From assembly GCA_019695335.1 (NCBI GenBank), contig JAIBAF010000030.1, positions 1 through 39,768 of the forward strand: a stretch of 39,768 nt of DNA, read 5' to 3'. The notes beneath the pieces were generated by a model that had not been told where the DNA came from, made no database searches, and worked only from the letters and a program-made list of their open reading frames with translations. Position 1 is the first letter of the stretch. The number at the start of each line of letters is the position of its first letter. Both the position numbers and the translations under genes were made by a program. Shown here piece after piece: positions 1-39,768 of this stretch. This DNA is from a bacterium (GTDB lineage Bacteria; CLD3; SB21).

Positions 1-168
1 GCCATCATTGAAAAAGAAGGCGATATGTATGTTGCATTGTGTCCTGAACTTGATATAGCCAGTCAAGGCGATTCGGTCGAAAGCGCGCGTACCAATCTTC
101 AGGAAGCTCTGGAACTGTTTTTTGAAGACTCTTCAGAAAATGAAATTCACGAACGAATACACACGTAA
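1..168 (+). CDS. HicB-like antitoxin, 5' end outside the window
   Basis: The open frame runs from the first base to a TAA at 166-168 and gives 55 residues. The visible part reads IIEKEGDMYVALCPELDIAS and then GDSVESARTNLQEALELFF. This is the typical partly degraded RNase-H-like fold of HicB-family antitoxins: an acidic strand, the CPELDI/ASQG turn and then the ARTNLQEAL helix. HicB proteins neutralise the HicA mRNA interferase, and many family members are orphans of unknown role. The start and any upstream hicA lie outside the window. No HicA-like reading frame follows; the next gene is an unrelated SDR 50 bases on. No C-terminal DNA-binding domain is present, so this is the short form. Family assignment is fairly safe; activity is not known. 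Confidence 0.75.
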   Translation, partial: AIIEKEGDMYVALCPELDIASQGDSVESARTNLQEALELFFEDSSENEIHERIHT

Positions 169-218
169 GTTTTGTGACCGTATGAAAACCTTTTGCACAA
201 CTCTATCACATCATAACT

Positions 219-884
219 ATGCCCATTAAAGCTATACTCTTCGGCGCGACCGGCATGGTCGGCGAAGGCGTTTTACACGTCGCATTGAATCATACTTCCG
301 TAGAATCGGTTCTCGTGATCGGGCGGAAACCGTGCGGCGTATCGCATCCGAAATTGCAGGAATTGATCCACGCCGATTTCTACGATTATTCGGCGATTGA
401 AGATAAGCTGAGCGGCTATGATGCCTGTTTTTTCTGCCTCGGCGTGACGTCGATCGGCAAAAGCGAAGGGGAATACCGGCGCATTACCTACGATCTCACG
501 ATGGCCGCGGCGACGACATTGTCGCGGTTGAATAAGACTATAACGTTTTGTTACGTCTCAGGCACGGGCACCGACAGCTCGGAAAAAGGCCGCACGATGT
601 GGGCGCGCGTAAAGGGCAAAACGGAAAACGATCTCACGAAATTGCCTTTCAAAGCGGCTTACGCCTTTCGCCCGGGTTACATCAAGCCCATCAAAGGTTT
701 GCGGAACGCATTCGCCGCTTCGAAGTTTATCGGATTATTTTATCCGGTCGTGAAATTCTTTTTTTCCAAGTATGTCTGCACACTGGAAGAATTAGGGCTG
801 GCAATGGTTCGCTCGGCGACGACCGGTTACTCTCAACGGATTTTAGAAAACCGCGATATCCATAAACTGGCTCAAGAAAAGTGA
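219..884 (+). CDS. Atypical SDR, NAD(P)-binding epimerase-like protein
   Basis: The 221-residue protein begins with a Rossmann strand and the glycine motif GATGMVG (residues 9-15), directly after the start, as in atypical short-chain dehydrogenases of the HTATIP2/NAD-dependent-epimerase type. Other family signs are the CFFCLGVTSIG strand near residue 70, the YVSGTGTDSS strand near residue 111 and the following MWARVKGKTEN segment. There the usual catalytic Tyr of Y-x3-K is replaced by Trp while the Lys is kept. Such proteins are soluble and bind NAD(P)H; the substrate is unknown. The length is normal for the family. No clear Shine-Dalgarno sequence precedes the ATG. It sits alone between the HicB-like gene and the HipA-like pair, with no metabolic context to suggest a pathway. 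Confidence 0.8.
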   Translation: MPIKAILFGATGMVGEGVLHVALNHTSVESVLVIGRKPCGVSHPKLQELIHADFYDYSAIEDKLSGYDACFFCLGVTSIGKSEGEYRRITYDLTMAAATTLSRLNKTITFCYVSGTGTDSSEKGRTMWARVKGKTENDLTKLPFKAAYAFRPGYIKPIKGLRNAFAASKFIGLFYPVVKFFFSKYVCTLEELGLAMVRSATTGYSQRILENRDIHKLAQEK

Positions 885-956
885 TGAACGATCACACGCC
901 CGCCTCACTCAAAAAAACATTTTGAATTAATCCTAATAAGCGACAAATTCCTCTCC

Positions 957-1730
957 ATGCGAACGATTCATGTAACACGATACGCGACACCGCTGCGCGA
1001 AGGCGGATCGCTGCCGGCGATTGTCGAAGCAGATGACGACGGTTTGTACGTTTTAAAGTTTCGCGGCGCAGGCCAGGGCGCCAAAGCGCTCATCGCCGAA
1101 TTGGTGGCCGGTGAAATCGCGCGGACTCTGGGATTGCCCGTTCCGGAGATCGTCACGGCCGATCTCGATGCCGTTTTGAGCCGCACGGAGCCCGATCCGG
1201 AAATTCAGGATTTACTCCGTAACAGCGCCGGACTCAATCTCGCGCTCGATTATCTCCCCGGCTCCATTACGTTCGATCCGTTGGTCGACGTGATCGATCC
1301 GAAACTGGCATCGCAAATTGTCTGGTTCGATTGTTTCGTGATGAATATCGACCGCACACCGCGTAATCCGAATCTCCTCATGTGGCATAAGAAACTATGG
1401 TTGATCGATCATGGCGCTTCACTTTATTTCCATCACAATGCGGCGGACTGGTCGGAACACGTTCGTAAACCGCTGCCGAAAGTCGGCGATCATGTGTTAT
1501 TGTCAAAAGCGTCGCAGTTGGAAAGCGTCGATAAAGAATTGGTTAAACTTCTGACTGCGGAAAAAATCAAAGACATCACAGCTTTAATCCCGGACGAATG
1601 GCTTTCGGAAAATTCCTCAGATTCTACGGCTGTAAAGCGGCAGGCTTACGCAGAATTCCTGACAAGCCGTGTCGCTGCATCGGAAATTTTTGTTAAGGAG
1701 GCGCTCAATGCCCGGCAAAGACTTGTTTGA
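957..1730 (+). CDS. HipA-like Ser/Thr kinase domain protein
   Basis: This 257-residue protein matches the compact HipA-like kinase family. Visible kinase features are Lys34 in YVLKFRG (ATP-binding lysine), the IDRTPRNPNLL segment with Asp132 and Asn137 (catalytic loop in HipA style) and LIDHG with Asp151 (metal-binding Asp). It lacks the N-terminal subdomain of classical HipA, and no HipB-like helix-turn-helix gene is next to it. Classical HipA/HipT phosphorylate aminoacyl-tRNA synthetases, but the target of this short family is unknown to me. The gene overlaps the next one (DUF3037-like) by 23 bases, so the two are almost certainly co-translated. Some databases call this family aminotransferase class I/II, which the sequence does not support. 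The start has no clear Shine-Dalgarno sequence. Confidence 0.8.
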   Translation: MRTIHVTRYATPLREGGSLPAIVEADDDGLYVLKFRGAGQGAKALIAELVAGEIARTLGLPVPEIVTADLDAVLSRTEPDPEIQDLLRNSAGLNLALDYLPGSITFDPLVDVIDPKLASQIVWFDCFVMNIDRTPRNPNLLMWHKKLWLIDHGASLYFHHNAADWSEHVRKPLPKVGDHVLLSKASQLESVDKELVKLLTAEKIKDITALIPDEWLSENSSDSTAVKRQAYAEFLTSRVAASEIFVKEALNARQRLV

Positions 1731-2100
1731 ATATGCCGTGATCCGGTATCTTCCGCGCGTCGATCGTGAAGAGTTTATGAATATCGGTATTATCCTCTAC
1801 TGCCCGACTCAGAAATTTCTTCAAGTCGCTTTCGAAATCAATGAACCAAGGCTCACGACGTTTTGCGGCGATTTCACAATGGCCGATCTGCAGGTGCATC
1901 TTTCCGCATTTGAACAAATTTGCGCAGGCGGAAAAGATGCCGGACCGATAGGCCAGCTATCAATCGGCGAACGTTTCCGCTGGCTGACCGCTCCGCGAAG
2001 TACAATTGTGCAACTATCGCCGACGCACACGGGTTTGTGTACGGACCCCAAAGCGATGCTTGGGCACTTGCTGGAAACGTTGGTAAGATATTCTAAATGA
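1708..2100 (+). CDS. DUF3037-like protein paired with HipA-like kinase
   Basis: The 130-residue protein starts at ATG 1708, chosen because AAGGAGG at 1695-1701 lies six bases upstream; an in-frame ATG at 1669 would add 13 residues without such a site. The N-terminal segment FEYAVIRYLPRVDREEFMNIG followed by ILYCPTQKFL is the hallmark of DUF3037 proteins, which are about this size. No transmembrane segment or catalytic motif is visible. The start lies inside the end of the HipA-like kinase gene, in another frame, so expression is coupled. From memory, DUF3037 genes often sit beside this kinase type, which suggests a partner, substrate or regulator of the kinase. The molecular role is unknown. 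Confidence 0.75.
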   Translation: MPGKDLFEYAVIRYLPRVDREEFMNIGIILYCPTQKFLQVAFEINEPRLTTFCGDFTMADLQVHLSAFEQICAGGKDAGPIGQLSIGERFRWLTAPRSTIVQLSPTHTGLCTDPKAMLGHLLETLVRYSK

Positions 2101-2159
2101 ATTATGCGATTTCCTCATTCAAGGTCGTAGCCAATTAAAACATATTCAACTTAACAATA

Positions 2160-2165
2160 TATAAT
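2160..2165 (+). promoter_or_regulatory. Possible -10 element before the AT-rich orphan gene
   Basis: A perfect TATAAT lies 21 bases before the ATG at 2187 in an AT-rich gap. No convincing -35 hexamer is found 16-18 bases upstream, so this rests on the -10 box alone. Confidence 0.25.
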
Positions 2166-2186
2166 TACCCGTACCTTTACGAACGC

Positions 2187-3374
2187 ATGCTTTCAATAAC
2201 TCGCCGGCAAATTAAATTTTTTTTCTTCTTAAATTTTTTACTTATACGATGCTCTTTTGCTCAATCAGTTGATGTTGCTGACGATTCATCAGCACTAAGT
2301 AAACAACTTTATCATAAATCTGTACAGGAACTGATTGAATATTCCAGAGATGCGCTCCACTGGTATTTATTGCACAATCAGGACTCCTTGGGATTTTACT
2401 TAGAACAATGGCAAAGCGTTTACGGTTCAATCGAACCAGCGCAAAGAATCAGAAATTTATGGAATTTAAGGGACGGTACGTTCTCATCAGACTCTATTAA
2501 CAGTACATTTTTAGCAACTTTATTAGAATACCGGGATCACAAGTTTTCAGAATATAGACATCAACCTTCTGAATCAAAGCCAAACCGGTTAATCTATAAG
2601 AATCCGTGGCGATACGTTGAATCATCCTTCAATGATCGCACTAAGAGCGAAGCTTCTGTTATTTCGAAGCGCCTCTCCCCAGATTCTATTAGTTATCGAA
2701 TCTGTCGCTTTTATGCAGGCGACTTTGATACCCTTCTTCTTCCATTGTATGATGGTCGTTTGCCTATCTCTCCTCTGACAGGCCAGTACCAAAACTTAAA
2801 AAGTAGTTTCCGTTTCGGTGGAGAAATTCGATTTGGTTCAAGCATCCCTACAGGCCATGCTTCAGTACTCAACCCGCACCCTTTTTTGGGGTTTGCTTTC
2901 GGCACTAAAATGCAGGAATTGGAAGCAATGCTTGGCATGTCATTTTTCATTTCTCGATCGCAACACAGTATTCTGGCAAAAAATTATTCTGGTTCTCAGT
3001 CATACGCACGTAAATTTTTTGGCGACTCATTTTTTCTTGACGGCAGTGTATCTCTCATAAGACGTCCCTATCATGAATTAAGAGTTGTAGGCGGGATCTC
3101 ATGGTACCAATTTTCAAATGATTGGGGAGGATTATTCACTTCGATCATTACAGGCGGCGATGACGATGATGATGAAACTGATCCAGACTCAATTACGATT
3201 AACGCTTTTGCTCCACAAATTGGTTTTGAATATCGATATTACACAAAAATCATTAAAGAATCGTTTTGGGGAATTAGGTTTTCAAAATATTTTACAAAAC
3301 TCAATAACCATGGCGGAACTAATTTAGAGGGAGCTCTTCTCTCCATTTCAATAATTCGAGGCTTCGAACGATAG
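2187..3374 (+). CDS. Exported protein of unknown function, possible outer-membrane beta-barrel
   Basis: I do not recognise this 395-residue protein. It begins with a basic stretch and a phenylalanine/leucine-rich hydrophobic segment ending in FAQ near residue 26, a likely signal peptide. The first half is helical and charged. From about residue 200 onward it shows alternating aromatic/polar segments (FGGEIRFGSS, PFLGFAFG, SFFLDGSVSL, RVVGGISWYQF, PQIGFEYRYY, ALLSISIIRGF) that resemble membrane beta strands, with an acidic loop GGDDDDDETDPDS near residue 325. A small outer-membrane barrel is therefore plausible. The gene is clearly more AT-rich than the preceding 2 kb, which may mark acquisition or weak constraint. 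No good Shine-Dalgarno sequence precedes the ATG. It is followed by a terminator at 3398-3435. Confidence 0.6.
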   Translation: MLSITRRQIKFFFFLNFLLIRCSFAQSVDVADDSSALSKQLYHKSVQELIEYSRDALHWYLLHNQDSLGFYLEQWQSVYGSIEPAQRIRNLWNLRDGTFSSDSINSTFLATLLEYRDHKFSEYRHQPSESKPNRLIYKNPWRYVESSFNDRTKSEASVISKRLSPDSISYRICRFYAGDFDTLLLPLYDGRLPISPLTGQYQNLKSSFRFGGEIRFGSSIPTGHASVLNPHPFLGFAFGTKMQELEAMLGMSFFISRSQHSILAKNYSGSQSYARKFFGDSFFLDGSVSLIRRPYHELRVVGGISWYQFSNDWGGLFTSIITGGDDDDDETDPDSITINAFAPQIGFEYRYYTKIIKESFWGIRFSKYFTKLNNHGGTNLEGALLSISIIRGFER

Positions 3375-3397
3375 CAGATGCTTGAAAATCACGATAA

Positions 3398-3435
3398 AAA
3401 AAACCTCGCTGAACAATTCCAGCGAGGTTTTTAAT
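3398..3435. terminator. Bidirectional intrinsic terminator
   Basis: The inverted repeat AAACCTCGCTG / CAGCGAGGTTT (3401-3411 and 3420-3430) with an 8-base loop is flanked by an A-run on the left and a T-run on the right. It can therefore stop transcription from both convergent genes, the orphan exported protein (+) and the BNR protein (-). Confidence 0.9.
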
Positions 3436-3453
3436 TTTAATTCGAATAAAATC

Positions 3454-6400
3454 CTATTCTGCTTTCCAGTCCGGCAATCGCCCGGGTGTGTACGGCGCGT
3501 CGAATTTCTCCAATTCGTTTTCAACGGCTTTAATATCCGTGGTCACAATGGCTTTTAATTTCTCCAATGCCGGAGCAAATTCTTCCGCGGCAATTTTATA
3601 GGCGTCTTTTTGAGTCTGAGTCACATCCGACGTCGTAATCCACGAACCGTCAATAATGTACGTGAGCCGATCCGTAACGGAAGGCGGCTGATTTTCATTT
3701 TTATTTTTAATAGTCTTGTTACCCACAAGAATAACTTTGATGTCAGCAATTCCAGCTTTCATTTTACGGATCTTTTCCAATATCGATTTATCGATTCCGA
3801 CCGATGTCAACGCCGCCTTTTCAAGCGCGCCAACGCGTTGGTCGGCATCATTGACCACTTCCGTCGCCGCAAAAATCGCTTGTTGCATACGCACGACTTT
3901 ACGTTGGAATTCCAATAAACCTTTCTGGTCTTTGGCCGGTAGCGTCGTGTTGTTCAGCGGCTTACAAATGAAACTAACCGGACCGGCTAATTCCGTAATG
4001 ACGCCGTCGACGTTTTTCGACATCGAGACTTTGTAAGTGCCCGGGAATACCGGCGTTCCCGATTGTTTATTCACGTCCGTCTTATCACTGACCGGTGCGA
4101 CATTGGGATAACGTAAATCCCATGTAATGCGATTGACTCCCGTTTTGGCCGGAGCCGTCAGACGGCGAATAACGTTGCCGGTTTCGTCGGTAACGGTGAA
4201 TATCAGGTACGGCGCTTGTTCTTCATCTTCAGCGCGCAATTGATCCATCGATGGATAGGCTACTGATTTTTTATTTTTCTCCGCTTCTTTTTCAGATTCT
4301 TTGCGTTGATCTTTTTTCGTTTTGATATCTTCTTTCAGATAATAAGTAAAGGTAGCGCCGAAATCCGGATTTTTGGCGCGGTAAAACGATTCACCCAGAT
4401 CCGATTTTTCACTTGAATAATCCGGCATAAACATCAAAGCGTCTTTGATGCTGAAAAGCGCCGCATCTTTTTGAAGTTTATCCGCATTTATTTCCCGCAA
4501 CGGCGCATAGTTATCCAAAATATAAATGCCGCGGCCAAACGTTCCAACAACAAGATCGGTTTCACGCTGCTGAATTTGCAAGTCGCGCACGGCGATGGTC
4601 GGCATGTCGCCTTTTAATTGCGCCCATTTTTTCCCGCCATCGACGGAGAAGTAAACGCCAAACTCCGTTCCGCAGAAGAGCAGATCGGGATTAACAAAAT
4701 CTTCCGCAATCGTGTAAACGGCTCCATTGTCCGGCAAATTACCTCGGATGGATGTCCACGTTTTTCCTTTGTCGACGCTCTTAAGCAGATACGGTTTGAA
4801 ATCGGCGTTTTTATGATTGTCAAATGAAGCATAAACGACATTTTCATTATGCTGCGACGCACAAATATCGCTGACGTAGGTCATGTCAGGAACGCCGGTA
4901 AATTTGTCGATCTTACGCCAATTTTGCGCATCGTCCGTTACCTGAATCAAGCCGTCGTCGGTACCGACATAAATCAGATTTTCTTTTTTCGGTGACTCTG
5001 TGAGCGAAACGATATTGCCATAGAGTGAAGTTGACGAATTTTTTGCGACGGCATCGACGCTCCAGACTTTGCCCATGACCGGTAATTGATTGCGATCGAT
5101 CTGTCGCGTCAGATCAGGACTGACAGCTTTCCACGTATCCCCGCGATTATCGCTTCTGAAAAGTTTATTCGCTGCAAAATAAAGCCGTGTATTCGAATGA
5201 GGGCTGAGAAGCAACGGCGTGTCCCAGTTCCATCGGTGAGCTTCGCCTTTTTCCGGCTGAGGTTGTATAAAAAGCGCTTCACCGCTTTTGCGGTCAAAAC
5301 GGTATAATCCGCCATATTGAGATTCACCATATACAATATTCGGATCTTTCGGATCAACCTGCGCCTGATATCCGTCGCCACCGACAATTAAAAACCAATC
5401 ATCATTGGTGATGCCGCCGGTATTTGTCGTGCGGGACGGGCCGCCCCATGAATTATTATCCTGTGTCCCGCCGTAGACGTAGTAAAACGGCTCTGAATTA
5501 TCCGCAGTGACGCGATAAAACTGCGTCACAGGCAAATTGGAAAAATGGCGGAACGTTTTGCCGCGATCGTACGTTTCGTATAAACCGCCGTCGCCGCCGA
5601 TCAATAAATGATCGGTGTTATTGGGATCGATCCAAACGGCATGATCGTCCACATGACGGTATTGATTGCCGAGATTGGTCCACGTTTTACCCCCGTCTTC
5701 GGAATATTTGAGATATGTATCGACGCTGTAAATAAGATCCACATCTTTCGGATCGCAGAAAATCTCCTGATAGTATTGAGCGCTGGTGGATTTATAATCA
5801 AAACGCTTTTCCCACGTCGCACCGCGATCCATCGATCGGTAAAATCCTCCGCCTTCGGCGGCTTCGATTATGGCATACACCACATCGGGTTTTGCCGGCG
5901 ACACAGCAATACCAATACGTCCAATGTCGCCTGAGGGCAAACCTTCGGTGAGTTTTGTCCACGTTTTACCGGCATCGACCGATTTGTAGATGGCGCCTTC
6001 AGGACCACCATTGATCAATGTCCACACATGACGGCGGCGCTGGTAAGCGGTCGCGTAAATCACATCCGGATTACGCGGATCAAATGCCATGTCGCTTACG
6101 CCTGTATTTTCGCCGATTTTCAAGACTTGTTCCCACGACTCGCCGCCGTTGGTCGTTTTATATAAACCGCGATCGCCTCCCGATCCCCACAGCGGACCTT
6201 GCGCAGCAACATAAACGGTATTCGAATTACGCGGGTCGATGAGAATTTTTCCGATATGTTCGGATTTTTTGAGGCCGACATTTTTCCACGATTTGCCGTC
6301 ATCTATGGATTTGTAAACGCCGTCGCCGTACGACACGCTACGTTGACTGTTGTTTTCGCCGCTGCCAACCCAAACGGTATGCGGATTATTCGGATCAATC

Positions 6401-6702
6401 GTCACGCAGCCGATCGAAAATGACGCTTCTTTGTCAAAAACAGAAGTAAAGGAAATTCCTGCGTTCACGGTTTTCCATACTCCGCCGCAGGCCACGGCTA
6501 CGTAATATGTAGCTGAATTTTCCGGATGAACCGCCAGATCAATAATTCGACCGGACGTAAGCCCCGGCCCGATCAATCGTAATTTGAGCCCGGAAAATGT
6601 TTTAGAATTGAGATAATCGGTGGTGTCTTTTTTTACTTGAGCCGCAGCAAAACCGCTGACCATCAAAAAAACACCCATTAACATCCATAAACTTTTTCGC
6701 AT
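3454..6702 (-). CDS. Secreted sortilin/BNR-repeat (Asp-box) beta-propeller protein
   Basis: The 1082-residue protein starts with a signal peptide (MRKSLWMLMGVFLMVSGFAAAQ). The body is filled with Asp-box repeats of the S-x-D-x-G-x-T-W type, for example SIDDGKSWKNV, TTNGGESWEQ, SVDAGKTWTKL, SMDRGATWEKR, SEDGGKTWTNL, SVDKGKTWTSI and SVDGGKKWAQL. These build one or two sortilin/VPS10-like propellers up to about residue 740. A Lys/Glu-rich linker lies near residue 800, followed by a beta domain and a helical C-terminal tail. Such proteins are often labelled glycosyl hydrolase, but no catalytic residues are assignable here. There is no obvious C-terminal sorting tail. The start is supported by GGAGGAG just upstream. 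It is probably monocistronic, from the promoter at 6741-6769. Role unknown; periplasmic or surface binding is likely. Confidence 0.85.
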   Translation of the reverse strand: MRKSLWMLMGVFLMVSGFAAAQVKKDTTDYLNSKTFSGLKLRLIGPGLTSGRIIDLAVHPENSATYYVAVACGGVWKTVNAGISFTSVFDKEASFSIGCVTIDPNNPHTVWVGSGENNSQRSVSYGDGVYKSIDDGKSWKNVGLKKSEHIGKILIDPRNSNTVYVAAQGPLWGSGGDRGLYKTTNGGESWEQVLKIGENTGVSDMAFDPRNPDVIYATAYQRRRHVWTLINGGPEGAIYKSVDAGKTWTKLTEGLPSGDIGRIGIAVSPAKPDVVYAIIEAAEGGGFYRSMDRGATWEKRFDYKSTSAQYYQEIFCDPKDVDLIYSVDTYLKYSEDGGKTWTNLGNQYRHVDDHAVWIDPNNTDHLLIGGDGGLYETYDRGKTFRHFSNLPVTQFYRVTADNSEPFYYVYGGTQDNNSWGGPSRTTNTGGITNDDWFLIVGGDGYQAQVDPKDPNIVYGESQYGGLYRFDRKSGEALFIQPQPEKGEAHRWNWDTPLLLSPHSNTRLYFAANKLFRSDNRGDTWKAVSPDLTRQIDRNQLPVMGKVWSVDAVAKNSSTSLYGNIVSLTESPKKENLIYVGTDDGLIQVTDDAQNWRKIDKFTGVPDMTYVSDICASQHNENVVYASFDNHKNADFKPYLLKSVDKGKTWTSIRGNLPDNGAVYTIAEDFVNPDLLFCGTEFGVYFSVDGGKKWAQLKGDMPTIAVRDLQIQQRETDLVVGTFGRGIYILDNYAPLREINADKLQKDAALFSIKDALMFMPDYSSEKSDLGESFYRAKNPDFGATFTYYLKEDIKTKKDQRKESEKEAEKNKKSVAYPSMDQLRAEDEEQAPYLIFTVTDETGNVIRRLTAPAKTGVNRITWDLRYPNVAPVSDKTDVNKQSGTPVFPGTYKVSMSKNVDGVITELAGPVSFICKPLNNTTLPAKDQKGLLEFQRKVVRMQQAIFAATEVVNDADQRVGALEKAALTSVGIDKSILEKIRKMKAGIADIKVILVGNKTIKNKNENQPPSVTDRLTYIIDGSWITTSDVTQTQKDAYKIAAEEFAPALEKLKAIVTTDIKAVENELEKFDAPYTPGRLPDWKAE

Positions 6703-6740
6703 CTGATACTCCTCCTCAGGATTTTGAAAAAAATAGAATT

Positions 6741-6769
6741 AAAATAGATTGGATATAAAGACTGGTCAA
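6741..6769 (-). promoter_or_regulatory. Candidate promoter for the BNR protein gene
   Basis: Read on the minus strand, TTGACC (6769-6764) and TATTTT (6746-6741) are separated by 17 bases, about 39 bases before the ATG at 6702, with a strong GGAGGAG ribosome site between. This is a reasonable sigma70-like arrangement. Confidence 0.5.
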
Positions 6770-6826
6770 GAACTGGCGGCTTGAACGAAGATAGAGGAAA
6801 AATGTTACATAATAAAGCAGAAAATT

Positions 6827-7378
6827 TTAATTGGCATTATTGACCAGGATCTGACCAGTGGCAAGATAATGATTAATGGCGTCCTCCCATTCTTTCATCC
6901 ATTCCAGGTAATGGCTTTCGCTGAAAGAGAGAATGAACTCATTGCCTTTTTCACTCAGCGCGGTAAATTCGTAAGTAACCGTCGCTTTGGTCGAATGTGA
7001 ATCCATAGTACTACAATTAATTGAAATTATCCCAAGACGCGAACCGACTGTGAGCCGAAAATATTCTACTCCGTGATTTACCGTATCGATCCTATTCAGC
7101 CTCCAGATCGTTTCCGATTCACCGTGATGATGGGTCGTAAAAACCATGCCAGGTTGTGCCGAACCGTCTGCAGGAAAAACCGGGTCAAAATCCCAGCCGT
7201 GTGACCATTTTTTTTCATTGACCGGATCGAATAATGGAAAAACTTTATCCACAGGCGCATTCAAAACAATTGAATGGGTCCGGGAAACATGCAAAGCATT
7301 AAACGAATTCATAAAATCCTTGTTGGTGCAAGAAAATGTCAGAGCAATTAATAGTAGTCTAAAAATTAGGTTTTTCAT
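6827..7378 (-). CDS. SRPBCC/START-like lipoprotein
   Basis: This 183-residue protein starts with a short lipoprotein signal, MKNLIFRLLLIALTFSC, with the lipobox cysteine at residue 17. The mature part reads RTHSIVLNAPVDKVFPLFDPVNEKKW, followed by ETIWRLNRID and VTYEFTALSEKGNEF. This is the pattern of SRPBCC (Bet v1/START) domains, with the initial strand, the VFPLFDP helix, a long antiparallel sheet and a C-terminal helix. The fold binds hydrophobic ligands; the ligand here is unknown. A membrane-anchored lipoprotein form is less common than the cytosolic one. The start lies 20 bases inside the upstream ribbon-helix-helix-like gene, so translation is probably coupled. No own Shine-Dalgarno sequence is visible. 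Confidence 0.65.
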   Translation of the reverse strand: MKNLIFRLLLIALTFSCTNKDFMNSFNALHVSRTHSIVLNAPVDKVFPLFDPVNEKKWSHGWDFDPVFPADGSAQPGMVFTTHHHGESETIWRLNRIDTVNHGVEYFRLTVGSRLGIISINCSTMDSHSTKATVTYEFTALSEKGNEFILSFSESHYLEWMKEWEDAINHYLATGQILVNNAN

Positions 7379-7646
7379 GCAGTTTATGGCTCATTTCTGC
7401 GCCATATTCCATCTGATAAATTTTTTTAAGTTCATTGATTTTAGCCATCGTATCTTTCCCGAAGGGTAATTTGCCCTCAAAAACATGCAATACGATCCCT
7501 TCTAGCAAATCACCTAAAGTCATATCATGATATTCAGCAAGAGCTTTCAGAACTTTCAACATATTTTTTTCAATTCGTACGCCGGTTTGCACTCGTTCGA
7601 TTTCAGATGATTTATCAATAACTGTAAATCTGGGTTCATCACTCAT
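7359..7646 (-). CDS. Small ribbon-helix-helix-like protein
   Basis: The 95-residue protein contains VQTGVRIEKNMLKVLKALAEYH, then DMTLGDLLEGIVLHVFEG. A beta strand followed by two helices is the arrangement of ribbon-helix-helix DNA-binding domains, here around residues 19-58. The C-terminal 35 residues are helical and charged. Proteins of this size are usually autoregulators or antitoxins. The ATG at 7646 has GGAGG seven bases upstream and a well-formed promoter at 7679-7707. The 3' end overlaps the SRPBCC lipoprotein gene by 20 bases, so the two form one transcription unit. DNA binding is inferred from the fold pattern and not proven. Confidence 0.55.
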   Translation of the reverse strand: MSDEPRFTVIDKSSEIERVQTGVRIEKNMLKVLKALAEYHDMTLGDLLEGIVLHVFEGKLPFGKDTMAKINELKKIYQMEYGAEMSHKLHEKPNF

Positions 7647-7673
7647 AAACTAATCCTCCAATTAATTATCTAC

Positions 7674-7707
7674 GTACCATGATACCTATATACATAAATA
7701 AAGTCAA
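7674..7707 (-). promoter_or_regulatory. Promoter with overlapping imperfect dyad for the RHH/SRPBCC pair
   Basis: On the minus strand TTGACT (7707-7702) and TATCAT (7684-7679) are exactly 17 bases apart, giving a short leader to the ATG at 7646. The -10 box is embedded in the imperfect palindrome GTACCATGATAC (7674-7685; 10 of 12 positions symmetric, central CATG). A dyad over the -10 is where an autoregulating ribbon-helix-helix protein would bind. Confidence 0.55.
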
Positions 7708-7781
7708 GGGAAACTCTTAACTTGAATATTTTATGATAGAGTGTTAAGTTGTGCTCCCTATTCCAAAATAGAGGTACTACC

Positions 7782-8996
7782 ATGCTCCGAATATTGGTAT
7801 TAATTTGTTTTTTATTTGGTCAGGCTTTTTCACAAGAAAACAGCTTCAAACCGACCGTAATTTTAATCTCCTTCGACGGATTTCGCTGGGATTACCCGGA
7901 ACGTACTTCGACTCCGAACTTACACGAACTCATTCAAACCGGAGTTCGCGCGAAAGGTTTAATTCCATCATTTCCGACTAAAACTTTTACTAATCATTAC
8001 ACTATCGTCACAGGCCTTTATGCCGAAAACCATGGGATCGTTTCCAATTCATTTTACGATAAAGAATTCGACGAAACGTTTAGCTATAAGAAACCTGAAC
8101 GTGTCACAGAAAGCCGCTGGTGGGGCGGCGAACCAATTTGGGTTACTGCAGAGAAACAGGGTAAAATTGCCGCTACGTACTTTTGGCCGGGATCGGAAGC
8201 CACGATCAACGGTTATGCACCAACATATGCAAAAGCGTACGATGGACGCATACCGGATTCATCGCGTATCGATCACATACTGGCATGGCTGGACTTGCCG
8301 GTTGAAAAACGTCCTCAGTTGATCACTCTCTACTTCAGTCACTCAGATGAGATTGGACATAAGGTCAATCCTGATTCGGCGGCTATTCTGCCGGCCATTG
8401 CTCATCTCGACAGTATGACCGGACGACTGATCACTGGTCTTAAACAGCGCAATCTTTTTGATAAAGTTCACATCATTATCGTTTCCGATCATGGTATGGC
8501 CGCTGTCAGCCGTGACCGGATGGTTTTTCTCGACGATTATCTTGATATGGAGACCGTGGATGTGATTTATGAATCCCCTATTTTCAGTGCGCGTGGGAAA
8601 ACCATACCTGATTCGGTTGTTTACGCGAAATTATTGAATGCACATCCCAAAATGATGATTTACACACGTGCAACGATGCCTGAAAGATTTCACTACAGCA
8701 AAAGTATGCGCATCGGACCGGTTTTCGGCGTAATGGCAGAAGGCTGGTCGGTTACAACGAGAAAGAAGTTCAAAGAAAATTCAAATTGGGATTTCGGCGG
8801 AAGCCACGGCTACGATAATTTATTACAGTCCATGCAGGGAATTTTTATTGCTCACGGTCCGGAAATAGAAAAAAATAAAACTATCGAACCCTTTGCCAAT
8901 ATTCATATCTATAACTTAATGGCTCACCTTCTCGGCCTTACGTCCGCTCCCAACGACGGTTCGATAGATGTGATTCGTCCGATCCTCCGGCGCTAA
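7782..8996 (+). CDS. ENPP-family type I phosphodiesterase/nucleotide pyrophosphatase
   Basis: The 404-residue protein starts at ATG 7782, chosen because it gives a clean signal peptide (MLRILVLICFLFGQAFSQ). A TTG at 7749 would add 11 non-signal residues. Alkaline-phosphatase-superfamily motifs are all present: ILISFDGFRWD with metal ligand Asp32; SFPTKTFTNHY with nucleophile Thr68; GLYAENHGI; a YFSHSDEIGH segment; VSDHGM; and GSHGYDN. This is the secreted ENPP arrangement, which hydrolyses nucleotide pyrophosphate, phosphodiester or choline-phospholipid bonds. The usual EPDxxGH is altered to SHSDEIGH, so substrate class cannot be assigned. The 3' end overlaps the convergent PAP2-like gene by 81 bases. 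Upstream lies the divergent RHH/SRPBCC unit. Confidence 0.9.
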   Translation: MLRILVLICFLFGQAFSQENSFKPTVILISFDGFRWDYPERTSTPNLHELIQTGVRAKGLIPSFPTKTFTNHYTIVTGLYAENHGIVSNSFYDKEFDETFSYKKPERVTESRWWGGEPIWVTAEKQGKIAATYFWPGSEATINGYAPTYAKAYDGRIPDSSRIDHILAWLDLPVEKRPQLITLYFSHSDEIGHKVNPDSAAILPAIAHLDSMTGRLITGLKQRNLFDKVHIIIVSDHGMAAVSRDRMVFLDDYLDMETVDVIYESPIFSARGKTIPDSVVYAKLLNAHPKMMIYTRATMPERFHYSKSMRIGPVFGVMAEGWSVTTRKKFKENSNWDFGGSHGYDNLLQSMQGIFIAHGPEIEKNKTIEPFANIHIYNLMAHLLGLTSAPNDGSIDVIRPILRR

Positions 8997-9632
8997 GTAT
9001 TTTCGCGCATTGATCACAATGCGATAGGCCCCGTACGAAAAAAATAGCGCAGCAAAAACATCAATGCTGTAATGCACATGTTGTAAAATGACGAGGGAAC
9101 CTACCACTATAGTGCCGACGAATAGCGCGATACGTACTTTTTTCTGTGCTGCGGTTAAAAAAAGAATGAACATCGTTGCCGTGTGACCGGAAAAAAATAA
9201 ATCCCGTGTGAGCGGTTTGCCGGTTCCAAAAAATTCAACGAACGGATCCGCCAGAATAATAATTGCACGCGGTGCTTCTAATGGCGTCAGGTACATCGCG
9301 ATCATTCGGATAAATACCATGATCGTATATGTTTGAAATGCAATGGCCATATGTTTCGGTCTGAAAAGGCACGCCACAAATGCCGTGATGATCGCTCCAT
9401 AAATGAAAACAAAAGTATACCATGTCACATCCTGCGGAGACAGCGCAGCCAGGATCGGATCGTCGAGCGGTGCGCCGCCGCGTAATTCCACCCAATCGAG
9501 AAAATGCGAAAATATGTTTAAACTGATTACCATTGCGACAAAACTCAGGATTAATTCGGCCAGAAATTTAGGATCCTTCCACCGTTCACCCGGAGATGTC
9601 ATTAATAACTTTTCTTCCTGCATATCAACCAT
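8916..9632 (-). CDS. PAP2-family membrane protein, sphingomyelin-synthase-like type
   Basis: The 238-residue protein has about six hydrophobic helices. The key motifs are RDLFFSGHTATMF (His150) and QHVHYSIDVFAA (His187 and Asp191). They match the C2 and C3 motifs of the sphingomyelin-synthase branch of the PAP2 lipid phosphatase/phosphotransferase superfamily. The predicted reaction is transfer or hydrolysis of a lipid phosphate head group at the membrane; the donor and acceptor are unknown. It follows the LEA14-like gene by 14 bases on the same strand. Its last 81 bases are antisense to the ENPP gene. Two start codons three residues apart (9632, 9623) are possible, both with weak ribosome sites. 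Confidence 0.75.
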   Translation of the reverse strand: MVDMQEEKLLMTSPGERWKDPKFLAELILSFVAMVISLNIFSHFLDWVELRGGAPLDDPILAALSPQDVTWYTFVFIYGAIITAFVACLFRPKHMAIAFQTYTIMVFIRMIAMYLTPLEAPRAIIILADPFVEFFGTGKPLTRDLFFSGHTATMFILFLTAAQKKVRIALFVGTIVVGSLVILQHVHYSIDVFAALFFSYGAYRIVINARKYLAPEDRTNHIYRTVVGSGRKAEKVSH

Positions 9633-9646
9633 ATAATACGAAGCCT

Positions 9647-10249
9647 TTAGTTTTTCTTGTGAAATACTTTCCCGTTTTCCGCGGTGAATGATATATCCAC
9701 ATAGCCGGGATATTCAATGATCTTGCCGGCAATTTCCACCGACGGTTTTATTTTTAAAACGATATTCGATTGCTTCTGATTTTCACCCGATAGATTAAAG
9801 GCAAGGTTCAACAGAGCTTCTTTGTTCTTTCCCTGCATTGATTGCTTCAAATCCGCACTGACTGACACGGGAAATTCAACCGAACTGTCCGGAGCAATGT
9901 GTACCGCTCGATCCAGCGTGCCTTTGAGCCATTCCTGTTGATCAACCAGTATGATCCATTCCAATTTATTGATTCCAGCTTCAACATCGTTCGGATTATG
10001 ACTCACAACATTCACATTAAACGTGAGGGGAAGTGAGCCGGTTGCAGCCACCGTTAAAATCTTCGTAGCCTTTTTCAATCCCAAATCGTTGACCGATTTA
10101 ATACCATCGATCTTTTCGCCGGCCAGATACACTTGCGAAATTGAACGAATATGAAACTCACAGCGTGCAAATTCCTTGGCTTCTTTAATTTGCTTTGAAA
10201 TTGAACATGCTGAGACTAATAAAAATAAAAAAACCGCTAAATTCCGCAT
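9647..10249 (-). CDS. LEA14-like lipoprotein
   Basis: This 200-residue protein has a lipoprotein signal ending LFLLVSAC (lipobox cysteine at residue 15). The mature domain contains GSLPLTFNVNVVSHNPNDVEAGINKLEWIILVDQQEW and a second half with FPVSVSAD. That is the pattern of the LEA type 2 (water stress and hypersensitive response, LEA14) fold, an immunoglobulin-like beta sandwich. In bacteria these are usually envelope lipoproteins of unknown role. The gene is the first of a two-gene unit with the PAP2-like gene, 14 bases apart, so a membrane-lipid context is likely. Confidence 0.7.
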   Translation of the reverse strand: MRNLAVFLFLLVSACSISKQIKEAKEFARCEFHIRSISQVYLAGEKIDGIKSVNDLGLKKATKILTVAATGSLPLTFNVNVVSHNPNDVEAGINKLEWIILVDQQEWLKGTLDRAVHIAPDSSVEFPVSVSADLKQSMQGKNKEALLNLAFNLSGENQKQSNIVLKIKPSVEIAGKIIEYPGYVDISFTAENGKVFHKKN

Positions 10250-10315
10250 TTACAATTCTCTCACGATATAAAAATCACCTAATTATATTAAATTTTTTCT
10301 AAAAGCCAAGTGAAA

Positions 10316-10350
10316 TATACGATGAAAAAACTAAAAGTGACAATCGTATA
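10316..10350. promoter_or_regulatory. Inverted repeat upstream of the TonB gene
   Basis: TATACGAT (10316-10323) and ATCGTATA (10343-10350) form a perfect 8-base inverted repeat with a 19-base spacer, about 100 bases before the TonB start, in the 201-base gap to the LEA14-like gene. It could be an operator for either divergent unit. No T-run follows, so a terminator is unlikely. Confidence 0.35.
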
Positions 10351-10450
10351 CTTTAAAACATCGGAAAAATTCGTCCGAAAAAATCTTTGTGAAAAAACGA
10401 TATTTTACTACCAAATACGGTATTGTAGAAACAAACCTTAGGAGTTCATT

Positions 10451-11080
10451 ATGGAAAACGTCATTAGAAATCAGTATCGAAAAACTTTCGAGTGTTCGCT
10501 GCTTGCTTCGTTGGTTGCTGTAACGCTATTCATCACTAACACGTCGTTTAGTCACATTCCTAAACCCATAATAATTGATCTGGACATCCCTTTTAATCTT
10601 GTAGATGTGACGGTTCAATCAGATAAACGCGCAACAACTCCTAAACGGCCGGCGATGCCCATCGCCGTGGCCGATGAAATACTACTCGACGATGAAATCG
10701 CCGATACTGAAGTCATATTGAATACGATTCCCCTGCCTCCACTTGTTTCTGAGATCGAACATTCGACCGAAGAGCCTGAAACATTTATTGTTTATGATGA
10801 ACCCCCGCATTTAATTGGTAATAATGCGTTTATTCAAAAAAATCTCAAATATCCTGACCTAGCGAGACAAGCAGGAATCGAAGGTAAAGTCGTTGTCAGT
10901 ATTGTAATAGGAATTGATGGGAAAGTTGAAAATGCATTGATCTTGTCTGAGGATGGTAATGTGGGATTTGGCAAAGCAGCATTAGAAGTTGTAGAGAAAT
11001 GCCGTTTTACACCGGCCATGCAGCGTGATAAACCGGTACGGGTAAAAATGTCGATGCCAATTTCGTTTCGACTAAGATGA
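10451..11080 (+). CDS. TonB-family energy transducer
   Basis: The 209-residue protein has an N-terminal hydrophobic anchor (about residues 17-36), a periplasmic linker rich in acidic residues, and a C-terminal TonB domain from about residue 120. That domain includes LKYPDLARQAGIEGKVVVS, IGIDGKVENALIL, EVVEKCRFTPAMQ and a final SMPISFRLR. TonB transmits proton-motive force from the inner membrane to outer-membrane receptors. The linker has no proline-lysine repeat. No exbB, exbD or receptor gene is in the window, so its partners are elsewhere. AGGAG seven bases before the ATG supports the start. It converges on the radical SAM gene with only five bases between the stops. Confidence 0.9.
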   Translation: MENVIRNQYRKTFECSLLASLVAVTLFITNTSFSHIPKPIIIDLDIPFNLVDVTVQSDKRATTPKRPAMPIAVADEILLDDEIADTEVILNTIPLPPLVSEIEHSTEEPETFIVYDEPPHLIGNNAFIQKNLKYPDLARQAGIEGKVVVSIVIGIDGKVENALILSEDGNVGFGKAALEVVEKCRFTPAMQRDKPVRVKMSMPISFRLR

Positions 11081-11085
11081 TTTTA

Positions 11086-12639
11086 TTACGCCTTTGCAAT
11101 CATTCCGACAGAATGAGTTTGCGATTTCAAATAGGCATAAGCATCATGATGAATGGCGTTATTTGGAAGCCATGACCAGAGCGGGCCGAGATCACGTTTA
11201 AGACGTTGTGTATAAAACTCCGGCAGATCCGTCGACTCCTGTTCAAAATAACTTCTCAACGCCCGATCTTCGTCAAGCTTTTGTCGCACGGCTTTATAAT
11301 AGCGAATGCGGCCGAAACCTTCTGATGAGACGGCACGAACAAAATTCAATAGCCGTGGAATGGCAGCATGGGTTGCCTGGAATCTGGCTAAAATCCTAGG
11401 CCATGAAAAACTGTGCGTACTGAGTTTGATTAAATTATCATAAAATTCCGGCCATTGATAACCTTTTGGACGGACATTCATTGCATGATTATTATTTAAA
11501 AAATGAAAAGGAAATGGTAGCACGCGATTGGCTTTTTGATATTCAAGATTAAGCTCTGCCGCCCGACCGAAGGCCGACAGCAGTGAATACGCAGGGAACG
11601 CTCCCGGCGTCATATCCAGAAATTTAGCCGTCAATTCAAACGGTTCCGTTCCTTCATCGCAGTCGAGCCCGAGTACAAAATTTGTCTGCACATACGGAAT
11701 GTGCTGCAAAATCATATTCACCTGATCGGAAACACGACGAACCTTTTCCATGCCCTGGCTTTTGCCGGTTTTCGATTTATTGCCGAGATCATACCACGAT
11801 TCAATCCCTGGAAGGACGGCTTTGAAACCGTTTCGCTTCATGCGTTTGACATGTTCTTCCGACAGAAGTGATAAACTGCTTTCCGAAACAAAATCGATGC
11901 TGTCGGGTGGAACGGCATCTTCGATCATTGTCATATAATCATCGAAACGGATTCCGAAATTGGGATCGTGCCAGCCGACATGCGGTCGTTTGAATTTGGT
12001 CAATAAAAATTGCAAGTCCCCTTTCATTTCGTCGAAATCCAGCGGTTGATAAGGCACGACCGCATCGATACAAAATGAACACGTATACGGGCAACCGAGA
12101 CTGCCGAGCATGCCGACGATCTTAAAGACCGGCGATTTTTCCAATGTCGATTCTATGAATTTCCATCGTGCCCTGACTCCGGGAACATGCGTCGGCTGTT
12201 GTGCAGCGGCTAACTGCCGGCCAACCGGGCGGTGTTGCGCATTTTCCTGCAATACGGTTTCAATGATTTTTTTATCGGTAAATCCCAACACATAATCAAA
12301 GTGTAACACTGCATCTTCGGGATAGCAACGCGCATGAGGACCGCCCAGCACCGTCACGGCGCCGCGAGAGCGAAACATGTTACTCAACGCATAGGACAAT
12401 TGAGCGGCTTGTGTAAAAGCGCAAATAAACACCATATCGAGATCGGCAGGCATTTCTGTCATCAAATCTTCTCTCCCGGTATAACACATAAACGTTACGG
12501 TGTGGCCTTGTTCTTCGCACCAAACGGCCACCGCCTGCGACATGATGCCGGCAAGATTGGCGTGCATCAGTCGTGCGTACATAGTGTTCGTCGGCCCTTT
12601 AGTAACAAGATCAATAATCCCGATACGAAGCTTTTTCAT
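11086..12639 (-). CDS. B12-binding-type radical SAM protein
   Basis: The 517-residue protein has an N-terminal Rossmann-like region (about 1-135) of the cobalamin-binding radical SAM type. It contains VVTVLGGPHARCYPEDAV-like sequence near residues 95-112, but no DxHxxG cobalamin motif. The radical SAM core follows with the [4Fe-4S] cysteines C183, C187 and C190 in GCPYTCSFC. Family members carry out methylations, ring formations or other radical chemistry on varied substrates. No biosynthetic partner is adjacent, so the substrate is unknown. The C-terminal 150 residues are helical. GAGAGG precedes the ATG. The gene points the same way as the patatin cluster but is separated from it by 194 bases. 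Confidence 0.85.
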   Translation of the reverse strand: MKKLRIGIIDLVTKGPTNTMYARLMHANLAGIMSQAVAVWCEEQGHTVTFMCYTGREDLMTEMPADLDMVFICAFTQAAQLSYALSNMFRSRGAVTVLGGPHARCYPEDAVLHFDYVLGFTDKKIIETVLQENAQHRPVGRQLAAAQQPTHVPGVRARWKFIESTLEKSPVFKIVGMLGSLGCPYTCSFCIDAVVPYQPLDFDEMKGDLQFLLTKFKRPHVGWHDPNFGIRFDDYMTMIEDAVPPDSIDFVSESSLSLLSEEHVKRMKRNGFKAVLPGIESWYDLGNKSKTGKSQGMEKVRRVSDQVNMILQHIPYVQTNFVLGLDCDEGTEPFELTAKFLDMTPGAFPAYSLLSAFGRAAELNLEYQKANRVLPFPFHFLNNNHAMNVRPKGYQWPEFYDNLIKLSTHSFSWPRILARFQATHAAIPRLLNFVRAVSSEGFGRIRYYKAVRQKLDEDRALRSYFEQESTDLPEFYTQRLKRDLGPLWSWLPNNAIHHDAYAYLKSQTHSVGMIAKA

Positions 12640-12833
12640 AAACCTCTCACGTTTTGTGGAAAAATTGAAAACCAGGAAACTGTTTCGAAAATCAGATGTG
12701 AAATCAAAAAAGGATGGAATTAATATAAGGCTAGGTAAAGAAAATAGCTATTTAATTATTGAGAAAAAACTTGGAGGCATTTTCTGTTTTCCAATCGCTT
12801 TCCAATAACGATTCGGATGGCAATATTGATTGC

Positions 12834-13838
12834 TTACTTGCTTTGCGAGTTGATCAAAACATCGGCCAAATCTTCAATTGGCACCCGATATTTATTAAAA
12901 GCCGCATCACCAGCGACTTGAAGCGCCTTGAGATTTTTTTCGGAAACGTCATCCATTTGAGGACTTGCTTCGCCGAGTTCTGGTTCAATGCGCAGGTATT
13001 GTTTGGAGCAGTCAATGGCATCGAACATCATTCGGAGTTGGTAATCAGCCACTTCAGGACCGGCCGACATAATAATATCGAGAATAGGTTGGAGCCATTC
13101 GGCCTTTCCCCACTTTCGTGCTTCTTCATATTTATAAGACTTCTCGATTTTTCCGGTTCCAATGGACAAGATCACCATGTCTTTGGCTGTAGGATTGCCT
13201 TTGAATTTTCTTGCTTCGGCATAGGCACATAATGCGGGATTGTTGGCAAATACACCACCATCAACCAGTGGAATTTTTTTTCCGGCCATCGAGGTTACCA
13301 GAGCCGGAGCAAAATAAGTTGGAGCGGCCGAGGTGGCCCGGGCGACTTGCCTCGTTAAAAAATTGTTTTTTGGTTCATAGGCATCGTGTTGAGCAAAAAA
13401 TTCAGCGCTGCGATTTTCAATATCATACGCGGTCACCAGTGATGGCTTGAGCAGATCTTTCAACTGAACATCGCCGAAATAATCGGCCAAAGCTTTTTCC
13501 AGACCTTTGACTGAATATTCCTTATCCACAAAACCCCATAACGTTTTGACCTTGCGCCAGAAAGACGATTCAAAAATGTCTTTACCGCGCTTAACATAAA
13601 TATCAACCGCTTCATCCGCACGGTACTTTGGTCGTGAGGGTTTTGCGGGATCGGGAATGAGATAAAAACACGTGAGAATACCGCCGGTGCTCGTTCCGGC
13701 AATCAAATCGAAATAATCGGCAATCCGTGCATCGGGATTCCCGGATTTATCCTGAAAAATTTTCTCCAAATGAATGAGAATTTGTCCGGGAATAATTCCC
13801 CGGATTCCGCCGCCGTCTATCGATAAAATACGCGTCAT
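12834..13838 (-). CDS. Patatin-like phospholipase
   Basis: The 334-residue protein opens with ILSIDGGGIRGIIPG (oxyanion-hole glycines 9-11), followed by the nucleophile elbow GTSTGG with Ser50 and the catalytic aspartate in DGGVFANN (Asp193). This complete Ser-Asp dyad predicts acyl hydrolysis of phospholipids or related esters. No signal peptide is present, so it acts on the cytosolic membrane face unless exported otherwise. The sequence resembles bacterial patatins of the CapV sort, but no nucleotide cyclase is near, so CBASS is not supported. It is the last gene of the seven-gene GMC-to-patatin unit, 43 bases after the four-helix membrane protein, with AAGGTG ahead of its ATG. Confidence 0.9.
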   Translation of the reverse strand: MTRILSIDGGGIRGIIPGQILIHLEKIFQDKSGNPDARIADYFDLIAGTSTGGILTCFYLIPDPAKPSRPKYRADEAVDIYVKRGKDIFESSFWRKVKTLWGFVDKEYSVKGLEKALADYFGDVQLKDLLKPSLVTAYDIENRSAEFFAQHDAYEPKNNFLTRQVARATSAAPTYFAPALVTSMAGKKIPLVDGGVFANNPALCAYAEARKFKGNPTAKDMVILSIGTGKIEKSYKYEEARKWGKAEWLQPILDIIMSAGPEVADYQLRMMFDAIDCSKQYLRIEPELGEASPQMDDVSEKNLKALQVAGDAAFNKYRVPIEDLADVLINSQSK

Positions 13839-13881
13839 AATTTCACCTTATTATTCAATCACCATCTTCAAAAATGTATTC

Positions 13882-14418
13882 CTACTCCTTTTTGGCACGG
13901 AGAAGTTCCAATCCTTTCGTACCAAAATAAAACGCTACCATCATCAAAAATGCTTCACCCATGAGCGAAAATGTAGCCTCATCATTAGGATGAGCTCCGC
14001 TAAAGCGAAGAAGAAGCATCGCCGTTCCCAATACTAAAATGGTCAACGCAATCGTGCCGCGAACGGTTCCGTCCGGGAGGCCAAACGTTTTGTCCTTGTA
14101 AGGATTATCTTCAGGGAGTGACATTTCTTCGTCGGTAACAACCAGCCCGTCACCTTTTCTCTTCAACGCCAGTTCTTTATCGGCGATCATTCGCTCCCAT
14201 TCGCCGTCCGAATAGCCCAGATTAATATTATAAAAGTAAATCGCCCAGATGTAGTATGAAAACATCAGGGCAAACCACATAACGATGAGATCGACGCTGA
14301 TACGCATATAGATATCCGGCAAATCAGGATTAATAAAAATCAGGCATGTGCCTAGAGAAAAAATATTCAACGACCACATCGCGATGACAATTCGCTTTTG
14401 CATATTCGGAAATTTCAT
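13882..14418 (-). CDS. Four-helix membrane protein, unknown function
   Basis: I do not recognise this 178-residue protein. Hydrophobic helices are predicted at about residues 8-28, 37-64, 118-139 and 151-172. A charged soluble loop (about 66-117) rich in Asp, Glu and Lys lies between helices 2 and 3. The sequence FGLPDGTVRGTIALTILVL at the third helix and FYFGTKGLELL at the fourth are distinctive and would be good search seeds. AAGGAG precedes the ATG with good spacing. It lies between the exported coiled-coil gene (73 bases upstream) and the patatin gene (43 bases downstream) in the same unit. Scaffold, channel or holin-like roles are possible but unproven. Confidence 0.65.
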   Translation of the reverse strand: MKFPNMQKRIVIAMWSLNIFSLGTCLIFINPDLPDIYMRISVDLIVMWFALMFSYYIWAIYFYNINLGYSDGEWERMIADKELALKRKGDGLVVTDEEMSLPEDNPYKDKTFGLPDGTVRGTIALTILVLGTAMLLLRFSGAHPNDEATFSLMGEAFLMMVAFYFGTKGLELLRAKKE

Positions 14419-14491
14419 AACTCATCTCCTTATCGAAACAACGTTTATTTTTAAAAATCTCCATCCATACTTGCTTAAAAATAAGCTCATA

Positions 14492-14965
14492 TTATTTTGA
14501 GACAATGAGCCCAAGAACTCCACCCGCTATCATAGACAGCCCGGACATAATCCACATTCTCAATCGCGCTTTTTTAAGTTCGTCCAGCGCCCGGTCAGTA
14601 TTGGCCGTCGAGCGGTCCACAAGAGTATTCGATTGTTCAAGCAACGAACGGTATTTTACGATCGCAGTATCTTGACGCGCGATAAATTTATCCTGCACCA
14701 TCCGAAGACTATCCATATAATTTGTGACACGTTCGAGTTCTCCGGTTAGTTCGGCATAATGAGCCGCCATGTCTTTATAGTATTTCAGTTCGCCTTGCAG
14801 CAAGTAATATTTCTGTTTGCTCAGAATGTACAAGCTATCGCATCGTGCGGTATAACTGCGACCGGTTCGTAAAAGCCCGATCGTATTCGCGTCATCGCAC
14901 GGATCCTGAGCTAAAATGGATCTCGTCGGCCAAAACAGCAATAGTATTACAATACCAATTTTCAT
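14492..14965 (-). CDS. Exported coiled-coil protein with C-terminal membrane anchor
   Basis: The 157-residue protein has a signal peptide ending LAQ near residue 20, then two cysteines (23 and 38). A long helical, heptad-like region spans about residues 45-132, and a C-terminal hydrophobic segment (MWIMSGLSMIAGGVLGLIV, about 135-155) follows. The layout predicts a periplasmic coiled coil tethered to the inner membrane at its C-terminus. GGAGG precedes the ATG. It starts 14 bases after the muramidase gene, which itself carries a long coiled coil, so the two may interact. No family recognised. Confidence 0.65.
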   Translation of the reverse strand: MKIGIVILLLFWPTRSILAQDPCDDANTIGLLRTGRSYTARCDSLYILSKQKYYLLQGELKYYKDMAAHYAELTGELERVTNYMDSLRMVQDKFIARQDTAIVKYRSLLEQSNTLVDRSTANTDRALDELKKARLRMWIMSGLSMIAGGVLGLIVSK

Positions 14966-14979
14966 TGAACCTCCGTGAA

Positions 14980-16113
14980 TTACGATTTACTGAAATCTTC
15001 ATACGCCTTTTTCAACAACCCGGCATAAACGGCAATTTGCCCCGAACCGTTATACCGTTCTGCAAATTTCTCCCAATTTTTTGAAATCAAGAAAGGAAGT
15101 ATGCCCTGATTTTTAATCAAATTGCAAAAGGCGGTAAGATGATCGTTCTCTGAAATGTAGTGAGCATCGACAAATTTATTTACCGATCCAAATCCAGCAG
15201 GCGCATAATTGAAGCCCATAATCTGGAACGCCCCCCACGAAGCCGATGCCAGAGCCGCTTCATCGTTGATCGTGCGCGCCCGATCGAGGCGTTCAAACTC
15301 TCCGACTCCGCCTTTGTAGAAAGTTTTGACCCACTTCGGATATATAATATCAGGATATTTCTCCGACAGCGGTGCAGGATCTATTTTACGAAGGGCTAAT
15401 TGACGCCAGAAAATGTGGCCTTCAAAAAGAATTTTTGGTCTTCCGTCATTTAAAAAGCCACCGCCGGATGATTCCACTTGAATTACAGCCCGGAGCGCAG
15501 CGAGCTCTACGCCAATTTCTTTGGCTTTGTCTTCCTTATCTTTCAGCGTCAATGTCCGGCTCTTTTCTTTGAGCATGATGGCTGGAAATTGTTTTTCAAT
15601 CGGCGCCGGTACACCAAGTTCAACTACATCTTTATGAATGTCTTTTTCAAATTGATCTTTTTCGTCAGGATCAAGATTCTTGATATACTTTTCTGAGCCT
15701 TGCGCCTTCATGTCGGTAATAATATCTTTAAGCCGTTGAGCATGGGCGGTCGATTCAGTAATTTTGGCTTCGTATTCTTTACGTTTCGTTTCATATTCAG
15801 TCCTGTCTGTAGTCAAAGCTTCGTCCGCCGTTCGTGTCTGCGAGCGAATGACCTGTAATTCTTTTTTAATCGCTTCATTTTCAGCACGAATCTCTTTTTC
15901 TGCTTTCGATGGCCCGAACAAATCTCCGATTCGTTTAAAAATTCCAATAATAAAACCGAATAAACCAACGAGCCAATGCCAGGCATTTTTGAAAAACGTA
16001 CCAATCCCTCGAACGATATTTTCTAATTGCTCCCCATGGCCGGTTAAATAAAAAGCTAAAGCAATGAGCAGCAATGCAATTAAAATAATACCGATGATTT
16101 TAAAAATTTTCAT
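14980..16113 (-). CDS. Membrane-anchored N-acetylmuramidase with coiled coil
   Basis: The 377-residue protein has an N-terminal transmembrane helix (about 5-24), a second hydrophobic, amphipathic stretch (33-62), a charged coiled coil (about 68-145) and a C-terminal domain from about 195. That domain reads ALRAVIQVESSGGGF, LFEGHIFWRQL, ASASWGAFQIMGFNY and NGSGQIAVYAGLLKKAYEDF. This is the N-acetylmuramidase family (formerly DUF3380) known from phage endolysins and cell-wall hydrolases. The likely catalytic acid is Glu214 in VESSGG. It is predicted to cleave peptidoglycan glycan strands from the periplasmic face of the inner membrane. The anchored coiled-coil form differs from the usual soluble endolysin. 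It lies 25 bases after the metallophosphoesterase gene in the GMC-to-patatin unit, with AAAGAAG as a moderate ribosome site. Confidence 0.85.
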   Translation of the reverse strand: MKIFKIIGIILIALLLIALAFYLTGHGEQLENIVRGIGTFFKNAWHWLVGLFGFIIGIFKRIGDLFGPSKAEKEIRAENEAIKKELQVIRSQTRTADEALTTDRTEYETKRKEYEAKITESTAHAQRLKDIITDMKAQGSEKYIKNLDPDEKDQFEKDIHKDVVELGVPAPIEKQFPAIMLKEKSRTLTLKDKEDKAKEIGVELAALRAVIQVESSGGGFLNDGRPKILFEGHIFWRQLALRKIDPAPLSEKYPDIIYPKWVKTFYKGGVGEFERLDRARTINDEAALASASWGAFQIMGFNYAPAGFGSVNKFVDAHYISENDHLTAFCNLIKNQGILPFLISKNWEKFAERYNGSGQIAVYAGLLKKAYEDFSKS

Positions 16114-16138
16114 AACGTTGCTTCTTTATGAGTACATA

Positions 16139-17134
16139 CTATAGTCTATTAAACAGTTCTTTCAATTCCATTTCCTGCAGGACTTTAGGCTTAGGTCCCG
16201 GCATAGACGGTATCGGCCATCCGTCAGACCAACGAACAAGCTTGATTTTACCATCGGCAATTTCGATACCGGTTATATCGCCGTCACTGAACGAGCAACA
16301 TCCTGAATTAAAATAGCACGGACGTTTAATTTTGGTTTTTTGATAATCGATTTGATCTTGCAGCGCCTGGATTGCGGCCTCATCGTGTCGGTTTTTGGCT
16401 TCCTGCAATTCCTGCTCTAATTTTTCGGTATGCGCCAGTGACGCAAAAATCGGCTGATGAGTATGTCCTGCAATAACAGCCATTTTTTTATTCAAAGAAT
16501 TAGCCCATTCGTACATTGCTTTGTTATGTTTGCCCCGTAACTCGATGCTGTTGGAAGGCGTATTCGATTTCCACCCAAAAATACGCTGAAGATTTCTCCA
16601 GATAACACGAACTAAAAAACGTGAAACAGGATTCGTATCGATCGCACTGCCTTGATGACCATGCACAAGGTAAATTTCACCAATATCATCACTCCCGTTT
16701 TTAAACTTCAATCGTAAACTCTCGTAAACAATCACTTCGTTGCCGAAAATTGGGAAAAGCCATTTCGTAATCTTTCTCAGATCCGACCAGTCGATATCGT
16801 GATTGCCAAAAAAACGATAATACCGGGATGCCTGGTGAAAGGCCATTTCCAGATGAAGAGAATGTTCGTAGGATTTCAACACAGCTTTTGGACGGTTCTC
16901 CCAAAGTTCTTCCACATCGCCAAGCACGGCCAAAGCAAAACCGGATTGGAAATAATAGGCTAATGCTCTATTATAATTTTGTTCGCAGAGAAGAAAGTCA
17001 TCAGCGCCATCGCGTGCGCCTTTATGCTGATCGGAAAAAACAATAAAACGATCGCTTAAACAATCTGCTTCCACAATCGGAGCGCGTTCATACGCTTTCG
17101 CCAATCCTTTTGCGATGTCGTTTTCGTAACTCAT
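16139..17134 (-). CDS. Calcineurin-like metallophosphoesterase
   Basis: This 331-residue soluble protein contains the full metallophosphoesterase motif set: FSDQHKG (Asp35, His37), LGDVEE (Asp73), GNHD (110-113), VHGHQG (His158, His160) and AGHTHQP (His224, His226). These bind two metals and hydrolyse phosphomonoesters or diesters. The motif set is compatible with lipid-head-group enzymes such as LpxH, nucleotidases or phosphodiesterases; the substrate is not determined. There is no signal peptide, so it is cytosolic. It is the third gene of the unit, 41 bases after the small membrane protein. No clear Shine-Dalgarno sequence precedes the ATG at 17134. Confidence 0.85.
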   Translation of the reverse strand: MSYENDIAKGLAKAYERAPIVEADCLSDRFIVFSDQHKGARDGADDFLLCEQNYNRALAYYFQSGFALAVLGDVEELWENRPKAVLKSYEHSLHLEMAFHQASRYYRFFGNHDIDWSDLRKITKWLFPIFGNEVIVYESLRLKFKNGSDDIGEIYLVHGHQGSAIDTNPVSRFLVRVIWRNLQRIFGWKSNTPSNSIELRGKHNKAMYEWANSLNKKMAVIAGHTHQPIFASLAHTEKLEQELQEAKNRHDEAAIQALQDQIDYQKTKIKRPCYFNSGCCSFSDGDITGIEIADGKIKLVRWSDGWPIPSMPGPKPKVLQEMELKELFNRL

Positions 17135-17175
17135 CAGATTTATTTCAGAGGTTAGTGCTCAAAATTGTTTGAAGT

Positions 17176-17685
17176 CTATCCGATCTTTAAGCCGGGCATA
17201 AAGCGTGAAGCGATAGTGATCCCCGTTTTCGAAATAACCGGATAGAGGCCGTCCAATAAACTCCAGCCGACGATATACGCCATATTACCGTCGATAAAAA
17301 AAAAGTGATCATGTTCCCATGTACCGAGAATTTCTCTCTCGGTCCATTTCACGATAAAGCTAAAAAATGCGAAGAGAATGAATTGCTCCCAGAATGGTTT
17401 GGAGTGACTGCCTGCATAAACAAATCCGAGGCAAAATCCAATCCAGATAAATGTGTGAAACGCATTATTAAGCCACGGAAGGAAACTCATGAAACCGCCG
17501 AGATAAAGCAGGTAGTTCGCAATAAATACGCTTACCGCCCATCCGAAATACAAAAACCAAAATCGTCGCCTGAAATTTAATTCGATGACGGACGACGACT
17601 GACGAATGACTACAAATAAGCAGCCATAGATCACGAGTACTAAAACATAATCGATCCATGAGTTATTTTTTCCAAGAAATTCCAT
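17176..17685 (-). CDS. Small multi-pass membrane protein, unknown function
   Basis: I do not recognise this 169-residue protein. Four hydrophobic helices are visible (about 12-28, 44-63, 68-92 and 100-112), with a shorter apolar stretch near 133-150. Between the last two lies the polar segment WTEREILGTWEHDHFFFIDG, rich in Trp, Glu, His and Asp, which could bind metal or a polar substrate. AAAGGA precedes the ATG. It follows the GMC oxidoreductase gene by 11 bases, so it is probably a membrane partner of that enzyme, for example for quinone or lipid handling (inference). Confidence 0.6.
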   Translation of the reverse strand: MEFLGKNNSWIDYVLVLVIYGCLFVVIRQSSSVIELNFRRRFWFLYFGWAVSVFIANYLLYLGGFMSFLPWLNNAFHTFIWIGFCLGFVYAGSHSKPFWEQFILFAFFSFIVKWTEREILGTWEHDHFFFIDGNMAYIVGWSLLDGLYPVISKTGITIASRFMPGLKIG

Positions 17686-17696
17686 AATATTTTCCT

Positions 17697-20096
17697 TTAT
17701 AACATTCCTAAAATATGCGGAGCGGCATAATGCGCCAAAGCCATGACTGTCAATTGCGGATTGACGCCGATACTGGATGGAAATACACTGGCGTCACAGA
17801 TAAATAAATTGTCATATCCATATACTTTGAATCGATTGTCGACAACACCAAATTCTTTTTGTAAGCTCATGATGTTACCGCCTTGAGGATGCCCCGTTCC
17901 AAGTCCGATCTGGCTGTTATTTTTTATTTTTTCAGGAAGCGTTCGTAACTCATTTTCATTGAAAAATTCATAGAACTTAAATGAATTGGGCATGATACTT
18001 TTAGCGCCGGCGGCCAGAAAAATATCGCCGGCTAGGATCAGGCCATTCAACAGCTTTTCAAAATCGCTTTTGGTCGGAATATATTTGATCTCACGTCCCG
18101 TCAAACCCGCTAACCGAACTTCCGCATTCGATTCGGTGCCGACCAGAACGCCGATACTTGCCAGTTTGTTAAATCGCAGCATGTTGTTAAAATGATCTTC
18201 AAACCAACCTGGCATGTTGATCGCTTGTGCGGTTGGCGGATTAAACCATGTCTCGAGCACGAACCCATCATCTTCCGAACGTTTGAGATAATGCGTGATT
18301 TGCAAACCGTCGTACGCATTGACGATTTTTTCAAATGAAGCCGTGATAGGAGAACCCATATTAAATGACAATCGTTTCCCTGCTCTCCCCGCCGCGACGC
18401 CCGATTTCATCAAAAGAAGGCTTGAAGAAACTGCGCCGGCGCTCACGACAAACGTATTTCCGGCTATTTTAATCGCACGCCCATTGTGGAAACGGCCTAT
18501 CAGATGAGAAATCTTTTTCCCGCCATGGATTTTTTCAACTTCACATCCTGCGACAATTCGAAGCTGTCCGGCATTAGGAATTTTCTGCGCTTCAGGCAGC
18601 ACCGCATCCAGCATTGACATCTTTTTCCCGTAGCGGCATCCGATATTGCAATAACCGCATCCGAGACAACCGGTAATATTGGCATCAACCACGCCGCAAG
18701 CGCTCGGATGTACGTCTAATCCTAACTTCTTACAACCTTCATAAAACAGATCGCCTCCGGCGCTCAGATTTCTATACGGAACGTTATTCGGTTGAGGTGA
18801 GATTTTCAGAAATTTCCTTACCCATGCAAAACTTTCATACAAACGCTTTTCATCCAATCCGGCAGACAGACCGCGTTGATCATTCCAGCGATCAAAAACA
18901 CGTTTAGGCAAATCGAAACAGACGGCATTATTCACTACGGTCGTCCCGCCAACACAGCTTCCTTGTAATACCTGGAATCGGAAATCACGACTTAATTGTA
19001 ACGCACCATCCGCATAGAGTTTTGAAATCATTTCCATCTCGTCTTCAGAAAAACGATCAGGCTCGACATGATTACCCCGCTCGACCATGAGCACATCCTT
19101 GCCTGCTCTCACTAATTCGTACGCTAAAATGGATGCGGCTGCTCCTGAGCCCACAATCACAAAATCACCGATGATATGATCGCTGTCAATTTCTGAAGCA
19201 TTTTTTACGGTCAGAGTTTTCCGGGGTGGAGGCGGGCTGACCGCTAATTTAGTTTTGAAATCCGGCCGCTGAGTGAAGGGCTTATAACCTACCGATTCAA
19301 ACGTACGAGGGTCATTGTAATATCCAAGATAACACAATTGTTTGCTCATCCGAATCATCCCCTGGGTAATCATGCGCCAAAACGGAGGAATCAGTTTAGA
19401 TGAACTATCGTCGTAAAATCGTTTTTTTAAAAATTTCAGACGTTCGCCGGCTTCAATATAAGGCAGAGGCGGCCGGAACGTAAGCATCGGGTAAGCATTC
19501 ATGCCGGTCAGAACCAGTTTCATGATCCATTTCGAACGTGCCTTGAACGCGCCTAAATAACGGTCAACATTACGCGCAACATCTTCAGGCGACAGAATTT
19601 CGTTGGTTCCCTGAATAACGACTTCGGCTAGTGCGACTAATGTCCGAAACTCTGTGGGTGAAAAGTAAACAAGCTGAAAGCGGGCTTTTTCCGCGGCAAA
19701 GAAAAAATATATCAATGCAATCAGGATCACTCCATCCATCACTATCGCGCCCCAGAGCATATTGGCAATCGGCATGGTGATTGTCCCAACGTTTACATCG
19801 TAATCAGTTTTACCAAAGGCCAGCACAAAGCCCATCGCGGCAATTGAAATCACGTGTCCCCAAACGACAATCACGATGAGCGTACGATGTTCACGCACAT
19901 TGACTGAAGCAATCCATGCCAGCAACCACAACGTGCCGATTTTTACGACCGAATTAGTCACGAATGGAAGATTAACATAAAAATCCTGAAGCGGCCCCGT
20001 GAGAGCCGGAAGGAGATAGCCAAAAATGGCGAGAAAAAATAGTATCGAAAGCGTGCGAAGATAAACGCTCAAGCGACGTTCTTCCGGAGTAAACAT
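17697..20096 (-). CDS. Membrane GMC oxidoreductase, long-chain alcohol oxidase-like
   Basis: The 799-residue protein has four hydrophobic helices in the first 150 residues, a helical linker to about 310 and then a full GMC flavoprotein. The FAD-binding motif is DFVIVGSGAAAS (glycines around 316-318), followed by QGSCVGGTTVVNN and the active-site pair His736 (GTGHPQGG) and Asn779 (VNPQ). A cysteine cluster C467-x9-C477-x2-C480-x2-C483-x3-C487 sits in the middle and has ferredoxin-like spacing. The order (N-terminal membrane/helical part, then GMC) recalls long-chain fatty alcohol oxidases, so oxidation of a lipid alcohol or sterol-like substrate is likely. Cholesterol oxidase-like activity is an alternative. 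It is the first gene of the seven-gene unit, with GGGGG before its ATG. Confidence 0.85.
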   Translation of the reverse strand: MFTPEERRLSVYLRTLSILFFLAIFGYLLPALTGPLQDFYVNLPFVTNSVVKIGTLWLLAWIASVNVREHRTLIVIVVWGHVISIAAMGFVLAFGKTDYDVNVGTITMPIANMLWGAIVMDGVILIALIYFFFAAEKARFQLVYFSPTEFRTLVALAEVVIQGTNEILSPEDVARNVDRYLGAFKARSKWIMKLVLTGMNAYPMLTFRPPLPYIEAGERLKFLKKRFYDDSSSKLIPPFWRMITQGMIRMSKQLCYLGYYNDPRTFESVGYKPFTQRPDFKTKLAVSPPPPRKTLTVKNASEIDSDHIIGDFVIVGSGAAASILAYELVRAGKDVLMVERGNHVEPDRFSEDEMEMISKLYADGALQLSRDFRFQVLQGSCVGGTTVVNNAVCFDLPKRVFDRWNDQRGLSAGLDEKRLYESFAWVRKFLKISPQPNNVPYRNLSAGGDLFYEGCKKLGLDVHPSACGVVDANITGCLGCGYCNIGCRYGKKMSMLDAVLPEAQKIPNAGQLRIVAGCEVEKIHGGKKISHLIGRFHNGRAIKIAGNTFVVSAGAVSSSLLLMKSGVAAGRAGKRLSFNMGSPITASFEKIVNAYDGLQITHYLKRSEDDGFVLETWFNPPTAQAINMPGWFEDHFNNMLRFNKLASIGVLVGTESNAEVRLAGLTGREIKYIPTKSDFEKLLNGLILAGDIFLAAGAKSIMPNSFKFYEFFNENELRTLPEKIKNNSQIGLGTGHPQGGNIMSLQKEFGVVDNRFKVYGYDNLFICDASVFPSSIGVNPQLTVMALAHYAAPHILGML

Positions 20097-20225
20097 TGCT
20101 TGCCCCCGTCGGTTTTAAATTTATTTAAAAATAGAGATTTTGAACGGCAGTGCGATAGAGCCTAAATCGTAGTCTTAACTAAATCGCAATCATAATGCTA
20201 AGGAAGGATAATACTATAAAGATAA

Positions 20226-20248
20226 GCGCAAAAACAGGCTTGCGCAAG
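20226..20248. promoter_or_regulatory. Palindrome with extra half-site before the GMC unit
   Basis: The 190-base gap between the AraC gene and the GMC gene holds the perfect 10-base palindrome CTTGCGCAAG (20239-20248) and a further half-site GCGCAA at 20226-20231. These can pair as a 6-bp hairpin with an 8-base loop. The pattern fits an operator for the seven-gene unit, or a weak attenuator after the AraC gene. Confidence 0.35.
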
Positions 20249-20286
20249 GGACAGAATCGCCGGTCATTTTCGACGTGAAAGATTTA

Positions 20287-20622
20287 TCATTGTGGTTTTG
20301 CCGGATCCGGATTCTGACGGTAATCGGATGGCCGGCAACCGAATTTCCGGCGTAACGCGCGACGGAATGTTTTAGTACTCCAAAATCCGGCCTTCGTGGC
20401 CACCACTTCGACAGGAAGATAGGACGTTTTCAATAATCGGATAGCTTGTTCCAACCGGCACACTTCAATGAGTTCATGCGGAGAAACCTGATAAGTACGG
20501 TGGATACATTCTCTGAGATACGATGTGCTCATTCCGGCCATTGAGGCCAGCTTTTGTACGCAAAAACTTGGATCGGAATGATGTGACAGAATCAGGCTTT
20601 GAATGTCGTTCACGCCTCTCAT
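20287..20622 (-). CDS. Compact AraC-type DNA-binding protein
   Basis: The 111-residue protein is nearly only an AraC/XylS double helix-turn-helix domain. The first helix-turn-helix includes FCVQKLASMAGMSTSYLREC and the second VEVVATKAGFWSTKTFRRALRRKFG, with the conserved closing RPSDYR. There is no effector-binding or receiver domain, so sensing must come from a partner, or it responds to its own level. It starts 30 bases after the pentapeptide/channel-like gene and ends 190 bases before the GMC gene, all on one strand. It is therefore the natural candidate regulator of the downstream unit. GGGGGAG lies just ahead of the ATG. Confidence 0.85.
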   Translation of the reverse strand: MRGVNDIQSLILSHHSDPSFCVQKLASMAGMSTSYLRECIHRTYQVSPHELIEVCRLEQAIRLLKTSYLPVEVVATKAGFWSTKTFRRALRRKFGCRPSDYRQNPDPAKPQ

Positions 20623-20652
20623 AACTCCCCCATTATCTTGGTTAAGGTAAGG

Positions 20653-22296
20653 TTAAATACCGAGCAAGCTTCTTATAAAAGCATAGTTACTGGCGATATA
20701 GACAAAATAGACGATCATCATACAGATACCGAACATCCATTCCACGGTTGCGATCAGCTGAAAAATCGATGACCTCTGAAAAATTTCTGATGGAAATTTG
20801 GGTGAAAGAAAAATGTAAACGCTAAACCACATAGCCTGAAAAAAATCCAGTAACCGTGTCAGAAAAAGCCCGCCGACTTTCTTTAAAAGCCCGGACTTCG
20901 GCTCTTGCTGTTCGTTTTTTGCGTATTCGCCTTTCACCATGAACGTCACATCGGTCATGTACCGGCTTTGATAGATCAGCGAAAAAAATACGACAATCAA
21001 AAGCGATGAAAGAAAAAATTGTCCTCCTCCTTCGTAGCCATTACGCACGATGATTTCCAAAATACCGAGGACGGCTCTATCCCAGGACGACGTTTCAGGA
21101 TTGACGCGCTGCAATTGGATCACCTGGTATTTTAATCGCGCCAGAACATCGTTACGAAGTTCTTCGGATGCGTTGGAATTGGCATTGACGTTTTGAATCA
21201 GCGACGCAAGAAGACGTTCGGCTTCATTAAAATTAAAAGCGCTGAGATCAAACCATACTTGTTTTAGCGCTACGAGATTTAAACCGTATTTGATGATATT
21301 CTCATCGACGCCGATGCTGTCTGCCAAATCCGTATTTTCAAGCAGCAGCAAACCGTCAGTCAGTGCACGGCCACGATCGGCTACGCTTTCATGAAAAGCT
21401 ATATTCGTTAAATTGGTAAATTTTTTAAAAGTTGCTCCGTTCAGGCTCATCTTACTGTCAAGATCTACCCCGCTCAAATCAGCGCCTTGGAGGAATTGCG
21501 CATGATAAACCGAAAACTTACTGTCAAAAAAAGTTCCGCTGAAAAAAACCGGAACGTTGAAAATAGCATCATCCATCTCCACATCTTTGAGATGATTTTG
21601 AGCCAGTGCAAAATACGATTGAACCGAGGCGTCCGAACGGCTTCTCTTAAATAATACTTTATGACAGTTCAACTGATTCGATACGCTTGAGTGATATAGA
21701 GTAACGGGTTTCCAGAAAGTACTTCTTGAAAAATCAATCCCGTTAAAATGGGAATTCTCGATATAAACCGAATCAATAAAAATTCCGTCAGACAAGTCGA
21801 ATCCGGTACGAAAAACACAATGTTCGATCACTAAAGATTTGCTGAATTGCCGTTCATATTTTTGATTGGGTTCACGCCGTTGGACAACCGTATTGTACAC
21901 AATGCAATTCTTCATGCGCAATGGAATGGCAAGATTCGATCGACCACGCACGGCATTGATTCGTTCAATGCGCTCAAGATTGAGCGATTCAATAAACAAA
22001 TTTTCGATGACTTGATTAGAAGCGATAGAGCCAAAAAGCAGCGAATCGTCGTTATCGTTTAACTGATTCTTAAAAAATTTATACCAACGCTTTTCAGGAT
22101 ATTCGCCGTTCACTGTTTGACTAACCAGGATGGAGTCGTCTTGGAAAGTGTCTATGTGAATAAACGATTGACCGGCACGAAAATCAGGTATTGTTTGCTG
22201 TGCAATGGCACCCGTTGCCATAGCTAGCAACAACAGCAATTGCACCCATTGCCATTGACGACCGACTAATGCTACAGATATCAGTTTGAAATTCAT
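20653..22296 (-). CDS. Exported pentapeptide-repeat-like protein with channel-like C-terminus
   Basis: The start at 22296 is chosen because GGGGGAA lies six bases upstream and a signal peptide follows (hydrophobic core VQLLLLLAMATGAIAQ). An ATG at 22386 would add 30 residues that hide it. The 547-residue protein has a beta-helical middle part (about 100-300) with pentapeptide-like units such as LQGADLSGVDLDSKMSLNGATF. A charged helical segment follows, then three hydrophobic helices at about 422-446, 482-498 and 510-541. The last two recall the pore helix and TM2 of two-TM ion channels (IATVEWMFGICMMIVYFVY), a known fusion partner of pentapeptide repeats. The selectivity filter T-x-G-Y-G is replaced by SPKFPSE. 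Ion conduction is therefore uncertain. It is first in the strand-wise series leading to the AraC gene. Confidence 0.6.
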   Translation of the reverse strand: MNFKLISVALVGRQWQWVQLLLLLAMATGAIAQQTIPDFRAGQSFIHIDTFQDDSILVSQTVNGEYPEKRWYKFFKNQLNDNDDSLLFGSIASNQVIENLFIESLNLERIERINAVRGRSNLAIPLRMKNCIVYNTVVQRREPNQKYERQFSKSLVIEHCVFRTGFDLSDGIFIDSVYIENSHFNGIDFSRSTFWKPVTLYHSSVSNQLNCHKVLFKRSRSDASVQSYFALAQNHLKDVEMDDAIFNVPVFFSGTFFDSKFSVYHAQFLQGADLSGVDLDSKMSLNGATFKKFTNLTNIAFHESVADRGRALTDGLLLLENTDLADSIGVDENIIKYGLNLVALKQVWFDLSAFNFNEAERLLASLIQNVNANSNASEELRNDVLARLKYQVIQLQRVNPETSSWDRAVLGILEIIVRNGYEGGGQFFLSSLLIVVFFSLIYQSRYMTDVTFMVKGEYAKNEQQEPKSGLLKKVGGLFLTRLLDFFQAMWFSVYIFLSPKFPSEIFQRSSIFQLIATVEWMFGICMMIVYFVYIASNYAFIRSLLGI

Positions 22297-22380
22297 GCAA
22301 TTCCCCCAGTCATAAATTTCAACACAAATTTGAAAAACAAAATTTGGAATTTCATTAGTAAGACTCGAAAACCAATAAAA

Positions 22381-22424
22381 TTCCATAAAAAATTTCTTTG
22401 GGTATATTTTCCATAAATATGGTT
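22381..22424. promoter_or_regulatory. Repeated TTCCATAAA elements in a divergent intergenic region
   Basis: The 203 bases between the divergent channel-like gene and the hybrid kinase hold two direct copies of TTCCATAAA at 22381 and 22409. The second is extended to the inverted repeat CCATA-AA-TATGG. A regulator binding site is possible; no certain promoter could be placed. Confidence 0.25.
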
Positions 22425-22499
22425 TTTATACATGGTTACAAATTACCGATAAATCTCTAAGCATTGAATTTTCGATGTTTAGAAAATTGATTTTTTGGC

Positions 22500-25400
22500 A
22501 TGTCTTTGGATTGTTCAGTGTATTGCCTTCTGCCGATTAATTTTTTAACGTTGGATTTTATGATAGACACAAAATCACATGCATTAGGAACTGCTTATTT
22601 CGAATATCTTTTTGAAAATGCCCCGGAGGCCATTGCGATTCTTGATAATGAAGACCGTATTCTTCGAACAAACCGAGCATTCGGAAAACTTTTCGGTTAT
22701 ACCTCGGACGAAAGCGCCTATAAAGTCATCGACGAACTTATCACACCGGATGCAACCATTTGGGAAGGATATGAACTCACTCGTAAAATACTCAGCGGGG
22801 AATTTATCGACATCGATGCCGTCCGTAAACACAAAAACGGTCAATTGATCCCGGTTAATATCCTCGCATCGCCGATTAAACTTGACGGTGAAAATCAAAC
22901 AGGTGTTTATGCAATTTACCGAGATATCCTTGAACGTAAAGCCATTGAAACTAAACTAAGCCAACTCTCTTGTGCCGTTGATCAAAATCCAGCTTCCGTA
23001 GTCATTACCGATGTACAAGGACGGATCGAATACGTCAATCCTAAATTCACGCGTGTTACGGGATACACTCTGGATGAAGTCATAGGCAAAAATCCGCGAT
23101 TCCTCAAATCCGGTGAGACGCCGCAAGCAGAATATTCAGCACTGTGGAAAACTGTTCTTTCGGGTCAAGAATGGCGGGGCGAATTTCATAATAAGAAAAA
23201 AAACGGCGAACTATATTGGGAATCGGCATCCATCTCGCCGATTACGAACAATAAAGGTGAAATTACCCATTTTGTTGCAGTCAAAGAAGATATTACGGAT
23301 CGCAAAAATTTGCAGGATAAACTCGTTCGCAGCGAACAGTATTTTCGGTCACTGATCGAACATTCGGTTGATATGATTGCCGTGATCGACGTCGAAGGTT
23401 TTATACAATACGTTAGCCCGTCCGTCAAGGGTTCTCTCGGTTACGAGTCCAAAGAACTTATCGGCCGTCCTGTTTTCGATCTTTTCAAACCCGACGATCA
23501 ATGCCGCACCAAAACGATCCTTCAAAATCTAGCGATTAATCATGAAGCTGTAAGAAATATTGAAATCCATGTTCAGCATAAAAACGGATCCTGGCGTTAT
23601 TTCAACGGCAGCATAGCTTTCATCCAGGAAAAAAACGAATCGGCCTATATCGTCATCAATGCCATTGATCTGACTGACAGGAAAAATTCGGAAGAAAAAT
23701 TACGCGAAATCGAAGCAAGGTTCCGCAATTCATTCACGCATGCTTCCATAGGTATGGCTTTGGTCAATCTGGAAGGTCGTTGCGTACAAGTTAATGAAGC
23801 CTTGTGCCGGACATTGGGCTATTCCGAGGAAGAACTTTTATCCAAGACCATTGCTGACATCACACATCCCGATGATCTTTTGAATGACCTGGCAAACCTC
23901 GACGCGTTGACCAATCAGCAAATCGATTCTTATCAAATGGAGAAACGGTATCTTCATCGAAACGGCACCATCGTTTGGGGAAGACTTAGCGTGACATTGG
24001 TGCTCGACCGTGATAATAAACCGTTTTATTATGTTGCGCAGGTTGAAGATATCACTGAACAAAAACGTATGGCCGAGTCGCTGTGCGAAAGCGAAATGTA
24101 TTTTCGCTCCCTCATCGAAAACGCACAAGATCTGATCACCGTCATCAACCTGGACGGAACGATTCGCTATAACAGCCCTTCGGTAACACGACTGCTCGGA
24201 TTCAGCCCTGAAGAACTGAATGATACCAACGTCTGTACCCGTGTCCACTCGCTGGATCAGGTTCAAGCAATGGAAACCATTCAGAAAATTATTTCAAATC
24301 CGGCCAATATTCATCGGCAAATCTTGCGATACCAGCATAAAAACGGAATGTGGATTTATCTGGAAGGCAGCGGGAAACTTGTACATTCCGGCAGCGATAG
24401 TTACATCGTAATCAATTCCCACGATGTCACTGAACGAATTCAAAATGAACAAACGCTCCAGAATACGCGCAATTTCCTCGACCGTATTCTTCACACAGTC
24501 GCCGATCCTATATTCGTCAAAGATGAACAACATAATTTCATCATGGTCAATGACGCATTTTGCCAGTTTATTGGACAAAGCCGAGAAGGATTGATCGGAA
24601 AATCCGACTATGACTTTGTTGCGAAAAACGAAGCAGACGTATTCTGGACTATGGACGATCATGTTTTTAAATCTGGAAAAACAGTTGATAACGAAGAACA
24701 GCTTACGAATCCGGAAGGGCAGGTTCGGTATCTTTCAACCCGTAAAGCAATTTTCAAAGACATCATTGGCCAAAAATTCCTCGTCGGTATCATTCGTGAT
24801 ATTACCTATTTGAAAAATATTCAGAACCAATTGGAGCGCAACAAAGCCGGCCTTTCACAGGCACAGCAGCTTACACACGTCGGAAGCTGGGAATGGAATA
24901 TGCTTGCGAAAACCCTGGTTTGGTCCGATGAAATGTTTCGTATTTTCGAAGTCACCGATGATAAACCGCTTTCCGTAAACCGCATATTGTCTTTGATGCC
25001 TCCGGATGACCGTGAACGCGTCGGAAAAGCAATCGATTATTCGTTGTCGCATGGCACTCCGTTCGATACCGATTACCGCATCGATCTCCCCTCCGGCAAT
25101 GTCAAGTACATCCACGGTCATGGCGAGGTGGCCATTTCTGAAAATGGAAAGGCTGCGTGGGTATCCGGCACTGCTCAGGACATCACTGCACGTAAAAAAA
25201 TCGAACAAGAACTTCTTTATGCTAAAGAAAAAGCTGAAGTCGCCGATCACGCCAAATCCGATTTTTTGGCCGTCATGAGCCACGAAATCCGAACACCGAT
25301 GAATGGCGTAATCGGCATGACCGGCTTACTACTCGAAACCTTACTGACGAAAGAACAGCGGGAATACGTCGAACTCATCCGCATCAGCGGTGAAACTTTA

Positions 25401-27170
25401 CTGACGATCATCAATGACATCCTGGATTATTCCAAAATCGAATCGGGAAAACTTGAATTGGAAGAACATTCTTTCGATCTTCGCGCCTGCATTGAAGAAA
25501 CGCTTGATTTGCTGGCGCCGAAATCTTCGGAGAAAAAACTGGATCTTCTTTATCAATTGGATGAATCAGTGCCTCCATATATCGCCGGCGATAGCACTCG
25601 TTTGCGGCAAGTTTTGGTCAATTTGCTCAATAATGCTATTAAATTTACCGAGAGCGGTGAAGTCTTTTTAAGAGTCCATTCACCGGAAATATGTGACGGC
25701 AAAGCTTGTCTGGAATTTGAAGTGCGTGATACCGGAATTGGCATTCCGGAAAACAAAATCTCCGAAATGTTCAAACCGTTTTCTCAAGCCGATTCGTCAA
25801 CCACGCGAAAATACGGCGGTACCGGGCTGGGTCTGGCCATTGCAACGAAATTGGTCGCTTTGATGAACGGTAAAATTTGGGTTCGAAGCGTTTTGGATCA
25901 AGGAACGTCTTTTCATTTTACAATCACCGTCCCAATTTCCACTGAACCTGCTCCCAAACACCTTATGCTTCCGGAAATCGAAGGTAAACGAGTTTTGATT
26001 GTCGACGATAATGAGACGAACAGAAAAATTTTAAAGGTGCAATGTGAGATGTGGAAAATGATCCCTCATATCGTCGCTACCCCTCTGGAAGCGCTTCAAT
26101 TGATCCAAGATCAAGCTCCGTTTGATCTTGGCATTATCGATATGCAGATGCCCGATATGGACGGTATCACTCTTGGTATGGAAATTCGTAAATGGCGCAA
26201 TAAACGTGTGCTTCCTTTGATCATGTTAAGTTCTCTCGGTCATAACGACAAACGCATTGCTTCTTCAAAAAACATCTTTTCGGCAATTATCAGTAAACCT
26301 GTCAAACAATCCGTTTTGTGGGATACAATCGTTCAGACGTTATCCAGCGACCAGCCGGACACCTTGTATTCGAAAACCGATTTGACGCTCGACAGAGAGT
26401 TATCCAAAAGTTTACCATTGCGGATCCTTCTCGCCGAAGATAATGTGATCAACCAGAAATTAGCCGTACGCGTATTTGAAAAAATGAGCTACGCCATTGA
26501 TATAGCCGTTAACGGATTGGAAGTACTGGACGCATTGAAAACTAAATCGTTTGACATCGTGTTCATGGATGTACAAATGCCCGAAATGGACGGACTGGAA
26601 GCAACAAGGAAAATCATCCGGACTTATTCCCCTCACCAACGGCCGATCATTATTGCCATGACAGCTAATGCCATGCAGGGCGATCGTGAACGCTGTCTTG
26701 AAGCAGGAATGGATGACTATATTACCAAACCGATCATACCAAAACAGATTCAATCTAAATTAAAAGAATGGGGTACTACTATGTTGCAACATCAAGAATA
26801 TATGCAGCGCCAAAATTATCCGGTCGTTGACCGTGATGCCATTAGTGAATTGGAAATCGGAGACGATTTTCTGAAAGAGTTGATCGCTATCTATTTTGAG
26901 CAAGCGCCATCGATGATCCGGACCATCCGCGATCACGCTCGCCTCGGGCAAACTGATGCCATGAAAAAGCACGCTCATACGCTCAAAGGCGTCAGTTTTA
27001 ATATCGGGGCCTCCCGGATCGGGCATTTATGCAAAACCATTGAAAACGTTCAAGCCTCTCAAAGCCCGAAAGAGATCGATGTACTGCTGCACGATCTCGA
27101 TCATACGTACGAAGAAACAAAATTCGAACTTGAACGGCTAACCGGCGAACCAGAATTCGAAATGGCCTAA
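22500..27170 (+). CDS. Multi-PAS hybrid sensor histidine kinase with two receivers and Hpt
   Basis: The 1556-residue protein carries seven PAS domains (about 32-150, 152-270, 274-395, 400-520, 525-645, 652-775, 785-905). These are followed by HisKA with phospho-acceptor His928 ([13 protein letters not shown]) and a HATPase with [18 protein letters not shown] and GGTGLGLAI. Two receivers (Asp1214 in [11 protein letters not shown]; Asp1357 in [11 protein letters not shown]) and a C-terminal Hpt domain (His1493 in HAHTLKGVS) complete it. No transmembrane helix is seen, so it is a cytosolic sensor that may bind flavin, heme or small ligands in its PAS domains. This is a full His-Asp-His relay in one chain. 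An ATG at 22560 (TTGGA ahead) is an equally plausible start. It sits 12 bases before the HD-GYP regulator, its likely output. Confidence 0.95.
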
Positions 27171-27182
27171 CGCGAGGAAACC

Positions 27183-28244
27183 ATGAAAATACTTATTGTT
27201 GACGACAACCCAATTAACGTGATGGTGTTTGACAATCTGCTCACAAAAGTACTGCAGTGCGAAACTCAGTGTTTCACTTCGTCTATCGAGGCATTGGATT
27301 GGGCAACGCGCCACTCGCCTGATCTTTTGATCACTGATTACCAAATGCCCGATATGAATGGATTGGAGTTGATTCAACAGTTTCGAAGCATCAAAGGACA
27401 CTCCGAAACACCGGTTATCATGGTTACAGCTACGGAAGATAAAAAGATCCGATATCGGGCACTGGAACTCGGCGCCAATGATTTTCTCAACAAGCCGATT
27501 GACAAAGCAGAGCTCATCGCTCGTACACGCAACATGCTCACCATTCGTCAAAATCAAAAAGCACTGGCGGATCGCGCTTCCTGGCTCGCTGACGAAGTCA
27601 AAAAAGCCACGCAGGAAATTATCGCCCGTGAACGCGAAGTTATTCTGCGCCTTTCCAAAGCAGCCGAATACCGTAGTCCTGAAACGGGCACGCACGTCAT
27701 GCGGGTCGCCTACTACAGTAAAGCGTTATCAAAAAAGCTCGGGCTTTCGGAAGAAGAACAAGATCTGATCCTGATGGCGGCGCCGATGCACGATATCGGG
27801 AAGGTAGGTATTCCGGATGAAATTTTGTACAAAAATGAAAAACTGGATGAATATGAATATGCGCACATGAAGCTACACACTCTGACCGGATATGAAATTA
27901 TGCAGAACAGCCAGTCACGTTTACTTCAAATGGCTTCTGAAATCGCTTTATGTCACCATGAAAAATTTGACGGCACTGGGTATCCTCGCGCATTGAAAGG
28001 CGACCAAATTCCTCTCTCAGCCCGTATTTGCGCGATCAGCGATGTTTTCGATGCGCTCACCTCTGAACGTCCTTACAAAAAAGCATGGTCCATCGACGAA
28101 GCAATGCTTGAAATCGAGCGTAACAGCACCACGCACTTTGATCCAAAATTAGTCGAAGCATTTAAAACGATCCTGCCGGAAATTGAAGAAATCCGGATGC
28201 GTTTTACATCCGGTGGAAAATTAAATAAAGCTATGGTAGCCTGA
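27183..28244 (+). CDS. RpfG-like response regulator with HD-GYP domain
   Basis: The 353-residue protein has a receiver domain (1-120) with the phospho-acceptor Asp52 in LLITDYQMPDMNG and the conserved Lys in LNKPID. After a helical linker comes an HD-GYP domain (about 150-345). The metal/catalytic signature is APMHDIGKVGIP (His203-Asp204), and HHEKFDGTGYP gives the GYP at about 266-268. HD-GYP proteins hydrolyse cyclic di-GMP, so phosphorelay input probably lowers this second messenger and affects motility, biofilm or secretion. GAGG six bases before the ATG supports the start, 12 bases after the hybrid kinase stop. The pair is transcribed together. Confidence 0.95.
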   Translation: MKILIVDDNPINVMVFDNLLTKVLQCETQCFTSSIEALDWATRHSPDLLITDYQMPDMNGLELIQQFRSIKGHSETPVIMVTATEDKKIRYRALELGANDFLNKPIDKAELIARTRNMLTIRQNQKALADRASWLADEVKKATQEIIAREREVILRLSKAAEYRSPETGTHVMRVAYYSKALSKKLGLSEEEQDLILMAAPMHDIGKVGIPDEILYKNEKLDEYEYAHMKLHTLTGYEIMQNSQSRLLQMASEIALCHHEKFDGTGYPRALKGDQIPLSARICAISDVFDALTSERPYKKAWSIDEAMLEIERNSTTHFDPKLVEAFKTILPEIEEIRMRFTSGGKLNKAMVA

Positions 28245-28276
28245 TAGCTCCTAAAACGCTAGTTTCCAAATAGCGA

Positions 28277-29932
28277 TCATTTCGCTTTATTTTCATTTTC
28301 AAACACATCGCCTTTATTGATAAAAGGCCTTACCCTGGTTTGAGTAAGCGAATAACCGATCATAAAATTAATCTTCACGAACGTTTCAGCGGCGGTAAAA
28401 TCAAACGATTCATTGAGTTCATCCGAAGGCGTATGATAAGTATGATTCATGAAATCTTTTATTTCAGTGGCTAGGTTTCTTGTCGAATCGAGAGTTTTCA
28501 ATCCATATTTGATATGCATGGCTGGAATGCCCTGACGCAAAAAGTTGTATTGATCGCTCCGTACGATCCGGGCCTGTTCTGGCATATGATCCGGCATAAT
28601 GTCCAATCCAAGTTGCGTCGCAGCGCCTTTTGCATACGTCATCAGATTCGAATGTTCAGCGCCTAAAGCCTCGATAGACAACAAGGGTGCAATCAAAGTA
28701 GGCATATCAATATTGATATCAGCAATGATGTTTTCTTTTGTTACAGTTGGAAACCTTGTAAAATATTCGGATCCCAATAGTCCCATTTCTTCACCGGTAG
28801 TAGTTAAAAATAATACGCTCCTGTTCGGCTTTTGGATAAGTGAAGTAAACAAACGAGCAATCTCTAACGTACATGCAACTCCGGACGCATTATCGTGGGC
28901 CCCATTATAAATGGAATCGCCGTCTACGGGATGACCGACACCCAGATGATCCAAATGCGAAGTATAAATGACGTATTCGTTTTTTAAATGATCATCCCGG
29001 CCTGTCATCTTGCCTATTATGTTGTAACTGGTTATGTCAGTATATGACGTCTTTGTTTTCGCTGAGATTTGGATAGTGATAGAATCGCCTTGTGCAGACT
29101 TGTCATAACGAATCCAATACTGTTCAGGATCTGAATTAAATATTTTTTTCATAGCATCCCAGCTAACAATTGCTGCAAATTTTAATCCGCTCCCAAAAAC
29201 ATTTTTCCCAAAGGCTTTTCCATCAGCGGCGACAACACCATCATTACCAATATCACGATATCTGTGCATCATTCTTCCAAGGCTATTTCCGGGTAAAGTA
29301 AGAATCATGCCCACAGCACCATGTTTTATTGCCGATTCAAATTTAGTGGCATTCGTACTGAAATGGACGGCCTCTGTTGAAGGAAAAGAATCCGGTACTC
29401 CGATCGTAGCTACAACAATTTTATTTCGAACATTTTTATTTTTGTAGTCATCGTAGCCCATATGCGGCGCTTCAACGCCGTATCCGACAAAAACAACAGG
29501 AGCTGAAACATAGTTTTGCGAATTGTTAAGATCACCTATGAAAACATATTCATCGCCCTCGGTCAATACCGTTTTATTGGTATCGCTCATTATAATTAAC
29601 GAAGATTCGTTTTTTTCAATAATTCCGGTTCGGAGCCTGACGGTCTGAAGGAAAGTACCGTTTTCACCGGCCGGCAAAAGCCCGAAAGCTTTATAGTTAT
29701 TGATAACATATTCGGCGGCTTCATGAAATCCGGGTTTTCCTGGAAAGCGCCCCATCAATCGATCATCAGCAAGAAAAGATATGTGCGATTTGATCCGATC
29801 TTGTCGTACATCCAGTAGCAGCGGATCTATAGTCAGATTGGATTTAGGCAATGCGCATGAATACACAAAAAATAAAACTAACCAAATGGAAAAACGCGCA
29901 TACGACAAACTTTGGACATTCCGATACAACAT
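28277..29932 (-). CDS. M28-family zinc peptidase lipoprotein with PA domain
   Basis: The 551-residue protein has a lipoprotein signal ending FFVYSC (lipobox Cys26). A protease-associated type insert (about 120-260) interrupts an M28 aminopeptidase fold. The zinc ligands and catalytic residues are all visible: His326 in TSHLDHLG, bridging Asp347 in GAHDNASG, Glu381 and Glu382 in TTGEEMGLLG, Asp409 in NIDM, and the C-terminal His500 in HTYHTPSDE. It should cleave N-terminal amino acids from peptides at the outer or periplasmic face. It appears to be a single gene; convergent to the HD-GYP gene with 32 bases between stops. Family certain, substrate not. Confidence 0.9.
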   Translation of the reverse strand: MLYRNVQSLSYARFSIWLVLFFVYSCALPKSNLTIDPLLLDVRQDRIKSHISFLADDRLMGRFPGKPGFHEAAEYVINNYKAFGLLPAGENGTFLQTVRLRTGIIEKNESSLIIMSDTNKTVLTEGDEYVFIGDLNNSQNYVSAPVVFVGYGVEAPHMGYDDYKNKNVRNKIVVATIGVPDSFPSTEAVHFSTNATKFESAIKHGAVGMILTLPGNSLGRMMHRYRDIGNDGVVAADGKAFGKNVFGSGLKFAAIVSWDAMKKIFNSDPEQYWIRYDKSAQGDSITIQISAKTKTSYTDITSYNIIGKMTGRDDHLKNEYVIYTSHLDHLGVGHPVDGDSIYNGAHDNASGVACTLEIARLFTSLIQKPNRSVLFLTTTGEEMGLLGSEYFTRFPTVTKENIIADINIDMPTLIAPLLSIEALGAEHSNLMTYAKGAATQLGLDIMPDHMPEQARIVRSDQYNFLRQGIPAMHIKYGLKTLDSTRNLATEIKDFMNHTYHTPSDELNESFDFTAAETFVKINFMIGYSLTQTRVRPFINKGDVFENENKAK

Positions 29933-30013
29933 ATTTTTAACCTACTATATGAATGAACTGGGATTAAATTAAGAATAAGCAAGTATTGTTTAAACGGCAA
30001 GAATCAATTAGCT

Positions 30014-31009
30014 CTACTTCATCAAGTCCACTAGCAATCCTTTTTCATATTTCAGGGCTTTTTCATACACAAGTGAAACGGTCGCTGCATCTTGCAAAGC
30101 AATTCCTGTACTATCAAAAATAAATATCTCATCGTCAGAAGTTCGCCCGCTTTTTTTTCCAACGATAATTTCTCCAAGCTCTGCATGTACCTCCTCTTTT
30201 TTTATCAACCCGGCATTCAAAGTGTGATGCAATTCACCAATCGTAGCACACTGTTCCAATGCATCGACTACTAATCGGCTGCGAGCCACTAACAAGGGTT
30301 CGACTTCCTGTTTTTCTTCATGGTCAGCGCCAACGGCAGCAATGAAAGCTCCGGGCTGTACCCATTCATTTTTCAAAAAAGCCCGTGTCGACGTTGTACA
30401 CGTCACGCAAACATCACTCTGTCGAACAGCCATACCGAGATCATCGGCTTTGAGAATTGTGACAGGATATTCTATACTCATTTGCTTAACAAAATGATCG
30501 GTTACTGCATGGTCGATATCGTAAGCATAGACTTTTTCTATGGGCAATACATTCATTAACATTTTGAGAGAAATTCTTCCCTGATTACCACAACCACATA
30601 TGGTCAGGGTTTTTGCGTTTTTTTTTGCAAGATGCTTGGCGGCAAGAGCTGTCGCTGCTCCCGTTCGCAACACCGTTATTTCGGTTGAATCCGTTATGGC
30701 TAATAAACGTCCATCTTCAGCATTCGACACGACAATCGCGCCTTGAATGGTTGGAAGTCCGGTACGTGATCGGTTAAATGGGAAATTGGCATTAATTTTA
30801 GCAATAAAATACAGGACATCATGTTCCCAAATCCCTGCTTTGATATGAAAGCCTCCTCCTGAAACGTGACGTCCCAATATACCGGGTGGATATGCCTTTC
30901 CTTCGGCTAACAACGCAAACGAATTTTCTACCGCGGATAAACATTCTTCAGCATCAATCAAGGATGCAACATCTGATCGTGTCAGTATTAGCGTCTGCGT
31001 AGAATTCAT
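30014..31009 (-). CDS. Ornithine cyclodeaminase/mu-crystallin-family protein
   Basis: The 331-residue protein has the features of the ornithine cyclodeaminase family. These are the substrate-side FHIKAGIW (Lys57) and Lys71, the RTGAATALAAKHLA helix, and the dinucleotide-binding motif ICGCGNQGR (glycines 139, 141, 144). Relatives act as ornithine cyclodeaminases, alanine or ketimine dehydrogenases, or eutC-like enzymes with NAD(P). The exact substrate cannot be read from the sequence. Its ATG overlaps the stop of the ChrA gene (ATGA at 31006-31009) with AAAGGA upstream, so it is the last gene of the chromate-type unit. That context is unusual for this enzyme and leaves its role open. Confidence 0.85.
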   Translation of the reverse strand: MNSTQTLILTRSDVASLIDAEECLSAVENSFALLAEGKAYPPGILGRHVSGGGFHIKAGIWEHDVLYFIAKINANFPFNRSRTGLPTIQGAIVVSNAEDGRLLAITDSTEITVLRTGAATALAAKHLAKKNAKTLTICGCGNQGRISLKMLMNVLPIEKVYAYDIDHAVTDHFVKQMSIEYPVTILKADDLGMAVRQSDVCVTCTTSTRAFLKNEWVQPGAFIAAVGADHEEKQEVEPLLVARSRLVVDALEQCATIGELHHTLNAGLIKKEEVHAELGEIIVGKKSGRTSDDEIFIFDSTGIALQDAATVSLVYEKALKYEKGLLVDLMK

Positions 31010-32130
31010 AAAATTCCTTTAAAAATTAATCCGCATACGGCCATGATCGCAATAACTACCGGCTCCTTGATGCGGGAGAATCGGACTAAAATAATAACGG
31101 TTGAAATCGCGATTGCAACAGTAAACCAATCGGATAATGTTTTTTTGGCTATTACAACGACAGCGCCTGCAATGGCTCCTATCGCCGCGACAGTTACGCC
31201 TTCAACAAACGTTTTAATGAGTTGTTTTTTTCCGTACTTTTTAAAATAAGGCGCAGGAATGATCGTGAAAATGTAACACGGAAAAAAAGTTGCAATGGCA
31301 GCAATACATGCACCCGGAAATCCAGCAATAAGATAGCCGATGAATCCGACTGTAATGACTACGGGACCCGGTGTTATCATCGCAATCGCGACAGCATCGA
31401 GAAATTGTTGTTCCGTTAGCCATCCTCTTTCCGTTACGAGCCCGCCATATAAAAAAGGTACGATGGCCAATCCGCTTCCAAAAACAAAAGCGCCGGCTGT
31501 TCCAAAAAAAATCGCAATTTGAATAAATATTGAATCAGTCAATACAACTGGAAGTTGTAAGAACAAAAGCGACAAAAGACCGCTGCCATTATTTATAAGT
31601 TGGCGCGATTTAGCTAACACCATCAAAAAACCTCCGGCCACAATGAGCCAAATGATTTCCGATTCCAGAAGGATCGTTACACTTGCGAGAACTGTGAAAA
31701 TAATCCAAGCGACGATATCCGTTCGGATGGTTTTAACGGTTAACCGGTAACAACTCAGTGATATGATGCCTATCACCGCTGCACTCACTCCGTAAAAAAG
31801 AACCTGCACCCAGACAAGCCCTTGAAACTCAACATACGCCCAGCCTATGAGTACCACCATACAAAACGAAGGAAAAATAAATGCAAGCCCGGTAAAAGTT
31901 GCGCCCATTATTTTGTAATGAACATAACCAATATAAATAGCCAATTGAGCGGCTAACGGCCCGGGAGCGAGTTGAGCAAGCGCAAGACCTTCTCTGTAAT
32001 CATCTTCCGAAATCCATTTATAATTCAAAACTAAATCCCGATGCATATATCCAATCAAGGCTACCGGCCCGCCAAAACCCCATGTACCAAGTTTCAAAAA
32101 ATAAAAGCATAATTCTTTCAAAGTATACAT
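31006..32130 (-). CDS. chrA: Chromate transporter ChrA, long two-domain form
   Basis: The 374-residue membrane protein consists of two homologous halves. The first opens with FLKLGTWGFGGPVALIGYM and LAQLAPGPLAAQLAIYIGY; the second with FGTAGAFVFGSGLAIVPFLY and IAMITPGPVVITVGFIGYL. The duplicated APGP/TPGP motifs and about ten helices define the CHR transporter family, which exports chromate from the cytosol. Some CHR proteins move sulfate or other anions, so chromate specificity is inferred from the ChrB neighbours. It is six bases after the stand-alone ChrB gene and overlaps the next gene by four bases. The start has only a weak ribosome site. Confidence 0.9.
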   Translation of the reverse strand: MYTLKELCFYFLKLGTWGFGGPVALIGYMHRDLVLNYKWISEDDYREGLALAQLAPGPLAAQLAIYIGYVHYKIMGATFTGLAFIFPSFCMVVLIGWAYVEFQGLVWVQVLFYGVSAAVIGIISLSCYRLTVKTIRTDIVAWIIFTVLASVTILLESEIIWLIVAGGFLMVLAKSRQLINNGSGLLSLLFLQLPVVLTDSIFIQIAIFFGTAGAFVFGSGLAIVPFLYGGLVTERGWLTEQQFLDAVAIAMITPGPVVITVGFIGYLIAGFPGACIAAIATFFPCYIFTIIPAPYFKKYGKKQLIKTFVEGVTVAAIGAIAGAVVVIAKKTLSDWFTVAIAISTVIILVRFSRIKEPVVIAIMAVCGLIFKGIL

Positions 32131-32136
32131 AGTCTT

Positions 32137-32589
32137 TTATAATTGAGGATTCCAATTGTGTATTTCATCAGGAACATGTTTGGCCCAGCTGTATAATGCG
32201 TCATAGATTTTCAAACCAAACGCAAGCTGCTCATAATCGTCTTTGAAGTTGTAAGAAATTCCGGCCGACATGGCCCATAACCCCGCGGCTTCCGGCGCCA
32301 ATTCAAAATGGTGCGTGTCGGCCCCACGTATAATTAAAGCCATCCGGCGAACCGCCTGATCAGAAATAGAATGCTTTTTAACAATAAAATCAAAAGTGCA
32401 ATACTCCCCTTCGTGCGAATATTCGGCTCCTGGAATATCAAAAGGAATGGCTTTCAGTTCAGCCGCTTTAGTAAAAACTTCCGCAGAAGGAACAAAAAGA
32501 AATTGAGCGTTTTTGTCTACAAAATTGAGAATCAACCAGGGACATGCTATACGATCAATTTTCGGGCGTGCTCGTGTAATCCATTTCAT
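32137..32589 (-). CDS. Stand-alone ChrB-domain protein
   Basis: The 150-residue protein is a ChrB C-terminal domain: MKWITRARPKIDRIACPWLI, AIPFDIPGAEYSHEGEYCTFDF, LIIRGADTHH and DDYEQLAFGLKIYDALYSWAK. Full-length ChrB has an extra N-terminal domain and acts in chromate sensing and resistance; here only this domain is present. It is similar along its whole length to the first 150 residues of the next upstream gene (ChrB-AraC), by eye more than half identical. The two therefore arose by duplication or by splitting of a fused gene. The cysteine at residue 16 is conserved in both copies. An inverted repeat lies just upstream at 32599-32637. Confidence 0.85.
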   Translation of the reverse strand: MKWITRARPKIDRIACPWLILNFVDKNAQFLFVPSAEVFTKAAELKAIPFDIPGAEYSHEGEYCTFDFIVKKHSISDQAVRRMALIIRGADTHHFELAPEAAGLWAMSAGISYNFKDDYEQLAFGLKIYDALYSWAKHVPDEIHNWNPQL

Positions 32590-32598
32590 AATAATTCA

Positions 32599-32637
32599 AT
32601 TGGGTAATGACGATGATTCGTAAGCAATTTACCCAAT
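32599..32637. promoter_or_regulatory. Inverted repeat, candidate operator of the chrB-chrA unit
   Basis: ATTGGGTAA (32599-32607) and TTACCCAAT (32629-32637) form a perfect 9-base inverted repeat. The centres are 30 bases apart, ten bases before the stand-alone ChrB gene and 45 bases after the ChrB-AraC gene. The AT-rich stem and lack of a T-run argue against a terminator. The same nonamer recurs at 37963-37971. Confidence 0.5.
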
Positions 32638-32682
32638 CTGCAAAATGGAATATAGAATGGAGTTGACGTTTTTGTATAGGAT

Positions 32683-33519
32683 TTACTTTTTCGGAAGTTT
32701 TTTTCTATATACGGAAGGGTTTTCGCCTGTGTGTTTTTTGAAAATTCGATTAAAATGGCTTTGATCGGAGAAACCCGTCAGATAAGCAATTTCAGCGAGG
32801 GAGTATTGCGGATTACCGAGGAGTGTTATGGCTTTTTCAATGCGAAGCTTGCGAATGTATTCTCCAAAAGAAAGGTTATCAAAATATTTTGAAAATTCAC
32901 GCGACAGGTAAGAAGGATGAACGTTCAAGGTCTGGGAAATATTTTTGAGGCTGAAAGTCAAATCGGCGTCAATCTGATCCTGGATAATGCTTTTTAATTC
33001 AAGCGTCCATGCTGGAATCTTTCCTGATTTTTTATTCAAAAATTTCTGATAAACTTCCAGCAGCAAATTTTCAAATGGATTTTGCGTATGGGTTTCATTT
33101 TGCAGGAATTTTGCCCAGCTGTATAAAGCGTCATAAATTGTCATGCCCTGCCGGAGTAATTCATAGTCATCTTGAATATTGTGCGACATTCCGGCGGCAA
33201 TGGCCCACAAGCCTGAAGCTTGGCTCGCGAGAGTATGACGGTCGGTATCCGCTCCCCTTACGATATGAGCCATGACAGCCAGCGCCGGATCGTCAAGACG
33301 GTGTTTACTGATAATGTAGTCAAACGTACAACGATCGCCGTAATGCGTATATTCAACATTGGGAATATCGAAAGGAATGGCGCCCGATTCTTTGGCTGCC
33401 GATTCGATTTGATCGAATGGCACATAAATAAATTCAGCATCCGTATCTACAAAACGCTTGATGAGCCATGGACATGCAATACGATCGATTTTAGGACGTT
33501 CCCGTGTTATCCATTTCAT
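32683..33519 (-). CDS. ChrB-AraC fusion, probable chromate-responsive regulator
   Basis: The 278-residue protein joins an N-terminal ChrB domain (1-150; MKWITRERPKIDRIACPWLI, FDIPNVEYTHYGDRCTFDY, IVRGADTDRHT) to a C-terminal AraC/XylS double helix-turn-helix (about 185-275). The latter includes ISQTLNVHPSYLSREFSKYF and LAEIAYLTGFSDQSHFNRIF, with the family's closing NPSVYR motif. The natural reading is a one-component regulator in which the ChrB domain senses chromate, or its effect, and the AraC domain binds DNA. ChrB is normally linked to a different N-terminal domain, so this fusion is unusual. It starts 11 bases after the large BNR gene and precedes the ChrB/ChrA genes. No clear Shine-Dalgarno sequence precedes the ATG. 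Confidence 0.85.
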   Translation of the reverse strand: MKWITRERPKIDRIACPWLIKRFVDTDAEFIYVPFDQIESAAKESGAIPFDIPNVEYTHYGDRCTFDYIISKHRLDDPALAVMAHIVRGADTDRHTLASQASGLWAIAAGMSHNIQDDYELLRQGMTIYDALYSWAKFLQNETHTQNPFENLLLEVYQKFLNKKSGKIPAWTLELKSIIQDQIDADLTFSLKNISQTLNVHPSYLSREFSKYFDNLSFGEYIRKLRIEKAITLLGNPQYSLAEIAYLTGFSDQSHFNRIFKKHTGENPSVYRKKLPKK

Positions 33520-33530
33520 AGGCTGTTAAC

Positions 33531-36500
33531 TTATTTCAATAGTAACATTTTTTTTGATTTGACAATCTTATCGGCTTGTATTTGGTATATGTACAAACCG
33601 CTTGCCACTGATTGCCCGGAATTATTACGGCCATCCCACTGAATGCTGTGAAATCCTTGAGGGCGGATTTCATTGATCAACGTACGCACTTCCTGACCCA
33701 AAGCGTTGAATACTTTGAGTGTAATTTTGCTTTCTTTTGGCAAATCATACGCAATCGTTGTTGAAGGATTAAAAGGATTCGGGTAATTACTGTGGAGAGC
33801 AAATTCCAATGGCACCAGTGTAAACTGAGAATTATAAAAACCGGCAATAGTGCCACCCGACGTGTGAGTATACAATCGACCTTCTTTTCTCTGCGTTGCA
33901 AGAGGAAGCCACTCATTATTTTCCAACTTAAAGAGGCATACGTTTGATAGTTGAATAGTAGGATCGATGCTCATCGAAACCGTTAATGGCTCCGGCACGG
34001 AGCCTGTAGATACCAGATTGATCGTTTGCCCTAATCGGGTCCATCCTGTCGGCGTATGGCCTTCATCCGACAAACCGGCAATAATAAATCCCTGCCCATT
34101 CGATTCAATACTATAAGTTCCTATTACTAATGTTTTCGAAACGGGTGCAATCATATAAGTGCGCTGAATAGGAGCGCCAGCATTGAGATTGATGTCGAAA
34201 GCATTGGCTACTACTGAAATCTGGCCCGGGCTATTGATCAGGTAATCTCCAAAAAACAGTTTACCGTATTTATTCATAGTAAGATTTTGTGAATTGACAG
34301 TTACTGTTGAACTGCTTAATTCTTCATTTGCACCAACTCCAAAGCGAATCATATTGACAACCGGTGAAGCTAAGGCGCCGAGTGTCAGAACCGGGAGTGT
34401 GTGATCGCCATTCACGCTAATATTGTCGATAGCCCAACCCCAGGCCCATGCCGCCGCGTCGGACTGCATTCGAAACCGAATAAAGATAGCTTCACCCGGA
34501 CTGAAAGTATTCAGCAAATTAAGCGTATGGCGAACATACATTGACGAATTGCCCGATGAAATGCTGTTGATTCCCGATAAGCCTGAATTGTATACATTCG
34601 ACCATGACGTGTTATACCGCGCATCGTAACCATCGGCCAACGGAAGCCAGTTGAATCCGTCTTTGGTTCCTTCGACAACAACGTAATCAAAAAAATTCGG
34701 ATCGGTCCAAACCGTCCCAATCAATCCTTCCTCAACTAACGCAATGTCGTCGTATTGCAGAACGGAATTTCCTTCGCTGACAATGACGGGAACTTTTAAT
34801 TGATAGATATACTGCGTGCTATTGGAATAAGGATGCGTCGAGTGAATAGCGCCATTAGAAAAACCCGAAACCGTTGTGACCGAAAAACCACTTCCAACAA
34901 AATCTGTCGTAGGTGAATTGAAATTATTGGCATAAGCATTTTGAGCGGTTACTGCATAGACCTGGATATTTTTTGAAGGCGACAAAAATGATTGGCCGTC
35001 TTTATAGGATCGAATCGAAGCCGAAAGCACTTCATCGGCTATAACCGGAAAAAATACGGTTGTATCCAAAGGTGAGTTGTTAGCAGGAAGCTTCATTAAT
35101 ATCTGGTCTTTTAATATCACAAGCGTCGAGTCGTAAGAAGAATTTAAACTGATTTGAATCGATACATTACCCGTCGGCAATTGCGCGAATGTTTTGAACC
35201 TGGGTGAAAGCGTTGCGACGGGCGGTGTATAACCGGCAAGTTCGGGCAATTTTACCGTCCATACTCCCCTTCCATAAGTAGCCATCACAACTTCGTCGTC
35301 TACGATTGTCATCTGAAAAATTCCGACATGAGGTATCCCGTTATCAGCCAAAGTCCACGAAGTTCCGCCGTCGTTTGAAATAAATAAACCGATTTCGGTA
35401 CCGGCCCAAATAATATTCGTATTAAAAGGCATAACCAACAGCGCAAAAGTTGCCACATCCGGAAAACCGTTTTGACTATTTCCATTCTGATCAAATTGAG
35501 AAATATCCTGCCACGTGAGTCCAAGGTTAGTCGTGCGCATAACTTTGGGCGTACCGGCTGCAGAGAATAAAGCATAGGCCGTATTGCGATCGATCGGATG
35601 CGTTCCGAATCCCGATGGCTCTGTCAGATTCGATGGAAAATTAGATGAGATTTCTGTGAAACTGATTCCCCCGTTTGTGGAAACGTGAACGCCGCCTTTC
35701 TGTCCGATAAATGAAACCAAATCCAATCGGGATGTTGCCCAAACTACCTGCGGATCGGCAATTGAAATGTCGACATTATCGAAAGCACGGTATCCGATCC
35801 AATTGCCTGTAATCGGCGTCAGATTCCACGTAGCGCCAAAATCATCCGAACGATTGATTCCAGCCGCGCCAACGGTAAAGACTAGATCGGGATCAGATTT
35901 CGATGATGCGATTTTACTGACGAATGGGCTGGCTCCTGCCGTTGCTTGCGGAATGGCGTACCACGTCAGTCCGCCATCGCTTGATCGGCTATAGACGCCA
36001 TATTGTGAACCCCCGAGTAATAACGCTGAATCCCGATAATTCCACGCAACTTCAACACCATCCCCGCCAAGCGCGCGGCGCCACGCCGTATTGGCGTCAG
36101 GATCGGTCGGCGAATAAAACGTTCCGTTATCCTGCATGCCTCCGACATATTCAGAGCTTCCTTTCTTTTTGTCCGCTCCATAAAATTGCGACGTTGTCAT
36201 CCCGGTAATTTGATTCCAGTTTGTTCCGCCATTTGTCGAAATAGCAATGCCACCGTCATTGGCATCTAAAATCCAATAGGTGTTGGTTCCGGCATCAATT
36301 GGAATAGTTACAAGGTCGTGATGATCGGCATGGGCTTGCCCCACGCTCGCAATGCGAATTGTTTGTCTCGTAGCCGCGACCGGATTGACAACGATTCGGT
36401 AAACCTCAACGCCTCCGACGACCACTTGATTGGCATCATACGGATGAACGACAATTGTATTATCAAACCAGCCTGCGCAATAAGCACCTGTCGAACCCGA

Positions 36501-37748
36501 TGCTCCTCCGCTGGAAAACCAGTTGGGATCGGCTCCGGTATCGACAACTTCGCGCCATGTTGTTCCCGAGTTGGTGCTCATAAAAAGTTTGGACGTTCCT
36601 CGTCGGCGTTCAACAGCCGCATAAAGCCTCGACGTATCGGTTGGTGCGATCGCCATCTCGGTTCTGGTACTGATCCCTTGATAAGTTCCATCGCCAAATC
36701 CGATATCGGTCGGATCGGCAAAATTATTAGCTGAGACAAACCAGGACTCGCCGGCATTGGTCGATTTGACAATCCCCACTTCATTGACGGTCGCGTAAAG
36801 AATATTAAAATTCAACGGATTGGCAACGATTTGTTGTACACGATTATCGGTTTGCACTCCTAATGCAACATCCGGATCGTATGTCTGATACCATGAAGTG
36901 CCACCATCAGTCGTTTTGAAAATGCCTGATATTCTTTGCCCGCCATTCGGGCCAAACGATGTATAATCATCATTGCTGCACAAGACGACGGTATTCGGAT
37001 TATTCGGATCAATCACGAGCCGATTGATAGCTTTCAGCACTTCGCCGTTGGCGGTATTGGCTAATTGAAACCAATTTTCGCCGCGGTCGGTTGACTTCCA
37101 AACACCGCTCCCGGCAAGATCAGCCAATCGGCCATACCCCATGCCTGTTCCTGCGTACATGATATTGAGATCGGATTCCGCCATTCCAATGGTCATGGTC
37201 GAAAGTGTTGTCAATAAAGGCGTCTTATTGATCCATGTTACACCGGCATCCGTCGTCTTCCAGATACCGCCACCGACTGAGGCAATATACCAATGCGTCA
37301 TCGGATTATCCGGATCAACTAGAATATCTCGGACACGCCCACTGACATTACCCGGTCCGCGTTCCGTCCATGGAAGAAGTGATGAAGCTTTTGAAAGATG
37401 ACGCGATTTTTTCTGGACACTAAAAGCTTTTTCTAATTCTTTTATTCTATAATTCGGTGCATATGTTTTACCCGATCGATTCACTTTGATTTCAGACAAG
37501 GCATTTTCAAAAACTCCGGGAGATTCTGCATGCACATGCGCCATGTCTTTCTTAATCCTCAAAGCTTGCCACGAACGGAACGTCTGGCGATACAATTCTG
37601 TTCCAGGCTCCATCGATTGAAGTTTTTGAAAAAGTACGGTTTCAATATCCGCTGGAACTGCCGTCTCATTTTTTTTTAATTTTAAAAAGAAAAAAAATGT
37701 AAGCAATACGACTGATACTGCGACCAAGAAATAGTAATAAATCTTCAT
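33531..37748 (-). CDS. Large secreted BNR/sortilin-like protein with type IX-like sorting tail
   Basis: The start at 37748 is preferred because AAAGGA lies upstream, inside a stretch an ATG at 37769 would have to translate. The 1405-residue protein has a hydrophobic N-terminal segment (about 4-22), a charged propeptide-like region and about eleven Asp-box repeats, for example TTDAGVTWINK, STDRGENWFQL, STNSGTTWREV, STNGGTNWNQI, SSDGGLTWYAI and SNDGGTSWTLA. A jelly-roll-like beta region follows (about 950-1120). The C-terminus (from about 1318) reads YPNPFNPSTTIAYDLP, SGLYIYQIQADKIV and KKMLLLK, the FlgD-like/type IX secretion tail. The protein is thus predicted to be exported and surface-attached or released. 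It is the first gene before the chromate set, 11 bases ahead of ChrB-AraC. Function unknown. Confidence 0.85.
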   Translation of the reverse strand: MKIYYYFLVAVSVVLLTFFFFLKLKKNETAVPADIETVLFQKLQSMEPGTELYRQTFRSWQALRIKKDMAHVHAESPGVFENALSEIKVNRSGKTYAPNYRIKELEKAFSVQKKSRHLSKASSLLPWTERGPGNVSGRVRDILVDPDNPMTHWYIASVGGGIWKTTDAGVTWINKTPLLTTLSTMTIGMAESDLNIMYAGTGMGYGRLADLAGSGVWKSTDRGENWFQLANTANGEVLKAINRLVIDPNNPNTVVLCSNDDYTSFGPNGGQRISGIFKTTDGGTSWYQTYDPDVALGVQTDNRVQQIVANPLNFNILYATVNEVGIVKSTNAGESWFVSANNFADPTDIGFGDGTYQGISTRTEMAIAPTDTSRLYAAVERRRGTSKLFMSTNSGTTWREVVDTGADPNWFSSGGASGSTGAYCAGWFDNTIVVHPYDANQVVVGGVEVYRIVVNPVAATRQTIRIASVGQAHADHHDLVTIPIDAGTNTYWILDANDGGIAISTNGGTNWNQITGMTTSQFYGADKKKGSSEYVGGMQDNGTFYSPTDPDANTAWRRALGGDGVEVAWNYRDSALLLGGSQYGVYSRSSDGGLTWYAIPQATAGASPFVSKIASSKSDPDLVFTVGAAGINRSDDFGATWNLTPITGNWIGYRAFDNVDISIADPQVVWATSRLDLVSFIGQKGGVHVSTNGGISFTEISSNFPSNLTEPSGFGTHPIDRNTAYALFSAAGTPKVMRTTNLGLTWQDISQFDQNGNSQNGFPDVATFALLVMPFNTNIIWAGTEIGLFISNDGGTSWTLADNGIPHVGIFQMTIVDDEVVMATYGRGVWTVKLPELAGYTPPVATLSPRFKTFAQLPTGNVSIQISLNSSYDSTLVILKDQILMKLPANNSPLDTTVFFPVIADEVLSASIRSYKDGQSFLSPSKNIQVYAVTAQNAYANNFNSPTTDFVGSGFSVTTVSGFSNGAIHSTHPYSNSTQYIYQLKVPVIVSEGNSVLQYDDIALVEEGLIGTVWTDPNFFDYVVVEGTKDGFNWLPLADGYDARYNTSWSNVYNSGLSGINSISSGNSSMYVRHTLNLLNTFSPGEAIFIRFRMQSDAAAWAWGWAIDNISVNGDHTLPVLTLGALASPVVNMIRFGVGANEELSSSTVTVNSQNLTMNKYGKLFFGDYLINSPGQISVVANAFDINLNAGAPIQRTYMIAPVSKTLVIGTYSIESNGQGFIIAGLSDEGHTPTGWTRLGQTINLVSTGSVPEPLTVSMSIDPTIQLSNVCLFKLENNEWLPLATQRKEGRLYTHTSGGTIAGFYNSQFTLVPLEFALHSNYPNPFNPSTTIAYDLPKESKITLKVFNALGQEVRTLINEIRPQGFHSIQWDGRNNSGQSVASGLYIYQIQADKIVKSKKMLLLK

Positions 37749-37793
37749 GTGGATCCTTTCATGCGCCAAAAGCTGACGTTATGGTGTCAATCG

Positions 37794-37820
37794 CTTATAA
37801 TGTAAGTTTACACTTACATT
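37794..37820 (-). promoter_or_regulatory. Promoter-proximal palindrome before the BNR/ChrB unit
   Basis: AATGTAAG (37799-37806) and CTTACATT (37813-37820) form a perfect 8-base inverted repeat with a 6-base spacer. On the minus strand they run directly into a -10-like TATAAG (37799-37794), about 46 bases before the start at 37748. No good -35 exists. The dyad occupies the -35/spacer position, where an activator or repressor would act. Confidence 0.45.
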
Positions 37821-38044
37821 TACACCTGAAAGCATCATGATGTTTTTATGAATTTTTGATGAGTTTAGAATATATAGCAACAATTAAACCCATCTTCTGA
37901 TTATACCGATGGACAAGCCATTTGTCAACGGCAATATGTAGTCAATTTTAGATGTGTAGAGATTACCCAATATTGATAAGGGAGCATATATAGGAAGGCA
38001 GGAACAAACTGTAGATGATACATCAAAAGATGTTTAATTAGATT
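37821..38044. other. Intergenic region between the BNR unit and the peroxidase gene
   Basis: This AT-rich stretch carries no convincing reading frame. It contains a third copy of the nonamer TTACCCAAT at 37963-37971, also found in the repeat at 32629-32637. No terminator hairpin for the peroxidase gene was recognised. Confidence 0.4.
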
Positions 38045-39541
38045 TTATTTAAAAGGGTCCGAATATTTTGGATCAACAATCAATGATTGATCCGTCAAAG
38101 TTTTAAGATACGCAATAATGTCAGCTTTTTTCTGCTCCGTCAGAGTTACAGTGCCATAACCTCCGGAGGGAATCTGTATTCCGCGATTAGGATGATTTTT
38201 TGCGCCTGTTTGATAATGGTTAAGCACCGCTTCCAATGTGCTGAATCGCCCGTCATGCATGTAGGGCGCCGTCAATTCTACATTCCGTAAAGACGGCATT
38301 TTAAATGTCCCCATGTCTTTTGCTTCATTCGTACGTTCGCCGATACCATTGTCCGTATAGATTGCGTCCAACGCATTGTTGGATCCGAATCCTGTATTCA
38401 AACCTGAATTTTCAACAATAAATAAAGTCGGATTTTTACGCGGAAATACAGTCGATAAATCACTATGACACTCTACACAATTCAATTGCTGAAAACTCAA
38501 CAATCCATTTTTTTCCTGATCGGTCAGATTCGCAAGATTGTTGTCCAATCCCTGATCGTATTTTGAATTGAAAGAAACAATGGAGCGAAGAAATTGTGCC
38601 AGTGCTTTTGAAATTCGATCCGTTGTAATATCCTGCGTGCCAAAAGCCTTCTCAAATAAAGCAGGGTAATACAATTTATTTTTCAGCTTGTCAGTGAGCG
38701 CATCCAAGGAAGGCATTCCCATTTCAATCGGATCAGTGATCGGGAGCAACACCTGCTCTTCCAGTGTAGCTGCACGCATATCCCAAAACATGGTCTGCAT
38801 TTTAAAATAACGTACATTAGCCAAAGGCATCGAATTTCTACGGGTGTGACTTCCTTCAAAACCGGTTGAGACGTTTGTCCCGTCAACAAATGCTTTATCC
38901 TGGTGGTGACATGAGCCGCACGAAATCGTATTGTTTGCCGACATGGATTTATCATAAAAAAGAACGCGGCCCAACGTTGCACCGTCATTCGTAACAGCGT
39001 TGTCATTCGGCGTATTATCAACCGTTGGATTGGCCGCAAGATAATTTTTCAGATATGTCGGCATGTTAGCCGCAGCATTGATATAATCATAGGGCACTGC
39101 CGGTAACTTTGGCCCGCCGGTATTCCATGTTATATGGAATCGGATCGCACCGGTTGTTGGATATAACGTTATGTCCATTTCTACGTCTGTTATTTCTCCG
39201 GCTTTGATTTCCACTTCTTTTGATCCGAAACCGACCGTATCAGAATCAACATCATAAAGAGTCAGAAAAACCGTATAATTTCCCTCCGGCAACCCGGTCA
39301 CCTCTCCCGACGCCGATGAATTATCGTCTGACAAAGTCAAATCTGTTTCACTATTTAATGGTCCTTCCAAGCGAACATTCACTCGATCAACTGTAATACC
39401 AAGTTCCTTTGCAGGCAACAAAGAGAAACTCATCGCAATTTTGCCATCGGACTTCTCATTTTGATTATTTTCACAAGCTACAGACAGGAAAAGAAAGCTT
39501 AAGCATAAAAAGCTCAAAACTAATAAATTAGCTTTTTTCAT
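38045..39541 (-). CDS. Di-heme cytochrome c peroxidase/MauG-family lipoprotein
   Basis: The 498-residue protein has a lipoprotein signal (lipobox Cys23 in LSVAC) and an N-terminal Ig-like domain (about 35-140). That domain contains TVDRVNVRLEG, GLPEGNYTVFLTLYD and VEMDITLYPTTGAIRF. The peroxidase domain follows. The two heme-binding sites are CGSCH (208-212) and CVECH (355-359), flanked by GRVLFYDKSMS, DGRFSTLEAVLNHY and AYLKTLTD, as in bacterial CCP/MauG proteins. These reduce hydrogen peroxide with electrons from cytochromes, or oxidise partner proteins, in the periplasm. The extra N-terminal domain is uncommon. The leader is AT-rich without a Shine-Dalgarno sequence; a TATAAT at 39558-39563 on this strand may be a -10 box. 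Confidence 0.9.
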   Translation of the reverse strand: MKKANLLVLSFLCLSFLFLSVACENNQNEKSDGKIAMSFSLLPAKELGITVDRVNVRLEGPLNSETDLTLSDDNSSASGEVTGLPEGNYTVFLTLYDVDSDTVGFGSKEVEIKAGEITDVEMDITLYPTTGAIRFHITWNTGGPKLPAVPYDYINAAANMPTYLKNYLAANPTVDNTPNDNAVTNDGATLGRVLFYDKSMSANNTISCGSCHHQDKAFVDGTNVSTGFEGSHTRRNSMPLANVRYFKMQTMFWDMRAATLEEQVLLPITDPIEMGMPSLDALTDKLKNKLYYPALFEKAFGTQDITTDRISKALAQFLRSIVSFNSKYDQGLDNNLANLTDQEKNGLLSFQQLNCVECHSDLSTVFPRKNPTLFIVENSGLNTGFGSNNALDAIYTDNGIGERTNEAKDMGTFKMPSLRNVELTAPYMHDGRFSTLEAVLNHYQTGAKNHPNRGIQIPSGGYGTVTLTEQKKADIIAYLKTLTDQSLIVDPKYSDPFK

Positions 39542-39728
39542 ATAATTTTTATTTAAGATTATAGTTTTTACAAATCTTCATAGATAAATTCCATACCAAT
39601 TTTATTCAGGAATAAAAACAATAATATGTGATTCTGAGCTACTTCAATAAGTGAAGGGATGCCTCAAAACTGTAGGGTATAAACTATAATAAAATAAGTT
39701 GTCAGCACAAACTCTTCAGGAAAACAAA

Positions 39729-39755
39729 AATAACCGTCTTATTCCGACGGTTATT
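39729..39755 (-). terminator. Intrinsic terminator for a gene beyond the right edge
   Basis: AATAACCGTC (39729-39738) and GACGGTTATT (39746-39755) form a 10-bp stem with a 7-base loop. Read on the minus strand it is followed by a T-rich run (TTTGTTTT). It therefore ends a minus-strand gene lying to the right of the window. The 187 bases between it and the peroxidase start hold no other recognisable feature. Confidence 0.75.
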
Positions 39756-39768
39756 CATTCCTGTGGAC

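Follow-up and report, generated by a model that had tools for sequence, protein, structure and literature searches.

The stretch of DNA analysed here (39,768 nucleotides; referred to as the window) represents an entire contig, and sequence farther upstream lies outside its view. Two genes on its forward strand, which code for a minimal HipA-like kinase and a DUF3037 protein, share their ends in two different reading frames (Table 1). Both family assignments and the 23-base overlap had been proposed in an earlier prediction made from the sequence (hereafter the original prediction), and all were borne out. For the DUF3037 gene, the ATG at position 1708 was used as start codon; a mechanical list of open reading frames has the upstream GTG at 1669 instead. 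The pair is flanked upstream by a gene for an NAD(P)-binding protein (219-884; Pfam) and downstream by a gene for a 395-aa protein (2187-3374) without Pfam match. Neither flanking protein was HTH or HipB-like in Pfam searches, in agreement with the predicted absence of HipB. No second copy of HipA_2 or DUF3037 was detected in the window's own genome at an E value of 0.001, and neither a sigma-70 promoter nor a terminator was found above chance level around the pair.

Table 1. Location of the kinase and DUF3037 genes and of associated features in the window.
Feature	Position	Strand	Details
HipA_2 (PF20613) minimal kinase	957..1730	+	257 aa; ATG start; TGA stop at 1728-1730; Pfam E 1.9e-23
DUF3037 (PF11236) partner, short form	1708..2100	+	130 aa; ATG start; Pfam E 9e-46, whole length matched; no C-terminal extension
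23-base overlap, two reading frames	1708..1730	+	3' end of kinase gene and 5' end of DUF3037 gene
AAGGAGG, Shine-Dalgarno-like, for DUF3037	1695..1701	+	6 bases before the ATG at 1708; within kinase codons K-E-A
TGA stop codon of kinase	1728..1730	+	spelled by the F-E codons (TTT GAA) of the partner

DUF3037 partners occur in a short and a long form. Among 214 loci, 172 partners have a tail of 1 to 29 aa past the DUF3037 core and 42 a tail of at least 48 aa; in this length count a truncated long form (L028) was entered as short and a protein with a 48-aa tail (L122) as long. The core score of L122 is nevertheless typical of the short form, and in the counts of residues, of the motif that spells the kinase stop and of ribosome sites given below (n = 172 short forms) L028 was placed with the long and L122 with the short partners. 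The window partner stops 4 aa past the core.

Adjacency of the two families, whose rarity in other genomes was to count against the original prediction, proved to be the rule. Among 386 genomes over many families, HipA_2 was present in 13 and DUF3037 in 10, and in 10/10 of the latter a HipA_2 gene was located directly upstream on the same strand. A hand comparison of 296 genomes (phylum of genome G069) found 63 of 67 DUF3037 places and 63 of 76 HipA_2 places adjacent to each other; three of the 13 HipA_2 places without adjacent Pfam DUF3037 adjoin a divergent DUF3037-like gene. A scan of contigs from 84,980 species genomes yielded at least 584 confirmed short-partner relatives. In the best 80 of these, i.e. 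those most similar to the window (by title mostly Bacteroidota, some Myxococcaceae and Betaproteobacteria), the kinase gene lies directly upstream in 80/80, with overlaps of 23 bases (65 loci), 14 (7), 20 (5) or 11 (3) that are in a single phase throughout. A same-strand kinase gene upstream was also present in 172/172 short-partner loci and in 38/42 others. Across phyla, the kinase and partner genes stay together as a single overlapping unit. Chance adjacency of functionally unrelated genes is contradicted by the counts from the 386 genomes, the best 80 and the 172 short loci and is hardly credible.

The kinase stop codon lies at the base homologous to that in the window in 143 of 170 short-partner loci (77/80, 5/8, 31/38 and 30/44) and in none of the 40 long-partner loci counted. 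In 157 of 172 short loci, the codons of a conserved (F/Y)-(E/D)-Y motif of the partner, read in the frame of the kinase, spell TGA. That the overlap keeps its length is in part a by-product of this motif. The constant 23 bases reflect common descent and coupling of the two genes; on their own they are no proof of selection for this exact overlap. The strong ribosome site that had been predicted for the DUF3037 gene is present in the window. However, AGGAG or GGAGG precedes DUF3037 in 55 of 172 short-partner loci, and a strong ribosome site is not a trait of the family.

The original prediction had also stated that the kinase possesses all catalytic residues. Indeed, none of Lys34, Asp132, Asn137 and Asp151 varies among the short-partner kinases (172 of 172 for each), and the Gly-rich loop (E15-G16-G17-S18) is conserved with Ser18 present in 170 of 172. 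The active site of the kinase is intact. When the kinase model (pLDDT 91.8) was compared with solved folds, the closest was CtkA of Helicobacter pylori (Z 16.6, 3.1 Å, 211 residues; 14% identity), followed by PI4-kinase II (PI4KII), CotH, HipT (Z 12.2, 3.7 Å, 189 residues) and HipA (Z 11.7). To our knowledge, CtkA acts without a DUF3037 partner. In HipBA, an N-subdomain-1 of about 100 aa precedes the Gly-rich loop and the kinase is adjoined by the HTH antitoxin HipB; in the window no HipB adjoins the pair, and the conserved Gly-rich segment of the kinase starts near residue 12, as anticipated from the claimed lack of the HipA N-terminal subdomain. Likewise, HipT and HipG/M/I/J are minimal kinases without N-subdomain-1. 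HipBST is a three-gene hipB-hipS-hipT unit, while the window pair consists of two genes. According to the available portions of a Hip kinase survey (PMC8262856), which covers other minimal Hip kinases and has no 'DUF' word there, the partners of HipT and HipG/M/I/J are HipS, HipB, HIRAN or resolvase-like proteins rather than DUF3037. The same portions describe a serine beside the Gly-rich loop that is autophosphorylated in HipA and HipT; a serine at this loop is present in HipT and mostly in HipM/I/J (PMC8262856), and the window kinase has Ser18.

In the short DUF3037 proteins, residues R89, Q102 and G109 are identical in 172/172, followed by S98 (171), W92 (170), R97 (169) and H107 (166), and position 99 is T or S in 169/172. 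Of these residues, R89, W92 and R97 are mostly replaced in the long forms (n = 40), in which R17 is mostly D; S98 is kept in 20/40, and at position 97 the four most frequent residues do not include R. Thus, an R-W-RS-Q-H signature is carried by short DUF3037 proteins and mostly absent from long ones. The conserved polar residues suggest a putative binding or active site in the short form, and the invariant ones would be as fitting for catalysis or ligand binding as for an inhibitor. An AlphaFold2 model of DUF3037 (pLDDT 89.1) could not be matched with confidence to any PDB entry (Foldseek E at best 0.3; VIA Z at best 3.1), nor did a sequence profile match PDB chains at an E value of 10. This absence of a match does not prove a new fold. 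For a HipS-like fold, which DUF3037 may still have, no support was obtained, with no HipS or HipA chain among the DUF3037 matches listed.

The original prediction had regarded the function of such a pair as not known, which does not hold for its relatives: these have been published as HipAD, DS-6 and PDC-M66 and as part of retron-Sda1. Models A and B of the PADLOC candidate PDC-M66 match the window pair (1.9e-24 and 2.8e-12); of the partner model (281 positions), only positions 4-128 are matched by the window partner. HipAD/DS-6, an Escherichia coli prophage system whose components are labelled toxin (HipA) and antitoxin (HipD) in phage PhiR5_1, resembles the window pair in that a HipA_2 kinase gene is followed by, and overlaps with, a DUF3037 gene. 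It differs in several respects: (i) HipD has 275 aa, with about 150 aa past DUF3037 that the window partner lacks; (ii) the overlap is 4 instead of 23 bases; (iii) the kinases are 27% identical and are separated in the tree by a supported branch (SH-aLRT 97); and (iv) HipAD is present in many viral contigs, where the short form is nearly absent. As reported in the accessible sections of PMC13092281, in which Brenes and Laub 2025 is cited for HipAD, DS-6 was renamed HipAD, its partner consists of DUF3037 and DUF1829, a catalytic mutant of the kinase loses defence, and kinase and DUF3037 are predicted by AlphaFold3 to form a complex. DUF1829 was undetected by Pfam in PhiR5_1 HipD at an E value of 0.1. 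The PDC-M66 and retron-Sda1 pairs have both the HipA and the DUF3037 domain in common with the window. According to the accessible part of PMC12548924, HipA and DUF3037 of retron-Sda1 protect against Bas51 even when the retron is absent; deletion of HipA abolishes this defence and deletion of DUF3037 is toxic. The C-terminal part of that partner is related to a retron DNA-binding protein (PMC12548924) and is missing from the window partner. In the published HipAD and PDC-M66 partners, DUF3037 is followed by another region of about 150 aa that is DUF1829 or HTH-like; it is absent in the window. Literature searches for DUF3037 and related pairs retrieved no separate description or test of the short-partner clade. 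The window pair is a neighbour of the published long-partner HipAD systems rather than one of them.

By analogy with these long-partner relatives, the window pair is best read as a short, chromosomal HipA_2-DUF3037 variant in which DUF3037 restrains the kinase and loss of restraint, e.g. by phage, may lead to a stop of growth; we assign this reading a probability of about 0.5. DUF3037 would bind the kinase and keep it in check, and the overlap may couple its synthesis to that of the kinase such that the inhibitor is always made. More speculatively, a kinase set free, for instance during phage infection, might phosphorylate a host target and thereby arrest growth. Since the short partner lacks the C-terminal region of the long form, it is unlikely to bind its own promoter, and control would be post-translational. 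Residues R89, W92, R97, S98, Q102 and H107 may read a signal, a nucleotide or a phosphorylated residue of the kinase. On plasmid p1 of Leptolyngbya boryana (L267:4739-5411), an IS1-like insert, recognized by eye, has left the kinase only from residue 185 onwards; its catalytic part is removed, while DUF3037 and the 23-base overlap are retained. Such a natural kinase knock-out with DUF3037 kept fits the idea of restraint. The near-invariance of R97, S98 and T/S99 in the short forms could instead point to DUF3037 as a substrate or scaffold of the kinase, with phosphorylation of its R-S-T motif (S98/T99) switching DUF3037 as the effector. We consider this improbable, given the weak conservation of S98 and R97 among the long forms and the retron-Sda1 deletions, which make the kinase the effector there.

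Kinase phylogeny separated the two partner forms. In a quick maximum-likelihood tree, 31 short- and 36 long-partner kinases were split at a single branch (SH-aLRT 97), with several long-partner rows showing very long branches. Short kinases had been thinned at 65% identity to these 31, and L196, L202 and loci without same-strand kinase were left out of the trees; alignments A3 and A4 comprised 61 and 56 of the 80 loci, respectively, plus the window. A second tree was built without ten long rows, four of which had been flagged for long branches or odd composition while the rest were mostly near-copies, and with nine added kinases that have no detectable DUF3037. All nine fell on the short side. 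Eight of them lie outside the group of short-partner kinases, whereas L282 lies within it; the genome of the latter also holds a paired copy. One of the eight (L281) is a solitary HipA_2 kinase without adjoining DUF3037 from the window's own family (that of genome G003). The existence of solitary relatives counts against the kinase always needing DUF3037, and their position beside or inside the short clade implies that such a kinase can be tolerated without a partner. The proposal of a toxin/antitoxin or enzyme/regulator pair in the original prediction fits the published long-partner relatives, but its strict toxin-antitoxin version appears weakened by the partnerless kinases next to the short clade.

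Little evidence was obtained for mobility of the short form by viruses. The short-partner kinase alignment had no match in 2.9 million viral contigs and the short DUF3037 alignment one weak match of 46 residues, whereas a single long-form HipD query recovered 36 viral-contig loci; this query is enterobacterial, and viruses of such hosts are probably well sampled. In a set of 50,697 phages, the window proteins matched two long-form systems only. Viral carriage of the short form is thus essentially absent from both collections, although IMG/VR may under-sample its hosts. The closer matches among plasmid records include Bacteroides and Parabacteroides, the Parabacteroides stretch having chromosome-like genes. 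A fixed genomic island or conserved neighbourhood was not found either, as 596 neighbouring proteins of 80 loci fell into 494 clusters, mostly unshared. Of 154 immediate neighbours, 126 (up to 650 aa) were scanned with PADLOC and Pfam for a defence-island setting; besides seven helicases that match Mokosh-type models and single or generic matches, nothing notable was present among the matches listed (25 of 43 PADLOC and 25 of 117 Pfam families).

These observations bear on a second reading, according to which the pair is a chromosomal signalling device whose kinase modifies a specific cellular protein with DUF3037 as sensor or catalytic co-factor, neither lethally toxic nor active in phage defence. 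In family f190, both flanks are common to 6 of 12 short loci and the upstream flanks to 4 more, unlike in most mobile defence systems; for the long loci of that family, both flanks are common to 7/7. The near-absence from viral contigs, the solitary sister kinases and the invariant DUF3037 residues specific to the short clade point in the same direction, and so does the occurrence of short and long forms together in 18 of 60 DUF3037-positive genomes (phylum of G231; assigned by score and frame length), which suggests different jobs. The published behaviour of retron-Sda1 and DS-6 argues against it, as do the patchy distribution of DUF3037 among the 386 genomes and the unshared neighbours of the 80 loci, both of which resemble gain and loss. 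On balance we regard this second reading as a serious competitor, though doubtful. Given the solitary kinases and shared chromosomal sites, a non-toxic enzyme/regulator pair is conceivable. Within the preferred model of a restrained kinase, the release by infection and subsequent arrest form the weakest step, because the short clade is not phage-borne, its neighbours give no clear sign of defence and some of its sister kinases are solitary; a defence role of the short-partner pair is what we infer from its long-partner relatives.

A rather more tentative proposal, which we think unlikely but worth stating, is that the short clade constitutes a separate chromosomal kinase switch in which DUF3037 would be an active sensor or enzyme using R17, R89, W92, R97, S98, Q102, H107 and G109, residues mostly lost in the long HipD. 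On this view, the HipAD of phages would have branched off as a distant relative, gained a tail that binds DNA and turned into a toxin-antitoxin system for defence. HipA-type kinases have been studied as toxins of persistence and phage defence with HipB- or HipS-type partners; here a widespread version has a different partner, for which no solved fold was matched and for which the published work found covers the long-partner branch. The short branch offers a minimal system for studying how DUF3037 would restrain a Hip kinase, and for examining whether such kinases serve chromosomal functions other than defence as well.

Some additional features were recorded. At the edge of the window, a reading frame cut by the contig end (1-168) encodes a 55-aa fragment without Pfam match, which we take to resemble a HicB-type antitoxin. 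The gene at 12837-13838 (minus strand) codes for a patatin-like phospholipase; PADLOC 'Effector' phospholipase models, presumably those of CBASS, match it at 3.5e-68. Because no cyclase family was detected by Pfam in ten proteins scanned between 11 and 22 kb, its product may be an ordinary patatin. In the contig of locus L084, titled Comamonas sp., the overlap region of the pair is near-identical to that of Myxococcus xanthus AM003 (L056), possibly as a result of contamination or mislabelling. Finally, in 7 of 80 loci (L039, L049, L053, L081, L089, L099 and L106) the DUF3037 gene is followed after 0-44 bases by a gene for a UPF1/IGHMBP2-like SF1 helicase of about 635 aa that matches PADLOC MkoA models (best 2e-100). 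In some lineages the helicase gene may belong to the unit as a third member; alternatively, its position may reflect no more than local synteny.

Follow-up and report, generated by a model that had tools for sequence, protein, structure and literature searches.

An accessory seven-gene block that may join membrane lipid oxidation to a lysis-type envelope breach in a CLD3 bacterium

Do seven closely spaced genes that read in one direction form a functional unit, and if so, what might that unit do at the cell envelope? The question is raised by a contig of 39,768 nucleotides (JAIBAF010000030.1, assembly GCA_019695335.1; hereafter "the window") from a bacterium of the CLD3 lineage. An earlier note on this DNA proposed that the enzymes and membrane proteins encoded here act together on the envelope, remodelling it or deliberately breaching it, as a stress, antagonism, or defence device. 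Our ORF scan agreed exactly with the note on the seven minus-strand genes, their order, and the gaps between them (11, 41, 25, 14, 73, and 43 bases from the GMC gene to the patatin gene) (Table 1). In the literature searched, no described system matched the gene set, which the note had likewise regarded as apparently undescribed. All four enzymes (GMC oxidoreductase, phosphoesterase, muramidase, and patatin) retain their catalytic motifs, and no convincing Pfam, NCBIfam, or PHROG family was found for either membrane protein or for the coiled coil.

Table 1. Features of the block in window coordinates, with the module to which each gene appears to belong
Feature	Position	Strand	Apparent module	Basis or remark
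Patatin-like phospholipase, phage-WO-type clade	12834..13838	-	B	PF01734, 4.9e-24; tree
TM178, four-helix membrane protein, no known family	13882..14418	-	B	No family match; holin-like by position only
Exported coiled-coil protein	14492..14965	-	B	Sequence and hydropathy; no convincing family
Membrane-tethered N-acetylmuramidase, 377 aa	14980..16113	-	B	PF11860, 1.7e-58; PHROG endolysin, 6e-65; solved phage endolysins; hydropathy
Calcineurin-like metallophosphoesterase	16139..17134	-	A (by position)	PF00149, 24.7 bits above cut-off
TM169, multi-TM membrane protein, no known family; GMC partner	17176..17685	-	A	Homologs adjoin GMC elsewhere
GMC flavin oxidoreductase, 799 aa	17697..20096	-	A	PF00732, 9.4e-31; PF05199, 5.9e-20; GMC_oxred_N/C
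Presence/absence block (~7.47 kb)	12785..20250 (approximate)	.		G001 contig C310 joins window ~12760-12785 to ~20252
Hairpin and modest U tract that may terminate the AraC transcript upstream	20226..20245	-		Immediately upstream of the GMC promoter region; weak (fold -8.8 kcal/mol, z -1.7)

Seven genes that occur or are missing together

When two genomes of the same genus are compared, the seven genes behave as a single presence/absence unit. A DNA search of nine genomes of the phylum, i.e., eight relatives plus the genome itself, showed all seven to be missing at the syntenic site of the second genome (G001, 91% complete), where contig C310 carries a radical SAM gene followed, after ~99 bp, by the AraC and pentapeptide-repeat genes in the order kept in the window. 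TM178, TM169, and the muramidase have no match in any of the relatives, G001 included, and these carry either no GMC gene or only distant ones. Since these genes are not found elsewhere in G001 or the other relatives, the GMC being at most distantly represented, the block is more likely to have been gained in its own lineage than lost from G001.

No second genome with the complete seven-gene set was found. The earlier note had regarded the grouping as accidental should homologs of the seven rarely co-occur, and joint occurrence of all seven is indeed rare: TM178 and the muramidase are absent from about 370-390 sampled genomes each, the count for TM178 being about 386, the phosphoesterase is a stand-alone gene elsewhere, and the G001 patatin is broken and lies at another site. 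What stands of the proposed group is a co-directional accessory unit, missing as one block from the G001 syntenic site; a conserved seven-gene system is not supported. The GMC and TM169 genes do recur together, and in composition the block looks like two modules, A (GMC, TM169, and phosphoesterase) and B (muramidase, coiled coil, TM178, and patatin).

Base composition does not set the block apart as foreign. That the block as a whole stems from a prophage was rejected, since the window ORF lists contain no recognised phage structural genes. Promoter and terminator scans gave no signal beyond shuffles.

A dispersed 31-bp repeat (CAAGGGACAGAATCGCCGGTCATTTTCGACG) is common to both same-genus genomes, with copies at window positions 20245-20275 and, in other loci, at L065 7273-7303 and 13396-13426, L067 1676-1706, and L068 797-827; one copy lies on the block's right border, and a second falls within the truncated G001 patatin. 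The nearby pentapeptide-repeat gene (20653-22386), conserved in G001, encodes a 577-aa protein with C-terminal TM segments and lies upstream of a gene for a short (111-aa) protein with an AraC-type DNA-binding domain. At 31006-33519 the window encodes a putative chromate-transporter-like membrane protein, adjoining two related small proteins, one of them fused to an AraC-type domain.

The GMC oxidoreductase and its recurrent neighbourhood

The window GMC protein has the FAD/GMC domains and motifs (active-site GTGHPQGG and GVNPQL) in common with cholesterol oxidase, choline dehydrogenase, and MftG-type GMCs, but differs from these in an N-terminal multi-TM domain predicted by hydropathy, a conserved Cys motif (CLGCGYCNIGC, residues 477-487), and the TM169 partner. 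It scored far below every NCBIfam equivalog cut-off, and no close solved structure was found. The Cys motif recalls that of long-chain alcohol oxidases (FAO-like GMCs), presumably a lead to the type of enzyme.

Orthologs 43-54% identical were recovered from six loci (L016, L017, L018, L098, L099, and L100). A genome-contig search with the GMC sequence returned full-length or near-full-length orthologs from one MAG each of Bacteroidota (54%), Ignavibacteriae (46%, truncated at the contig end), and Gemmatimonadetes (44%), plus a weaker one (36%) from a Thermoflexus-labelled MAG. When 395 genomes of the Bacteroidota MAG's phylum were searched with a profile, three close and two distant orthologs were added, and their neighbourhoods were read. 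Together, the GMC and TM169 genes form a recurring pair, found in four other genomes besides the window. A full-length GMC ortholog with an adjacent TM169 homolog (50-58% identity) is present in L016, L099, and L100 as it is in the window, and in L017 the TM169 homolog adjoins the GMC gene divergently and is apparently frame-shifted. An AlphaFold model of TM169 (pLDDT 77) had no match at E < 0.001 in a fold search against the PDB.

PF00149 phosphoesterases lie beside the GMC relatives at four of eight loci (L018, L098, L100, and L101), and a lipoprotein with a C-terminal TM helix lies near them at four (L016, L018, L098, and L102). None of the 23 control loci (300 kb in total; a small set, some overlapping, not taxon-matched) carries TM169, the GMC-side phosphoesterase, or the lipoprotein. 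In Bacteroidota-type lineages the GMC, TM169, phosphoesterase, and lipoprotein neighbourhood recurs and apparently represents an undescribed membrane lipid-enzyme set. The window shares with it the GMC, TM169, and the phosphoesterase superfamily. Its own phosphoesterase, with all metal motifs present (SDQH, GD, GNHD, HGHQ, and GHTH), belongs to a PF00149 subfamily different from that of the GMC-adjacent enzymes, to which the profile match is weak, and was ruled out as a conserved partner since its relatives stand alone. The window coiled coil has no homology to the GMC-linked lipoprotein. Two of the recurrent loci (L018 6914-9960 and L098 4243-7745) have a conserved run of phosphoesterase, lipoprotein with C-terminal TM, a 201-aa protein, and GMC; the 201-aa proteins between lipoprotein and GMC are 77% identical to each other and have no Pfam match.

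A phage-type muramidase and a patatin beside two small membrane-associated proteins

The muramidase supplies an endolysin-family peptidoglycan hydrolase with intact motifs (VESSGGGF and SASWGAFQIMG), as expected of a lysis cassette, and its catalytic domain (~185-375) is of the phage endolysin type according to PF11860, PHROG, and solved structures. This domain is preceded by a strong TM helix, a weaker second hydrophobic segment, and a coiled coil; none of the relatives read from phages and plasmids has this tether and coiled coil. If both segments span the membrane, the active domain would come to lie in the cytoplasm. The muramidase is absent from about 370-390 sampled genomes, and none of the other module B genes turned up around muramidase genes of plasmids, phages, or 76 IMG/VR contigs. 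On a Paraburkholderia plasmid (L073 2922-4840), a phage-type muramidase lies directly downstream of a putatively SLATT-like TM protein.

The coiled-coil protein has a signal peptide, a 66-residue helical stretch free of P and G, and a C-terminal TM helix. This topology is spanin-like, but no lipobox was recognised and no homology to spanins (i/o-spanin or u-spanin) was found. TM178 is a small 4-TM protein, and homology to any holin was not found. TM178 homologs were found neither in phages, plasmids, IMG/VR, and about 390 whole genomes nor by its LPDGTVRG motif, and its single-sequence structure prediction (pLDDT 59) was too low for use.

The patatin, with its catalytic dyad motifs GTSTGG (48-53) and DGG (193-195), grouped in a tree with proteins from phage WO, Chryseobacterium, Cetobacterium, Nostoc, and Megaera. 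Closest to it are a plasmid-encoded Chryseobacterium protein whose gene is next to an M15 endolysin-type gene, a Cetobacterium protein whose gene adjoins a GH18 gene, and the phage WO patatin. For the latter, a role has been proposed in a lytic cassette that contains a holin-like protein, where it would stand in for the endolysin (PMC9203015). As in the window, a patatin of this clade (38-39% identical to the window's) lies beside a small membrane protein in the WO cassette, which in contrast has an ankyrin protein instead of a muramidase and sits inside a prophage, whereas no phage genes were seen near the window block; the lysis role of the cassette is a published hypothesis. What G001 retains is a broken patatin gene on another contig (C229, L065 7235-7822), not at the syntenic site. 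This remnant shares about 74% identity with its window counterpart and is next to genes for an endonuclease/exonuclease/phosphatase-family protein and a Cache-domain protein.

Possible functions of the block

The explanation we favour, with a probability of roughly 0.4, is that the block is a lineage-specific accessory operon in which two modules are joined, A acting in lipid redox and B in a lysis-cassette-like breach of the envelope. The membrane-embedded GMC flavoenzyme would oxidise an inner-membrane lipid or long-chain alcohol and, partnered by TM169, pass the electrons into the membrane, and the phosphoesterase would take phosphate off the same or a related lipid. Module B would work like a phage lysis cassette: TM178, the patatin, or both would compromise the inner membrane, after which the glycan strands would be cut by the tethered muramidase. 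Held in place by its C-terminal helix, the periplasmic coiled coil would act at the envelope as a spanin does. The net effect would be a regulated breach or self-lysis of the cell envelope.

The phage-type muramidase domain, the phage WO and endolysin-adjacent relatives of the patatin, and the WO lytic-cassette proposal together make a lysis-type function the best single reading of module B. Against it, TM178 and the coiled coil lack holin and spanin homology, their likeness to these proteins being one of topology and gene order only, and a second TM segment in the muramidase would put its active domain in the cytoplasm, which bears on the mechanism. The module A reading has against it that the window phosphoesterase is of another subfamily than the one recurring beside GMC genes. 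Lysis cassettes of tailed phages (holin, PF11860 endolysin, and spanins, e.g., in Aeromonas phage LPM4) have the same endolysin domain with adjoining small membrane proteins; the window block departs from them in its membrane-tethered muramidase with coiled coil, its added patatin, and its want of recognised homology to holins and spanins. As an intact module B is known from no second genome among those searched, selection for the gene combination is at most conjectural. The envelope and lipid theme of the earlier note is borne out by these data, and the breach that it envisaged gains strength for the patatin and muramidase half only. An extended version, in which a domesticated chromosomal lysis device (tethered muramidase, WO-type phospholipase, and holin- and spanin-like proteins) is triggered by or coupled to the membrane lipid redox enzyme, with a programmed breach sensed at the membrane, is unlikely.

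A doubtful but still substantial competitor is envelope remodelling with no killing, i.e., lipid and peptidoglycan modification or turnover under stress or nutrient scavenging. The GMC, phosphoesterase, and patatin would all fit lipid substrates, GMC neighbourhoods with lipoprotein and phosphoesterase recur in MAGs, and a tethered muramidase could serve as a controlled wall hydrolase; yet the nearest relatives of the muramidase domain and patatin are largely from phages or mobile elements, and the block is accessory and missing from close relatives. Somewhat less probable is that the genes were brought together by accident, at a hot spot that gained module A and then phage-derived genes singly, with no joint function. 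Such a history would accord with the failure to find another genome with all seven genes, the patatin remnant at an unrelated site in the sister genome, the stand-alone phosphoesterase relatives, and the dispersed repeat at the right border, but sits uneasily with the short gaps, the single direction, and the single-block absence in G001.

The defence role suggested earlier is weakened. An anti-phage device in which the patatin serves as a CapV-like phospholipase of abortive infection would fit the PADLOC effector models that match the protein (3.5e-68) and its score against NF041079 (191.4 bits for a cut-off of 200). CBASS CapV and the window protein have the patatin fold in common (about 28-32% identity), but CapV forms a separate clade (100/99), and true CapV loci have an adjacent CD-NTase cyclase, whereas no CD-NTase or other PADLOC partner was found among the block and neighbouring genes tested. 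CBASS membership was therefore rejected on the sub-threshold NCBIfam score, the tree position, and the missing adjacent cyclase, and a defence device is very improbable.

If module B lyses cells, it would represent a lysis kit outside any prophage, with a phospholipase added to the endolysin, and it would offer an independent test of the patatin-based lysis proposed for phage WO. For the GMC, TM169, phosphoesterase, and lipoprotein set, the substrate is a testable question.
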